A stretch of DNA of 56,603 bases. Origin: Clostridia bacterium. Lineage in GTDB: Bacteria; Bacillota; Clostridia; Oscillospirales; Acutalibacteraceae. Below the pieces are notes generated by a model. That model did not search any database and had not been told where the DNA came from. It saw nothing but the letters and a program-made list of their open reading frames with translations. The stretch covers positions 1-56,603 of the forward strand of contig JAFQRA010000012.1 of the NCBI GenBank assembly GCA_017410325.1, written 5' to 3'. The position numbers and the translations under genes were made by a program. This document shows, piece after piece, positions 1 to 56,603 of this stretch. Each line of letters opens with the position of its first letter. The first letter of the stretch is position 1.

Positions 1-2018
1 CCGCTGATGCGGGAATACATCTTCACTCCATTATTGAAAATATCAATTATTATGCCGACCTTGACAGCATCAGCGAGGCGGAATACAGACAGTTATACTC
101 TCATCTTCACGAGAGCGTTAAGAGTATTACAGAGGGGGACCTGGACGCAAAAATCCTGCTTCGTGTCAAGGTGACTATGCCCGATACAGGCTCCATACCC
201 GAAAGCGAAATAATACAGTATAAAGATAAAAGCATAAAATCCGGTGTTGTATCAATGGCGTCAGATTTATTCAATGAAGAATCAAGCAGAAGGCTTGCTC
301 ATCTGGTCGATTATGTCAGCTCCAACGGTGAGCTGTCGAAGCATATTATCGGATATCATCTTGAAAATAATGAATGGTTTCAGTATCTGTACCGTGAAAA
401 CGGACAGGACTTTTCAAACGCAAACAACGAAAAATTTGCCCGGTGGCTGAAAGTGAAATATCCGACAGACGGGGATTTGCAGATAGCGTGGGGGAATCCT
501 TTCGTGAAGCTTTCCACAGTGACTGTTCCGAATAATCTCCCCGGCAACATTTATGATAACAGCAAGCTGTATAAAGATATTCTCTTTTACTCAACAAAAG
601 CGCAGAAATATGTTGATTATCATCAGTATATCTGTGACCTTACGGCAGCGCGCATTTCTAATCTTGCGCGTATTATCAAAGAGCGGACAGAAAACCGCGC
701 TATCGTAATTTCTTTCTACGGTTATCAGTTTGAACTGTACAGCTCTCTTTCAGGACACCATAATCTGAATTGGCTGCTTTCTGACAAAAATATCGACGGC
801 TTTGCAGGGCCGATCAGTTACAGAGACCGCAACGGAAGTTCATACGCTCCGAATTCACCTGTGGGTGCTACAGGTGCATATATGTCAACGGTTGACTCAA
901 TTCAGCGAAACGGAAAAATATGGTTTCAGGAAAGTGATGAGCGGACATTTATCAATCACACTGATGAGCCGTATGAAGATACTTTTTTAACCCCCATAAG
1001 AAGCCTGAGTGACGTTATTGAAGTTCATAAGCGAGAGCTGGGCGATACCATTATCCACGGCAACGGCTTGTGGGCAATGGATTTATGGGCGAGAGGATGG
1101 CTGGATGATCCGGCAATATGGGAAAACATCGGAAAGTTGTCGAATCTGTATCAGGCATATCAGAACGGGTACGGACAGGCATCTCGGTTCGATGTGGCAC
1201 TTGTTGTAGATGAATATTCGCTTCACCGCATGGCAAATCAAGGTCCTGTTGGTGATGAACTGCTGGGCGAGATGCAGCTTAATCTCTATCACGCAGGACT
1301 CTCAACTTGCTATGTTCAGCTTAAAGATGTGCTTGCGGGACGTGTTGACGATGCAAAACTGTATATCATCACATCTGCGTTTGATATGACGGATGAACAG
1401 ATAGAACAGCTTCAGACAGCACTTCATAAAGACGGCAAGACAACGCTCTTTATGTATAATTTCGGAAGCATGACCACTCAGCAGGCTGAAGCACTCACGG
1501 GTATGGAATTCGAGGTAAATAAATTAAAATCCAAAACCGGAATAAAAATGACAAAGCAGTCTGCCGTTCCGGGTTTGATCAGCGATAATCATACTGCGCG
1601 TATCTCCCGTGCTATGAAGGTTGTCGGCGGACAGACCGAGACTCTCGGTAAATATTCCGACGGCTCTGTCGGTTTTGCAATCAACAGACAGAAAGACTAT
1701 ACCACTATTTATTACGGTGATTCGCTGATTTCAGTCAACAATCTGAAAGCCATTGCACGTGCTTGCGGAATCCATGTTTATTCCGATTCAGAGGATGTGC
1801 TTATGGCAAATCAGAATATGGTGGTATTCCATGCTGTCACGGCAGGAGAGAAGGCCGTCACCTTTGAAGGCAAGACTGATGTATGGGACTATTTTAATAA
1901 TAAATGGTATACAGATGTGGATTCAGTCACATTCTCTGCTCAAATCGGCGAAACAAAATATCTGTTCTACGGTGATAAGGAAGAGATAGAAAATTGGAGC
2001 CTGCCGATTTACAGATAG
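1..2018 (+). CDS. GH42-like beta-galactosidase family protein, 5' truncated
   Basis: The frame is open from base 3 to the TAG at 2016-2018, with no stop upstream of the first internal ATG (171), so the gene starts outside the window. About 672 residues are present. The stretch around LENNEW, followed by FARWLKVKYP and LQIAWGNPF, matches the clan GH-A region of GH42 enzymes, in which the acid/base Glu follows Asn (here the NE of ENNEW). IWFQESDERTF is a reasonable position for the nucleophile Glu. The C-terminal half (VALVVDEYSLHRM onward) resembles the trimerisation/flavodoxin-like domain of GH42, and the end is a small beta domain. Hydrolysis of terminal beta-galactosides or a related glycoside is likely, but substrate cannot be read from the sequence. 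No signal peptide can be judged because the N-terminus is missing. Confidence 0.72.
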   Translation, partial: ADAGIHLHSIIENINYYADLDSISEAEYRQLYSHLHESVKSITEGDLDAKILLRVKVTMPDTGSIPESEIIQYKDKSIKSGVVSMASDLFNEESSRRLAHLVDYVSSNGELSKHIIGYHLENNEWFQYLYRENGQDFSNANNEKFARWLKVKYPTDGDLQIAWGNPFVKLSTVTVPNNLPGNIYDNSKLYKDILFYSTKAQKYVDYHQYICDLTAARISNLARIIKERTENRAIVISFYGYQFELYSSLSGHHNLNWLLSDKNIDGFAGPISYRDRNGSSYAPNSPVGATGAYMSTVDSIQRNGKIWFQESDERTFINHTDEPYEDTFLTPIRSLSDVIEVHKRELGDTIIHGNGLWAMDLWARGWLDDPAIWENIGKLSNLYQAYQNGYGQASRFDVALVVDEYSLHRMANQGPVGDELLGEMQLNLYHAGLSTCYVQLKDVLAGRVDDAKLYIITSAFDMTDEQIEQLQTALHKDGKTTLFMYNFGSMTTQQAEALTGMEFEVNKLKSKTGIKMTKQSAVPGLISDNHTARISRAMKVVGGQTETLGKYSDGSVGFAINRQKDYTTIYYGDSLISVNNLKAIARACGIHVYSDSEDVLMANQNMVVFHAVTAGEKAVTFEGKTDVWDYFNNKWYTDVDSVTFSAQIGETKYLFYGDKEEIENWSLPIYR

Positions 2019-2103
2019 AAACAGGAACAACCGTGAAAGGGTAATGGTGACAAATAAACGAAACGGCCTGCCGGGGTGATTGCCTCGTCAGGCTTTCTAA
2101 TAC

Positions 2104-2137
2104 AATAAAATAAAGGCTGATATCCCATCAGCCTTTA
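2104..2137 (-). terminator. Rho-independent terminator after the broken tRNA-Pro copy
   Basis: A perfect 11-bp stem (TAAAGGCTGAT / ATCAGCCTTTA) with a 5-nt loop lies at 2111-2137. On the minus strand it is followed by TTTTATTG. It sits four bases beyond the CCA end of the tRNA-like fragment and is nearly the same hairpin as the one at 2333-2357. Confidence 0.85.
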
Positions 2138-2140
2138 TTT

Positions 2141-2310
2141 TGGTCGGAGTGAAGAGACTCGAACTCCCGACATCCCTACCTCTTGCGGTGCCCAAAATTG
2201 TTTGCTCGCTATTCGCTTCGCACAATTTTGACCGCTGCGCCATTTCAGCCTCCCTTCATCCGCCACAGGCGGCGGTCGGCTTCAATGCCCAAAGCAGGTG
2301 CCCTGCTTTG
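2141..2310 (-). pseudogene. Broken tRNA-Pro copy (intact 3' third, disrupted 5' part)
   Basis: Bases 2141-2175 are identical to 2362-2396, which is the CCA, acceptor 3' strand and T arm of the intact tRNA-Pro next door. Beyond 2175 the match stops. In place of the anticodon and D arms there is a long hairpin (GCGGT plus CAAAATTGT at 2185-2201 pairing with ACAATTTTG plus ACCGC at 2222-2235). A second hairpin, CAAAGCAGG / CCTGCTTTG at 2290-2310, begins with the same CCCAAAGCAGG found in the anticodon arm of the intact gene. No good 5' acceptor partner for CACTCCG was found, so I call it a duplicated and rearranged tRNA gene that probably does not give a functional tRNA. A tRNA with an unusual insertion is the less likely alternative. 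Confidence 0.6.
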
Positions 2311-2324
2311 CTCGCAGGATGTTG

Positions 2325-2357
2325 CAAAAAATAAAGGCTGATAATCAACCAGCCTTT
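2325..2357 (-). terminator. Rho-independent terminator after tRNA-Pro
   Basis: AAAGGCTG (2333-2340) pairs with CAGCCTTT (2350-2357). On the minus strand the hairpin is followed by ATTTTTTG. It lies four bases after the CCA end of the intact tRNA-Pro and is a sister copy of the terminator at 2104-2137. Confidence 0.8.
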
Positions 2358-2361
2358 GTTT

Positions 2362-2437
2362 TGGTCGGAGTGAAGAGACTCGAACTCCCGACATCCTGCT
2401 CCCAAAGCAGGCGCGCTACCAACTGCGCTACACCCCG
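2362..2437 (-). tRNA. tRNA-Pro (anticodon TGG)
   Basis: Read on the minus strand, a complete cloverleaf of 76 nt can be drawn. The acceptor stem is CGGGGTG / CACTCCG with one G-T pair. The D arm is GCGC...GCGC and the anticodon stem is CCTGC / GCAGG around the loop TTTGGGA, which gives anticodon TGG. The T arm has the TTCGAGT loop, the discriminator base is A, and the CCA is encoded. It should read CCA and, by wobble, other proline codons. Upstream on the minus strand (2438-2590) is an AT-rich stretch with short palindromes such as ATTGCTTCGCAAT and no protein gene; I could not pick a convincing promoter there. Confidence 0.95.
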
Positions 2438-2590
2438 ATATAAATATCTTACGGTATTTTCGATATATTGCTTCGCAATTCGATATATTTTTTAAATATA
2501 TGCTTTTGGCTAATATTTAAAAGATACGATATGTGCTTACGCACACGAACAATACAACGAAATTTATTATATTAAATAAAAACAGATGTG

Positions 2591-3787
2591 TCAAGCGGTT
2601 GCGGCGTTTTTGCCGGCGAGTCTGCCGCTGGCAAAAGCCCAGGCGAGGTTAAAGCCGCCGCAGGCGCCGTCAACGTCGAGAATTTCACCGCAGGCGTACA
2701 GGTTGGCAACTGTTTTCGACATCATTGTGTGTGCGTCAAACTGCCTTACGTCTGCACCGCCTTTTGTAATCTGTGCATCATTGAAGCTTTTTGTGCCTTT
2801 GAGCGTGAGGGTGAAGCCCTTGAGCTCCAGGGCAATTTTTTTTGCGCTTTCTTCGCTGATTTCCTTTGCGGTTTTCGGAAGGAAGCCGAGCGCTGATTTA
2901 ATTACCGCCGTGCCGAGTGCCTTGGGCACAAGACCGCCGAGCAGGTATTCGCAGCCAAGGCCGGGATTGTGCTTTGCGGCAGCAAAAACGGCCGATTTTG
3001 CCTTTTTTACATCAAAATCGGGAAGAAGGTCTATTGTGAGGATAGCCTTTTTATCGGGGCAGACAAAGCGGCTTAAATCCATTGCCGCTATGCCCGAAAT
3101 GCCGTAATCGGTAAAAAGGATTTCTCCCTTTGCTTCACCGCCCGTTGAAAGTGTGAGCTTTGCCGAGGCACGCACACCCTTGAGCGCTTTTATCTTTGCT
3201 GTGTCGGTTACAAGCTGGACAAGTGCAGGCGCAAGCGGTGTTATACTATGCCCGAAGTTTTTGAGCAGGGGATATCCGCTGCCGTCACTTCCCTGTGCAG
3301 GGGAGGATTTTCCGCCGCAGGCAATGATAATCTTTTTGGCGGAATATTCGCCGTTTATATTGAAAATACTGTTAGTTTTTTTTATTGTACTTACCTTATA
3401 ATCGCAGAAAAACTGCACACCCAGTCTTTCGCACTCGAAACGAAGTGCATCGAGCACGCTTGCGGCAGTATTGCTCAGCGGATAAAGCCTGCCCTCGCCG
3501 TCTGCACGGGTAAAAAGCCCCATTGATTCAAAAAAATCAATCAGGCTTTCTGCGTTATATTCGGTTAAGGCGTGCCGTGCAAAACTGCGGTTTGTGTAAG
3601 CGTGCGTGTCGGCGTTCAGATTGCCGAGGTTACAGCGGCCGTTGCCCGTTGCGAGTATCTTTTTGCCGACTCTCGGCAGATGCTCAAAAACAGCAACGGA
3701 TTTTTGAGGTGCTGTCCTCTTTGCCTCAATCGCCGCCGCAAGTCCGCTTGCACCTGCGCCGATTATCGCGATGTCGTAAGCTTTCAT
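2591..3787 (-). CDS. BaiN/HI0933-family FAD-dependent oxidoreductase
   Basis: This 398-residue cytoplasmic flavoprotein has the Rossmann FAD-binding start IAIIGAGASGLAAAIEA at residues 6-22. It also has the family signature GKKILATGNGRCNLGN around residues 42-57 and a late second FAD contact, ACGEILDVDGACGGFN, near the C-terminus. These identify the HI0933/YhiN/BaiN family, whose members reduce double bonds (BaiN acts on bile-acid intermediates in gut Clostridia) or have unknown substrates; the substrate here is not evident. Length is normal for the family (about 400). It is the last gene of a leftward run, six bases after the phosphatase-like gene, and starts at ATG 3787 with an AAGG-type ribosome site. 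Confidence 0.88.
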   Translation of the reverse strand: MKAYDIAIIGAGASGLAAAIEAKRTAPQKSVAVFEHLPRVGKKILATGNGRCNLGNLNADTHAYTNRSFARHALTEYNAESLIDFFESMGLFTRADGEGRLYPLSNTAASVLDALRFECERLGVQFFCDYKVSTIKKTNSIFNINGEYSAKKIIIACGGKSSPAQGSDGSGYPLLKNFGHSITPLAPALVQLVTDTAKIKALKGVRASAKLTLSTGGEAKGEILFTDYGISGIAAMDLSRFVCPDKKAILTIDLLPDFDVKKAKSAVFAAAKHNPGLGCEYLLGGLVPKALGTAVIKSALGFLPKTAKEISEESAKKIALELKGFTLTLKGTKSFNDAQITKGGADVRQFDAHTMMSKTVANLYACGEILDVDGACGGFNLAWAFASGRLAGKNAATA

Positions 3788-3793
3788 TGCGCC

Positions 3794-4594
3794 TTATATT
3801 ACTCCGTAAAAGTGAATAATGTTCATATCCTCAGGCATTTCAAGCCCGTGTCCGCCCGATTCGCCGTCAATTTCGTGGCAGCCGTGGTCGGGCGCATAGC
3901 CGATAAGCGTGGTGTGGTTTTTCCAGTTTTCTCTGACAGCATCTGCAAGCAATTTAAATGCCGCCGAGTTGTGTCGAAGCGCCTCAATTGCCTCTTTGCC
4001 CTCGGGGCTGACCTTGTGCATCACGCTGTCGTAATTGCCGTTGTAAACACAGATAAGGTCGTATTTATCTTCCTTTATAAGCTCAACCGCCTTGGCGTTG
4101 GCTTCGTCGGGGGTGCTGACGATAAAGTAATCCATTTCCCTTTCAAGGAAGATTTTTGACATACTGTCCTCACCCGTGGAAACGATGCAGGGCTTTTTGC
4201 CTGCACGGATAAGCGCATCAAAAACACTGTCCGTTTTTACAACGGGCTTGCGGTATGCCTTTATTCCGTGTACGTCGGGTGTTGCGCCCGTGTACATTGT
4301 TGCAAAGCAAACGGGTGTAACGCTTGGCATAACGGTTTTCAGCGGCAGAGTGAGCTGAGTGTTGAGCATTACGGGCTGAAAAATATCGGTGTATTTGCCG
4401 AAAAGCCAGAGTGCCACCGCATCGGGGTTATATATCAGCACGCGGTCAATGTTCCTGCCGTGAGTGAAATCTTTCATTATTTCAAGCGCAGGCTCAGCCT
4501 GCTTCGGGGCTTCAACACCCAGCGCAGCTGTTAACGCCGCGGCAATACCCGTAAGTCTGAGCGGACAAAAAAGCTCGTTAAGCAAATCAGCCAT
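3794..4594 (-). CDS. Alkaline-phosphatase-superfamily protein (NPP-like phosphodiesterase)
   Basis: The 266-residue protein has the hallmarks of nucleotide pyrophosphatase/phosphodiesterase-type enzymes. These are an early metal-binding Asp (YNPDA, D58), the nucleophile segment MPSVTPVCFATMYTG (T93 in the nucleophile position) followed by ATPDVHGI, a DSVMHKV Asp/His pair, and a C-terminal APDHGCHE plus GGHG metal site. It is shorter than typical NPP proteins, has no signal peptide and should act in the cytoplasm. The substrate is unknown. It lies 12 bases after the GT8-VTT gene and 6 bases before the flavoprotein gene, so all three are probably cotranscribed. Confidence 0.78.
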   Translation of the reverse strand: MADLLNELFCPLRLTGIAAALTAALGVEAPKQAEPALEIMKDFTHGRNIDRVLIYNPDAVALWLFGKYTDIFQPVMLNTQLTLPLKTVMPSVTPVCFATMYTGATPDVHGIKAYRKPVVKTDSVFDALIRAGKKPCIVSTGEDSMSKIFLEREMDYFIVSTPDEANAKAVELIKEDKYDLICVYNGNYDSVMHKVSPEGKEAIEALRHNSAAFKLLADAVRENWKNHTTLIGYAPDHGCHEIDGESGGHGLEMPEDMNIIHFYGVI

Positions 4595-4606
4595 TGAAAT
4601 CAGTCC

Positions 4607-6160
4607 TTATTTTTTCAGTTTCTTATCCGTATATTTTTTGTAGATAAATCCGCCTATAAGCGCGAGCACGAGCGTTGCAAGGAAAATCAGCGCAGAAATG
4701 AGATACTGCTTTTCCGCAAGCGTTGAGCCGCACAGGGTTGATGAGAGCACCGACGGAATTCTGGCAATAAACGTAAGCACCAGAAACGGCACCACCTTGA
4801 CGTTCATCATACCCACAAGGTAGGTCAGGCCGTCCTTCGGCGAGCCCGGTATGAGGTAGAAGAAAAACAGGAGAGCATAGGTTTTGTCCGAATTTTTGAA
4901 AAGCGATATGAGCTGTAAATTGTTCGCCGGAAGGAAGCATTCGACAAACGCTCTGCCGAAACGCCTTGTCAGCGCAAGAATTATCAGCGTGCCGATAAAA
5001 TTACCTATAAGGCAGTACAGCATACCGAGGCCTGCTCCCCACGCGTAGCCCGAGCCGATTTCAAGCGGCTCAGCGGGAATAATTTTAATCATCGTCTGAA
5101 CGCTTCGTATGATAATGAAAACAAGCTCGTCATACGGGCCGAATTGGTCCAGCCAGTTGCGAAGCAGTACGGGGTCGCCGATTACCTTTACAACCTCGCG
5201 GCCGAGGAAAACCCAGCAGAGTATGCAGGCGGTGATTACGGCAAGAACACCGAGAATAAGTATCTTCTGGCGGTTGTTGGGGCGGACTATGCCGTGAATT
5301 GCTTTAAGCTGAGCCTTCCATTTACCCACGGGTGCAGGCCCCTTGTCCTTCACCTCGGGGTAAAACCTGTCAAGCACGCCCTTGTAACCCTTCAGCCACG
5401 GCTTATGTCTGCCGTTGTAGTGGATGATTGCCGTTTTTTCGGCAACATCGTCAAGCGTGAACTCTTTTTTTGTGCGGGCGAAAACACGCTCGTCGAGGTT
5501 GTAAATTTTTTCGTCAATAAGTTTGATTTTTCCGCAGAAGAGTATGTTCGTCAAATCCTGGTCGCCGAGCCACAGGCGCTGTATGGTTGCTTCAAGCGTG
5601 TCAAGCACCTTTTTTAAAGTGAAATCACGGCGGATTGCCGCAAGATTCATCAGCAGTACGCCTGAATTGAAATAGAGCGTGTTGTCCTGAGTGCCGAGCC
5701 TTATGTTGTTTGCTAAATTAATAAGGCGGTGCGTGTGGCTTGCGGCGGCAATATAATTATCGTCAAGCCGCTGGCTATAAAATTCGGTGAGCGGTCGGCG
5801 GATAATTATATCCGGGTCGAGGTAAAGACAGCGGTCAAGCTCCTCGGGCAGATAGTGGAACGCCATAATGCGGTAAAACGATTCCTGCGGCAAGCGGGCA
5901 AGCACGGGTGTGTTTTCAAACCAGTTTTCGGTAATGAAAATGCTGTGCACGGCAATGCCGTACTTGTCGGCGTGTGCACGAATCCGTGTCAGCTCCTCTT
6001 CGCCGAGTGATGAGTGGGCAATAAAGAGGTTGGTTTTAACACCCCTGTTGCTCTCACCGTATGAGGAGAGCATAACACACAAGGGCTCAACGTACTTTTT
6101 GTCCACCGTGACAAGAAGATTTATGTCTTTATTCAGTTGAGTATTATTGTTGTTACTCAT
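4607..6160 (-). CDS. GT8 glycosyltransferase fused to a VTT/DedA (TVP38/TMEM64) membrane domain
   Basis: Residues 1-280 form a GT8 domain: INLLVTVDKKYVEPLCVML at the start, the DxD metal site in YLDPDIIIRR (D115, D117), FNSGVLLMNL around 164-173, and the late IIHYNGRHKPW motif. Residues 300-517 form a multi-spanning VTT domain with hydrophobic segments from about 303, the re-entrant region IKIIPAEPLEIGSGYAWG, and the family motif LIPGSPKDGLTY near 438-447. GT8 enzymes move sugars from nucleotide sugars; VTT proteins are linked to lipid scrambling. A single reading frame without a break covers both, so the sequence shows a real fusion and not two genes. The protein may glycosylate a lipid-linked acceptor at the membrane, which is inference. 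It is first in a three-gene leftward run. Confidence 0.88.
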   Translation of the reverse strand: MSNNNNTQLNKDINLLVTVDKKYVEPLCVMLSSYGESNRGVKTNLFIAHSSLGEEELTRIRAHADKYGIAVHSIFITENWFENTPVLARLPQESFYRIMAFHYLPEELDRCLYLDPDIIIRRPLTEFYSQRLDDNYIAAASHTHRLINLANNIRLGTQDNTLYFNSGVLLMNLAAIRRDFTLKKVLDTLEATIQRLWLGDQDLTNILFCGKIKLIDEKIYNLDERVFARTKKEFTLDDVAEKTAIIHYNGRHKPWLKGYKGVLDRFYPEVKDKGPAPVGKWKAQLKAIHGIVRPNNRQKILILGVLAVITACILCWVFLGREVVKVIGDPVLLRNWLDQFGPYDELVFIIIRSVQTMIKIIPAEPLEIGSGYAWGAGLGMLYCLIGNFIGTLIILALTRRFGRAFVECFLPANNLQLISLFKNSDKTYALLFFFYLIPGSPKDGLTYLVGMMNVKVVPFLVLTFIARIPSVLSSTLCGSTLAEKQYLISALIFLATLVLALIGGFIYKKYTDKKLKK

Positions 6161-6191
6161 TCCTGTTACCTTCTGTAGGTTGAAGTGGGTT

Positions 6192-6221
6192 TGTATAACA
6201 GATGATAGTGAAAAATTTCAA
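6192..6221 (-). promoter_or_regulatory. Probable promoter of the GT8-VTT operon
   Basis: On the minus strand TTGAAA (6221-6216) is followed after 18 bases by TATACA (6197-6192), about 30 bases upstream of the GT8-VTT start. Confidence 0.5.
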
Positions 6222-6249
6222 AGACAAAACTAAAGAAATGTTAAAATAA

Positions 6250-6309
6250 AATTAAAATCGGAGCGAAGCGACCTTTAATTTTACATTTTGCACTTTGCGT
6301 TTTGCATTT
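6250..6309. repeat. Interspersed palindromic element, copy A (partial)
   Basis: It contains ATCGGAGCGAAGCGACC followed by TTTAATTTTACATTTTGC and further TTTTGCA-type units. The same modules occur at 13708-13826, 21950-22008 and 28066-28182. This copy has only the right half (no GGGAGGGC hairpin). It runs up to the serS stop codon. Confidence 0.75.
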
Positions 6310-7579
6310 ATTTTATGATGTCACAGCCCATATACGGACGGAGTACCTCGGGAACGGTGATTGAGCCGTCCTCGTTCTGGTAGTTTTCAAGAATAGCGGC
6401 AACCGTTCTGCCGATTGCTACGCCTGAGCCGTTGAGTGTGTGAACAAGCTGTGCCTTGTCCTTGGGTGTTTTCTTGAAGCGGATAGCTGCTCTGCGTGCC
6501 TGGAAATCCTCAAAGTTGGAGCAGGAGGAAATTTCAACGTAGCGGTTGTAGGAGGGCATCCATACTTCTACGTCATAGGTCTTTGCAGAGGAGAAGCCGA
6601 TATCGCCCGAGCTGAGCGCAACAACTCTGTGAGGCAGACCGAGAAGCTGAAGCACACGCTCTGCGTCGTTTGTGAGAGATTCAAGCTCATCGTAAGAGGT
6701 TTCGGGGTCAACAAACTTAACAAGCTCAACCTTGTTGAACTGGTGCTGACGGATAAGGCCTCTTGTGTCACGGCCTGCGCTGCCCGCCTCTGCACGGAAG
6801 CAAGCGGAGTATGCACAGTATTTGATGGGCAGCTTTTCTCCGTCAAGAATTTCGTTGCGGTGCATATTCGTAACGGGAACCTCGGCTGTGGGAATGAGGA
6901 AATAGTCCTCTCTCTCAAGTCTGAAAGCGTCCTCTTCAAACTTGGGAAGCTGGCCTGTGCCTGTCATTGAAGCACGGTTAACCATAAAGGGCGGGAAAAT
7001 TTCCGTGTAGCCGTGTTCTGTATGTGTGTTGAGGAAGAAATTGATGATTGAGCGCTCAAGCTTTGCGCCTGCAGCCTTGTAGAAGTGGAAGCGTGCGCCT
7101 GTAACCTTTGCGGCTGTTTCGGGGTCAAGAATATCAAGGTCTGCACCCAAATCCCAGTGTGCCTTGGGCTCAAAATCGAATTGCTTAGGCTCACCCCAGC
7201 GGCGGATTTCAACGTTTTCGCTGTCGTCCTTGCCGATGGGAGTTTTATCGCTGGGGATGTTGGGGAACTCGTACATTATCTTCTGCTGCTGTTCCTCAAG
7301 CTGTGCAACCTCAGCGTCACCCTTCTTGACCTCTTCCTTAATTTCGTTCATTCTTGCCATAATTGCGGAGATATCGCCGCCCTCTTTCTTGATTCGGGGG
7401 ATATCCTTGCTTGCGGCATTCTGTTCCTGCTTGAGAAGGTCGTTCTTCGCTGTGATTTCACGGCGCTTCACGTCTATTGCAAGCACCTCGTCAACAAGAG
7501 CGTCCATATCCTTGTTACGGGTTTTCATAGCGTCCTTTACACGCTGGGGGTTTTCGCGGATTACTTTGATATCAAGCAT
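6308..7579 (-). CDS. serS: Seryl-tRNA synthetase
   Basis: The protein has 423 residues, normal for bacterial SerRS. The N-terminal 110 residues form the long helical tRNA-binding arm ([20 protein letters not shown], then a second charged helix). The class II core follows, with motif 2 around [20 protein letters not shown] and motif 3 in [19 protein letters not shown] near the C-terminus. It charges tRNA-Ser (and tRNA-Sec if present) in the cytoplasm. It starts at ATG 7579 after AAAGGAC, 29 bases downstream of the Nif3-like gene and in the same direction. No T-box leader is visible in that short gap, so expression probably depends on the rhaA-side promoter or one inside the upstream genes. Confidence 0.97.
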
Positions 7580-7608
7580 TTTTACAAGTCCTTTCGGTTT
7601 GTTAATAA

Positions 7609-8358
7609 TCAGTAATATTTAACGGGATTTTTCTGTTCAACAAGAACAAAGTCAACGTCCGTAAATTTTTCTTTTAATTTTTCGGTAAGCGGCTTCATCG
7701 ACGGGTTTTCCGTTTCAAAGTGGCCTGCGGCAATTACCGTCATGCCGCTGTCAGCCGCATCAATAAATACGTGGTGCGACAAATCGCCCGTGATGAAGGC
7801 GTCGGCTTTGCCGATTGCCTCGCAGACAAGCGAGCTTGCCGAGCCGCCACAAAGGGCAACCCTTGTTATCGTTTTGCCCGAATCGGCAAGGCGCAGGTGA
7901 CAGCCGAGCTTTTCCTTAACGAGAAGAGCTAACTCCTCGCCCGTCATCGGCTCAACCTCGGCAATCCGTGCCATTGCAGTGCCTTCAAGCTCAAACGGCT
8001 GAACGTTTTCAAAGCCGAGCAGCCCGGCAAGAGTGTCGTTTACGCCGCCGTCGGCCGAATCCCAGCAGGTGTGTGCGCTGACAACGGAAATATCGTTTGT
8101 CAGCAAATCGTAAACCACGCTGCCCGCCGTGATTTTTTTCAGCGGTGAAAAAATTACGGGGTGGTGGGTAACTGCCATATCGGCGCCTGCTGCCTTCGCC
8201 GCTTCAACAGTTTCCTTTGTGGCGTCAAGCATAACGGCAACGGTGCTTACCTGCCTTTCGGGGTCGCCGAGAAGAAGACCGCTGTTGTCCCAGCTTTCCT
8301 GCGTTTCAAACGGGGCAAAGGAATTTATATATTCGTATATTTCTCTGACGGTGGGCAT
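7609..8358 (-). CDS. Nif3-like dinuclear metal centre protein
   Basis: The 249-residue protein shows the NIF3/YbgI/YqfO pattern: the metal ligands VTHHPVIF (residues 62-69), the [14 protein letters not shown] segment, and the C-terminal GHFETE ligand pair. The family forms toroidal hexamers with two metal ions per subunit. It is often annotated as GTP cyclohydrolase I type 2, but its cellular role is still unclear. It is the short form, lacking the inserted PII-like domain of the longer Bacillus type. It begins 3 bases after the rhaA stop, with GAGGGG as ribosome site inside the end of rhaA, so translation is likely coupled. Confidence 0.93.
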
Positions 8359-8361
8359 CGC

Positions 8362-9609
8362 TTAACCCCTCTTTGAAAGAACGTCTTTTTCATACTGCTT
8401 GATTTCGGCAAGCCAGCCTTCTCTTGCGGGAACGCCCTTGCGTGCGCAGTATTCTTCCCAGATGTCGGCAAAGGGATAAAACTTCATTTCCTCGTTCAGA
8501 GCAAGCAGGCTTGTGAAATCGCCGCCGTCCTGAAGCTCCTTGAGCTGTGCGTGGGGCAGGAGCATTGCGTGAAGCAGAGCCTTTCTCATATTGCGTGCGC
8601 CGATAATCCAGGCGGCAACACGGTTGATGCTCGCATCGAAATAGTCAAGGCCGATAAGCACTCTGTCAAGCGCATCACAGCGGACAATTTCCTTTGCGAT
8701 TTCCTTGAGCTCGTCGTCAAAGGTTACAACGTGGTCGCTGTCCCAGCGCACGCCTCTCGTAACGTGAAGCGCAACCTTGTCGCTGAAGAGGAGCATTGAG
8801 GGAATTTTATCGGAAACAACCTCTGTCGGGTGGTAATGGCCGTTATCAAGCAGGCAGACACAGCCCCTTGTTGCGGCGTAGTTCATATAGAATTCGTGCG
8901 AGCCGACGGTATAGGACTCAACGCCGATGCCGAAAACCTTGGACTCAACCGTGTCAACAAGGTACTGCGGGTCAATGTGCTCGGAAAGAATTTCATCGAG
9001 CGAATCCATAAGCCTCTTTCTCGGGCCGATACGGTCAGCAGGTACGTCCTTGTAGCCGTCGGGAATCCAGATGTTGTTCACGCAGGTAACGCCGAGCTCT
9101 CTGCCGAAGTATTCGCCGATTTTACGCATTGCCTTGCAGTGGTCAATCCAGAAGCGGCGGATTTTCTCATCGGGATGCGAAAGAGTCAGACCGTCTGCGG
9201 CAAGGGGATGGGAGAAAAGAGTGGGGTTTATGTCAAGGCCGAGTCCCCTCTCCTTTGCAAATTCAACCCACTTTGCAAAATGCTTGGGCTCAAGCTTGTC
9301 GCGGCTTACTGTTTCGCCGTCTGTGATGGCGTAGATAGCGTGTAAGTTTATCTTGTGTGCGCCGGGCATAAGAGCAAGAGCCTTGTCGAGGTCTGCCATA
9401 AGCTCCTCGGCGCTGCGTGCCTTGCCGGGGTAGTTGCCCGTAGCCTGTATGCCGCCCGAAAGCTCGCCGCTGCTCTCAAAGCCCGAAACATCGTCACCCT
9501 GCCAGCAGTGAAGCGAAACCTTAACGCTGTCCAGCTTTTCAAGCACCTTTTCGGTGTCAATGCCGATTTCAGCGTAAATTTTCTTTGCGGATTCATAACG
9601 TTCTGTCAT
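8362..9609 (-). CDS. rhaA: L-rhamnose isomerase
   Basis: The 415-residue protein is full length for RhaA (about 415-420). It has the conserved [14 protein letters not shown] start, [18 protein letters not shown], and the metal and substrate segments [37 protein letters not shown] and RWDSDHV. It converts L-rhamnose to L-rhamnulose in the cytoplasm. No rhamnulokinase, aldolase or rhamnose transporter lies in the window, so the gene is separated from the rest of the pathway. A strong minus-strand promoter at 9682-9710 and an inverted repeat at 9646-9666 lie just upstream, and GGTGG precedes the ATG. It leads an operon with nif3 and serS. Confidence 0.97.
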
Positions 9610-9645
9610 ATAAAAACCACCTTTGGATTATTTTTATTTCCGTTC

Positions 9646-9666
9646 GGGTAAATTGTATACTTACCC
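9646..9666. promoter_or_regulatory. Inverted-repeat operator candidate in the rhaA leader
   Basis: GGGTAA and TTACCC bracket a 21-bp site that also contains GTATAC. It starts about 10 bases downstream of the expected transcription start from the 9682-9710 promoter, where a bound repressor would block elongation. The regulator is not encoded nearby. Confidence 0.45.
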
Positions 9667-9681
9667 AATTATACATAATTC

Positions 9682-9710
9682 ATAATATAACTCTTTTTAT
9701 TATTTGTCAA
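9682..9710 (-). promoter_or_regulatory. Promoter of the rhaA-nif3-serS operon
   Basis: On the minus strand a perfect TTGACA (9710-9705) is followed after 17 bases by TATTAT (9687-9682). Confidence 0.8.
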
Positions 9711-9732
9711 ATATTTTTATTATAGACAGCAA

Positions 9733-9766
9733 TAAAAAACCGCCTTGCGGTTAAGCAAGACGGTTT
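9733..9766 (-). terminator. Terminator of the 9789-10787 membrane protein gene
   Basis: AAACCGCCTTGC and GCAAGACGGTTT form a 12-bp stem with one mismatch and a 6-nt loop. On the minus strand it ends in TTTTTTATT, 22 bases after the stop codon. Confidence 0.85.
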
Positions 9767-9788
9767 ATGCAGTTTAATTTGAAGAAAA

Positions 9789-10787
9789 TTACTTGGCAGC
9801 TGCTTCCTTTGCCTTGTACTCTTCGAGAGCCTTGGCAACTTCAGCGTCAATAAGCTTCTTTTTGTTCTGGTTTTCTGTTCTGTTGTCAACCCATACAACG
9901 GCAACAAATGTACCGATGGAGGTCAGCAGGTGCCAGAGTGAGTGACCCTGGAAGTTACCCTGTGCAATGGAGTTGATTTCGTTGTCGCCCCAAAGAGAGG
10001 TGATGACGAAAGCTGTTGCAAAGGAAGCGAGAAGAAGAATAACAAGGCCGAGCTCGTTCTTCGGAATTGTCTTGAATCTGGCAATAACAACGTAGAGAAG
10101 GGGTACGCAGGTGACGAAGCAGCCGAACTCTGCAAGAGAGAGACCGCCGTGGTCGCCGCCCATATCGTAGGGAACGCCGAATTCATCTCTGCCGCCGAAC
10201 CAAAGAGGACGGTTGTGCTGAATGAATACTTCAAAGGTGAGAACAAGAAGGACTATAGCAGCCCAGATTGTTACTATGGTACAAATCTTGTTGCGAAGCT
10301 GGGGCTTGTCACCGTAAAGCTCGAAGGTGAAGCAAAGAACGCCGGACCAAGCCATCAGCTCGGTGAAGGACATATCAACGTAGCTTGCAAGGAGCTTTGT
10401 CGTGATGATGCCGGGAGCAAACTCGCCGTAGTCTGCTGTGTGCATACCGACGGAGGTAACGCTCATTACGGCAACAATCGCAAAGAAGGTGTACCAGTAC
10501 CACTTCTTGTTCTTCTTGATAAGAAGGATAACGATACTGCAGATAGCTGCAAGGGTGTATGCCCAGTTTGTCATAACAGCGGAATACTGTGCGCAATACT
10601 GGCCGAATGTGGTTAACGAGAATGTGGAGTCGCCAGCAGCGAGTGCTGCGATTTCATCCCAGCTCATGTTGTAAAGGTCGAACCAGCGGATGAAATTGAG
10701 GTTTGCTATAGCAGCGCTTATCTGGCTCATTGTGTCGGCCAGGCTGAAGTTCTGTATAGCTTCAATTGCCATGGAAATGGGGTTCAT
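9789..10787 (-). CDS. Unrecognised polytopic membrane protein with HxxxH motif
   Basis: The 332-residue protein has about eight hydrophobic segments from residue 60 onward and a charged, Ala/Lys/Glu-rich C-terminal tail (VAKALEEYKAKEAAAK). I do not recognise the family. SVGMHTADYGEF and, near the end, GHSLWHLLTS (H-x-x-x-H) place histidines at membrane edges. This recalls, without proving, the metal sites of CREST-superfamily membrane hydrolases. Two loops hold RPLWFGGRDEFG and YDMGGDHGG. It is a single-gene unit with its own promoter (10823-10852), AAGGAGGC ribosome site and terminator. Confidence 0.75.
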   Translation of the reverse strand: MNPISMAIEAIQNFSLADTMSQISAAIANLNFIRWFDLYNMSWDEIAALAAGDSTFSLTTFGQYCAQYSAVMTNWAYTLAAICSIVILLIKKNKKWYWYTFFAIVAVMSVTSVGMHTADYGEFAPGIITTKLLASYVDMSFTELMAWSGVLCFTFELYGDKPQLRNKICTIVTIWAAIVLLVLTFEVFIQHNRPLWFGGRDEFGVPYDMGGDHGGLSLAEFGCFVTCVPLLYVVIARFKTIPKNELGLVILLLASFATAFVITSLWGDNEINSIAQGNFQGHSLWHLLTSIGTFVAVVWVDNRTENQNKKKLIDAEVAKALEEYKAKEAAAK

Positions 10788-10822
10788 GAAACAGCCTCCT
10801 TAAAATAAAATTAAGCGTGTAC

Positions 10823-10852
10823 ATTATACCACCGTAAAAACGGAAAAGTCAA
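10823..10852 (-). promoter_or_regulatory. Promoter of the HxxxH membrane protein gene
   Basis: On the minus strand TTGACT (10852-10847) is followed after 18 bases by the consensus TATAAT (10828-10823). Confidence 0.8.
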
Positions 10853-10892
10853 CAAAAAAAACATATAATTGGAAATTTGACTTTATTTTTAC

Positions 10893-12320
10893 TTAAAAAT
10901 GTCCGCCTCTCATTTCAACAACTATTGCATCAATTCTCATATACGCAAGGCCGAGAAGCTCGATGATTTTGTAGAAGAATGAGCGTATGCCGACACGCAG
11001 TGCGCCGTCGTTGAAATCCTTCGTCTTTTCAATGGTGAGACTGTCGAGAAGCTCGCTGTTATCGCCTCGGAAGGTTTTGAGCACCAGCGCGCTGTCGGTG
11101 AATTCAACGGTTGAATAGGTTGTAACGTCGCCTTCGATGAAGGAATAAGCCGTGTACGGCCACAGGTAGCCGAGCTCTTCGCCGAGTGAGCCCTGGTCAC
11201 AGCAGGCGTTGACGTTTACGTAAACTATGCCGTTGGGGTCGGTGTAGGTTTGGCCGCTTTCCGCCTTGCCGACAACAAGACCGTCACTGATAAAGTTTGA
11301 ACGGCCCTGCATGTGGGTGTGGCCCGTGAAAACGATGTCGAGGTCGTACATTTCGTATATCGGCTGGAATACGGCATTGAGAAGTATGTTCGTTTCGGGC
11401 TCAAGCATTGCAACGCCGGGAGCGTAAAGAGCCTGGTGCATAACGCCTATGCGCCACTTTGCATCGGGGTTGGCTTCAACGGCTTCCTTTGCCATTGCTC
11501 TGTGATCGGCGGCAGAGCCAGATGTTGCATCAAAAACAAGGTAGAGCACATCACCGTAACGGAACCAGAAATCTCTGTCCAGACCCTCAAAATACTTGCC
11601 GAAAAATTCGTTGGGCATATGGGTATAATAGTCGTATGTAAAGCCCTTTTTGTCATGGTTGCCGATTGCAAGCGCAAGAGGCAGGCTCCGTGTGTATTCG
11701 GGCATTAGAAATGTCTGCCATTCGTCAGCAGCCTTGCCCGTTGAGGTGTTGTCGCCCGGGGACAAAAGGAAGCTGATGTCGGGATTTTTCGTGAGCGCTT
11801 CGTCAAGCACGTTCTGCCATACGTAGCCTATGCGTGACTGCTCCTCGGGGTTGTCTGTTGACTGACCGCCAATCTGAATATCGCCGACAACCATCATTTT
11901 GTAGCTGTCAAAGCCCTTGCTTTCATATTTGCAGGCTTCACTCCAGCCGTTTTCGGAATACCACTTGTAGTAGTACGTTGTGTTTTCTTCAATGCCTGTC
12001 ATTGTGACACGGCAGACAAGCTGGTCTTCGTTTTCGGCAGGTGTGGTTTCACCCTCGAAAACGGTTGCGTTTGTCATAGCCTCGTCTTTTGCAAGCATAA
12101 CCTTTGCAACAGCCTTGTCCTTTGCGGCGTGCCAGCAGATGTTGAGTTCGGTTTCGTCTGCGCCGACACAGAGCATGGGCAGCGTGTTTTCGTCGCGAAG
12201 CTCGGCGTAAAGCGCGTTCCATTCTTCCTGCGTGAGCGACTTGTCGTCAAAGGCGGCGGCTGAAAGCACGCCCTGAAAAATGAAAACAAGAGCCAGAGAT
12301 AATGCTAAAAGCTTTTTCAT
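10893..12320 (-). CDS. Secreted purple-acid-phosphatase-like metallophosphoesterase
   Basis: The 475-residue protein starts with a signal peptide (MKKLLALSLALVFIFQGVL, cut near AAAF). A fibronectin-like N-terminal domain (about residues 45-140) of the purple acid phosphatase type follows. The calcineurin-like domain contains all metal-ligand blocks: VVGDIQIGG, LLSPGDNTS, LAIGNHDKKG, GVMHQ and FTGHTHMQG. It should hydrolyse phosphate monoesters or related esters outside the cell. The C-terminus ends in a hydrophobic, amphipathic stretch (RSFFYKIIELLGLAYMRID) that could associate with the membrane. The 128-residue zinc-ribbon gene lies 21 bases upstream in the same direction. Confidence 0.9.
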   Translation of the reverse strand: MKKLLALSLALVFIFQGVLSAAAFDDKSLTQEEWNALYAELRDENTLPMLCVGADETELNICWHAAKDKAVAKVMLAKDEAMTNATVFEGETTPAENEDQLVCRVTMTGIEENTTYYYKWYSENGWSEACKYESKGFDSYKMMVVGDIQIGGQSTDNPEEQSRIGYVWQNVLDEALTKNPDISFLLSPGDNTSTGKAADEWQTFLMPEYTRSLPLALAIGNHDKKGFTYDYYTHMPNEFFGKYFEGLDRDFWFRYGDVLYLVFDATSGSAADHRAMAKEAVEANPDAKWRIGVMHQALYAPGVAMLEPETNILLNAVFQPIYEMYDLDIVFTGHTHMQGRSNFISDGLVVGKAESGQTYTDPNGIVYVNVNACCDQGSLGEELGYLWPYTAYSFIEGDVTTYSTVEFTDSALVLKTFRGDNSELLDSLTIEKTKDFNDGALRVGIRSFFYKIIELLGLAYMRIDAIVVEMRGGHF

Positions 12321-12341
12321 AAAAAATTACCTCACTTTATT

Positions 12342-12728
12342 TTACGGCAATCTCTTGCCGCATTTGTTGCAGAATTCAAAATCTTCCTTGGCTTTTGCGC
12401 CGCAGTAGGGGCAGAAGCGGCTGCCGGAGGTTTCTTCTTCGGCTGACCAACGCTCGAAGCCGCTGCCGCCGAAGCGCTCGTTGAACGGGTCGGGCTCCTC
12501 GGTTTCATCGGTTATGTCGTACTGTGAGTAACGGTTTTTTGATTTAGCGTTTTTGAAATTGTAAACGGTGGTTGTAATTGCAATACCTGTCCAGATAATA
12601 CCGAAAATAGCCATAAAGCCGCTTGCCTGAGCCGCCATTACCGTCCAGAAAATGCCGAAGCAGACCATAAATATGCCCACAACTCCGGCTATCATCGAAG
12701 GGCCTCTGCCGGGCTTGATGCTCCTCAT
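12342..12728 (-). CDS. Small membrane protein with C-terminal zinc ribbon
   Basis: The 128-residue protein has two TM segments in the first 55 residues (MIAGVVGIFMVCFGIFWTVM and FMAIFGIIWTGIAITTTVY). A polar linker follows, then a C-terminal zinc ribbon FCPYCG...FCNKCGKRLP with two CxxC pairs. No function is known to me. It sits just upstream of the phosphatase gene on the same strand and has an AAAGGAGTGTGAGG ribosome site. Confidence 0.82.
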   Translation of the reverse strand: MRSIKPGRGPSMIAGVVGIFMVCFGIFWTVMAAQASGFMAIFGIIWTGIAITTTVYNFKNAKSKNRYSQYDITDETEEPDPFNERFGGSGFERWSAEEETSGSRFCPYCGAKAKEDFEFCNKCGKRLP

Positions 12729-12795
12729 AACCTCACACTCCTTTTAATTCTATTTTAGTATTTAAAAAATGTATTGTCAATCAAATCAAAAAATG

Positions 12796-12823
12796 TTTAC
12801 ATTTTATCATTTTGTGGTAAAAT
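12796..12823 (+). promoter_or_regulatory. Promoter of the PHP phosphatase gene
   Basis: TTTACA at 12796 and TAAAAT at 12818 are separated by 16 bases, upstream of AAGGTGATT and the start at 12860. Confidence 0.6.
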
Positions 12824-12859
12824 AGTAGCGTAAATTTTTTCAATTATAAGGTGATTCCA

Positions 12860-13684
12860 ATGGCTTACAAAAATTTAATCGACCTTCATATGCACACAAG
12901 CAGTTCGTTTGACGGCCACTATTCCGCCGCCGAAATGTGCGAAGCCGCAGTAAACGCAGGTCTTTCCGTTATTACTTTTACAGACCATTTTGACGTGGAT
13001 TTTTTTGAGGAGCACAGGCTCGGCGAAAGACAGGTCACAAGCTATGAGGACGTTACCTCGGCACAGGCCGCCTTTGCTGACAGAATAAAAGTGCTCGTCG
13101 GCATTGAGGTCGGCCAGGGTACATACGAGCCCGAGCTGACAAAGAAATCACTCGAAAAATACGAGTACGATTTTATCATCGGCTCTATTCACAACCTTCG
13201 CAAAACTCCCGATTTTTGCGAGCTTGACTACACCAATATGACCCTTGACGAGGTCTACGGTCTGCTCGACAAATACTTTGAGGAAATGCTCCTGCTTGCA
13301 AAGTGGAACGGCTTTGACACGCTTGCTCACCTGACCTATCCCCTGCGCTACATTATGGGCAACTACGGCATCAAGGTTGACCTTAAAAAGTATGACGGTA
13401 TCGTTGACGATATTTTTAAAACGGTTATTGCTAACGGAAAGGCTCTCGAAATCAACACGAGCGGTCTCAGGCAGAAAATCGGCGTAACTATGCCGACTGT
13501 TGACTACGTGCGCCGCTTCAAGGAGCTTGGCGGTGAATATATCACCATCGGCTCGGACGCACACTTCACAGAGCACGTCGGCGCGGGCATAAACGAGGGC
13601 TTTGCAATTGCGAAGGCTGCCGGCTTTGAGTACGTGACGTACTACGAAAAGCATAAGCCGGTACAGGTTAAGATTACAGTTTAA
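12860..13684 (+). CDS. PHP-domain histidinol-phosphatase-like protein
   Basis: The PHP metal site is clear: LIDLHMHTSSSFDGH at residues 6-20, ITFTDHFD near 44, GIEVGQG near 83, IIGSIHN and, late, TIGSDAHFTEHVG. The family includes HisK-type histidinol phosphatases of the histidine pathway, but related PHP proteins act on other phosphate esters and no his genes are near. The frame can be read from a GTG at 12851, but AAGGTGA at 12848-12854 is well spaced for the ATG at 12860, which I chose (274 residues). Cytoplasmic. Confidence 0.88.
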   Translation: MAYKNLIDLHMHTSSSFDGHYSAAEMCEAAVNAGLSVITFTDHFDVDFFEEHRLGERQVTSYEDVTSAQAAFADRIKVLVGIEVGQGTYEPELTKKSLEKYEYDFIIGSIHNLRKTPDFCELDYTNMTLDEVYGLLDKYFEEMLLLAKWNGFDTLAHLTYPLRYIMGNYGIKVDLKKYDGIVDDIFKTVIANGKALEINTSGLRQKIGVTMPTVDYVRRFKELGGEYITIGSDAHFTEHVGAGINEGFAIAKAAGFEYVTYYEKHKPVQVKITV

Positions 13685-13707
13685 CGGCTTTGCCGATAAA
13701 CCGTAAT

Positions 13708-13826
13708 CAATGCAAAATGCAAAATGATAAATGCAAAGTTGTGGGCGGGACACCCGCACCCGAATTATATAATCGGAGCGAAGCAACCCTTAATTTTGCA
13801 CTTTGCACTTTGCATTCTGCACTCAA
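13708..13826. repeat. Interspersed palindromic element, copy B
   Basis: Left arm: TGCAAAATGCAAAATG units at 13710-13738. Centre: a GTGGGCGGGACACCCGCAC hairpin. Right part: ATCGGAGCGAAGCAACCC, then TTAATTTTGCACTTTGCA units ending near 13820. The arms can pair, so it reads as a large imperfect palindrome between the PHP gene and ispE. The ispE frame stays open through it, but the real start is downstream. Confidence 0.85.
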
Positions 13827-13848
13827 TACAGCTACGGGAGGGAAATCG

Positions 13849-14697
13849 ATGAACACAATAAAGTTAAACGCTCCTGCAAAAATTAATCTTTTACTCGACA
13901 TAATAAAAATACTGCCTAACGGCTACCACAGCCTTTTTATGGTTATGCAGACGGTTGACCTTTGCGACGAGGTAGAGGTTACACTTCGTGACGACGGAAA
14001 AATCACGCTTGAGTGCAGTGAAAAGGCTTTGCCGACGGATGAAAAAAACATCGCCTACAAGGCGGCGGTAAAATTCTTTGAAGCAAATAATCTGAATTTC
14101 GGTGCGGATATAAAGCTGACCAAAACCATTCCGTTTGAGGCAGGTCTTGCCGGCGGAAGCACGGATGCGGCCGCTGTATTAAAAGCGCTGAATATTTTGT
14201 GCGATACCAAACTTTCGAACGAAGAGCTCTGCAAAATCGGCGTAAAGCTCGGCGCAGACGTGCCCTTCTGTATCTGCGGCGGCACTATGCTCGCGCAGGA
14301 TATCGGTCAGGTGCTCTCGCCCCTGCCAAAGCTTCCCGGCTGCTATATCGTTCTCGTTAAGCCCGAGGCAGGCGTTTCCACAAAGGAGGCCTTTGCCGCC
14401 TTCGATTCGTGCGAAACCATCCGCCACCCCGACTGTACGGCTATGCTTCACGCCGCCGCAAATGGCGATTTTGAGGGAACGATGCAGAACGTCGGCAACG
14501 TTTTCGAGCAGTTTGTCGAAGTTCCGCAAAGAGCGGATATCAAGGCGATTATGCGTGAGTGCGGCTGTCTTGCCTGCTGTATGAGCGGCAGCGGCCCCAC
14601 CGTTTTCGGCGTTTTTGATACAAAAGAAAAAGCGGAAAACTGTGTTGCGAAAATTCCGATAAAGCTCGGCAAAGCGTACCTTACAAAGCCGATATAA
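13849..14697 (+). CDS. ispE: 4-diphosphocytidyl-2-C-methyl-D-erythritol kinase
   Basis: This GHMP kinase of 282 residues phosphorylates CDP-ME in the non-mevalonate isoprenoid pathway. Seen: the opening NAPAKINLLLDI, NGYHSLFMVMQTVDL, the GHMP ATP loop AGLAGGSTDAAAVL near residue 100, GADVPFCICGG, and the C-terminal SGSGPTVFG. The start was set at ATG 13849 behind GGGAGGGAA. The frame extends upstream to 13690 through the repeat element, but that would add about 50 residues with no IspE counterpart. A bidirectional terminator follows 8 bases after the stop. Confidence 0.96.
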   Translation: MNTIKLNAPAKINLLLDIIKILPNGYHSLFMVMQTVDLCDEVEVTLRDDGKITLECSEKALPTDEKNIAYKAAVKFFEANNLNFGADIKLTKTIPFEAGLAGGSTDAAAVLKALNILCDTKLSNEELCKIGVKLGADVPFCICGGTMLAQDIGQVLSPLPKLPGCYIVLVKPEAGVSTKEAFAAFDSCETIRHPDCTAMLHAAANGDFEGTMQNVGNVFEQFVEVPQRADIKAIMRECGCLACCMSGSGPTVFGVFDTKEKAENCVAKIPIKLGKAYLTKPI

Positions 14698-14705
14698 CAG
14701 TAATT

Positions 14706-14745
14706 AAATAAGGTGCTTGATTTTGCAAAATCAAGCACCTTATTT
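14706..14745. terminator. Bidirectional terminator between ispE and trxA
   Basis: AAATAAGGTGCTTGATTTTG and its exact reverse complement form a 40-nt perfect palindrome between two convergent genes, with A and T tracts on either side. Confidence 0.92.
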
Positions 14746-14750
14746 ATAAT

Positions 14751-15056
14751 TTATTTCACCATTTCAAGAATTGCTCTTTTGGGTTTGACACCGACGGAGC
14801 TTGAAACAACGGCGCCGTTTTTGATAACGAAGAGTGACGGAATTGTCATCACGCCGAATTTCTGAGCAAGCTCGGGCTCGCTGTCAATGTTGATTTTACC
14901 GACGGTGATATCGGGGTTTTCGTCCGAAATCTGTTCAATCACAGGCATAAGCGTTCTGCAAGGACCGCACCAGTCGGCATAGAAATCGAGTAAAACCGTT
15001 TTGTTACTTTTTAATACGAGATTTTCAAAATTTTCCTTGTTGATAATAGCTGCCAT
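14751..15056 (-). CDS. trxA: Thioredoxin
   Basis: 101 residues with the active site ADWCGPCRTL (C30, C33), the cis-Pro region MTIPSLFVIKNG and normal length. It reduces protein disulfides in the cytoplasm. The start was set at the ATG at 15056 (MAAIIN) because AGAGGTGA lies seven bases before it; a GTG nine bases upstream overlaps that site. It lies 41 bases downstream of a MarR/OhrR-type regulator on the same strand, suggesting peroxide or thiol-stress control of both. Confidence 0.96.
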   Translation of the reverse strand: MAAIINKENFENLVLKSNKTVLLDFYADWCGPCRTLMPVIEQISDENPDITVGKINIDSEPELAQKFGVMTIPSLFVIKNGAVVSSSVGVKPKRAILEMVK

Positions 15057-15097
15057 TTGTTTCACCTCTTATTTTTAATTATTTTGTCCTCTTGCTT

Positions 15098-15532
15098 TTA
15101 TTTTACTCCGAGAATTTTATGCATCAGAGTGTGCAATTGCGTTGCTTCTTCAGCGCTCAGCTTAACACAGCCTGCCATTTTCTGCGGAATTCCAATAGCT
15201 TTTTCTTTGAGCGCTTCGCCCTCGGGAGTGATTTCGACGGTTAGAATTCTCTCGTCCTCCTTTGAGCGGTAGCGGCTTACAAAGCTCTTTGCTTCAAGGC
15301 TTTTGAGTACAGGTGTAAGTGTGCCTGAGTCAAGAAAAAGTTTTTCGCCAAGGTGCTTTACATTTATCTTTTTTTCTTCCCAGAAAACCATCATTGCAAT
15401 ATATTGCGTATAGGTTAGGTCAAGCTCGTCAAGAAAGGGTCTGTAGCGCTTGACTATCTCACGGGATGCGGCATATATCGGAAAGCAAAGCTGGTTTTCA
15501 AGTCGGATACAGTCGTATTTTGAATTGTTCAT
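15098..15532 (-). CDS. MarR-family regulator, OhrR-like
   Basis: 144 residues with a winged-helix fold. The N-terminal ENQLCFPIYAASREIVKRYR and LDELDLTYTQYIAMM are the OhrR pattern, in which the single N-terminal Cys (in LCFP) senses organic peroxides. The DNA-recognition part is HLGEKLFLDSGTLTPVLKSL, and the wing carries YRSKEDERIL. The start is at ATG 15532 behind GGAGGTG; an upstream in-frame ATG lies inside the operator. A 24-bp perfect palindrome sits 24 bases upstream, so autoregulation is expected. No ohr peroxidase gene is in the window; the downstream gene is trxA. Confidence 0.9.
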   Translation of the reverse strand: MNNSKYDCIRLENQLCFPIYAASREIVKRYRPFLDELDLTYTQYIAMMVFWEEKKINVKHLGEKLFLDSGTLTPVLKSLEAKSFVSRYRSKEDERILTVEITPEGEALKEKAIGIPQKMAGCVKLSAEEATQLHTLMHKILGVK

Positions 15533-15555
15533 CGGAATGCACCTCCGTTGCGCTA

Positions 15556-15579
15556 AATTCAATTGAGCTCAATTGAATT
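15556..15579. promoter_or_regulatory. OhrR/MarR operator candidate
   Basis: AATTCAATTGAG followed by its exact reverse complement CTCAATTGAATT gives a 24-bp perfect palindrome. The CAATT/AATTG half sites recall known OhrR operators. It lies just upstream of the regulator's ribosome site. Confidence 0.75.
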
Positions 15580-15628
15580 GTATCATCTTAATTTCATTTT
15601 GTCAACACTTTTTTGCAAAAAAATAAAA

Positions 15629-15658
15629 ACGACACTTCCGCAAAAACGAAAGTGCCGT
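15629..15658 (-). terminator. Terminator of ddh
   Basis: ACGACACTTCCG and CGAAAGTGCCGT form a 12-nt imperfect stem around CAAAAA. On the minus strand it ends in TTTTATTTTTT, 12 bases after the ddh stop. Confidence 0.8.
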
Positions 15659-15670
15659 AAACGGTTTAGG

Positions 15671-16654
15671 TTAAAGAAGCTCCTTACGAAGCTCTGCGCC
15701 CGATTTTGCGCTCAGGTATGCAGGAGGGACATCGAAAACAGTTTTACAGCCGCACAACCCATCCTTGCTCATTCTTGCCGCCGCTCTTGCAAAGCAGACT
15801 ATAACGCTTGCGGTGAATTCGGGGTTTGAATCGAGCTTGAGGCTGTACTCGATAATGTGGCTGTTTTCGAGGTTTGCGCCTGTTTTACCGCTGCGGATAA
15901 CGAAGCCGCCGTGGGGAATGCCGCCGTGGTTTGTGTTAAGCTCTTCCTGCGAAATGAAGTTGACCGTTGTGTCGTAATCGGCAAAATAGTTGGGCATATT
16001 TTTGATTTCTTCTTCGATTTTCGCCTTGTCTGCGCCGTCCTTTGCAACAACGAAGCACTCTCTCGTGTGCTTTTCTCTTGTTGTCAGCTCGGGGTTTGCA
16101 CCGCTTCTGACCGCTTCAAGCGCCGACTCAACGGGTACGGTGTACTGCTTGCCGTCCGCAACGCCGTCAACACGGCGGATAGCGTCGGAATGGCCCTGGC
16201 TTACGCCCTTGCCCCAGAAGGTGTAGTCCTTGCCGTCGGGCAGAATTGCGCCGCCGTAAAGACGGTTGAGCGAAAACATACCGGGGTCCCAGCCAACGGA
16301 AATCATAGCAATTTTTTTGCTCTCCCGTGCCGCTTCGTCAACCTTGTCGAAGTGCTCGGGAATTTTTGCGTGGGTGTCAAAGCTGTCAACAACGTTGAAA
16401 AGCTTTGCAAGTGCCGGTGTCTGCTCGGGCAGGTCTGTTGCACTGCCGCCGCAGATAATCATAACGTCTATTTTATCGGTCATTTTTTCGGCATCCTCCG
16501 TTTTGTAAACGGGCACGCCGGGTGTGTTGATTTTAACAGCTGCAGGGTCTCTGCGTGAGAAAACCGCAACAAGCTCCATATCCTTGTTCTGCTTTATTGC
16601 GTTTTCAACGCCTCTGCCGAGGTTGCCGTAGCCGTAAATACCGATTCTTATCAT
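15671..16654 (-). CDS. ddh: meso-Diaminopimelate dehydrogenase
   Basis: 327 residues, the usual length. NADP-binding start IRIGIYGYGNLGRGVE, then CGGSATDLPEQTPAL, VDSFDTHAKIPEH, SVGWDPGMFSLNR, the substrate loop FWGKGVSQGHSDAIRR, and NTNHGGIPHGGFV. It makes meso-DAP from tetrahydrodipicolinate in one reductive amination step, feeding lysine and peptidoglycan synthesis. Its presence suggests DAP-type peptidoglycan and a short lysine pathway. Single-gene unit with GGAGGCG ribosome site and a terminator. Confidence 0.97.
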   Translation of the reverse strand: MIRIGIYGYGNLGRGVENAIKQNKDMELVAVFSRRDPAAVKINTPGVPVYKTEDAEKMTDKIDVMIICGGSATDLPEQTPALAKLFNVVDSFDTHAKIPEHFDKVDEAARESKKIAMISVGWDPGMFSLNRLYGGAILPDGKDYTFWGKGVSQGHSDAIRRVDGVADGKQYTVPVESALEAVRSGANPELTTREKHTRECFVVAKDGADKAKIEEEIKNMPNYFADYDTTVNFISQEELNTNHGGIPHGGFVIRSGKTGANLENSHIIEYSLKLDSNPEFTASVIVCFARAAARMSKDGLCGCKTVFDVPPAYLSAKSGAELRKELL

Positions 16655-16726
16655 TTTAAAAGCGCCTCCGTAATAAAATTACAAGCAAAAATATAACACA
16701 TTAAAAGGCATTATTCAATAATATTT

Positions 16727-17749
16727 TTACAGTTTTCTTATGAAATATTTACAGCCGCCCTCAAAGAAATCGGGGTTTCTCATCGCATCTGTGCCGAGCA
16801 AATCCATCAGCTTGATGTGACGCGTTTCAAAGCTGCCGTCCTCGTTTAATTCGATAAGCCTGCCGCCGCGCAGGTCGTCGTGTGCGGACATATTGTAGCC
16901 CACGCACGAGTCGTAAGCCATGGTAATTCCGCAGTACTTGCCCTGGAAATCGTTCAGGTGCTCGTGTCCGCAGAATATTCCCTTGACATCGCCCCTTTGC
17001 AGGCAAGCCATAAACAGACCGGAGTTGAGCTCGCCGCAGCAAACCCATTCGCGCTTTGAGCCGATGAGATCGGTTTCCTCGGGGTTGCGGTAGAGCAGAC
17101 AGAATTCGACAATCGGCACGTGAAAATACATAATTGCGGGAATTTTTCTGCCTGCCTGCTTTTCGCGGCGGAGAGATTCGTTGTAGTACCACATTACCTG
17201 GTCGAACATGGGAGAAGCCTGACACGAGCCGTCGCCGAAGCCGTCGGGCAGAACGAAGCGCGTGTCGGGGTCGAGGCCGAAGCGCTCAACGTAGTCGGAG
17301 TTTTCTCTGTTGGAATCGAGTGCCCAGATATGATAGGCAACGCCGTCGTCCTTTGAGGAAAGCACCTCAAGGCAGTAGTTTCCTATACCGCTTATCTCCT
17401 CGGGTCCCGATTCGGAAAGACAGCCCTTTATGCTTTCGCACACCTGCTGTTCAAGCTTTAAATCTATGCCGCACTCCCTGTCGTGGTTGCCGTAAACGTG
17501 TGCCCACGGAATGTTTCTTTTAAGCACGGGTTCGAGTATTCTTTCAAGATAAGCCTTGACCTCTTCGGGGGTGTCCTTGCAAAGGCACTGGTCGCCGCCC
17601 ACAAGCACAAGGTCGGGGTTTGTGTCGGCAACGAGAGCTTCTATTCCCTGCATAAGCTTGGGGTTGCAGTCGGGCCCGGAATGAAAATCCGATATCATAA
17701 GTATTCTGAACTTACCGTCAGCGTTGAATTTAAGTACGGGCTTTGGCAT
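16727..17749 (-). CDS. Calcineurin-type metallophosphoesterase
   Basis: 340 residues with LMISDFHSGPDCN, LVLVGGDQC, HVYGNHDREC, MYFHVPIVEF and FCGHEHLNDF, the five metal-ligand blocks of the fold. No signal peptide remains when the start is set at ATG 17749, chosen because GGAGGT lies seven bases upstream; a longer frame to 17818 lacks such a site. Closest in layout to the Dcr2-like cytoplasmic phosphoesterases. Substrate unknown. It is one of three calcineurin-fold enzymes in the window. Confidence 0.88.
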   Translation of the reverse strand: MPKPVLKFNADGKFRILMISDFHSGPDCNPKLMQGIEALVADTNPDLVLVGGDQCLCKDTPEEVKAYLERILEPVLKRNIPWAHVYGNHDRECGIDLKLEQQVCESIKGCLSESGPEEISGIGNYCLEVLSSKDDGVAYHIWALDSNRENSDYVERFGLDPDTRFVLPDGFGDGSCQASPMFDQVMWYYNESLRREKQAGRKIPAIMYFHVPIVEFCLLYRNPEETDLIGSKREWVCCGELNSGLFMACLQRGDVKGIFCGHEHLNDFQGKYCGITMAYDSCVGYNMSAHDDLRGGRLIELNEDGSFETRHIKLMDLLGTDAMRNPDFFEGGCKYFIRKL

Positions 17750-17794
17750 AAGCGTACCTCCGAAATAATAAACAGTAAAGAATAAAGAAAAATA

Positions 17795-17825
17795 ATAAAT
17801 GGGTGTGGGCAAAGCCACCGTTATT
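17795..17825. repeat. Possible remnant of the interspersed element
   Basis: AATGGGTGTGGGCAAAGCCA resembles the AATGGGTGAGGGCGAAGCCC centre of copies C and D, without the TGCAAAATGC arms. Confidence 0.35.
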
Positions 17826-18042
17826 TCTTATCTATTTTTTATTCTTCGAAACATTAAGCTTATTCTACCACTTTTATATACTCTCTTCAACAAAAACGGG
17901 ACATCCGAGGATGCCCTAACATTTTCACTATAACAAATTGTTCAGCGTATTGTCAATACAATGTGGAAAACTTATGTGCAATATTACTACAATTCTGCGA
18001 ACTGCACAATTATTTGCACAAAAAGTTGTACAAAATTGCGTC

Positions 18043-18071
18043 TTGCAAAAGCGAAATTTATGTGTTATTGT
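18043..18071 (+). promoter_or_regulatory. Promoter of the candidate non-coding RNA
   Basis: TTGCAA at 18043 and TATTGT at 18066 are separated by exactly 17 bases. Expected transcript start is near 18078. Confidence 0.7.
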
Positions 18072-18077
18072 ATAGAC

Positions 18078-18535
18078 ACAGAGAGGTGATACCAATGTAC
18101 AGGTAAAAACCTGAAGGCTCAATAAACTCAGAGCTTTAAGCTGAAAATTAAATATAAATTCAAAGATTGAAACCTGAAAACGAAAATAAAACTGTTAAAG
18201 GAAAAAATCTGAACCTTCTGGAAAAAAACAAAAAACTGCAAGAACAAAAACAAACTTTTAATTCAGCTTAAAGTTAATACAACAGAGTAAAACGAGCCGC
18301 AGCTACGGCCTTCATAAAAAAACGAAAGAATCCAAAACAGCATCAAGGAAATCTTGCTTACAAGATAATACGGACTAAATGAGTGTATGAAAAAAGGATT
18401 GTAAAAACGTAAAAAGAAGGTCGGACGATACAACGAAAGAGAGGTATACAAAAAGATGTTAGATACTAAGAACGAACAGAAATAACCCTTAACCTTTGTG
18501 TAAAGAAACATTGGTTAAGGGTTATTTCAATTTTA
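18078..18535 (+). ncRNA. Candidate structured non-coding RNA (about 455 nt)
   Basis: Between a good promoter and a strong terminator lie about 400 A-rich bases with no plausible protein gene on either strand. A long-range helix is visible: CTTTAAGCTGAA (18134-18145) pairs perfectly with TTCAGCTTAAAG (18262-18273) and continues past a 2-nt bulge for five more pairs. Smaller hairpins are GCCGCAGCTACGGC and ATCTTG/CAAGAT at 18351-18366. At the 5' end AGAGGTGATACCA leads into a three-codon frame, Met-Tyr-Arg-stop (18095-18106). Just before the terminator, GAGAGG precedes a nine-codon frame (18454-18483). I cannot match it to a known RNA class; a decayed small gene is the alternative. Confidence 0.5.
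18480..18535 (+). terminator. Terminator of the candidate non-coding RNA
   Basis: AAATAACCCTTAACC (18480-18494) and GGTTAAGGGTTATTT (18513-18527) form a perfect 15-bp stem, followed by CAATTTTAG. Confidence 0.85.
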
Positions 18536-18564
18536 GGGAGAATTATTTATGAATATAAATTTAT

Positions 18565-18596
18565 AAAGCTGTCTGTACGCTTGCACAGACAGCTTT
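18565..18596. terminator. Terminator between the RNA unit and the VTT gene
   Basis: AAAGCTGTCTGT and ACAGACAGCTTT form a perfect 12-bp stem with an 8-nt loop. A T-rich run follows on the plus strand. On the minus strand it lies just after the VTT gene stop, so it probably ends that transcript too. Confidence 0.7.
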
Positions 18597-18601
18597 GGTT
18601 T

Positions 18602-19318
18602 TTATTTCTCGGTTTTGGTTTTCTTCTGCTTTATTGCCCATCTTACAATAAACACAACCGCTATAACGGGCACTATGCAGAGCACGGCCTTGAGCAGCAG
18701 CTCCATCGGAAAAAGCTCGTAAACCTTGTCGCCTACAAGGGTGAAGGCTATAACTCTGGGCGCAATGCCGAGCACGGAAATGAGCATATAGCGTATAAAG
18801 GGGAGCTTTATCGAGCCGAGGAAAAGGCTTGCAAAATCAATCGGGAAAACGGGGAGAAGGCGGATTACGAAAAGCGAGGAAAACTTGGATTTGTCCTGCA
18901 TATTCAGCAGCTTTTCGCCGCCCTTGGCCTTTTTAATCACCCTGTTTACGTATTCGCCGCCGAGTGCTCTGCCCAGCCAGTACGTAACGCATACCTCAAG
19001 CGCAATTCCGCAGATGCTGATGAAAAGCGCCGTTGACAAATCAAACGCCATGCCTACGGAAACGTAAATGAGCATTGCCGGAATTACAAAGGTGATTCCC
19101 TTGAGCACGAATATTCCCATACCTGCCAGTATTGCCGCCGCTTCACCGGGTGCGGCATCGACGATTTTGCGTACGTCAATGTTTACAAGACTGTCATAAT
19201 TTATCAGCACAACCGTGAAAAGCACGGCGAGCACACCGAGCCTTAACACAAGCGGCAGAACTTCTTTTTTTACAAAATTTTTATCCAACTTTTTTACATC
19301 CTCAAACTGTATTCTCAA
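18602..19318 (-). CDS. VTT/DedA (TVP38/TMEM64) family membrane protein
   Basis: 238 residues with about six hydrophobic segments. The family features are the early FVIPAMLIYVSVGMAF region, a mid-protein RLLPVFPIDFASLFLGSIKL in place of the PGTPKD motif, and a C-terminal TM followed by a Lys-rich tail (KQKKTKTEK). Proteins of this family are implicated in lipid transbilayer movement and envelope integrity. It lies 15 bases after the Ca2+-ATPase gene on the same strand, probably in one operon. A second VTT domain in this window is the fusion at 4607-6160. Confidence 0.88.
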   Translation of the reverse strand: MRIQFEDVKKLDKNFVKKEVLPLVLRLGVLAVLFTVVLINYDSLVNIDVRKIVDAAPGEAAAILAGMGIFVLKGITFVIPAMLIYVSVGMAFDLSTALFISICGIALEVCVTYWLGRALGGEYVNRVIKKAKGGEKLLNMQDKSKFSSLFVIRLLPVFPIDFASLFLGSIKLPFIRYMLISVLGIAPRVIAFTLVGDKVYELFPMELLLKAVLCIVPVIAVVFIVRWAIKQKKTKTEK

Positions 19319-19333
19319 GCAAAGATTATAATA

Positions 19334-21865
19334 TTATTTTCCTCTATTTGTCAACAGTTTTGATGCTTCTACCGAAACCGTTATAAACAGGCTGAGTGCC
19401 GCCACCGTAAGCCATTGTACGGCGGTGAGAGGTACGGTGCCAAAAATACTGCACAGCGGTGCAATTGTGGCAACAGCAACCTGTAACGCAAGGCAGACAA
19501 GTAACGCAACGTTCATTTTACCGTTGCCGAAAGGACCGATTTTAAAAAGCGACTGTTCGCTGCGTGAATTGAGTGCGTGCAGCAGCTCGGTTATGCTCAG
19601 CGTACAAAAGCAGACCGTGCGTGCAGCTTCAAGCCCCCAGAGAAGGTTTGCAGCAACAAAGCCGAGCAGGGCAGGCGCACCCACGAGCATACCCTCAATT
19701 GCAATGTCAAACCAACCGCCCCGTGTGAAAAGTCCTTTTTTCGGGTCAACGGGCGGACGCTTCATTATGTCGGGCTCTTGTTTTTCTGTACCCAGTGCCA
19801 TACCGGGCAGGGAGTCGGTGACAAGATTTGTCCACAGCAATTGAATAGGCAGCATCGGCGCAGGCAGACGCATAATTCCGGCAAAAAGTATCAGCATAAT
19901 TTCGCCTATGTTACTGCTTATCATAAAGCGGATAACTTTTTTAATGTTGTCGTAAATTCCCCTGCCCTCACGCACGGCGCGTACTATCGTGGCAAAATTA
20001 TCGTCGGCAAGGATTATGTCGGCTGCGCCCTTTGCAACCTGTGTGCCGCTTTTGCCCATAGCACAGCCGATGTCTGCCGCTTTGAGTGCAGGCGCATCGT
20101 TTACGCCGTCACCCGTCATTGCGGTAATTTCACCGTTTGCCTGCAGGGCACGCACGATTTTCACCTTGTGCTCTGGGCTGACACGGGCAAAAACGCGGAT
20201 GATTTTCACCTTTTCCTTCAGCTCGTTTTCGCTAAGACTTTCAAGCTGACTGCCTGTCAAAACGGCTGAATTATCCTCGGTAAGCCCCAGCTTTTTTGCG
20301 ATTGCGAGAGCGGTTTGGGGGTTGTCGCCCGTTATCATAACGGGTGTGATTCCCGCCTGACGGCACTCCCTTATTGCCTGCACCGCTTCCTTTCTTTCGG
20401 GGTCTTCAATGCCGATAAGCCCGAGAAAGGTCAGACCGGAGCGGTCTGCTTTTTCCGTTCCGTTTATCTCTTTCATCGCCACGGCAAGCACGCGTAAGCC
20501 CTCCTGCGCCATAAGGTCGTTGTAATAAACGGCGTTGCCCGTGCCCGTGCAAAGGGGAAGCACTCTTTCGGGTGCGCCCTTGGTGATGAAATATTTTTTT
20601 GCGCTGTTTTTTACCGTAACGCTCATCATTTTGTCGGTTGAGTTGAACGGGATTTCGTGCAGTCTTTCTCCGATTTTTTCAGCGGAGTATTTTTTTGCAG
20701 CGGCAACTATTGCCTTTTCCGTCGGCTCGCCCGAAGAGGCTGTTGCGTTACAGCACAGTGCGGCAAAGCCCAGAATTTCTTTTGCCTTTTCATCGTAAAA
20801 ATCCGTTTCGCCGCTTTGCGAATAAAGGCGGCACACGGTCATTTTGTTTTGCGTGAGGGTGCCCGTTTTGTCCGAGCATATATAGGTGGCACTGCCCAAC
20901 GCTTCAACCGCCGTGAGCTTTCGCACTATGGCCTTTGCCTTTGCCATTCTGCCAAGCCCGGAGCTCAAAACAATCGTGACAACCGCAGGCAGACCCTCGG
21001 GAATTGCGGCAACGGCAAGGCTGATTGCCAGCATAAAGCTTGCAAGCAGGCCGTCGTGCCTGAGCATACCCATTGCAAAAACAAGCAGGCATATTGCAAC
21101 TGCGCCTATTCCCAGCACGCGGCTTATTTTTTCAAGGCGGAGCTGTAACGGAGTACGGGGTGATTTTTCCCTGCCGAGCATATCCGCAATTTTACCTATC
21201 TGTGTGTCCATACCCGTTGCGGTAACGATTGCCTTTCCGTGCCCCGTGAGCACGGTAGTAGAAGCGAAAACGCAGTTTTTTCTTTCGGCAACGGGCGTAT
21301 CTTTTGCCAATTTTATAAAAGCGTTTTTGGCGGAGGGAAGCGCTTCTCCCGTCAGTGCACTTTCGTCACAGCTTATTTCAACACTCTCAATAAGCCGTGC
21401 GTCTGCGGCAACTCTGTCACCTGCCGAGAGCACTGTTATATCGCCCGCAACAACCTCGGCTGCGGGAATTTTAATCTGCTTTCCGCCTCGGATAACCGTT
21501 GCATCAGGCGCGGAAAGCTCCTTTAATTTTTCAATGGCGTGCTCCGCCTTTGCCTCCTGAATAACTCCCACTATTGCGTTGAGAAGAACTATTCCGACTA
21601 TGATTATCGGGTCTATGTAGCTGCCGTTTTCCTCGGCGTAAGCCGTAAAAAAAGAAATAACGGCGGCAATAATCAGCGTTATTACCATCGGGTCGCTGAG
21701 CTGTGCGAGGAATTTTAAAATTACATTTCCGTTTTTCTTTTCCCTGAGCCTGTTTTCGCCGTTTTCCTCAAGCCGTTTTGCCGCCTGCGAGCGTGTAAGA
21801 CCACGGGCTGTATCAACGCCGAGTGCACGGGCAGTCTGTGATATATCCGCACAATAAAAATCCAT
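19334..21865 (-). CDS. P-type calcium-transporting ATPase (P2 type)
   Basis: 843 residues. An N-terminal cation ATPase domain (ARALGVDTARGLTRSQAAKR) is followed by the TM bundle. Catalytic motifs are TGEALP in the actuator domain, AIPEGLPAVV in TM4, the phosphorylated CSDKTGTLTQNK (D332), KGAPERVLPLC for nucleotide binding, MITGDNPQTA and MTGDGVNDAPALK. TM6 reads LWTNLVTDSLPGMALG, the Ca2+-pump pattern (NxxTD). It exports Ca2+, or possibly Mn2+, at the cost of ATP. Start ATG 21865 behind GAAGGAG. It is followed by a VTT gene. Complete and intact. Confidence 0.95.
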   Translation of the reverse strand: MDFYCADISQTARALGVDTARGLTRSQAAKRLEENGENRLREKKNGNVILKFLAQLSDPMVITLIIAAVISFFTAYAEENGSYIDPIIIVGIVLLNAIVGVIQEAKAEHAIEKLKELSAPDATVIRGGKQIKIPAAEVVAGDITVLSAGDRVAADARLIESVEISCDESALTGEALPSAKNAFIKLAKDTPVAERKNCVFASTTVLTGHGKAIVTATGMDTQIGKIADMLGREKSPRTPLQLRLEKISRVLGIGAVAICLLVFAMGMLRHDGLLASFMLAISLAVAAIPEGLPAVVTIVLSSGLGRMAKAKAIVRKLTAVEALGSATYICSDKTGTLTQNKMTVCRLYSQSGETDFYDEKAKEILGFAALCCNATASSGEPTEKAIVAAAKKYSAEKIGERLHEIPFNSTDKMMSVTVKNSAKKYFITKGAPERVLPLCTGTGNAVYYNDLMAQEGLRVLAVAMKEINGTEKADRSGLTFLGLIGIEDPERKEAVQAIRECRQAGITPVMITGDNPQTALAIAKKLGLTEDNSAVLTGSQLESLSENELKEKVKIIRVFARVSPEHKVKIVRALQANGEITAMTGDGVNDAPALKAADIGCAMGKSGTQVAKGAADIILADDNFATIVRAVREGRGIYDNIKKVIRFMISSNIGEIMLILFAGIMRLPAPMLPIQLLWTNLVTDSLPGMALGTEKQEPDIMKRPPVDPKKGLFTRGGWFDIAIEGMLVGAPALLGFVAANLLWGLEAARTVCFCTLSITELLHALNSRSEQSLFKIGPFGNGKMNVALLVCLALQVAVATIAPLCSIFGTVPLTAVQWLTVAALSLFITVSVEASKLLTNRGK

Positions 21866-21949
21866 ATTTTTTCTCCTTCAACTTTTACTGGTTAAGTATA
21901 TGAAGAAGAGAAAGAATTTATGGCTGAACGGAAATTAATGAATAATTAT

Positions 21950-22008
21950 AATGGGTGAGGGCGAAGCCCTCCCACAATTTTGCGTTTTGCATTTTGCACT
22001 TTGCACTA
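21950..22008. repeat. Interspersed palindromic element, copy C (partial)
   Basis: AATGGGTGAGGGCGAAGCCC, then TCCCACAATTTTGCG and TTTTGCA units. This is the left half in reverse orientation relative to copy D. It lies between the ATPase promoter region and the terminator of the BspA-like gene. Confidence 0.8.
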
Positions 22009-22043
22009 AAAAACAGCTTACCCGAAATCGGATAAGCTGTTAA
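22006..22043 (-). terminator. Terminator of the MFS/BspA-like operon
   Basis: AACAGCTTA (22012-22020) and TAAGCTGTT (22033-22041) form the stem. On the minus strand a TTTTTTAG tract follows. It lies directly after the stop of the LRR gene. Confidence 0.8.
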
Positions 22044-22046
22044 AGT

Positions 22047-23273
22047 TTATTTCGCTTCTCTTTGTGCCGAATAGTTTACGTCAAGGGATTTTTTGAACAG
22101 CATATAGTCGTAAGAGGGCCTCCAGCTGTTGCCCCTTTCAACGCTTGCCTTGAAGTCATCCTCGCTTCGCGCAACGTTGATTACCGTAACGCCCTTAAGC
22201 TCGCCGCCGTCCTTGTAGCAGGTGTCCCAGAATGCGTGGTGGCCGATATAGGTTACGCTTTCGGGGATGTAAACGTAGGTCATAGCCTGGTTGTAGCTGA
22301 AGCAGTCTGAGCCGATGTATTCAAGCCCCTCGGGCAGGGAAAGGTAAACCTCGCCGAGTGCCTCCTCGCCCGTGAAATGCGTGTCGGTGTTTTCACCCTT
22401 GTAGGTGTAAATTCCGTTGAGCCTCGGAATTTCAAAGAAGCCGAGTGTTTCAATGGTCTTTATGCCTTCGGGCAGGTAAACGTCGGTCATATTCGCATAG
22501 TTGAAGGCAAGCTGGCCGATTGTTTCAACGCTTGAGGGCACAACGTAGGTGAGCACGTCTTTTTTGTACTGCTCAAAGTTTTCCGCATCCTCTGCCGGCT
22601 CCGTTCTGTAGCCGTTTGCGTCATATTCGGCGTGGCCGTATTTTTCGGCACGGTAGGTGTCGTGGTCACACGGCACGCAGATGAGTGTTTTCATATCCTT
22701 GCTGTAGAGTACACCGTCAATGTCGCAGTAGTTGGGGTTATTTTCGTCAACCTCAATTCTCTGCAGCGCCCAGCAGGAATAAAACGCCTTCGGGTCAACG
22801 TTTGTGACCCCTGCACCGATATTGATTACCCGGATTTTTTCGTCACAGTTGAGTGCGTAGGCACGAACAGAGGTTACCTTTTTGCTCTCGTCCTTATCAA
22901 CGTTGAAATTCGTGTTGACATCGGGGTTTTCCTTATCGTAGGAAAGTGTTGAAACATAGTCGATGTCAAGCTCGGTCATATAGCCCGTGTTGCTGTACTT
23001 TGAAAGCTCGTAGGTTACCTCGGTGCCGTCGGTGATTTCCTTGTATTCAAAGGTGTCCTTCTGTACGGTGCGTACGCTGAAATACATCGAAAGCGAAATG
23101 GCAACAATGATAACAAGTGCAAAAACTATTTTCTTGAACGTGTAATATTTGTAGGGCTTATTGATGTGCGGTGCGGCAAGACCCTCTACCCTGTAGGTCC
23201 ATATTTCGTCTTCGGGTATGTCGAGGTGCGCTTCAATGTTCTGATTGTTTATCTTTATTTCTTTTTTGCTCAT
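22047..23273 (-). CDS. Membrane-anchored BspA-like leucine-rich repeat protein
   Basis: 408 residues. A cytoplasmic N-terminus of about 45 residues precedes one TM segment (KIVFALVIIVAISLSMYFSV). The rest is extracellular, with LRR_5/BspA-type repeats: VINIGAGVTNVDPKAFYSC, LQRIEVDENNPNYCDIDG, VLYSKDMKTLICVP, YVVPSSVETIGQLAF, VYLPEGIKTIETLGF and VYIPESVTYIGHHAF. This is a type II surface protein; such repeats mediate binding to host or partner proteins in other bacteria. It starts 15 bases after the MFS gene, behind a strong AAGGAGGTG, which ties it to that transporter in one operon. Confidence 0.88.
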   Translation of the reverse strand: MSKKEIKINNQNIEAHLDIPEDEIWTYRVEGLAAPHINKPYKYYTFKKIVFALVIIVAISLSMYFSVRTVQKDTFEYKEITDGTEVTYELSKYSNTGYMTELDIDYVSTLSYDKENPDVNTNFNVDKDESKKVTSVRAYALNCDEKIRVINIGAGVTNVDPKAFYSCWALQRIEVDENNPNYCDIDGVLYSKDMKTLICVPCDHDTYRAEKYGHAEYDANGYRTEPAEDAENFEQYKKDVLTYVVPSSVETIGQLAFNYANMTDVYLPEGIKTIETLGFFEIPRLNGIYTYKGENTDTHFTGEEALGEVYLSLPEGLEYIGSDCFSYNQAMTYVYIPESVTYIGHHAFWDTCYKDGGELKGVTVINVARSEDDFKASVERGNSWRPSYDYMLFKKSLDVNYSAQREAK

Positions 23274-23288
23274 TGTATCCGCACCTCC

Positions 23289-25046
23289 TTAACCCAGATA
23301 GCCGCCGGAAACGGTTTCGCCCGCTTCTTTGGCCTTCTTTTCGGTTACCTGAGCACGGCGCTTGAGAACTTCCATAACCATATTCTGCTTTTTGCTGTCG
23401 TAATCCCAGAACAGGTAGGGCAGGGTCATAAGCGTAAAGCCTATAACGTCAACAATAATCGGAATGACTATAATGCTTCTTCTCGATGCGTCAATGAACA
23501 GTACGTCCCAGTTTGAGTTGAAGCCGTAGGCAAGAAGCATAAGCGGAATAAGCAGGCCGACAAAGGAAACAATCGGGCCCGTAAACCAGCCGAAAACGCC
23601 TGCAAAGCTTTCAAGGCGTTCACCCGACAGATACATCTGATAGTCGCCTATACGCACGTCCATATCGTGGCCTGCCGTTGTGGGAACGGTCTTTGTCATT
23701 TCCATAAAGAACATAACAACAATACAGATTGTACCGCAAAGGGTGAGGTTGTCGCCGCAGAACCACATTGCCGCCGCAATGATTGCATAGCCTACGGCAC
23801 GGGTAAGCTGGTAGAATATCATAATCTGCTTGTAGGAGAAGCGCTTGAGGAAATAGGGTGACAGGAAATCGGGCGGAGTGCCTGCAAAGGAAATAAGTAT
23901 TGTGATAAGGCTGTAGGGCAGACCGCTTAAACGGAAGGTGTAGAAATAGATAATCGTGACAAACGGCAGCATACCGTTGCCAAGCGAATCTATAAGCGCA
24001 ACAACGTTCTTGATAAGCAGATACTTGTTTTTGAGTACGCCGAACATACCGTCCCAGAACTTAATCTGCACCTTTTTCTCAACGGGCGGTTGGGGAATAC
24101 GCTCTTTGATTTTGCCTGCAAACGCCATTGTAAAGCCTGCAAGCACGGTAAAGGTTATCGGGATAACGTAGCGGTAAACGTTGATATCTGCCCACTCGTA
24201 GCGCAGTGCGCCGATAACGGCGGGAATGATTATGCCGACAATCGTGTGGAAGAAGTGGGAAATTTTTACAGGGTAGCTGCGAACATAAATTCTTTCCTGC
24301 AGGTTGGGGCTGATGCTCTTTGTGCAGGTTTCCATATTGTTTGCAAAGCCGAAAACGTTATAGGTTGCAAACATAAGGTTGGCAACCCACACACGGGTTG
24401 CAACGTCGGGAATCTCGTAAACGGGTGCCCAACCGATAACGAAAACCATTATGCACTTGGGAATAACGTCGCAGTAAAGCGAATACTTGTAGCGGCCGTA
24501 TTTGGGCAGCAGCTTTTTGCGCCAGAATATGTTTCGTGCGCCGACCCAGCCCGTGTAGAGGAAATGCGTGCCGAAGGTTTTGAAGCATGCCGTTGCGTTC
24601 ATACCCTCAAGACCGTTGAGGTATGTAATAAATGAGCTGGTCTGGTCGAAAAGCCGTGAGTAGTCGAAAAGAATTGTGGATATGCCGAAAAGCGCCATCA
24701 GCCCGTAAACGAGATAGAACTTCCTTTCGGTCTTTTTCGGCAGAAAGCCGAGGTTGTCACACACAAACCACCACATCAGCGCCGAAATATAGCCAAGCGG
24801 CATATTCAGTATGCTGATAACTGAGAAGGTGAGGTAGGGCAGCTTGTAGTGGTGCATAATCAGGTAACAGGCAGAAGCAAAGCCTATGTACTCGAGCACC
24901 TTGGAGCCTGCGTAGTTACTGCCTACGGCGAAAACAACGTCCTTATATTCTTTGTACGGAACGTATTTGCCGGGGGCAGGAGTGTCCCAATGGTCCTTGA
25001 TTTCGGTGAAAAGCGCTTTCACCTTGCCAAGGTCTGGTTTGGCCAT
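23289..25046 (-). CDS. MFS transporter of the GPH (sugar:cation symporter)-like type
   Basis: About 585 residues with 11-13 TM segments, larger than most MFS proteins because of loops around residues 130-190. Segments such as ILISFAGTPPDFLSPYFLKR, and a matching positively charged loop, fit the MFS_2/GPH group that includes melibiose and xyloside permeases. The solute cannot be read. It may import an oligosaccharide released by the nearby glycosidases, which is inference from context. The start was set at ATG 25046 (MAKPDL) with AAGGAGG eight bases upstream; the frame begins six codons earlier. It is followed by the BspA-like protein gene. Confidence 0.8.
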   Translation of the reverse strand: MAKPDLGKVKALFTEIKDHWDTPAPGKYVPYKEYKDVVFAVGSNYAGSKVLEYIGFASACYLIMHHYKLPYLTFSVISILNMPLGYISALMWWFVCDNLGFLPKKTERKFYLVYGLMALFGISTILFDYSRLFDQTSSFITYLNGLEGMNATACFKTFGTHFLYTGWVGARNIFWRKKLLPKYGRYKYSLYCDVIPKCIMVFVIGWAPVYEIPDVATRVWVANLMFATYNVFGFANNMETCTKSISPNLQERIYVRSYPVKISHFFHTIVGIIIPAVIGALRYEWADINVYRYVIPITFTVLAGFTMAFAGKIKERIPQPPVEKKVQIKFWDGMFGVLKNKYLLIKNVVALIDSLGNGMLPFVTIIYFYTFRLSGLPYSLITILISFAGTPPDFLSPYFLKRFSYKQIMIFYQLTRAVGYAIIAAAMWFCGDNLTLCGTICIVVMFFMEMTKTVPTTAGHDMDVRIGDYQMYLSGERLESFAGVFGWFTGPIVSFVGLLIPLMLLAYGFNSNWDVLFIDASRRSIIVIPIIVDVIGFTLMTLPYLFWDYDSKKQNMVMEVLKRRAQVTEKKAKEAGETVSGGYLG

Positions 25047-25132
25047 TTGTGTTCCTCCTTGCAAAATTTTATGCCATACATTTTACCATATTTTTTGAAC
25101 TGTGTAAAGTAAGTTTTGTGTAAATATACAAA

Positions 25133-25161
25133 TTGCATTTTATACCCTGATATGTTATTAT
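25133..25161 (+). promoter_or_regulatory. Promoter of rsfS-leuS
   Basis: TTGCAT at 25133 and TATTAT at 25156, spacing 17, about 90 bases upstream of the rsfS start. Confidence 0.65.
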
Positions 25162-25249
25162 ATATATCTGTAATTTAGGAATTATTTTCTATAACTGTGT
25201 TTATTTGCCTTGTTTTGGGGCAGATTTTCTGTAGAAGGAGGGTGCAAAA

Positions 25250-25603
25250 TTGACACCGAAGGAGCTTTATGAGAGCATAGTAAAAGTTCTTGACGACAAG
25301 AAGGCGGAGGAAATTGCCGTGCTTGACACGACTGACCTCACCGTTGTCAGCGAATATTTTGTAATCGCTACGGGTAATTCAAGCACACACGTCAAATCCC
25401 TTGCGGACGACGTTGAATACGAGCTGCAGCAGCTCGGCATTGAGCCCGAACACATCGAGGGCAGGGCTACGGGCTGGATTCTTCTGGACTACGGCTCGGT
25501 GCTTTTACACGTTTTCACACGCGACAACAGAGATTACTACAACCTTGAGCATCTGTGGGCAGATGCAAAGCAGGTCGATATTTCCGGCCTTGTAACAGAA
25601 TAA
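25250..25603 (+). CDS. rsfS: Ribosomal silencing factor RsfS
   Basis: 117 residues, typical of RsfS/YbeB/iojap. Seen: AEEIAVLDTTDLTVVSEYFVIATG, STHVKSLADDVE, EGRATGWILLDYGSVLLHVFT and REYY-like RDYYNLEHLWADA. It binds ribosomal protein L14 and blocks subunit joining in starvation. It uses a TTG start at 25250 behind GAAGGAGGG; no ATG or GTG fits the conserved N-terminus. leuS follows 34 bases later, an order seen in other Clostridia. The usual nadD and HD-domain genes are absent upstream. Confidence 0.95.
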   Translation: MTPKELYESIVKVLDDKKAEEIAVLDTTDLTVVSEYFVIATGNSSTHVKSLADDVEYELQQLGIEPEHIEGRATGWILLDYGSVLLHVFTRDNRDYYNLEHLWADAKQVDISGLVTE

Positions 25604-25637
25604 TTAATTGCTTTTAAGCATAAAGGACTGATAAATT

Positions 25638-28046
25638 ATGGCTAAGAATTACGATTTTAAGGCTGCCGAGCTCAAATGGCAGGACAAGTGGGAGGATGCA
25701 GGCGTTTTCAAGGCAAAGGACGGCTCCGACAAGAAAAAGTTCTACGCCCTTGTTGAATTCCCGTACCCCAGCGGTGCAGGTATGCACGTCGGCCACATCA
25801 AGGCTTATTCGGGTCTTGAGGTGGTTTCCCGTAAGCGCAGAATGGAAGGCTACAACGTTCTCTTCCCCATCGGCTTTGATGCATACGGTCTGCCGACTGA
25901 AAACTACGCTATCAAAACGGGTATCCACCCCAGACAGGTTACCGACAACAATATCGCAAAATTCACCTCACAGCTTAAGCGTGTAGGCTTCTCCTTCGAT
26001 TGGGACAGAGTAATCGACACCACCGAGGAAGGCTACTACAAGTGGACACAGTGGATTTTCCTCAAGATGTTTGAAAACGGTCTCGCCTTCCGTGACAAGA
26101 CTCTCGTCAACTACTGCCCCTCCTGTAAGGTTGTCCTTTCAAACGAGGATTCACAGGGCGGCAAGTGCGATATCTGCCACAGCGATATCGTTCAGAAGTC
26201 CAAGGACGTTTGGTATCTGCGTATCACGGAGTATGCAGACAAGCTTCTTGAAGGTCTTAACGGCGTTGATTATCTTCCAAACGTTAAGCTCCAGCAGGAA
26301 AACTGGATAGGCAAGTCAACGGGTGCATTCGTAAACTTCACGGTTAAGAATACGGACGAAACACTCCGCATCTACACAACCCGTCCCGATACTCTCTTCG
26401 GCGTAACCTTTATGGTTATGGCTCCCGAGCATCCGATGCTTGACAAATACAAGGATATGATTGCAAACTTTGCCGAGGTAGAAAACTACCGTGCAGAGTG
26501 CGCAAAGAAGACGGAGTTTGAGCGCACACAGCTTGTCAAGGACAAGACGGGTGTCAAGCTCGACGGCTTTGTCGGCATCAACCCCGTAAACGGCAAGGAA
26601 ATCCCGATTTTCATTTCCGACTACGTAATGATGGGCTACGGTACGGGCGCTATTATGGCTGTGCCGGCGCACGACCAGCGCGACTACGACTTTGCAAAGA
26701 AGTTCGGCATTGACATTATCGAGGTTATCAAGGGCGGCGACATTTCCGTTGAAGCCTACACGGGTGACGGCGAAATGGTCAACTCCGACTACCTCAACGG
26801 CTATACGGACAAGAAGTCCTCAATCGAACGCGTGCTCGTTGAGCTTGAAAAGCAGGGCATAGGCGAAAAGGGCGTTCAGTACAAGATGAAGGACTGGGCG
26901 TTCAACCGCCAGCGCTACTGGGGCGAGCCTATTCCGATCGTTCACTGCGACAAGTGCGGTATGGTTGCCGTTCCCTACGAGGAGCTTCCGCTTAAATTGC
27001 CCAAGGTTGAAAACTTCGAGCCCGGTCAGGACGGCGAAAGCCCCCTTGCCAAAATTGATTCGTTCGTCAACTGCACCTGCCCCAAGTGCGGCGGCGCAGC
27101 AAAGAGGGAGACCGACACCATGCCCCAGTGGGCAGGCTCGTCCTGGTACTTCCTGAGATATATCGACCCCCACAACACAGAGCGCTTTGCCGATATGGAA
27201 AAGCTTAAGTACTGGGGTCAGGTTGACTGGTACAACGGCGGTATGGAGCACGTTACCCGTCACCTTATCTACTCCCGCTTCTGGCACAAGTTCCTTTACG
27301 ACCTCGGCGAGGTTCCGACCGCAGAGCCCTACGCAAAGCGTACCGCTCAGGGCCTTATCCTCGGCCCCGACGGCGTAAAAATGTCCAAGTCCAGAGGTAA
27401 CGTTATCGACCCGAACGACGTTGTTGAGGCCTTCGGCGCAGACGTTCTGCGTACCTACGTCCTCTTTATGGGCGACTATGAAAAGGCCGCTCCGTGGTCA
27501 GAGGACAGCGTAAAGGGCTGTAAGAGATTCATCGACAGAGTCTGGAATCTCCAGTCCCTTCTCACAGACGGTGAGGGCTACTCCAAGAAGCTCGAATCCG
27601 CCTTCCACAGAACAATCAAGAAGGTTTCTTCCGATATCGAAGCCCTCAAATACAACACGGCTATTGCCGCTCTTATGACACTTCTTAACGAGATTTACGA
27701 TGCGGGCGCAGTCACCCGTGATGAGCTCAGGACCTTCATCACCCTGCTCAATCCCTTTGCTCCCCACGTAACCGAGGAAATCAACGAGGCACTCGGCAAC
27801 GGTATGCTTGCCTGCGGCGAGTGGCCGACCTACGACGAGGCAAAGTGTGTTGACAACGAAATTGAAATCGTAGTTCAGATTAACGGTAAAATCCGTGCAA
27901 AGATGATGGTTGCAGCCGATATCGAGGCGGCAGACGCAATTGCCCTTGCAAAGGCAGACGAAAAGATTGCCGCGGAAATCGCAGGCAAGAATATCATCAA
28001 GGAGCTGTATGTCAAGGGTAAGCTTGTAAATATTGTTGCAAGATAA
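25638..28046 (+). CDS. leuS: Leucyl-tRNA synthetase
   Basis: 802 residues, bacterial type. Class I motifs: HVGH (residues 50-53, inside FPYPSGAGMHVGHIKAYSG) and KMSKSRGN near 581. The Zn-binding region has CPSCKVVLSNE with CDICH. The editing domain CP1 contains TRPDTLFGVTFMVMAPEHP and GTGAIMAVPAHDQRD. A second CDKCG/CPKCG pair precedes KRETDTMPQWAGSSWY. It charges tRNA-Leu. It is in one unit with rsfS. The gap of 34 bases leaves no room for a T-box. Confidence 0.98.
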   Translation: MAKNYDFKAAELKWQDKWEDAGVFKAKDGSDKKKFYALVEFPYPSGAGMHVGHIKAYSGLEVVSRKRRMEGYNVLFPIGFDAYGLPTENYAIKTGIHPRQVTDNNIAKFTSQLKRVGFSFDWDRVIDTTEEGYYKWTQWIFLKMFENGLAFRDKTLVNYCPSCKVVLSNEDSQGGKCDICHSDIVQKSKDVWYLRITEYADKLLEGLNGVDYLPNVKLQQENWIGKSTGAFVNFTVKNTDETLRIYTTRPDTLFGVTFMVMAPEHPMLDKYKDMIANFAEVENYRAECAKKTEFERTQLVKDKTGVKLDGFVGINPVNGKEIPIFISDYVMMGYGTGAIMAVPAHDQRDYDFAKKFGIDIIEVIKGGDISVEAYTGDGEMVNSDYLNGYTDKKSSIERVLVELEKQGIGEKGVQYKMKDWAFNRQRYWGEPIPIVHCDKCGMVAVPYEELPLKLPKVENFEPGQDGESPLAKIDSFVNCTCPKCGGAAKRETDTMPQWAGSSWYFLRYIDPHNTERFADMEKLKYWGQVDWYNGGMEHVTRHLIYSRFWHKFLYDLGEVPTAEPYAKRTAQGLILGPDGVKMSKSRGNVIDPNDVVEAFGADVLRTYVLFMGDYEKAAPWSEDSVKGCKRFIDRVWNLQSLLTDGEGYSKKLESAFHRTIKKVSSDIEALKYNTAIAALMTLLNEIYDAGAVTRDELRTFITLLNPFAPHVTEEINEALGNGMLACGEWPTYDEAKCVDNEIEIVVQINGKIRAKMMVAADIEAADAIALAKADEKIAAEIAGKNIIKELYVKGKLVNIVAR

Positions 28047-28065
28047 CAAATCCTTCAGATTTGTT

Positions 28066-28182
28066 ATCAATGCAAAATGCAAAGTTCAAAATGCAAAATT
28101 GCGGGAGGGCTTCGCCCTCACCCATTACAATCGGAGCGAAGCGACCCTTAATTTTGCACTTAGCATTTTGCACTTTGAACTC
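28066..28182. repeat. Interspersed palindromic element, copy D (complete)
   Basis: The fullest copy. Left arm: ATCAATGCAAAATGCAAAG and AAAATGCAAAATTGCGG. Then the GGGAGGGCTTCGCCCTCACC hairpin and CCATTACAATCGGAGCGAAG. Right arm: CGACCCTTAATTTTGCACTT and AGCATTTTGCACTTTGA. Arms are inverted copies. It follows leuS, whose stop codon overlaps a GATAACAAATC/GATTTGTTATC hairpin at 28042-28068. Confidence 0.88.
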
Positions 28183-28203
28183 TTTTAACCGGAGGAACAC
28201 GAT

Positions 28204-29283
28204 ATGCTGAAAAAGATAATGGCAGTAACGCTGTGTGTAATTCTTATGGGCGCTTGCCTTATCCCTTCTGTTTATGCTTCTCAGCTTGAATATCCGAAGA
28301 AAAGAGAGGATATCGGCATACGCGACCCCTGTATATTGGTAAGTAACGGTAAATACTATATGTACGGCACGGGTGCCGTCTGGCCGGGCTACGGCTGTTA
28401 CGTCAGTGAGGATTTGGAAAACTGGGCAGGGCCCTACAGAGTTTTCGCCTTTCCCGAGGGACACACCGCAGACGGCGATTACTGGGCACCCGAATGTGTT
28501 GAGTACAACGGCAGTTTTTATCTTTTTGCAACCTATCACGACCGCGTTTTAAACCACAGGGGTACGGCGGTTTTCCGCTCGGCAAGCCCACTCGGCCCGT
28601 TTGAGCAGATAAGCGACGGCTTTGCAACCCCGGACGACTGGGATTCGATTGACGGCACGCTTTATGTTGATAAGGACGGTCAGCCGTGGATGGTTTTCGT
28701 TCATGAATGGACGAGCACGGACGACGGAATAGGCAGAATGTGCGTTGCAGAAATGAGCGGTGATTTGTCGGCCCTTATTTCCGAGCCGCAGGAAATTTTC
28801 CGCGCGGATGACGGCAAAAAGGGTATGGACAGACAGGTTACCGACGGCCCGTATATTTACACCTGCCGTGACGGTAAGCTGATTATGCTCTGGTCAAACG
28901 TTGCGGATAACGGCTACGCTGTCGGTATGGCGGAGTGCTATACTATAGACGGCGAATGGAAGCAGCAGCCGAGGCTTCTGTTCCACCGTGACATAAGCGG
29001 CACGGGCTATGACGGCGGACACGGTATGCTTTTTGAAGCGAATGACGGCAGGCTTCTGCTTTCCGTTCACTCGCCCAACTCATCGGGTGAGGGCTACAAG
29101 GAAACCGCTATGTTTTACGAGGTTGTTGAAACGGACGGCACGCTGATGCTCAAATCCGAATACGAAAAATTAAATTCAACACGCAAAGCCGTGTCGGATA
29201 TATTTGCAAAAATTGCAGAATTTCTTTCAAAAGCACTTGCGGCGGTATTTAACCTGTTCGCAAAGATTATAAATGTATTTTAA
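28204..29283 (+). CDS. Secreted GH43-family glycosidase
   Basis: 359 residues with a signal peptide (KKIMAVTLCVILMGACLIPS, cut near YAS). The five-bladed propeller of GH43 shows the base Asp in IGIRDPCILVSNGKYYMYGT (D41), WAPECVEYNGSFYLFATY, the modulating Asp in DSIDGTLYVDKDGQPWMVF (D150), and VTDGPYIYTCRDGKLIMLWS with a neighbouring acid candidate. Likely an alpha-L-arabinofuranosidase or beta-xylosidase acting outside the cell. The C-terminal 40 residues are an added amphipathic tail (AEFLSKALAAVFNLFAKIIN) not part of the fold, perhaps a membrane or wall anchor. Confidence 0.88.
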   Translation: MLKKIMAVTLCVILMGACLIPSVYASQLEYPKKREDIGIRDPCILVSNGKYYMYGTGAVWPGYGCYVSEDLENWAGPYRVFAFPEGHTADGDYWAPECVEYNGSFYLFATYHDRVLNHRGTAVFRSASPLGPFEQISDGFATPDDWDSIDGTLYVDKDGQPWMVFVHEWTSTDDGIGRMCVAEMSGDLSALISEPQEIFRADDGKKGMDRQVTDGPYIYTCRDGKLIMLWSNVADNGYAVGMAECYTIDGEWKQQPRLLFHRDISGTGYDGGHGMLFEANDGRLLLSVHSPNSSGEGYKETAMFYEVVETDGTLMLKSEYEKLNSTRKAVSDIFAKIAEFLSKALAAVFNLFAKIINVF

Positions 29284-29309
29284 GCAAATGAAAAAGAGGT
29301 AGTAGAAAA

Positions 29310-30140
29310 ATGGCATGTAACGGAGATTGTTCAAGCTGTTCATCAAACTGCGACAGCAAAAAGCAGGCACAGGATATGCGCCTGCCCCAGAATCAGTTCA
29401 GCAACGTAAAAAAGGTTATCGGTGTAGTCAGCGGTAAGGGCGGTGTCGGCAAGTCGCTCGTTACCTCGCTGCTTGCCTGCGCTTTTCAGACTATGGGCAA
29501 GCAGACCGCAATTCTTGACGCGGATATTACGGGCCCGTCAATTCCCAAGGCGTTCGGCGTAAAGAGCGCAATCGAGCAGAGCGAAATGGGCCTTATCCCC
29601 GCCGAAAGCAAGACGGGCATCAGGCTGATGTCCGTAAACCTCTTGCTTGAAAAAGAGGATGCACCCGTAGTGTGGAGAGGCCCCGTTATTTCGGGCGTTA
29701 TCCAGCAGTTCTGGAAGGACGTTGCCTGGGGCGAGGTTGACTATATGTTCGTCGATATGCCTCCCGGCACGGGCGATGTTCCGCTTACCGTTTTCCAGAA
29801 CCTTCCCGTTGACGGTATCGTTGTCGTAACAACTCCGCAGGATCTGGTTACGATGATAGTCAAGAAGGCGTACAATATGGCAAACCTTATGAACGTTCCG
29901 ATTATCGGCCTTGTTGAGAATATGAGCTATTTTGAGTGCCCCGACTGCGGTAAGAAGCACTCGGTTTTCGGCGAGAGCAAGATTGACGAGGTTGCAAAGC
30001 AGCTCGGCCTGCCCGTGCTTGCCCGTCTTCCCATCAACCCCAAAACGGCAAATCTCGTTGATATGGGTGCGGTTGAGCTTGCAGGCGAGGACGATATAAA
30101 ATCAGCCGTTGAAGGTATAGAAAAATATTTTGCTGAATAA
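29310..30140 (+). CDS. Mrp/NBP35-family Fe-S carrier ATPase
   Basis: 276 residues. The deviant Walker A GVVSGKGGVGKSLVTSLL lies near residues 38-55, DADITGPSIP and VDMPPGTGDVPLT follow, and ECPDCGKKH near 209-217 holds the CxxC that bridges a cluster in the dimer. The N-terminus has four Cys (C3, C7, C10, C14), an extra cluster site found in NBP35-like and some clostridial Mrp proteins. It probably carries Fe-S clusters to targets. It starts 26 bases after the GH43 gene behind AAAGAGGTAG. Confidence 0.94.
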   Translation: MACNGDCSSCSSNCDSKKQAQDMRLPQNQFSNVKKVIGVVSGKGGVGKSLVTSLLACAFQTMGKQTAILDADITGPSIPKAFGVKSAIEQSEMGLIPAESKTGIRLMSVNLLLEKEDAPVVWRGPVISGVIQQFWKDVAWGEVDYMFVDMPPGTGDVPLTVFQNLPVDGIVVVTTPQDLVTMIVKKAYNMANLMNVPIIGLVENMSYFECPDCGKKHSVFGESKIDEVAKQLGLPVLARLPINPKTANLVDMGAVELAGEDDIKSAVEGIEKYFAE

Positions 30141-30170
30141 TTTTTTATTATAAAAGCTAAGGAGATTATT

Positions 30171-31319
30171 ATGAAAAGCAAGTTCACAAAAGCACTTTCC
30201 CTTCTTCTTGTTGTGCTGTCGCTGGGTTATATTGTGTCTGCCGGTGTTTATGCCGCAGATACGGACTCCTCTGCAAAGAGCACAACACACGCACTTGTTC
30301 TCACGAGTGAGGCTGCATCAGTTGCCATCGGCCGGACCGTTCAGATGACTGCAAAGGTATCAAACGTTGACAAGCAGCCCGCAATTACCTGGAGCACATC
30401 CGATGCAAGCATTGCAAGCGTTGACTCAAACGGTGCCGTAAAGGGCAAGGCTGTAGGCAAGGCAATTATCAAGGCGAGCGCCAAGGTTGACGGTCAGACC
30501 GTAACGGGCGAATTTGCAATCAACGTTACCAAGAACGAAAAGTTCATTCAGAATTACCTTGTAGACCATCAGATACTCAGCTATCAGTACAGCTACGTTG
30601 ACGATTACTACTATACCAACGACAAGGAAGCCTGGCAGAAGCATTTCGGCTTCGGCAAGATTTACGATATCGCTTCCCCTTATCTTCTTCTTGAGTACGA
30701 CTATATCCGCATTTTCTTCACCTACGAGAACAAGGACTGGATGATTCAGTTCTGGAAGGGTCAGTACGGTATGATATTCTACGGCGGCGAGGTCGGCGTT
30801 TACAACCGTGCTCACTCCGAAGAGGGTGTAAACGACTGGACCTTCTACGGCTGTGCCAAGGAAGAGGACTGGCTGGCAATGGATATGACACTCTACCACC
30901 AGAACCTTAACGGCGAGTTTGTCCGTGAGTTTACCCGCGAGTACGACAAATACTGGTGGTGTACGGGCTTCAAGAACGGCCACCTTCGCGAAGAGGAGCC
31001 TGCCGACGAGCTTCGCCTTGCAGGCAGAATCACCTTCAAGAGCGAGGAGATGGCACAGATAGTTTACGACGGTCTGCTTGAATGCGGCTTCAAGAAGGGC
31101 AAAAAGGCTGACCACACGGCTATCGACACCGTTTATAAAGACGGTAAAGATTTGCACTACTCCTGGCAGAACATCAGCGAGGCCGAAAGCACGATGGCTA
31201 TCAAGGTTGTCGGCGGTGCTGCTGTAACGGCGGTTCTTCTTCCTCTTTTTGCCCCGATTATGATTCCCTACGCAGGCTTCTTCCTGCTTATGTGCGCTTT
31301 TGCTTCTTTGATTGTATAA
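30171..31319 (+). CDS. Secreted BIG2 plus DUF4474 protein
   Basis: 382 residues. A signal peptide (KALSLLLVVLSLGYIVSAGV) is followed by one bacterial Ig-like domain 2 (ITWSTSDASIASVDSNGAVK, GKAIIKASAKV) to about residue 125. A DUF4474 domain follows, with FGFGKIYDIASPYLLLEYDY, WMIQFWKGQYGMIFYGGEVG and HLREEEPADELRLAGRITF. The end is hydrophobic (AVTAVLLPLFAPIMIPYAGF), consistent with a membrane anchor. DUF4474 has no known activity, but it is frequent in surface proteins of gut Clostridia. Strong terminator directly after. Confidence 0.88.
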   Translation: MKSKFTKALSLLLVVLSLGYIVSAGVYAADTDSSAKSTTHALVLTSEAASVAIGRTVQMTAKVSNVDKQPAITWSTSDASIASVDSNGAVKGKAVGKAIIKASAKVDGQTVTGEFAINVTKNEKFIQNYLVDHQILSYQYSYVDDYYYTNDKEAWQKHFGFGKIYDIASPYLLLEYDYIRIFFTYENKDWMIQFWKGQYGMIFYGGEVGVYNRAHSEEGVNDWTFYGCAKEEDWLAMDMTLYHQNLNGEFVREFTREYDKYWWCTGFKNGHLREEEPADELRLAGRITFKSEEMAQIVYDGLLECGFKKGKKADHTAIDTVYKDGKDLHYSWQNISEAESTMAIKVVGGAAVTAVLLPLFAPIMIPYAGFFLLMCAFASLIV

Positions 31320-31325
31320 ATGTTT

Positions 31326-31363
31326 TCTCCGCCGGGCAGCTGTGCCTTGGCGGAGATTTTTTT
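31326..31363 (+). terminator. Terminator after the DUF4474 gene
   Basis: TCTCCGCC and GGCGGAGA form the stem, followed by TTTTTTT, starting 7 bases after the stop. Confidence 0.92.
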
Positions 31364-31384
31364 GCGTGTATTCCCTGCGGGTAC

Positions 31385-31413
31385 TTGCAAAATATGGAAT
31401 TAAATAGTATATT
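31385..31413 (+). promoter_or_regulatory. Promoter of the Nim-like/GH3 unit
   Basis: TTGCAA at 31385 and TATATT at 31408, spacing 17. Confidence 0.65.
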
Positions 31414-31445
31414 AGTTTTATATAAAAAGAAAACAGAGGTGCTTT

Positions 31446-31967
31446 ATGAAGCAGGGAATTACAATGCGCGAAAGAGAGGTTACGGATATAAACGAAATTC
31501 TCCGTATTCTCGACACGGCAAAAATTGTTCATCTCGGAATGGCGGACGGTGACGAGCCCTACGTTGTGCCGATGAACTACGGCTATACGTATACCGATGG
31601 CAAGCTCACACTTTATATGCACGGCGCAACCGTGGGCAGAAAGCTCGACGTTATGCGTGCAAACCCGAAGGTTTTCTTTGAGATTGACTGTGACCTTGAG
31701 CCGTTTGAGGGCAGTGTTGCCTGCCAATACGGAATTTCTTATTCCTCGGTTATGGGCAGGGGCACGGCTGAAATTTTGGATAATCCGCAGGACAAAATGG
31801 CGGGTCTGACCTGCCTTATGAAAACACAGACCGGCAAGGATTTTGAATTTAATGAGCGTCTTGTAAGTGCAGTGAGCGTTTTCAGAATAAATGTTTCCGA
31901 GTTCACCGCAAAGCACAGACCGCTTCCCATAGCCGTTCAGAAAGCAAAGGAGAACGACAATGACTAA
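31446..31967 (+). CDS. PNPOx-fold flavin-binding protein, NimA-like
   Basis: 173 residues, split-barrel flavin-binding family. Seen: MREREVTDINEILRILDTAK, VHLGMADGDEPYVVPMNYGY, LYMHGATVGRKLDVMRANP, and VFFEIDCDLEP. The His in LYMHGA is the usual heme/flavin-side residue. Related Nim proteins reduce nitroimidazoles, while others serve general redox roles; sequence alone does not say which. Start ATG 31446 behind CAGAGGTG. Its end overlaps the GH3 start by 8 bases, so translation is coupled. Confidence 0.88.
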   Translation: MKQGITMREREVTDINEILRILDTAKIVHLGMADGDEPYVVPMNYGYTYTDGKLTLYMHGATVGRKLDVMRANPKVFFEIDCDLEPFEGSVACQYGISYSSVMGRGTAEILDNPQDKMAGLTCLMKTQTGKDFEFNERLVSAVSVFRINVSEFTAKHRPLPIAVQKAKENDND

Positions 31968-34062
31968 GAATGAAGCAAGAATCAAGGCAAAAGAGCTTGT
32001 TGCAAAAATGACGGTTGAGGAGAAGGCGTCACAGCTTCTCTATTCCGCCGCCGCAATAGAAAGGCTCGGTATTCAGGAATACAACTGGTGGAACGAGGGT
32101 GCACACGGCGTTGCCCGTGCAGGCACGGCTACCGTTTTCCCCCACACAATCGCAATGGCAGCAACATTTGACCCTGAGCTTGTTCAGGAGGTTGCCGATG
32201 TAATTTCAACAGAAGGCAGAATCAAGTACAACCAGCACGTAAAATACGGCGACCACGATATTTTTAAGGGAATAACCTTCTGGGCACCCAACATAAATAT
32301 ATTCCGTGACCCGCGTTGGGGCAGAGGCCAGGAAACCTTCGGCGAAGACCCCTTCCTTACCTCAGAGCTCGGCGTTAAGTTCGTTGCGGGTATTCAGGGT
32401 GACGGCGAATTTTACAAGGCAACTGCCTGCTCAAAGCACTTTGCCGTTCACTCCGGCCCCGAAAGAACGAGGCACGGCTTTGATGCGGTTGCTTCGCTTA
32501 AGGATATGTACGAAACCTATCTGCCCGCCTTTGAAAAAACCGTAAAATCGGGCGTTGCAGGTGTTATGGGCGCCTATAACCGTACGAACGGTGAAGCCTG
32601 CTGTGCGCACACTTACCTTATGCAGAAGGTTCTGCGCGGCGACTGGAATTTTGACGGCTACTTCGTTTCCGACTGCGGTGCAATCGGCGATATCTATAAA
32701 TTCCACGGCTGTGCCAACACAAAGGAGGAAGCTGCGGCGCTTGCTCTCAAAACGGGCTGCGACCTTAACTGCGGCGAAACTTACGAGGCTCTTATAGAAG
32801 CCTACGAGCAGGATTTGATTACGGAGGACGACCTTACCGTTGCCGCGGAAAGGCTTTACACAATCCGCTTTATGCTCGGTGAATTTGAGGAAACGAGACC
32901 CTATTCCGATATCAGCTACTCAAAGCTTGACTGCAAGGAGCACAGAGACCTCAACCTCAAGGTAGCTCAGCAATGTATGGTGCTTCTTGAAAACAAGGAT
33001 AATTTCCTGCCCCTTGACAAAAACACCGACAAGAGAATTGCCGTTATAGGCCCGAATGCACAGTCCTACACGGCTCTTGAAGGCAACTACAACGGCTATG
33101 CCTCCGAATACATAACGGTTGCCGACGGCGTGCGCAGAGTATTTGAAAACGCGTCTGTCAGCGTTGAAAGAGGCTGTAACTATTGCTTCGAGCAGAAAAA
33201 CCATTGGAGCGGCTTCAACTATATGCTCTCCGACGGTATAGCCGCCGCAAGCGAGGCGGATATCACAATTCTTGCGCTGGGTCTTGACTGTACCGTTGAG
33301 GGTGAGGACACGGGTGTCAGCGATGATTATACCGACTGCGGCGACAAGATGAGCCTCTATCTTCCGAAAACACAGCTGAAGCTGGCTGAGGCTGTCTGCG
33401 ACGTTTGCGAAAACGTTGTCGTCGTGCTTCTTTGCGGCAGCAGTGTCGACGTCGGCGAAAAGGTAAGAAACCACGCAAAGGCTATCATTCACGCATGGTA
33501 CCCAGGTGCACTCGGCGGCCTTGCAATTGCAAACACCCTTTGCGGCAAAGCCAACCCGAGCGGCAGGCTGCCCGTTACAATCTACAGCGGCGAGCATAAG
33601 CTCCCCGGCTTTGAGGATTACTCAATGCAGGGCAGAACCTACAGGTTTATCCGGGGCGATGCTCTCTATCCCTTCGGCTTCGGTCTTTCTTATACAAAGT
33701 TCGGTTATTCCGATTTTACAGTTGACGAAGAAACGGAAGATAAGTTCACCGTTTCGGTTACCGTTAAAAATACCGGTGCTCTCAAGGGCGTTGACAGGGC
33801 ACAGGTTTACGCACAGTACACCGACAGCAGAGTAAGCACACCCAAGTACCAGCTTTGCGCCGTAAAGCCCGTTGAGCTTGAAGCGGGCGAGGAAAAGAGA
33901 ATTACTCTGACGGTTGACCGCTACTGGATAAAGGCCGTGCTTGAGGACGGCTCAAGAGTTGACCCTGACGGCAGGCTCACGCTCTTTGTCGGCTCACATC
34001 AGCCTGACGGGGTGAGCTGTAAGCTTTCGGGAACAGCCTGCGAAAAAACAGTTGTAAAATAA
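31960..34062 (+). CDS. GH3-family beta-glucosidase or beta-xylosidase
   Basis: 700 residues without a signal peptide, so it acts on imported oligosaccharides. The (beta/alpha)8 domain has NWWNEGAHGVARAG, IFRDPRWGRGQETFGEDPF, CSKHFAVHSGPE and the nucleophile in FVSDCGAI (D238). The second domain has IAVIGPNAQS and the third, fibronectin-like domain is at the C-terminus (VTVKNTGALKGVDRAQVYAQ). The NWWNE start and overall layout are those of xylan-type GH3 beta-xylosidases, but glucosidase activity is not excluded. It overlaps the Nim-like gene and is followed by an acyltransferase gene. Confidence 0.93.
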   Translation: MTKNEARIKAKELVAKMTVEEKASQLLYSAAAIERLGIQEYNWWNEGAHGVARAGTATVFPHTIAMAATFDPELVQEVADVISTEGRIKYNQHVKYGDHDIFKGITFWAPNINIFRDPRWGRGQETFGEDPFLTSELGVKFVAGIQGDGEFYKATACSKHFAVHSGPERTRHGFDAVASLKDMYETYLPAFEKTVKSGVAGVMGAYNRTNGEACCAHTYLMQKVLRGDWNFDGYFVSDCGAIGDIYKFHGCANTKEEAAALALKTGCDLNCGETYEALIEAYEQDLITEDDLTVAAERLYTIRFMLGEFEETRPYSDISYSKLDCKEHRDLNLKVAQQCMVLLENKDNFLPLDKNTDKRIAVIGPNAQSYTALEGNYNGYASEYITVADGVRRVFENASVSVERGCNYCFEQKNHWSGFNYMLSDGIAAASEADITILALGLDCTVEGEDTGVSDDYTDCGDKMSLYLPKTQLKLAEAVCDVCENVVVVLLCGSSVDVGEKVRNHAKAIIHAWYPGALGGLAIANTLCGKANPSGRLPVTIYSGEHKLPGFEDYSMQGRTYRFIRGDALYPFGFGLSYTKFGYSDFTVDEETEDKFTVSVTVKNTGALKGVDRAQVYAQYTDSRVSTPKYQLCAVKPVELEAGEEKRITLTVDRYWIKAVLEDGSRVDPDGRLTLFVGSHQPDGVSCKLSGTACEKTVVK

Positions 34063-34081
34063 AAATCATTTAGGTGATTGA

Positions 34082-35134
34082 ATGAGCAGTCGAATACAGA
34101 AATGGGATATACTTAAATTTTTGCTTATGTTTTGTGTGGTGCTCGGCCATTTTGCCGATTACCACGCAGAGCAAAGTGACGATATGAAGAGCCTTTTCCT
34201 CTTTATCTATTCGTTTCATATGCCGCTTTTTATTTTCGTTTCGGGTCTTTTCTCCAAGCGGATGATAAACGAAAAGCGCTGGGACAGGATTTTAGGCTAT
34301 CTTGTTCTGTACTTCTTCACGAAGGTTATGGTTTTCGCTTACGAGGCCATATTCAAGCAGAATTTTGAATTCCGTCTTTTCGGCGAAACAGGCCTTGCGT
34401 GGTTTATGTTTGCGCTGTTTGCCTTCGGGCTTATAACGGTCGGCGCAAGCCGCTTCAAGCCTGCCTGCGTTTTCGTTTTCTCCTTGGCTTTGAGCCTTCT
34501 TTCGGGCTATGATAAAACAATAGACAGCGAGCTTGTGCTGTCCCGCATTATAGTTTTCTACCCGTTTTACTATGCAGGCTATTGCATAGAGCCTGAAAAG
34601 CTGGAAAAAATGAGCCGCGGCTGGTGGAAAAAGCTGCTTGCCCTTGCCGCAATGGTTGTGCTTTGCTGGGTTGCCTTCAACGTAAACGGTGTCTACCACG
34701 TCCGCCCGATGTTTACGGGTCAGCACCCGTATGATACGCTTGGCGGCGGTGAGGACTGGGGCGGTTTAATCCGCCTTGCCTGCTATGCGGTTTCGGCACT
34801 TGCGTGCCTTTGCATTATCGTCATCATTCCCGACAGACTTGACAAAAAAGGCAGGCTGTCGCGCCTGGGTCAGTATACTCTGTCCGTATACGTTTTCCAC
34901 TACATAATTCTCAAGCTGCTTTACAACACCTTCGATATGCGTGAAATTCTTGCCGCGGGCGACACTGTGTGGTATATTGTTCCCATGGCGCTTGCCACAA
35001 CCCTGCTGTTTTCAAACAAGTGGTTTAATATGCTTGTTACCAAGGTGGCGGCACTGCCGAAAACGGCAAGAAAACACAATGATGTACAGGAATGCGTTTT
35101 AAGCAATAAAGAAGAAATGAAAGTTAATAAATAA
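34082..35134 (+). CDS. Acyltransferase family 3 membrane protein
   Basis: 350 residues with about ten TM segments. The family start is WDILKFLLMFCVVLGHFADY with the conserved His (VVLGH), then IYSFHMPLFIFVSGLFSKR. Proteins of this family transfer acetyl or succinyl groups to extracytoplasmic sugars or envelope polymers. The target is unknown. It is the last gene of the unit that starts at 31446, 19 bases after GH3, and ends in a terminator. Confidence 0.9.
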   Translation: MSSRIQKWDILKFLLMFCVVLGHFADYHAEQSDDMKSLFLFIYSFHMPLFIFVSGLFSKRMINEKRWDRILGYLVLYFFTKVMVFAYEAIFKQNFEFRLFGETGLAWFMFALFAFGLITVGASRFKPACVFVFSLALSLLSGYDKTIDSELVLSRIIVFYPFYYAGYCIEPEKLEKMSRGWWKKLLALAAMVVLCWVAFNVNGVYHVRPMFTGQHPYDTLGGGEDWGGLIRLACYAVSALACLCIIVIIPDRLDKKGRLSRLGQYTLSVYVFHYIILKLLYNTFDMREILAAGDTVWYIVPMALATTLLFSNKWFNMLVTKVAALPKTARKHNDVQECVLSNKEEMKVNK

Positions 35135-35146
35135 TAAATCTGTACT

Positions 35147-35190
35147 TAAATTACGGTTTGACATTCTTGTGTCAGCCGTAATTTATTTTG
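35147..35190 (+). terminator. Terminator after the acyltransferase gene
   Basis: AAATTACGGTTTGACA pairs with TGTCAGCCGTAATTT with a small internal loop; TATTTTG follows. Confidence 0.88.
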
Positions 35191-35208
35191 TAAACCGTGT
35201 CAATTGCT

Positions 35209-35238
35209 GTTTACAAAATTAAATTTTTATTATAAAAT
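35209..35238 (+). promoter_or_regulatory. Promoter of the purF run
   Basis: TTTACA at 35209 and TATAAAAT at 35231-35238 give a spacing of 16-18 depending on register. No purine riboswitch can be drawn in the short leader. Confidence 0.6.
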
Positions 35239-35297
35239 ATACGATGTATTATTATTTTTATATCGGTTTATTCCACGGTGAAAGGAAGCTGAAATTT

Positions 35298-36656
35298 ATG
35301 CACGAGGAATGCGGAGTTTTCGCACTTTACGGTGACGGAAAAATTGAAAATCCTGCCGAGTACGCTTATCTTGCCATGTTTGCAATGCAGCACAGAGGTC
35401 AGCAGAGCAGCGGCATAGCTGTCAGCAACGACGGCGTTATAGACTGTACTAAGGGTATTGGGCTTGCCTCGGAGGTTTTTGATGACGAAAAGCTTGCAAA
35501 GCTCGGAGGTCAGAATGTCGTTGCGCACGTTAACTATTCCGCAAAGGATGCAAATGTTCACAGCGCTCAGCCCGTTATTATGCGCTACGGCAAGGGCAGA
35601 CTCTGCGTTGCCAACAACGGCAGCCTTGTCAATTCAAAGGAATTAAGAAATCTTCTTGCTCAGAACGGTGCAATGTTCCGCTCGAATTCGGATGCGGAGC
35701 TTATAGCCCAGATTATCGCAAAGGAGAGAATGTTCAGCCATTCTATCGAAGAGGCTGTCCGTATCACCTGCGAAAACATAAAAGGCGCATACTCAATGGT
35801 TGTTATGAGCCCGAACAAAATCGTTGCCGTGCGCGACCCTCACGGCTTCCGTCCGCTTACGCTGGGTAAAACGGCAGAGGGCTGTTACGTTGTCGCTTCG
35901 GAAACCTGTGCACTCAACGCAATCGGTGCAGATTTTGTCCGTGATATAGAGCCCGGTGAAATTGTTGTGATTGACTCTGACGGAGCCAACACATACTATA
36001 AGCACGAGGGCTGCAAAAAGAGCATCTGTATTTTTGAATATGTCTACTTTGCAAGACCCGACAGCGTGATGGACGGCGTTTCAATCCACTCTGCAAGAGA
36101 TACCGCGGGCAGATTGCTTGCCCGTCAGCACCCGGTTGAAGCGGATATCGTAATCGGCGTGCCCGACTCGGGTCTGGATGCCGCTATAGGCTATTCAAGA
36201 GAAAGCGGAATTGAATTCGGTATGGGCTTTGTCCGTAACAATTATATCGGCAGAACCTTTATCAAGCCCACCCAGGAGCAGAGAGCTTCTTCGGTTTCAA
36301 TCAAGCTCAACGTGCTTGCCGAAAACATAAAGGGCAAGCGTGTCGTTATGGTTGACGATTCAATTGTAAGAGGCACAACCTGTGCGGATATTATACGCCT
36401 GCTCAAAAATGCGGGCGCCAAGGAAGTGCACGTGCGTATTTCCTCGCCGACTATCCACTACACCTGCCCCTACGGCACGGATATTCCCACCCGTGAGGAG
36501 CTGACAAGCAACAAGCATTCCGTGCAGGAGCTGTGCGAGCTCATCGGTGCGGATTCGCTCGGCTTCCTCAGCAAGGCTTCGCTCGGTGAAATTATCGGCT
36601 CCTGCGACAAATGCTATTGCGATGCCTGCTTTACGGGAGATTATCCTGTGGAATAA
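35298..36656 (+). CDS. purF: Amidophosphoribosyltransferase
   Basis: 452 residues. The start was set at ATG 35298 (MHEECGVFALYG), since the class II glutamine amidotransferase needs a short N-terminal piece before its nucleophile Cys (C5 here). The frame from 35244 would add 18 unrelated residues. AMQHRGQQSSGIA, the PRPP-binding VVMVDDSIVRGTTC, and RISSPTIHYTCPYG are present. C-terminal CDKCYCDACF is compatible with the Fe-S cluster of Bacillus-type enzymes. It makes phosphoribosylamine, the first step of purine synthesis. No other pur gene is near. Confidence 0.96.
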   Translation: MHEECGVFALYGDGKIENPAEYAYLAMFAMQHRGQQSSGIAVSNDGVIDCTKGIGLASEVFDDEKLAKLGGQNVVAHVNYSAKDANVHSAQPVIMRYGKGRLCVANNGSLVNSKELRNLLAQNGAMFRSNSDAELIAQIIAKERMFSHSIEEAVRITCENIKGAYSMVVMSPNKIVAVRDPHGFRPLTLGKTAEGCYVVASETCALNAIGADFVRDIEPGEIVVIDSDGANTYYKHEGCKKSICIFEYVYFARPDSVMDGVSIHSARDTAGRLLARQHPVEADIVIGVPDSGLDAAIGYSRESGIEFGMGFVRNNYIGRTFIKPTQEQRASSVSIKLNVLAENIKGKRVVMVDDSIVRGTTCADIIRLLKNAGAKEVHVRISSPTIHYTCPYGTDIPTREELTSNKHSVQELCELIGADSLGFLSKASLGEIIGSCDKCYCDACFTGDYPVE

Positions 36657-36675
36657 ATATTAAGAAGGAAAGAAA

Positions 36676-37152
36676 ATGAAAGAACTCATAAAGAAGCTAA
36701 TCAACAAAGAAACAATCACATATATTATTTTCGGTGTCGGCTCAACAGTGGTAAACCTCGGCGTGTTCAAGCTCTGCGATTTGTTTTTCACCTCCGTTAC
36801 GCAGACGGACCTTGTACTGCTCACTAATTTTATTGCGTGGGTTGCGGCAGTAATTTTTGCCTTCGTCACCAATAAAATATGGGTGTTTGAGAGCAAGAGC
36901 TGGCGCTCGGACGTGTTGAAAAAGGAAATCCCCTCCTTTGTCGGCGCGAGAGTTTTTTCGCTCGGCGTTGAGGAGCTGGGTCTGCTCATCTTTCTGAAAT
37001 GGCTCAATTTCGGCCGCTTTTCGTGGAACGTTTTCGGCCTTTTCACCCTTGACGGAAAGATGCTTGTAAAAATCGGCCTTGCGGTAATAGTCGTTATAAT
37101 GAATTACGTTTTCAGCAAGTTTATAATCTTTAAGAACAAGGAAAAGGAGTAA
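36676..37152 (+). CDS. GtrA-family membrane protein
   Basis: 158 residues with four TM segments. ITYIIFGVGSTVVNLGVFKL at the N-terminus and FVTNKIWVFESKSW in the loop are the GtrA pattern. The C-terminal NYVFSKFIIFKNKEKE is also typical. GtrA proteins help flip undecaprenyl-linked sugars for glycosylation of surface polymers. It lies 19 bases after purF. Confidence 0.9.
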   Translation: MKELIKKLINKETITYIIFGVGSTVVNLGVFKLCDLFFTSVTQTDLVLLTNFIAWVAAVIFAFVTNKIWVFESKSWRSDVLKKEIPSFVGARVFSLGVEELGLLIFLKWLNFGRFSWNVFGLFTLDGKMLVKIGLAVIVVIMNYVFSKFIIFKNKEKE

Positions 37153-37157
37153 TGCTT

Positions 37158-37922
37158 ATGTTTAAAAGGTTTTTATGCTTATTGGGTGCAGGTGCCGTGC
37201 TGTTTTCTTTCTGCGCCTGTAACGGTGACGGCGGAAAAGAAACAACAACTCAAGAGCCGACAACGGCCTTTGAAAGCTTTGTTATAGCAAAGGAAATTGC
37301 CGCTAACCTTCCCGAGGGCAAGGTGCTCAGCGAATACAGCGGCAAAACATATATGCTTATCGAGTATAACGAAAAGCAGTACATCGCAACCGAAACAAGT
37401 CTTGGAAACCTCAGCGTAATTTATGAGCTCAGCGGCGAGTTTGAACTGCTTGACGAGGCGAATAAGCGCACAACCGGCAGTTACATTTATTTCGTTGAAA
37501 ACCCCGGCACAAAAAATGACAGTGCACTCAAAGCGCTCTACCTTCCCAACGCGGTTGTTGTGACTGTTGTTGATGCACCCTGCAGTAATTTCACCGTGCT
37601 TGACATACCCGAGAATTACGAAATGTACCCCTATGGCTACATTGCAACCGCAAAGGGTATAGAGGTTATCAATCTTAAAGAATGCAGTATCAGCTCATAT
37701 TCTAAAGAGCTTTCCGACATTTCCTCTTTCTTTGAAGCGCCTGAAGCCTTCTTTGCAACGGGCAAAAGAGGTGCATACACCTACACATCAATTGAAGCCA
37801 CCGACAGACAGCATATTACAATAAGCATTTTTGATGTTAACGCAAAGGGTGAGGAGGAGCTTACGGCAAAGCTCACCTTCAATCCCATCAACGGTGTCTT
37901 CAGAGACAGAACTGAGAAATAA
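37158..37922 (+). CDS. Predicted lipoprotein of unknown function
   Basis: About 254 residues. Short positively charged start (MFKRF), hydrophobic stretch and a lipobox-like end (VLFSFCAC), followed by a Thr/Glu-rich linker (KETTTQEPTTAF). The rest is a soluble, beta-rich domain I do not recognise. An ATG at 37152 overlaps the gtrA stop (TAATG), but AAGGAG is too close to it, so ATG 37158 is preferred. Between gtrA and an MreB homologue. Confidence 0.75.
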   Translation: MFKRFLCLLGAGAVLFSFCACNGDGGKETTTQEPTTAFESFVIAKEIAANLPEGKVLSEYSGKTYMLIEYNEKQYIATETSLGNLSVIYELSGEFELLDEANKRTTGSYIYFVENPGTKNDSALKALYLPNAVVVTVVDAPCSNFTVLDIPENYEMYPYGYIATAKGIEVINLKECSISSYSKELSDISSFFEAPEAFFATGKRGAYTYTSIEATDRQHITISIFDVNAKGEEELTAKLTFNPINGVFRDRTEK

Positions 37923-37963
37923 ACAATAAATATATATTTACGAAAGAAAAGAGGTGAGCGGTG

Positions 37964-40528
<2,565 letters not shown>

Positions 40529-40529
<1 letters not shown>

Positions 40530-41821
40530 TGAAAAGACCGAACATAATTTTTTATTTCAGTGACCAACAGCGTTGGGACACCGTTACGCCTGATCTCACA
40601 CCAAATCTTGAAAATCTGGCAAGTGAGGGAGTAAAGTTTACAAATTCGTTTACCTGCCAGCCGGTCTGCGGTCCTGCAAGGGCTTGTCTGCAAACGGGTG
40701 TTTACGCCACGCAGAACAAGTGCTATTGGAACGGTATCCCCCTTCCTGAAAACACAAAGCCTCTTGCAGAATATTTCAATGAGGCAGGCTACGACACCGC
40801 CTACATCGGCAAATGGCATTTAGCGTCGGACAGATACCCGGGCATAGGATTGCATTGCGAATGCACAGCCGTGCCGAAGAGTAAGCAGGGCGGCTATAAA
40901 TACTGGCGTGCGGCGGATGTGCTGGAATTCACATCACACGGCTACGACGGCTATGTTTTCGACGGTGAAGGCAACAGGATAGATTTTACGGGATACCGTG
41001 CCGACTGTATAAACGATTTTGCGCTCGAATATCTCGACAATAGAGATAAGGAAAAGCCCTTCTTTTTGTTTGTTTCACAGCTTGAACCTCACCACCAGAA
41101 CGACCATCATTGCTACGAAGGTCCGAAGGAAACCGTGGAAAACTACAGGGGTTATCCGATTCCTGATGATCTGAACTTTTTGAAGGGTGACTACAAGGAA
41201 AGCTATCCCGATTATATCGCTGCAATCAACAGGCTTGATGAAAACGTAGGCAGGCTTGTGCAAAAGCTCAGGGATATTGGCGAATACGAAAACACGGTTA
41301 TTGTATATACAAGCGACCACGGCTCTCATTTCAAGACGAGAAATGCTGAATATAAGCGAAGCTGCCATGATTCGTGTACGCATATTCCGTTGCTTATCTT
41401 CGGCGGAGGTTTTGAGAGCGGAAAAATCGACGAAAGGCTCGTCAGCCTTATTGATTTACCGCCAACACTTCTCAGAGCGGCAGGTATTGAAATTCCGGAA
41501 AGCTATGAGGGCTTTCCTCTGCAGGATGAAACCGAGCGTGACCACGTTTTTATTCAGATAAGCGAATCGCAGGTTGGCAGAGCAATCCGCACAAAGCGGC
41601 ATAAATATTCTGTCAGAGCTCTCGGCTCAGGCAACGTGCTCCACTCTTCTCCAATATATTTTGAGGATTTTCTCTATGACCTTGAAAAAGACCCGATAGA
41701 GAAAAACAATCTCGTAAAGGACCCCGAATATAAGCAGGTGAGAAAAGAGCTTAAGCAGATGCTCATAAAGCAGATGACCGAAGTCGGTGAGAAAAAGCCG
41801 ATTATTTTACCCAAGTTATAA
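40529..41821 (+). CDS. Cys-type sulfatase
   Basis: 430 residues. Metal-binding start IIFYFSDQQRW (D12), then QPVCGPARACLQTG. The C-G-P-A-R motif (C47-R51) is converted to formylglycine, so the host needs an anaerobic sulfatase-maturing enzyme, which is not in the window. Further: IGKWHL, SDHGSH and a C-terminal RTKRHKYSV. No signal peptide is visible, so a sulfated glycan fragment may be processed inside the cell. Coupled to GH51 by a TGATG overlap. Confidence 0.93.
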
Positions 41822-41823
41822 GA

Positions 41824-41862
41824 AAAAGGCTTGTACCTCATTTGAAGTACAAGCCTTAAATT
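41824..41862. terminator. Bidirectional terminator between sulfatase and phosphoesterase genes
   Basis: AAGGCTTGTAC and GTACAAGCCTT form a perfect 11-bp stem with A tract before and AAATTGTTT after, between two convergent genes. Confidence 0.88.
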
Positions 41863-41879
41863 GTTTATACGGTTCGGAA

Positions 41880-43001
41880 TTATTCCTCAACTACCCAGCC
41901 GTTTTCGGCTGCGTCGTAGTAATTCTGTCTGATTGTGTTGACACCAAGAGAATTGATGTGCATTGTTGTGCCGCCAATCATATCCTCTGTGTAGTAGCAG
42001 CCGAGGCCTGTCTTTACAGCGTATGTCAGGCGGATACCGTCATACATTACGGAGTAGTCGTTGACGTGGTCGTGGCCTACAACGATATCCTTTGTGCTGC
42101 CGAGCTCCTTGCAAAGTGCAAAGAAGCCGTTGTTGAGGAGAACGGTTTCACCGTTTACCTCTGTGTACGGGAAGCCGCCGAATTCGTATCTGCCGCCGTA
42201 AGCAAGGGGTCCGAATACATCGCTGATTTCGCCCATATAGTCTTCATCACCTGTGTAGAGAACCCAGGCGTCAAGGTATTCAACAACGGGAATGTGCATA
42301 ACAACCGTGCTGGGTACGGTATAGCCTGCGATTGAAGCGATACCCTTGATTGCCCACTCGTACCAATCCATCTGGTTTTCCCAAAGGTGGTCGTAAGCGT
42401 TTACAACCGTGCCGTCTTCAAGAGTGTAGTCATTGTTGTTGTGTGTGTCCATCATAAAGTATGTGTGGACTATTCTGCCGTTTTCGGTGATGTTGATTAT
42501 GTAGTTGCCGTAGCCCATATCCTTGGGACCGAATTGGAACAGGCAGTTTTCTGCCTCGTCAAGAAGATATGCTACCCAGAATTCGCTCATACAGCCCTGG
42601 CCGTCGTGGTTGCCCATTACGGGTGCCCACGGAATACCGAAGGAGTCAACCAGCCTGATAAGCTCAATATAGGACATTGTGCCCCAGGCATTGTCGCCGG
42701 AAAGTGTGATAAGGTCGGGCTCGTTGTCTGCAACGAGCTTTCTGATGCAGTCCTCTGCGTATTCGCCGAGCTTGTCGTACTGCTCGTCGTCATCAAGCTG
42801 AACGTCCGCAAGGTTGAGCACAACAAAGTCCTCACCGGGTGTCTTTTTAAGCTCAAGGTAGTCGTCTGCGCCGAATTTGTCTTCCGCCGACCAGTCTGTG
42901 AAATAAGCATCCTCGCCGAAGGTGGAAATCCAGCCGCCTACGGGTGCAAGAATCTGACCCAGCGCAAGGAAGCCTGCAATGATAAGTCTGAAAATCGCCA
43001 T
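41880..43001 (-). CDS. Exported calcineurin-type metallophosphoesterase
   Basis: 373 residues. An N-terminal hydrophobic segment (FRLIIAGFLALGQILAPVGG) is a signal peptide or anchor. Metal-ligand blocks: VVLNLADVQLDDD, LITLSGDNAWG, VMGNHDGQG, VVMHIPVVEY and VVGHDHVNDY. It lies alone, convergent with the sulfatase gene. Related to the cytoplasmic enzyme at 16727-17749 (both have the HxPVVE-type block) but made for the outside of the cell. Substrate unknown. Confidence 0.87.
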   Translation of the reverse strand: MAIFRLIIAGFLALGQILAPVGGWISTFGEDAYFTDWSAEDKFGADDYLELKKTPGEDFVVLNLADVQLDDDEQYDKLGEYAEDCIRKLVADNEPDLITLSGDNAWGTMSYIELIRLVDSFGIPWAPVMGNHDGQGCMSEFWVAYLLDEAENCLFQFGPKDMGYGNYIINITENGRIVHTYFMMDTHNNNDYTLEDGTVVNAYDHLWENQMDWYEWAIKGIASIAGYTVPSTVVMHIPVVEYLDAWVLYTGDEDYMGEISDVFGPLAYGGRYEFGGFPYTEVNGETVLLNNGFFALCKELGSTKDIVVGHDHVNDYSVMYDGIRLTYAVKTGLGCYYTEDMIGGTTMHINSLGVNTIRQNYYDAAENGWVVEE

Positions 43002-43154
43002 TTTGTTTTACCTCCGTTTTGTTTTTAATCATTTTACCACTTTTGCAGGTAAACCTCAATAGACCGAAGAAAAAATAAAGTAAATTTTATGCACTTGTGC
43101 TTGTGCGCAAAAAGGTGTATTCTTATAAATATAAATATTTCGGGACAGATTAGT

Positions 43155-43808
43155 ATGATTAACAAAGACATCGGTTTAATTGAATATTCACGAGCGGTTG
43201 ACAAAGGCAACTGCATAACCCACGCTGTCGGTGCCGTGCTGAGCGTACCGGCAATAATTCTGCTTGCCCTCAAGGCCGATGGCTTGCGCCACACGCTTTC
43301 TGCCGTTGTGTTCGGCTTGTCGCTGCTTGCGGTCTATACCGTTTCGGCGGTCTATCACGGGCTCAGAGACGAAAAAAAGAAGCTCACCGCACGGCTTATC
43401 GACCACTCAACCGTACCGCTGCTGATTGCAGGCACGGCAACCCCCTGTGCGCTGATAACGCTTTATGAAATCAGCGCTTTTCATGCACTCGCCGTGTTCT
43501 TTCTCGGTTGGTTCAGCACCTTTTTCGGGCTTTTTGCAAAGCTGTTTTTCTTTGAAAAAACACGAAAAATAACAGTTGCGGTTTATATAATTTCAAGTCT
43601 GCTGATGATGTGCTGTGCCCTTCCGTTTCTCGGACAATTTAACAGCGGCGGCTTCGGCGGAATAGTTTTCGGAAACGCTCTTTACCTTACGGGTGCACTC
43701 TTCTGCCTCCTCGGCAGAAAACGCCCCGCCCTGCATATCGTGTTTCATATCTTCACCGTGCTTGCAAGTGGCGTACACTTTGCGGTGATATATCGGTTTG
43801 TGGTGTGA
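43155..43808 (+). CDS. Hemolysin III/PAQR-family membrane protein
   Basis: About 217 residues with seven TM segments. The family metal site is formed by SAVYHGLRD (after TM2), the Asp of RLIDHSTVP (TM3) and the late HIVFHIFTVLASGVHF. The start was set at ATG 43155 (MINKDIGL), which gives the usual length; an upstream in-frame ATG at 43089 would add a Cys-rich, poorly conserved piece. Members are putative Zn-dependent membrane hydrolases. Despite the name, haemolytic activity is not established for most. Confidence 0.9.
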   Translation: MINKDIGLIEYSRAVDKGNCITHAVGAVLSVPAIILLALKADGLRHTLSAVVFGLSLLAVYTVSAVYHGLRDEKKKLTARLIDHSTVPLLIAGTATPCALITLYEISAFHALAVFFLGWFSTFFGLFAKLFFFEKTRKITVAVYIISSLLMMCCALPFLGQFNSGGFGGIVFGNALYLTGALFCLLGRKRPALHIVFHIFTVLASGVHFAVIYRFVV

Positions 43809-43884
43809 ATCAGCGAAAGGCTGCGGATACTTTTTTATTGCCAAAACAGAAAATATGTATTATATTAAATGTGAGGTGATTATT

Positions 43885-44751
43885 ATGTCATTTAAAGAAA
43901 TTTTAGCTTATGCAAAAAAGATTGCATGTGTACTTTTGGCGCTTATTATTCCTTTTCTGGGTTTTGACTCAATCGGGCAATACGGCTCAAAGGCATCCGA
44001 AGACAGCGAAACCGTACGCGTAATGTCGTTCAACGTGCGTAACGGCGAATATGACCGCGGCAAAAACGTGCCGCAGTTTATTGCCGACTATATGCCCGAT
44101 TCCGTCGGCTTACAGGAATGCGAGGGCACGTGGTATATGACACTTGAAGCTTATCTGAGGAAAAGCTACGGCTTTGTCGGTACAGGCAGGCTTACGGGTG
44201 TAAAATACATCGGCGAGGCAACAGCAATTATGTATCGCAAAGATAAATTCAAGCTTGTTGACAGCGGCACATTCTGGCTTTCCGAAACACCTGACAAGGT
44301 TTCAATCGGTTGGGATGCAAAGCATCACAGAACCTGTACGTGGGTTGTGCTTGAAAATAAGGAAACCGGCGAGCAATATGCGCATATCAACACTCACCTT
44401 GACCACAAGGGTGCTCAGGCAAGGACAAACGGACTCGCACTGGTTACAGATCTTGCAGCAAGCTTTGATATACCCGTAGTTGTAACAGGCGATTTCAACT
44501 TTGGAAAGAGCGACCCGCTTTACACTCAGCTTGTTTCGGGTGACCTTACAGATACACAGGAGGTTGCAGAAAAAACAATGAGCGGCAAAACCTACCACGG
44601 TTACAGCGGCGGCGAAGAGGGCGAGCCGATTGATTTTATCTGCATAAACGGTAAGGTTGAAGCAGTCAAGGAATACCGCATCGTAAGAGATATGTACGGT
44701 GACACATATATCTCCGACCACTACCCGATATTTGCGGATATAGTTTTATAA
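43885..44751 (+). CDS. Exported endonuclease/exonuclease/phosphatase-family protein
   Basis: 288 residues. An N-terminal hydrophobic segment (CVLLALIIPFLGF) suggests export or membrane anchoring. The EEP fold shows VRVMSFNVRNGEYDRG, VGLQECEG (metal Glu), THLDHKG, VVVTGDFNFGKSDPL and a final ISDHYPIFADI. It could be a nuclease or a sphingomyelinase/phosphodiesterase-like enzyme. The start was set at ATG 43885 because GAGGTGAT precedes it; the frame upstream to 43798 overlaps hlyIII. Strong terminator follows. Confidence 0.88.
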   Translation: MSFKEILAYAKKIACVLLALIIPFLGFDSIGQYGSKASEDSETVRVMSFNVRNGEYDRGKNVPQFIADYMPDSVGLQECEGTWYMTLEAYLRKSYGFVGTGRLTGVKYIGEATAIMYRKDKFKLVDSGTFWLSETPDKVSIGWDAKHHRTCTWVVLENKETGEQYAHINTHLDHKGAQARTNGLALVTDLAASFDIPVVVTGDFNFGKSDPLYTQLVSGDLTDTQEVAEKTMSGKTYHGYSGGEEGEPIDFICINGKVEAVKEYRIVRDMYGDTYISDHYPIFADIVL

Positions 44752-44768
44752 AGCTGAATAAAAAGATT

Positions 44769-44802
44769 AAGGATAGCTCCGCCTGAGAGCTATCCTTTTT
44801 TT
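44769..44802 (+). terminator. Terminator after the EEP gene
   Basis: AAGGATAGCTC and GAGCTATCCTT form a perfect stem around CGCCTGA, followed by TTTTTTT. Confidence 0.93.
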
Positions 44803-44813
44803 AAACCATTAGT

Positions 44814-44902
44814 AACGCAAAACTCTCCCGAGTTCGATTTCTTGAATACATAAAACTTTGCGATGTTTGCATCAATCGGAGCTCTTCGGCGAAAAATGCG
44901 TT
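44814..44902. repeat. Imperfect inverted repeat upstream of the VWA-tubulin operon
   Basis: AACGCAAAACTC...CGATT and AATCGGAGCTC...TGCGTT are inverted with mismatches around a 35-base centre. It lies in the 395-base gap 44752-45147, which has no protein gene. The rest of that gap is AT-rich and carries the operon promoter. It could be a decayed mobile element or a structured RNA. Confidence 0.4.
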
Positions 44903-45028
44903 GGGCTTTTGTTTATATGCATAAAAGTAAACTATAAAAACAATATAGAATAATTATGTCAATTTTACCAAGAAAATATACTGTTTTTTTAATAAATATA
45001 CAAATTTATTTTATTGTATTTTGTTTAG

Positions 45029-45057
45029 TTGACAGTAATTAAAATATTTAGTAACAT
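45029..45057 (+). promoter_or_regulatory. Promoter of the VWA-tubulin operon
   Basis: A perfect TTGACA at 45029, 17 bases, then TAACAT at 45052. Expected transcript start is near 45064, giving an 80-base leader. Confidence 0.82.
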
Positions 45058-45076
45058 TAAAAATGCAAAACAAGGT

Positions 45077-45117
45077 CGTTTTTTGTCGGTTTTGAATAAA
45101 TAAACAGTCAAAAAACG
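45077..45117 (+). promoter_or_regulatory. Hairpin in the leader of the VWA-tubulin operon
   Basis: CGTTTTTTG (45077-45085) and CAAAAAACG (45109-45117) can pair over a 23-base loop, 15 bases before GAGGGGAGAT, the ribosome site. It could affect translation or message stability, but there is no terminator. Confidence 0.4.
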
Positions 45118-45147
45118 GTCAGAGTAACAGAGGGGAGATGTTTTTGT

Positions 45148-47412
45148 ATGAGAAAAAACAGCAGTGTTTTTTCATCAAAAAACAAAAAAAGCACCTGTGC
45201 TGTCGGTAAATATGTTGCGGTAAGAGCTATCAGCCTCATACTTGTGCTGATAGTTGCTTTATCGTCGACGTTTGTTTTTGCTGCGGCAAACGAGGAGGAC
45301 ACAAACATCACAAAAGTAAACAGAAGGTATGAGATTGCCGTTGTTTACGATAACTCAGGTTCAATGTACATGTCCAAAGCGTGGTGTTATGCAAAATATT
45401 CAATGGAAATATTTGCTTCGATGCTTAACTACAGCAATGGCGACAAGCTTCTCGTTTTTCCGATGTGGGAGGTTTCGACGGATGGAAAAGCAGTAGAAGC
45501 GACGGCCGAACCTGTTGAAAGTTCCGGCAGTATTCAGGTTAACAGCCCGGACGAAGTAAAGAAAATTTCAAATATGTATACGCTGAATGCGGACGGTACA
45601 CCCATAACCCAAGTGGATAATGCGTATAATTATCTTCTCAGCGTACCTGAGAAAGAAGATACCATTACTGAAAAATGGCTTGTTGTTATTACGGATGGCG
45701 AATTTAATGATGATGAGGGCAGGGTACTGTCTCCCGATGCGGTCAGAGATCATCTTGCATCAAAAGCTACAGACGGAATAAGAGTTCAGTATCTCGGCTT
45801 TGACGGTGCAAAAACACTGAAAAGCGATGAGTCAAACGGATTCTATTCCAAAACCTCAAAAGCAAGCACGCTCAGAAAAGACCTTACCGATATCTGTAAT
45901 GAAATTTTCCGTCGTGCAATTTTGTCTAAAAGTTATTTGAACAGCAAAAATCTTAAGCTTGGCATTTCAATGAGAAAGCTGATAGTTTTTGTTCAGGGTA
46001 AGAATGCAGAAATAGTTTCTCTTGAACAAAAGGCAACCGGAAAGAAAATTTCCGTTGTTGCGGATAGCGGAAAGATACAGTACAGTAAACTTGGTGCGGC
46101 AAACTACAAAAAGGCTCCCTATGACGATTCGCTGTACGGTCAGGTTGTTACATTTGATGCTTGCGAGGCCGGAGATTATATCCTCAACTATAAGGGCGCA
46201 ACCGAAATCCAGATTTTCTATGAGCCCGATGTTGATATTGACATCACCGTAAAAAACGAAAAAGGTGAAGAGGTAACACCTGAAAGCGATAACCTTTATC
46301 CCGGAAAGTACAGTGTTGAGTATGCCGTTATTGACAGAATGACAAGAAAAGATGTTGTCGATTCCCCGCTTATGGGTGAGAACGGTGTTGAAGACCTTGT
46401 CTGCAATGCGGAAATAACAAGAGACGGTAAAACGCAGATAATTGAAAACTTCAAGAGCGGCGATGAGGTTGACCTTAAGGCAGGTGACAGCCTGTTCCTT
46501 AATATCAGTGCTAAATATCTTGAAGATTATACAATCACCACAAAAGAAAACATAAAGGGCTCAACATTTAACATAAAGGATTTTCCCGACACGCCGGAAT
46601 TTAAAGTTGATGTTGATGTCCTTCAGGATAAGGATTGGTACACACTTGCAGACAGAGAAAAGTGGGAGCCTATAAAGGTTGGCTTTTCTCTTGGCGGTGA
46701 GCCTCTTACCGATGAGCAGGTAGCGGCGATTGCACCGACCATCGTTATCGAGCCTCAGAAGGATGATATGTCGGATTTGCCTTTTATGTACAAAGTTATG
46801 TCCGGTGAATCTGCACTGGCAGTTTACATAGCAAAGGATGAAAACGGCAAGGATACTGAGCCCGAACCGGACACAGGCAAATACAAATTAACCGCTACAG
46901 CATCATGTCTGGATGAAAACGGTCAGACCAGCAACGAGGATGATGACAGCGATAAATTCACAATATCAAAATTCCCCTCGTGGTTACCCGTGGTTGCAGG
47001 TTTGCTGGGATTGTTAGCGTTGCTTATAGCCGCTTTCATAATCAGCAGAATACCGGCTTATCCGAAAAAGGTGGTCATTCAAGAAAAAGTCGGTGTTAAT
47101 GAGTGGGAACCGGAAAACGGAATAATACTTCATGTCAGAAATTATTTTTCCGCAACAGATCTTGATGGTGACACCATTTTCAGCGGAGACGTTTCAAAGA
47201 CTTCAACAATCGGAAACCGAGGAAAGACAAATGCATCGTTTCAAGTAAAAATCACGGAAATTATGGCCGGTGTTGAAAGAATGAGTATTGATGGTCAGGA
47301 AATTAAAGTGGCTGAAGAGCCTGAAGTGAAAATTACTAATGAAACTATGATTGTTGCCAGAAGAAGAGGTATAGACAATCAATATCGAATACTCATAAAT
47401 CCCCGAAACTGA
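45148..47412 (+). CDS. Exported von Willebrand A protein with C-terminal TM segment
   Basis: 754 residues. A long signal sequence (hydrophobic around residues 27-46, AISLILVLIVALSS) precedes a VWA domain at about 60-260. Its MIDAS is complete in outline: VVYDNSGSM (D68, S70, S72), TPIT near 141-144 and VVITDGEFND (D183). Beta-rich, Ig-like segments fill about 270-600. One TM segment lies at about 612-633 (WLPVVAGLLGLLALLIAAFI), followed by a roughly 120-residue cytoplasmic domain. The protein can therefore link an outer ligand-binding domain to the inside of the cell, where the next gene's tubulin-like protein should be. It is first in the four-gene run. Confidence 0.85.
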   Translation: MRKNSSVFSSKNKKSTCAVGKYVAVRAISLILVLIVALSSTFVFAAANEEDTNITKVNRRYEIAVVYDNSGSMYMSKAWCYAKYSMEIFASMLNYSNGDKLLVFPMWEVSTDGKAVEATAEPVESSGSIQVNSPDEVKKISNMYTLNADGTPITQVDNAYNYLLSVPEKEDTITEKWLVVITDGEFNDDEGRVLSPDAVRDHLASKATDGIRVQYLGFDGAKTLKSDESNGFYSKTSKASTLRKDLTDICNEIFRRAILSKSYLNSKNLKLGISMRKLIVFVQGKNAEIVSLEQKATGKKISVVADSGKIQYSKLGAANYKKAPYDDSLYGQVVTFDACEAGDYILNYKGATEIQIFYEPDVDIDITVKNEKGEEVTPESDNLYPGKYSVEYAVIDRMTRKDVVDSPLMGENGVEDLVCNAEITRDGKTQIIENFKSGDEVDLKAGDSLFLNISAKYLEDYTITTKENIKGSTFNIKDFPDTPEFKVDVDVLQDKDWYTLADREKWEPIKVGFSLGGEPLTDEQVAAIAPTIVIEPQKDDMSDLPFMYKVMSGESALAVYIAKDENGKDTEPEPDTGKYKLTATASCLDENGQTSNEDDDSDKFTISKFPSWLPVVAGLLGLLALLIAAFIISRIPAYPKKVVIQEKVGVNEWEPENGIILHVRNYFSATDLDGDTIFSGDVSKTSTIGNRGKTNASFQVKITEIMAGVERMSIDGQEIKVAEEPEVKITNETMIVARRRGIDNQYRILINPRN

Positions 47413-47449
47413 ACTAAATAAACAATCTATTTTAATAAGGAGAATAATT

Positions 47450-50400
47450 ATGAAAGAAAAATTACAGCCCAATGATGTTGAAGCTACCCTTTTTGTCGGC
47501 CTTGGCGGTATAGGCTCAAAAATTATCAAGGGTGTCAGAGAAAGGTGTAAGAACGACAACCTGAAGAATGTTCAGTTTGTAACAATGGATACCGACGTAA
47601 ACGATCTTGAACGCCTCGAGGAAGGCCCCGAAATTCTCTCTATCCAGACATCTTCTTCCCGTTCGGTTGCCGCATACCTGCGTAACGACAGAGCAGCAAA
47701 GGAAGAGTGGTTCCCCGAAAATAAAATTCTTGACGGCAAAACCGTTTCCGAGGGTGCCGGTCAGGTCCGTGCAATTTCACGTCTTGCGCTTAATGCAACA
47801 ATCAAACAGGGCAGAATATCTGTTCTGTACAAGGCAATAGATGATCTTTTCCTGAAAGACGGCGGCAACAAGAGCCGTGCAGTCAGGGTTGTAATCGCTT
47901 CAACTGCAAGCGGCGGTACAGGCTCGGGCATTACTCTTCCCTTGGCTATGCTTATCCGCCAGTATCTCAAGAAAAACTATCCTGAATCTGCAGCCGTTAT
48001 CCGCGGTTTTATTGTAATGCCCAGCGTTCTGGATACGGTTGTTGAGTCTGAAAACGAAAAAAACAGCCAGCGCCGTAACGGTTACGCAACTATCAAAGAA
48101 ATTAATGCGTTTATGATGAAGGCTTCCGGTGCGTTCGACTATGACCCCAGACTCCGCAGATATAAAGACCTTCATATCAAGCTGCCTACCACAGCTTCTG
48201 CAGACGAAAAGATTTCAAACCTTCCCTTTGATTTCTGTTTCCTTATTGAAAGAATTGACGGTAATCAGAAGAATATGGAATCTCTCAAGCAGTATCAGGA
48301 TTATGCCGCTCAATGTATTTATGAGCAGAACATCGGTCCGCTCAAGTCACAGGCTTCCAGCAAGGAAGATAATATCATCAAGGAGTTCTCGAATACCGAT
48401 AAGCACGGCAGAAACCGTTTCGGCGGTGCCGGTGCAGCTATTATCAGATATCCCTATGAAGAAATCCGCGATTACATAGCATACGATTGGGCACAGAACG
48501 CAATTCTCGGCCTGAAATCCGTAAAAGATCTTACAGACGAGCAAAGAGAAGAAGCTGCCTGCGAAAGATCTTGGATGATTTATGATTATAAGTTTGATAA
48601 AGCCTTCAAGGTATGGCAGAACGATCCTAAATCAACAGAGGAGAATAAGCCTGAACTCAGAAAGCACTATATCGATTGCTTCTCTGCTTCTGATGCTGAT
48701 GAATTTACAAAGAAAATGCAGATGAAGTATATCCAGAAGAAAATAGATATGCTTAAGGAAAAGTCTACCAACGCAAGCGATGATGCAAATTCATTCCGCC
48801 TGGATTCACACAAGGTTGCAAAAGAATATTATGATTCCATCGTTGAGGCTGTAAAAAACGAAATAGGATCCAATATAATGGTAAATGCAAAGAATTCCCT
48901 TAAGAATTTGCTTGATAAGCATGTCGGTGGTGTGAAAATATCAGGAAACTATGTTCAGGCATATAACGAACTTGAAGCAATGTCAAAATTCACTGACCAT
49001 ACTCAAAATATAAAGAAAAATGCAGAAGAATGTATAAAAAATATTTTTGAAAAAGAAGATGTAATTGGCAGAGATAAAGGTGCACATCTGCTCAGCAATT
49101 TCCTTTCTGATGGTGACCGTGCAATGCATCCTAACGCAGTACGTTTCCTTCTGTATGTTCTCCTTGAGCATCTTGAAGAAAAGAAGAAGAATAATCCGCC
49201 TTTCGACAGGGCGACATATGAGGAGGAACTTAAAAAGGTTTATCAACCTGAAGATACCGAAAAGTTAAAGGTTATGTTCGGAGGAGCACCAGATTCCGTT
49301 AAAAATATGTGTAAATCACTGGATGATCTTTATGGAATCAAAGCTACGCTTGCCAATATCGGAAATAATGCGGATGATGCAAAGAAGACGTGCATGAAAG
49401 AGCTTAATAAATACAGAGATAAGGTTGTAGCAGGTTTGGAACAATTAATTAACTCTGTTGTTATTGAAATGGCATATAACAGAATTGATGCTCTTTGCAG
49501 AACATACGAAAAATTCTACAGACTGTTCGGTACAAAGGCATACGGACTTGAAAAGAAACGCGAGGAAATTGCCGACAAGCTCACAAATAAAACAGGCAGC
49601 TGCGTACATAATCTTTTCGGCTCAAGAAACCTTCTGGAAACCCTTTCCGAAAAGGCTGTTGTAGCCGATAATGAAGAAGGTGAAAACGAGCTTTACAAGA
49701 CCTTCTACAGAGCCATGCGTGACAATACCGAAATCAGCGAAATGAACAGTGCAGACAAGTTCTCCAAGAAAACAGAAATTGATGTGTTCAACGATATTAT
49801 TATAAAGTCCTTCAAGGATTCCGTTGATGCCTGTTGTGCTGATATAATTGACCTTGATATTCTTCGCGCAATGAAGCTTGAACACGAAACGAAGTATGAC
49901 TATAAGCTTTCTCAGCTTGCTGCGGACAGAGAAGAAGAGAAGTCAGACCTGAAAAAGCTCAGGGACAAGCCCGAAGAAGTGCTCGCATATATCAATAAAT
50001 TGCTTAGGAAGGGCAGAAACCTTGCCGCTCCCAGTATTTCAAAGAATGACTTTGAAGAGGAAAGAGAAGTTTCTGCTGTTGCATACAGCAAAACGCTTAC
50101 CGATTTCGGTAATGTGGAAATCAATAAGCTTTTCGAAGAGAAAAATGCAGCAGAGTCAGTTTCCCGATATGAACTTCATTTCTTCCGTTCAATCTATGGT
50201 CTTACTCCTATTCAGATTTCAAAGATGTGCAGCCCGGAAATGAGCAAAGAAGAGCTTGCCAAATGTGTTGACATCAGCAGCATTGACGGTAATGTTGAAA
50301 TCGGTGACTATTTTGTTAATTATCAGGAATATATGGAAAACATCGGTCCGGATTGTAAGCTCAACGCTCTCATCACGCCGCATATCGATAAGAGCTGGAA

Positions 50401-51172
50401 TTCAATTTCCGTTATGCCTGAACTCGACCTTGAATATCAGTCACATCTTATGCAGGACATTCATCAGGCATTCTTCTACGGCTTCCTGTTTGATATTATT
50501 GAGCTTTATCAGCCTTCGGTTTATGACAGCAACACATGGGCATACCGCTTTTTCGATATTAATAATAATGCCAGAAACTTTACTGTTTCAAACGGTACAC
50601 CCTGCGACAAGTTTGATGAGGTTCTTGACGGACTTTACTTTGACCGTGCAGCCGTGAAGGCCATTAAGAAAATGGCCTGCGCTAACCGAACAAGGGACAG
50701 GAATTCCAGAACCAGCTTTGACAAGACAATTTTCTTTAACGCACTCGGATCCCTTTCCAGAGAAAAGATGGTGGGCGAAATCACAAGCAGCGATGCTAAG
50801 CTTGCAAAAACACTTAAGACATCGATGTTTGAAATTCCGCTTATGTATTACAATTCTTTGATGATTTCCGATGATATGGATGAAATCATTGCTATGGTCA
50901 AGGCCATCATCAATGCGGTTAAGTATCAGCTTTCTTCAAAGGAAAGAGGAGTTAACCTTGACAAGCATGTAGCACAGCTTGTTGTTGAACACCACAACCT
51001 TCTGCTTGAGAATTATGTCAAGCTCAATGATTTCCTTGCTATGGGTGTTGAAATCCACTCAAATGAGGCTATGATATCCATACACAAGTTCATCAAGCAA
51101 TATGTAGACAGATATCTTCCCAACGGTAACGATCTCAAATCTCTTGACGAATACAAAACAAAGAAAAACTGA
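47450..51172 (+). CDS. Tubulin/FtsZ-superfamily GTPase with a long C-terminal extension
   Basis: 1240 residues. The first 350 form the tubulin-like (Tubulin_2) domain. The T1 nucleotide loop is FVGLGGIGSKI (residues 15-25), then VTMDTDVND (45-52), EGAGQVRAISRLA (101-113) and the tubulin signature STASGGTGSGIT (151-162). FIVMPSVLD lies at the T5 position. This is three times the length of FtsZ; the remaining 850 residues are mostly charged and helical, with no motif I recognise. It very likely binds GTP and may form filaments; this is family knowledge, and polymerisation here is inference. No TM segment, so cytoplasmic. It follows the VWA gene by 37 bases behind AAGGAGAA. Confidence 0.85.
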   Translation: MKEKLQPNDVEATLFVGLGGIGSKIIKGVRERCKNDNLKNVQFVTMDTDVNDLERLEEGPEILSIQTSSSRSVAAYLRNDRAAKEEWFPENKILDGKTVSEGAGQVRAISRLALNATIKQGRISVLYKAIDDLFLKDGGNKSRAVRVVIASTASGGTGSGITLPLAMLIRQYLKKNYPESAAVIRGFIVMPSVLDTVVESENEKNSQRRNGYATIKEINAFMMKASGAFDYDPRLRRYKDLHIKLPTTASADEKISNLPFDFCFLIERIDGNQKNMESLKQYQDYAAQCIYEQNIGPLKSQASSKEDNIIKEFSNTDKHGRNRFGGAGAAIIRYPYEEIRDYIAYDWAQNAILGLKSVKDLTDEQREEAACERSWMIYDYKFDKAFKVWQNDPKSTEENKPELRKHYIDCFSASDADEFTKKMQMKYIQKKIDMLKEKSTNASDDANSFRLDSHKVAKEYYDSIVEAVKNEIGSNIMVNAKNSLKNLLDKHVGGVKISGNYVQAYNELEAMSKFTDHTQNIKKNAEECIKNIFEKEDVIGRDKGAHLLSNFLSDGDRAMHPNAVRFLLYVLLEHLEEKKKNNPPFDRATYEEELKKVYQPEDTEKLKVMFGGAPDSVKNMCKSLDDLYGIKATLANIGNNADDAKKTCMKELNKYRDKVVAGLEQLINSVVIEMAYNRIDALCRTYEKFYRLFGTKAYGLEKKREEIADKLTNKTGSCVHNLFGSRNLLETLSEKAVVADNEEGENELYKTFYRAMRDNTEISEMNSADKFSKKTEIDVFNDIIIKSFKDSVDACCADIIDLDILRAMKLEHETKYDYKLSQLAADREEEKSDLKKLRDKPEEVLAYINKLLRKGRNLAAPSISKNDFEEEREVSAVAYSKTLTDFGNVEINKLFEEKNAAESVSRYELHFFRSIYGLTPIQISKMCSPEMSKEELAKCVDISSIDGNVEIGDYFVNYQEYMENIGPDCKLNALITPHIDKSWNSISVMPELDLEYQSHLMQDIHQAFFYGFLFDIIELYQPSVYDSNTWAYRFFDINNNARNFTVSNGTPCDKFDEVLDGLYFDRAAVKAIKKMACANRTRDRNSRTSFDKTIFFNALGSLSREKMVGEITSSDAKLAKTLKTSMFEIPLMYYNSLMISDDMDEIIAMVKAIINAVKYQLSSKERGVNLDKHVAQLVVEHHNLLLENYVKLNDFLAMGVEIHSNEAMISIHKFIKQYVDRYLPNGNDLKSLDEYKTKKN

Positions 51173-51202
51173 GCGGTTAAATAGACACCGTCAAGGAGGT
51201 GA

Positions 51203-53251
51203 GTGGTGTTGTTTACAGTTATAATCTGCAGCCAGGCGTTTATTGATAAATGCCAGAGTGCATATTGCGGTTTTCTCAAGCCCTTGCTTGATAACGATGA
51301 GCAATATGCTTTTTGCCCGTGGGATGCAACAAAGCAGACTATGGATGAAGCCGTGCCGGATTTACGGCGTCTGATTGACAAGAAGAAGGATTGGCGTGCA
51401 GTAGCAGTTCTTGATGATGAAATTTATGGCAGACATAATATTCTGAAAAGAAATCCGTTTAATTTTGTGGATTCTGAAAATCTTCTTAAAGATCTTAAAT
51501 CGTTGGAAGAGGTTGCTGAATTCAGAAAGAAAACAACGGAAAGCTGCCGCAAAACTATTGATAACCCGCTTATGAAACTCGGAATATGGCTCGACGGATC
51601 GCCACTTAACGCGGTCCCCGGGCTTTCCGAGAAATATCCAGATGAGCCAGACGGTCTGAATCGGGATTATTTTGATAAGCTGGGAACGGGGCCACACCGG
51701 GCAATTGAATATGAAGTAGACAGACTTGTTCAGGTAAGAAAAAGCTTCCTAGAGGAAAACTTTTCTGCTGAAGGTGAGCTTCCGTTCAAACCGAAGCAGT
51801 TTATTGCTGTCAGCGAGCGTGTTCTTTCATCAGGTCACGAAGAGGCGGAAGAAGCCTGGAAGCTGCAATATGAATTTGCATATTCCCGTTTCAGTGAGGA
51901 TAATCTTTATCCTGCAAAATTCAAATATATTCTTTTCGACATACCCTATGTAAAAGGTGTGAGAAAGGAATCGGATTATCTTAATTTTCTTGTTTTTGTT
52001 CTTGTTCTTGCACAGAATGACAGCACGTCGAATGTGATGATGCCCGGTAAAGTGTACCGAGTCAATATTAAAATGGACAAGGAAAAAATCAATGTATTTT
52101 ATTCTTCATATCTCGGAAGACTGATGGCAACGGTCAGTCTTCTTGAGAAAATGATGAAGAAAAAAGTGTCCGATTCAAAGGATCCGCTTGACAATGCATT
52201 TGTCAGAGAAAACTATGAATCTAATATAAAAATTCCTGTCGCAATCGGCAGTGCACACAGCACGGATAATCTTTTTGCCGAATGCAAAGGTCTCGGCCTG
52301 GCGACGGATTGTCCCAAAAGCGAAGAAGCTATGTGGGATGAGCAGTCACACGATATAATGAAAAGTTTTATTCGCTATATCAGAGAGCCCCGCAGAGCGG
52401 TCAAAAGGGCGGCTGAAAAAGAGTTGCATATCAGGTCTGAAATTGATGACGAAAAAATTGTCCGTTTGACAGAAAGCCAAAAAGAGGATATAGCCTTCAG
52501 ACTTGTTGAAGAAGAGGATAAAATGGTCGGAACCGTTGTACCCAAAATCTTCAAGAGCGAAGAATATATTGAACAGATTGAAAAGGAAGATAAAGCCATC
52601 AGACGTAACATATCACACCGAATGACGAAGAAGACAACAGTTGCAGCGGGCGTGATTTCCTTGGCAGCATTCCTTTTTGGTTTGTTACCGTTGATTTTTA
52701 ACAACGTCAATGATGGTGAAGCGTTTGGCGCAGCGATTCTTATTATTCTGTGTTGTTTGGCAATACTTGCGGTTTCGGGTATCATATACCTTGTTGTTCA
52801 GCATTTCAAGCTGAAAACGCGCTTTAAATGGTTCAACAAGGTTATGCGTATGATACTTGGGGATATAGACAGCGGCCTTGAATCGTTTTCGCAATATTTC
52901 AGTCATGCTTGCAATGTCATGCGATGCTTTTCAGTTCTCAATTATTCCCAAAAGGAGTTTGCGGAAAAGAAAAACATTTACAAAAAGCATATCTGGGATA
53001 TTGAAAAAAAGATTGATGAAATTATCAGAATATTTGCCGGATATATCGATACGGATTCCCCCGGTTATTATGAAGCGGAACCCTTCGATTACGACTTTTC
53101 GGTTTTGTGCGATTATGAATACGATTTACCCTATGAGCAGATGGTGAACCGTATTACTTTCCTGCAGAGCGGAGAAAAGATTGACGTGCCGATAAATTAT
53201 GTCAGCTCAATAAAATTGGAGGTGGAGAGTTTCTATGATCAATACTGCTAA
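51203..53251 (+). CDS. Unrecognised two-TM protein of the VWA-tubulin operon
   Basis: About 680 residues. I do not recognise the family. A large N-terminal cytoplasmic region (about 1-475) has no obvious catalytic motif and ends in charged helices (ESQKEDIAFRLVEEEDK). Two TM segments follow at about 479-498 and 508-533, then a C-terminal region of about 150 residues. A very strong AAGGAGGTGA precedes three possible starts in a row (GTG 51203, GTG 51206, TTG 51209); spacing favours the second or third. The end overlaps the next gene by 17 bases, so translation of the two is coupled. Its position suggests a membrane adaptor of the tubulin-like protein. Confidence 0.8.
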   Translation: MVLFTVIICSQAFIDKCQSAYCGFLKPLLDNDEQYAFCPWDATKQTMDEAVPDLRRLIDKKKDWRAVAVLDDEIYGRHNILKRNPFNFVDSENLLKDLKSLEEVAEFRKKTTESCRKTIDNPLMKLGIWLDGSPLNAVPGLSEKYPDEPDGLNRDYFDKLGTGPHRAIEYEVDRLVQVRKSFLEENFSAEGELPFKPKQFIAVSERVLSSGHEEAEEAWKLQYEFAYSRFSEDNLYPAKFKYILFDIPYVKGVRKESDYLNFLVFVLVLAQNDSTSNVMMPGKVYRVNIKMDKEKINVFYSSYLGRLMATVSLLEKMMKKKVSDSKDPLDNAFVRENYESNIKIPVAIGSAHSTDNLFAECKGLGLATDCPKSEEAMWDEQSHDIMKSFIRYIREPRRAVKRAAEKELHIRSEIDDEKIVRLTESQKEDIAFRLVEEEDKMVGTVVPKIFKSEEYIEQIEKEDKAIRRNISHRMTKKTTVAAGVISLAAFLFGLLPLIFNNVNDGEAFGAAILIILCCLAILAVSGIIYLVVQHFKLKTRFKWFNKVMRMILGDIDSGLESFSQYFSHACNVMRCFSVLNYSQKEFAEKKNIYKKHIWDIEKKIDEIIRIFAGYIDTDSPGYYEAEPFDYDFSVLCDYEYDLPYEQMVNRITFLQSGEKIDVPINYVSSIKLEVESFYDQYC

Positions 53252-56200
53252 AGATATAGTAAATATGATTGTTGCAATTCTTCCCTTCGTTGCTCTCTGC
53301 TATGCAAGCCAAAGGGTTAATTTGCCTAAATCGTACAGAGCAAAGCAGTTTTTTATGCCGGTTTACGCCGTGTTGTTTTCCGTTCTGGCGATGTTCCTGG
53401 CTAAAGAGGTTGACGGCTGGCTTTTAAAACTGGTTGAAAGCTTGCCTAATATCGTTTCATTACCATCAAAGATTTCATGGCTTCCCGAGGTGGCAAAGGC
53501 TGTCTTTACTCAGATATCAGCATATATCAGAGCGTTTATTCAGAAGCTTAACCTGAATTTCTGGATTTTCTTCTTAACAAATGTCGTTATTATGTCGGTT
53601 TATCTTGCATCAAAGAAAGTTGTACTTAAGATTATTGACAAAACAGTGAGCTATGATAGCGTAGCGTTTGAAAAAATAGCTACACGTTTTTATGAGTTTT
53701 TCCCTGAAAGAAGCAAATGGTGTCTTGCAGACAGATTTGTCCAAACAAGAGGTTTGTTGGGAATATTGTATTATGTGGCAGTTTCTCTTTCAGTTGGTAT
53801 TATGCTTGTAAGCCAGGAATATTACAGCGAAGGTGTGATGAAGGCTCTCTTCTATCCTGTTTTCGGTGTGCTTGTTATCGGTGAACTGTTTTTCTATCTG
53901 GATGGACTTACAAAACGCGAGTATTCAAAAGATGTTGTAGGTGAAGATGAAGAAGTTTACAGAACGGTCAACTACTCTTTGCTGAGAAAGTTTTTTAGAT
54001 CCATATTGGGTGATTCGCTTCTTGCGGAGAACACGAGCGTAAACAGCTCTCTAGGATACGATATAACAACGGATGATATTATACGCGAGCTGGAAAAAGA
54101 CGAAGATCCTAAGACAGTTACATATTCATCATATCTTAAGATGTTGAACAAAAGCGGTTTCAATATAGATCATAATTATCTGTATTCATCGCTGGATTTG
54201 TTGAAAGGGAAAAGTGTTCTGTTCAATAATCCGTTTTATAACGATCTTATACCCTATGCATTCTATCCTATGAACAGAGTTTTGCTAAGCAACAAAAAGG
54301 TGCTGGTAATTCTCGGTAGACACGCTGTCGAAAATGATATTACTGAATGGTTGCGAAAAGGCATTGAGTCCGTTACTAATGTTCCTTATATGTGGAACAT
54401 AGAAGTACTCGGTACAGAGTCTAAAAATCCCCATATCGGTATCATAACCAGGTCGGATGTTCTTAATATTGATTTGCACAATGCAAACTCTGACTTTTTT
54501 GAAGATGTCGGATACGTTGTAATTATTGAGCCGTCAAAGCTGGTTTCAACAGCCCAGATAGGTCTTAATCTTATTGTCAAGAAGTGTCGCCATAACGAAG
54601 ACAAAGAAATTGTTTACTGTATGTGCGACAAAAACTGCGATGGACTTGTCGATGCGCTGTCGCATATTCTTATGGAAAGTATAACAGAAGTTTCTGCAAC
54701 AAATAAGCACCTGGGAACATCATCTTATATGTGCTGGGAGCCGAATGAGGAATACACTCATCATAGGTTCTTGCCGAATATTTCCAGATATCTTGGTTTT
54801 GGTACAGAACTTTCTTTCGGTGCGCTAAAGAATCAGGTTTCGAAAACCAAGTGGTTTGGAGGCGAGGTTTTCCCGGTATCCGATATGCATTGGATAGCGA
54901 AGCAGTATTATTACGACCTTACAAAGTATGCAGGTCTTTCAACTTCGCAGGAAGTAATGGATGAGCGTTTCTTGACTTCCCCGAACTTCTGGAGTGCTAC
55001 CGCAGAAAAAAATTCATACATCACTGTTGAAGACGAAGCAAACAATATGTTTGAGGTTTTGCGCACCTTCTCAACGAGGACTACAGAGCAGGGATTTGTA
55101 AACATTATTTCATCCGATTATCTTTTAAAGCATTATATGGCGGATAACGCTTCGATTTTTGAAGCAGATGCCAAAGCGATTCCTTATATAGTTGCTGATT
55201 ATACCCGAAGCAACAGAAATACGCTTCTTCGGCTGATTCTGATGATGAGTACTAATCCCGTCAGTGAAGAGATGCTTGAAAAAGAACTCTCGTTGCTCAA
55301 TATAAGTGTTTTTGACTTGAAAAAGCAGCTTTGGTACGAAATGTATAATTGTTATGCAAAGGTTACTGAGGTGGCTACGATTCCCGGCGATTATAAGGAA
55401 GCGGTTGAAGAGGCTTTCAAAAGGGAAATAATCGGTGACGGTTATAGAATAAACGCTGATGTTTTTGAAACTGTTGAGAAATTCAACTTGAAAAAGGGCT
55501 GTACGGAAACTACTTATGCAATAAACGATAAGTCTTTCTTGCGTGCATGTGTTACGGAACTGCGCTCTGCCGGCTACATCGTTGAAGATGAAAAGGGCGG
55601 TAAGCACTACCTCGGCGCTGAACTGAGCGGACACATATATCAACGTCATCTCCCCGGACAGTTCTTTACATTTGACGGTAAATATTATGAAATGATGTAC
55701 CTTACTGCTGACGGACAGGCACTCGTACGCCGTGCATCAGATCATATCAACGGCAGGCCGAGTTATAGACAGAAACGCGAATACATTATTGCCGGAGTCA
55801 GACCTTCAGACAAAATCGGTTCACAGAAGAATATTTCAGGAATGAAGGTTTACCGCGAATATGCCGATATAACAGTAAACACTGACGGCTATTACAATAT
55901 GAAACGGTATAATGATTTTGTAACGGCAAATGAAATAATTTTTGAGGGCGAGAACGAGAAAAACAAGATACCGTCTAGAAGTTATCGAAACAAGGAGATT
56001 TTGCGTATAGAACTTCCTGCTTTTGAAGGAAAATACAACGATACTATCCGATATACCGTTGCTGTACTTTTCAACGAAGTCTTCAAAACAATATTTGCAG
56101 AAAACCAGGCTTTCATTTGCGCTGTTACGGATGATTCGTTTATAGCTGAAAACGAAAAGATCAAACCAAACACATTTACCGTAAAAGGCGACGATTGCGA

Positions 56201-56603
56201 AATTAACAGCAATTGTATTTACATTATTGAAGACAGTCAGCTGGATATGGGGCTGTTGATTTCCGTAGAAAGAAACCTTCAGCGAATTTTCAATATTATT
56301 TATGATTATCTCACATGGCACAGTGAAAAGCTTGAAGAGATTTTGGATCCTCAGCCCGATCCTGATCCCGGAATAATCTTTACTGATGATGATCCACAGG
56401 AGCCGGAGAGCAAAAAGAAAAAGAAGAAGGGGCTTATCCGCAGGCTTATAGATAAGCTCAAGAGCTTGTTTGGCAAGAAACGAAAAAAAGGAAAAGATGA
56501 TTCTGAAGGTGACGGAACAACCCCGGAACCCACTCCGGAAGGCGATGAAGGTGACGGAACAACCCCGGAACCCACTCCGGAAGGCGATGAAGGTGACGGA
56601 ACA
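53235..56603 (+). CDS. Large membrane protein with helicase-like cytoplasmic region, 3' truncated
   Basis: The frame is open from ATG 53235, behind GGAGGTGGAG, to the window edge (at least 1123 residues). About five TM segments lie at 9-25, 39-58, 108-130, 174-195 and 204-222. The cytoplasmic part holds VLLSNKKVLVILGRHA (about 347-362), where a helicase would have its first strand and Walker A, and DVGYVVIIEPSKL (about 426-438) at a Walker B position. Neither has the normal catalytic residues, so any ATPase relation is weak. FFTFDGKYYEMMYL and RASDHINGRPSYRQKREYII, later IIEDSQLDMGLL, look like conserved blocks. Then follow a Lys-rich stretch (ESKKKKKKGLIRRLI) and a repeat tail. The function is unknown. 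Confidence 0.75.
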   Translation, partial: MINTAKDIVNMIVAILPFVALCYASQRVNLPKSYRAKQFFMPVYAVLFSVLAMFLAKEVDGWLLKLVESLPNIVSLPSKISWLPEVAKAVFTQISAYIRAFIQKLNLNFWIFFLTNVVIMSVYLASKKVVLKIIDKTVSYDSVAFEKIATRFYEFFPERSKWCLADRFVQTRGLLGILYYVAVSLSVGIMLVSQEYYSEGVMKALFYPVFGVLVIGELFFYLDGLTKREYSKDVVGEDEEVYRTVNYSLLRKFFRSILGDSLLAENTSVNSSLGYDITTDDIIRELEKDEDPKTVTYSSYLKMLNKSGFNIDHNYLYSSLDLLKGKSVLFNNPFYNDLIPYAFYPMNRVLLSNKKVLVILGRHAVENDITEWLRKGIESVTNVPYMWNIEVLGTESKNPHIGIITRSDVLNIDLHNANSDFFEDVGYVVIIEPSKLVSTAQIGLNLIVKKCRHNEDKEIVYCMCDKNCDGLVDALSHILMESITEVSATNKHLGTSSYMCWEPNEEYTHHRFLPNISRYLGFGTELSFGALKNQVSKTKWFGGEVFPVSDMHWIAKQYYYDLTKYAGLSTSQEVMDERFLTSPNFWSATAEKNSYITVEDEANNMFEVLRTFSTRTTEQGFVNIISSDYLLKHYMADNASIFEADAKAIPYIVADYTRSNRNTLLRLILMMSTNPVSEEMLEKELSLLNISVFDLKKQLWYEMYNCYAKVTEVATIPGDYKEAVEEAFKREIIGDGYRINADVFETVEKFNLKKGCTETTYAINDKSFLRACVTELRSAGYIVEDEKGGKHYLGAELSGHIYQRHLPGQFFTFDGKYYEMMYLTADGQALVRRASDHINGRPSYRQKREYIIAGVRPSDKIGSQKNISGMKVYREYADITVNTDGYYNMKRYNDFVTANEIIFEGENEKNKIPSRSYRNKEILRIELPAFEGKYNDTIRYTVAVLFNEVFKTIFAENQAFICAVTDDSFIAENEKIKPNTFTVKGDDCEINSNCIYIIEDSQLDMGLLISVERNLQRIFNIIYDYLTWHSEKLEEILDPQPDPDPGIIFTDDDPQEPESKKKKKKGLIRRLIDKLKSLFGKKRKKGKDDSEGDGTTPEPTPEGDEGDGTTPEPTPEGDEGDGT
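56505..56603 (+). repeat. 42-bp in-frame tandem repeat (EGDGTTPEPTPEGD)
   Basis: Two identical units at 56505-56546 and 56547-56588 and 15 bases of a third, cut by the window edge. Each unit adds 14 acidic, Pro/Thr-rich residues, in frame with the gene that starts at 53235. Confidence 0.95.

Follow-up and report, generated by a model that had tools for sequence, protein, structure and literature searches.

We found that the last four genes of a 56,603-nucleotide stretch of Clostridia bacterium DNA (the window) are one conserved unit, a variant of the FtsZl1/VWA systems with its own output module. All four lie on the forward strand and encode, in order, a VWA protein (45148–47412; 754 aa), a Tubulin_2/FtsZl1 GTPase (47450–51172; 1240 aa), and two membrane proteins that we call P3 (open reading frame 51203–53251; 682 aa) and P4 (53235–56603, open-ended; 1123 aa). 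The gaps of 37, 30 and −17 bases between these genes, as given in the initial annotation, match the open reading frame listing. The near-consensus promoter described there is present as a promoter-like site, TTGACA-17-TAACAT, at 45029–45057 of the same strand, with 10/12 consensus positions; it is weak evidence, because such sites are common in the region (51, compared with 29.4 ± 5.9 in shuffled sequence). The gap between the operon and the gene upstream holds a terminator-like hairpin at 44769–44797 (both strands; 11–12 pairs and a T run), which is a pattern match only.

Conservation of the unit was assessed in a scan for relatives' loci that kept 80 of 96 relatives; L057, L071, L094 and L109 were dropped as duplicates, and L030 was kept out of the survey counts. 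The VWA, Tubulin_2, P3 and P4 genes have the same order and strand in all 65 non-duplicate loci at which all four were found, the window included, so that the four families do co-occur elsewhere, the point on which the initial annotation had made its reading depend. P3 and P4 overlap in 63/65 loci. Where enough sequence was available upstream of P4, the VWA gene was present in 65/66 loci, the tubulin gene in 70/71 and P3 in 78/79. The one exception, L101, has no adjacent VWA–tubulin pair, although these two genes do stand together on a different contig of that genome; L110 has no P3 within its 1364 upstream bases. Among 58 relatives, seven have Tubulin_2; six of these have P3 and P4, and in the remaining one VWA and P4 are represented by distant homologues. 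Tubulin_2 also occurs without P4, in 6/11 Tubulin_2 genomes tested. The spread of the unit is patchy and non-vertical: the operon is present in 2/11 genomes of the genus, and P4 identity is ~31% within the genus versus 64% to a member of another genus. Neither plasmids nor viral contigs gave a match, P4 occurs in no plasmid record, and PADLOC called no system for the four proteins. Many carriers are titled gut or rumen MAGs, and three carrier records have strain names with neither 'MAG' nor 'uncultured' in them (Flavonifractor sp. An112, Pseudoflavonifractor sp. An44 and Faecalicatena contorta ET51).

The first protein has an N-terminal hydrophobic segment (aa 27–45), a VWA domain, a transmembrane (TM) segment at aa 615–633 and a cytoplasmic tail. 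The window protein has no Pfam VWA match at E ≤ 1, and among six family members three match VWA_2 and three match VWA, weakly (best E 0.0068). The metal-binding MIDAS residues D68-x-S70-x-S72, together with T182-D183-G184, are invariant in 6/6 members, and the MIDAS pattern is found in 55/63. The hydrophobic segment and the C-side TM segment are both present in 57/60 members, consistent with a predicted VWA domain outside the cell, a single TM segment and a tail inside, much as first annotated.

The second protein matches Tubulin_2 (PF13809; aa 14–352) at E 1.4e-58, with 199.3 bits against a Pfam cut-off of 27. Its signature loop G-G-x-G-(S/T)-G is present as GGTGSG (aa 155–160), a sequence shared by 66/67 tubulin members longer than 900 aa, and the assignment of this 1240-residue protein to the tubulin-superfamily GTPases is thereby upheld. 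The GTPase is predicted to be cytoplasmic.

The third protein probably starts at TTG 51209 rather than at 51203, because AAGGAGGTGA sits just upstream and four of five other members begin MFTVI or MFTVV. The resulting P3 (51209–53251) has an alpha/beta N-terminal domain, a predicted TM hairpin, a modelled helix of ~105 residues and a small beta C-terminal part. Structure comparison identified no clear relative of P3.

The operon and the FtsZl1/VWA system of Makarova and Koonin (2010, PMC2875224) both have a Tubulin_2 protein, extended at length on its C-terminal side, next to an exported VWA protein and other proteins of the membrane, and the VWA gene is as regular a member here as the locus counts above indicate. 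A distinct P-loop GTPase and an OmpA-type protein are frequent but not universal in the operons of that system (PMC2875224). Pfam gave no match to an OmpA protein, a protein kinase or a separate P-loop GTPase in our four proteins; in place of these components, the operon has P3 and P4. Hence, of the initial proposal that this is a Makarova–Koonin-type system, the conserved membrane-centred FtsZl1/VWA unit stands and the distinct GTPase is not among the four genes; the further idea that P3 and P4 stand in for the outer-membrane part was not supported. Bacteroides capillosus is now placed near the window's group. Makarova and Koonin mention an FtsZl1 gene in it (PMC2875224), so P3 or P4 may be among the families that they left unnamed. 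We compared the operon with one further system, the Firmicutes tubulin theme of the GAP1-N2 GTPase-centric conflict systems.

As described by Kaur et al. (2020, PMC7159879), that theme comprises effectors of conflict systems in Firmicutes, and it resembles our operon in having a tubulin with a C-terminal extension and an extracellular VWA protein at the membrane. By contrast, the theme as described there carries two genes each for tubulin and VWA proteins, along with GAP1 and zinc-ribbon TRAFAC GTPases, whereas the operon has one tubulin, one VWA protein and no such GTPase. Pfam detected no TRAFAC GTPase with N-terminal zinc ribbons in the four proteins, and no GAP1-named family was among the P3 and P4 matches up to E 1, although Pfam may hold no such model. 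One genome of the class (G262) has two Tubulin_2 genes, which may represent the GAP1-N2 theme.

P4 is incomplete in the window because position 56603 is the assembly end: contig C9 stops within a 42-bp tandem repeat of the gene (56504–56603, + strand; 2.4 copies), and the identical unit opens contig C4 of the same genome, where the remainder of P4 apparently begins. The part in the window starts with five predicted TM segments (aa 7–219; 53253–53891, + strand) whose positive-inside pattern fits an N-out, C-in arrangement. Across 82 members, five segments were predicted in 45 and four in 22, suggesting that some five TM helices anchor P4 in the membrane, the exact count being uncertain. The region that follows (aa 228–1030; 53916–56324, + strand) has a predicted YprA/MrfA-like helicase fold. 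A Foldseek search with the predicted model of the P4 homologue from L026 matched MrfA (6znp_A) at E 4.1e-23 over 900 columns (TM 0.56 by target), and the fold covers the whole core of that model, from RecA1 and RecA2 to the C-terminal module behind them. Profile comparison (hhalign) of P4 with 20 MrfA-like proteins, run with reversed controls and leaving out L156 and L164, gave E 0.27 for the core (reversed, 0.59). The RecA1 segment alone, in register at motif II, reached E 0.063, compared with 0.80 when reversed. Sequence-level support for the relation between P4 and MrfA is weak.

The motor motifs of this core are lost. In the window protein the motif I region is degenerate (GKSVLFNNPFYNDL; aa 325–338; 54207–54248, + strand) and has no Walker A, and the motif II region, likewise degenerate, reads VVIIEPSKL (aa 428–436; 54516–54542, + strand). 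The Walker A pattern G-x4-GK[ST] is absent at motif I in 78 P4 rows, with a single match, in L045, elsewhere in the sequence. A strict pattern gave 0/79 and is too narrow for MrfA-type loops, so the search was repeated with wider patterns. The Walker B Asp position is I, V, L or M in 78/78 rows. The MrfA-like proteins compared stop short of motif I, and the model was therefore used for this motif; there, strand 104–108 passes directly into a helix starting at 112. No conserved four-Cys set corresponding to the DUF1998 cluster was found behind the RecA domains of the P4 rows. Together, the model and alignments point to a predicted YprA/MrfA (DUF1998)-fold helicase body without the usual ATP-binding motifs.

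YprA-family helicases are central in several immune systems (Bell et al., 2025, PMC12458937), and the likeness of P4 to the YprA/MrfA helicases of DISARM, Dpd, Druantia and ARMADA lies in the predicted fold of the whole core. P4 differs from them in its membrane anchor, in the missing Walker A, changed Walker B Asp position and missing DUF1998 Cys4, and in that its fusion partner is a peptidase rather than a nuclease. Canonical Dpd has likewise lost the Cys4 (PMC12458937). The main text of that paper contains none of the words tubulin, VWA or transmembrane.

A helicase fold at the membrane could also mean that P4 holds DNA there while the tubulin-like GTPase, as a cytomotive system, moves, segregates or imports it. 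The predicted DNA-helicase fold, which extends beyond the RecA domains, agrees with such DNA handling, and TubZ, a tubulin-like protein that moves plasmid DNA (PMC5322520), would be a precedent. We nevertheless consider this very unlikely, as the motor motifs of P4 are lost, no plasmid record has P4, and an exported VWA protein and a peptidase would be superfluous.

The peptidase is a four-Cys/HExxH metallopeptidase, fused to P4 in 51 loci and encoded by the next gene in 15; it is absent in one, and a contig end intervenes in 13 (L030, L091 and L110 were left out of this count). Thus, it is fused to or beside P4 in 66/67 loci where this region is visible. L112, titled a Myxococcales MAG, has P4 without an adjacent peptidase, and its genome has no Tubulin_2. 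The initial description, which gave P4 several TM segments and a large part in the cytoplasm, missed the predicted pseudo-helicase and its fused or coupled metallopeptidase. HExxH is kept in 64/66 peptidase domains, having been lost in L083 and L113. The Glu of EGMxxW (E266) is present in at least 90% of 36 aligned peptidase rows and is a putative third zinc ligand. Matches to Pfam were weak, and in the one member compared with the curated cut-offs all fell below them: DUF6782 in 35/36 members, DUF6055 in 34/36, BSP in 32/36 and DA1-like in 8/36. What these families have in common with the P4 peptidase is HExxH and a conserved Glu downstream. Plant DA1 also has a Cys-rich zinc module before its peptidase; the element here is a Cys4 without LIM assignment. 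In some genomes a transglutaminase-like domain accompanies the peptidase. The positive-inside pattern and the helicase-like fold place the peptidase on the predicted intracellular side, with the P4 TM count uncertain.

The coupling of P4 to a peptidase also bears on the proposal of Makarova and Koonin, which applied here would have membrane-bound FtsZl1 filaments, with P3 and P4 as their anchors, bend the membrane or form vesicles under VWA control. That FtsZl1, VWA and membrane proteins share one operon agrees with that proposal (PMC2875224), and the P3 TM hairpin and very long helix could span a distance below the membrane. Remodelling would, however, leave unexplained both the near-constant metallopeptidase and the dead helicase body, and the T6-H7 elements were not identifiable in FtsZl1, and filament formation was left open by Makarova and Koonin (PMC2875224). 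We regard it as an unlikely account of this operon.

We surveyed the 25 commonest neighbour families around the loci. TIR_2 was found in 10/112 downstream genes versus at most 1/99 upstream; the Fisher value for this contrast is rough, since the upstream flanks were shorter, the two gene sets were chosen differently and genes that share a locus do not count independently. Downstream, 113 genes lay within 3 kb on the same strand and lacked a HE[LM]TH motif; 112 of these were used, a 2970-aa gene of L101 being left out for its length. The upstream set comprised 99 of 109 genes on either strand, leaving out P3/P4 pieces (L079, L091), six L101 genes and two L110 genes. TIR proteins lie beside a minority of loci only. 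A full-length CASTOR-like channel gene was present in 3/7 carriers versus 0/51 other relatives. CASTOR-like channels, RyR-domain proteins and transglutaminases recur near the loci; the RyR-domain family is also found in genomes without the operon. On contig C4 of the window genome, P4 is followed by an EssC-like ATPase (FHA/FtsK_SpoIIIE) and by two small proteins that we read as WXG-like, one of which matches LXG at E 0.0019, below the cut-off. A general link to type VII secretion was rejected, as these genes are absent from the other loci (phmmer E 1e-4; flanks ≤10 kb).

The exported VWA protein with its MIDAS pattern, and the frequent gut or rumen titles of the carriers, would also suit sensing of or attachment to gut surfaces, in which the VWA domain binds host, food or neighbour surfaces and regulated proteolysis adjusts envelope or adhesion proteins, with no role in defence. 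We doubt this explanation: the patchy spread within the genus and the downstream TIR enrichment fit conflict better than housekeeping.

The reading we lean towards, though tentatively, is that the four proteins form a transmembrane signalling complex with a protease output, in which the VWA protein and the GTPase control the tethered protease; biological conflict is the probable setting. A ligand bound at the VWA MIDAS, or a force acting there, would send a signal inward, and the GTPase would switch or assemble on P3 and P4. The pseudo-helicase body would work as a gate or clamp that may have kept its recognition of nucleic acid, and its release would let the tethered peptidase cut an intracellular target; nearby TIR, CASTOR-like channel and RyR-domain proteins could provide further outputs. 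The likely use would be a response to phage, toxin or attacking neighbours. A more specific version, which we consider improbable, would be a phage defence of a new, membrane-based class. In it, the membrane-anchored, ATP-dead YprA-type helicase would be a nucleic-acid-sensing clamp gated by an integrin-like VWA receptor and the tubulin-superfamily GTPase. Once foreign nucleic acid, or a trigger from outside, was sensed at the membrane, the fused protease would be freed and, together with its transglutaminase, TIR and channel partners, would shut down the cell.

A literature search, which did not extend to supplements and most subscription journals, returned no description of the four-gene set or its output module, and the operon may encode a bacterial machine for signalling or self-defence that has gone unstudied. 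The 2010 description of the FtsZl1/Tubulin_2 family did not settle its role (PMC2875224). The operon gives FtsZl1 a minimal, strictly kept set of partners, an assayable output in the peptidase and a testable gate in the pseudo-helicase, and the strain-named carriers make bench work look possible. If the conflict reading is true, one system would join a tubulin-like protein to an extracellular receptor and to a helicase fold of the immune type.

The operon consists of four tandem genes on the + strand, encoding VWA (45148–47412), the Tubulin_2 (FtsZl1) protein TUB (47450–51172), P3 (51203–53251) and P4 (53235–>56603), a membrane protein whose open reading frame is incomplete at the contig end. 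The ORF listing confirmed the spacing of 37, 30 and -17 bases given in the initial annotation, and a Tubulin_2 match (E 1.4e-58) bore out its assignment of the second gene to the tubulin superfamily. A terminator-like hairpin (44769–44797) and a promoter-like site (45029–45057), both identified by pattern, lie 5' of the operon. P4 is truncated by the assembly, because the contig stops at 56603, within a 42-bp tandem repeat of the gene. Also 5' of the operon, at 41880–44751, are genes for a calcineurin-like phosphoesterase (- strand), a small multi-TM protein that is presumably HlyIII-like, and an endonuclease/exonuclease/phosphatase-family protein; these are apparently unrelated to the operon.

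Among related genomes, we found P4 in 6/59, counting the window's own genome, and P3 in 6/58, the same six genomes. Tubulin_2 was present in 7/58: these six and G051. The gene order of the window's operon is repeated in the 5 other carriers among the relatives, and in G051 the tubulin gene is flanked on both sides by distant VWA and P4 homologues, with an ORF lacking detectable similarity at the place of P3. Scanning a named genome collection gave 96 P4 relatives, 80 of which were kept; after removal of 4 duplicates and addition of the window and 5 relatives, 82 loci were compared. Where the contig extended far enough upstream of P4 (1000 bases for P3, 2700 for TUB, 6500 for VWA), P3 was found in 78/79 loci, TUB in 70/71 and VWA in 65/66. 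The sole locus without upstream VWA and TUB, L101, has the two genes adjacent on another contig of its genome. The linkage of the four families anticipated by the initial annotation thus recurs elsewhere, with order and strand kept in 65/65 loci that have all four genes and the P3/P4 overlap kept in 63/65. Across 53 complete sets, the pairwise distances of one protein track those of the others (r 0.61 to 0.84), as linked genes should. This comparison establishes, at the level of sequence, that the four genes belong together.

The core of P4 is predicted to fold like the YprA/MrfA (DUF1998) helicases. Hhalign comparison with MrfA-like proteins gave E 0.063 for one segment and a weaker 0.27 for the whole core, a value that we consider outweighed by the match of the modeled structure to MrfA. 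The pattern G-x4-GK[ST] occurs at motif I in 0/78 aligned P4 sequences, its single match (L045) sitting elsewhere, and in the P4 model strand 104–108 leads into a helix that starts at 112, so that a P-loop is missing from the predicted structure. The Walker B Asp position is I, V, L or M in 78/78 sequences, and E432 and P433, immediately after it, are invariant. Judged by motif, the core is ATP-dead. P4 also lacks the DUF1998 Cys4, as does canonical Dpd according to the main text of a preprint (Bell et al., 2025; PMC12458937). About five TM segments (5 in 45/82 members, 4 in 22/82) are predicted to anchor P4 in the membrane. The remaining proteins fit their earlier descriptions: VWA, proposed to be exported with a TM, has a predicted N-terminal hydrophobic segment and C-side TM in 57/60 members, and the model of P3 (pLDDT 87.6, pTM 0.68) combines an N-terminal alpha/beta domain with the two TM helices proposed earlier and a ~105-residue helix. 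Structure searching with P3 found no clear structural relative. The MIDAS pattern is present in 55/63 VWA members, and GGTGSG in 66/67 TUB members.

In P4, the core is followed by a charged variable linker and then a Cys4/HExTH domain, a putative metallopeptidase. Its four Cys and HExTH are invariant and a downstream Glu is found in at least 90% of a 36-row alignment; HExxH is present in 64/66 peptidase domains. Weak Pfam matches at E <= 1 were to DUF6782 (35/36), DUF6055 (34/36), BSP (32/36) and DA1-like (8/36). In 51 loci the domain forms part of P4 itself, and in 15 it is the product of the gene that follows; a further 13 loci end before it, and L112 is the only locus without it. Comparison of these sequences shows the putative peptidase to belong to P4. 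The sole match in the window's genome is at the start of contig C4 (294–1250, E 2e-149), which begins with the 42-bp unit of P4's repeat and whose frame continues into a transglutaminase-like domain. We take the start of C4 as the candidate missing part of the window's P4. Just behind this P4 end, the C4 locus L176 (2537–10886) encodes a 1515-aa FHA/FtsK_SpoIIIE (EssC-like) ATPase, a pair of small WXG-like proteins, a protein of 242 aa, a 713-aa Mbeg1-like hydrolase and then a protein kinase. This region resembles a type VII secretion locus; such genes were not found next to the operon at any of the other loci examined.

The downstream set comprised 112 genes on the operon's strand, all within 3 kb, and was compared with 99 upstream genes on either strand. 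TIR_2 was found in 10 downstream genes, the transglutaminase core in 7 and RyR in 3; none is among the 25 families listed for the upstream set (lowest listed count 1). Assuming an upstream count of 1, the difference for TIR gives a Fisher p of 0.009, for sets that were chosen differently. PADLOC assigned a TIR-type model (SAVED_TIR) to 8/112 downstream genes. Downstream TIR proteins with LRR or TPR repeats occur at L048 17740–19386, L025 1–1311 and L051 16810–21810. A CASTOR-like channel family (E 4.5e-7 to PDB CASTOR) lies near the operon in 12 loci, in one of them upstream. Among the 58 relatives, full-length matches were confined to G000, G003 and G013, all carriers (3/7 carriers versus 0/51 non-carriers, p 0.001), and in two of these the gene is off the operon's contig; G025 has a partial match. 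On contig C7 of the window's genome (L175, 1157–3265, - strand), a CASTOR-like RCK channel gene adjoins apparent recR and dnaX. A family ending in RyR, near the operon in 13 loci, was found in non-carriers too; one member, at L025 3475–5292 (- strand), is a membrane protein that carries the RyR domain at its C terminus.

Judged by record titles, with binning taken as given, most carriers belong to Clostridia and many come from the gut or rumen; Treponema, Erysipelotrichaceae, Myxococcales and Proteobacteria are represented by one MAG each. Presence is patchy, with the operon in 2/11 genomes of the window's genus, and the window's P4 is ~31% identical to that of G003 (same genus) but 64% identical to that of G013 (another genus). 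We therefore read the operon as having spread horizontally. Among 391 genomes of the class, Tubulin_2 matches were found in 14, above cut-off in 11. In 11 Tubulin_2 genomes searched with the P4 profile, P4 was detected in 5, and therefore Tubulin_2 also occurs in other settings. G262, in which this profile found no P4, has two Tubulin_2 genes near each other with a weak VWA homologue upstream (L137, 7635–14749, - strand), a locus that may represent the Firmicutes GAP1-N2 theme.

Tubulin/vWA/GTPase conflict systems in Firmicutes are described in passages of Kaur et al. (2020; PMC7159879); the operon here differs from those, which have GAP1, TRAFAC GTPases and two tubulins. The preprint of Bell et al. 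places YprA-family helicases at the center of several immune systems, and its main text has no occurrence of tubulin, VWA or transmembrane. Part of PMC9871819 sets Tubulin_2 proteins apart as divergent and as having a separate history. The four-gene set was not found described in the literature searched, a scope outside which lie supplements and most subscription journals; P3 or P4 may be listed as unnamed families in Makarova and Koonin's supplement. Membrane remodeling, suggested by those authors in passages of PMC2875224, may still be the function but leaves the operon's enzymes unexplained. Topology, dead helicase fold and metal sites are predictions; in the mechanism that we propose, VWA would sense, the GTPase would switch, the pseudo-helicase would gate and the peptidase would act. 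We call the operon a variant of FtsZl1/VWA systems with an output module of a new kind, and infer that the system is most likely used in conflict response.
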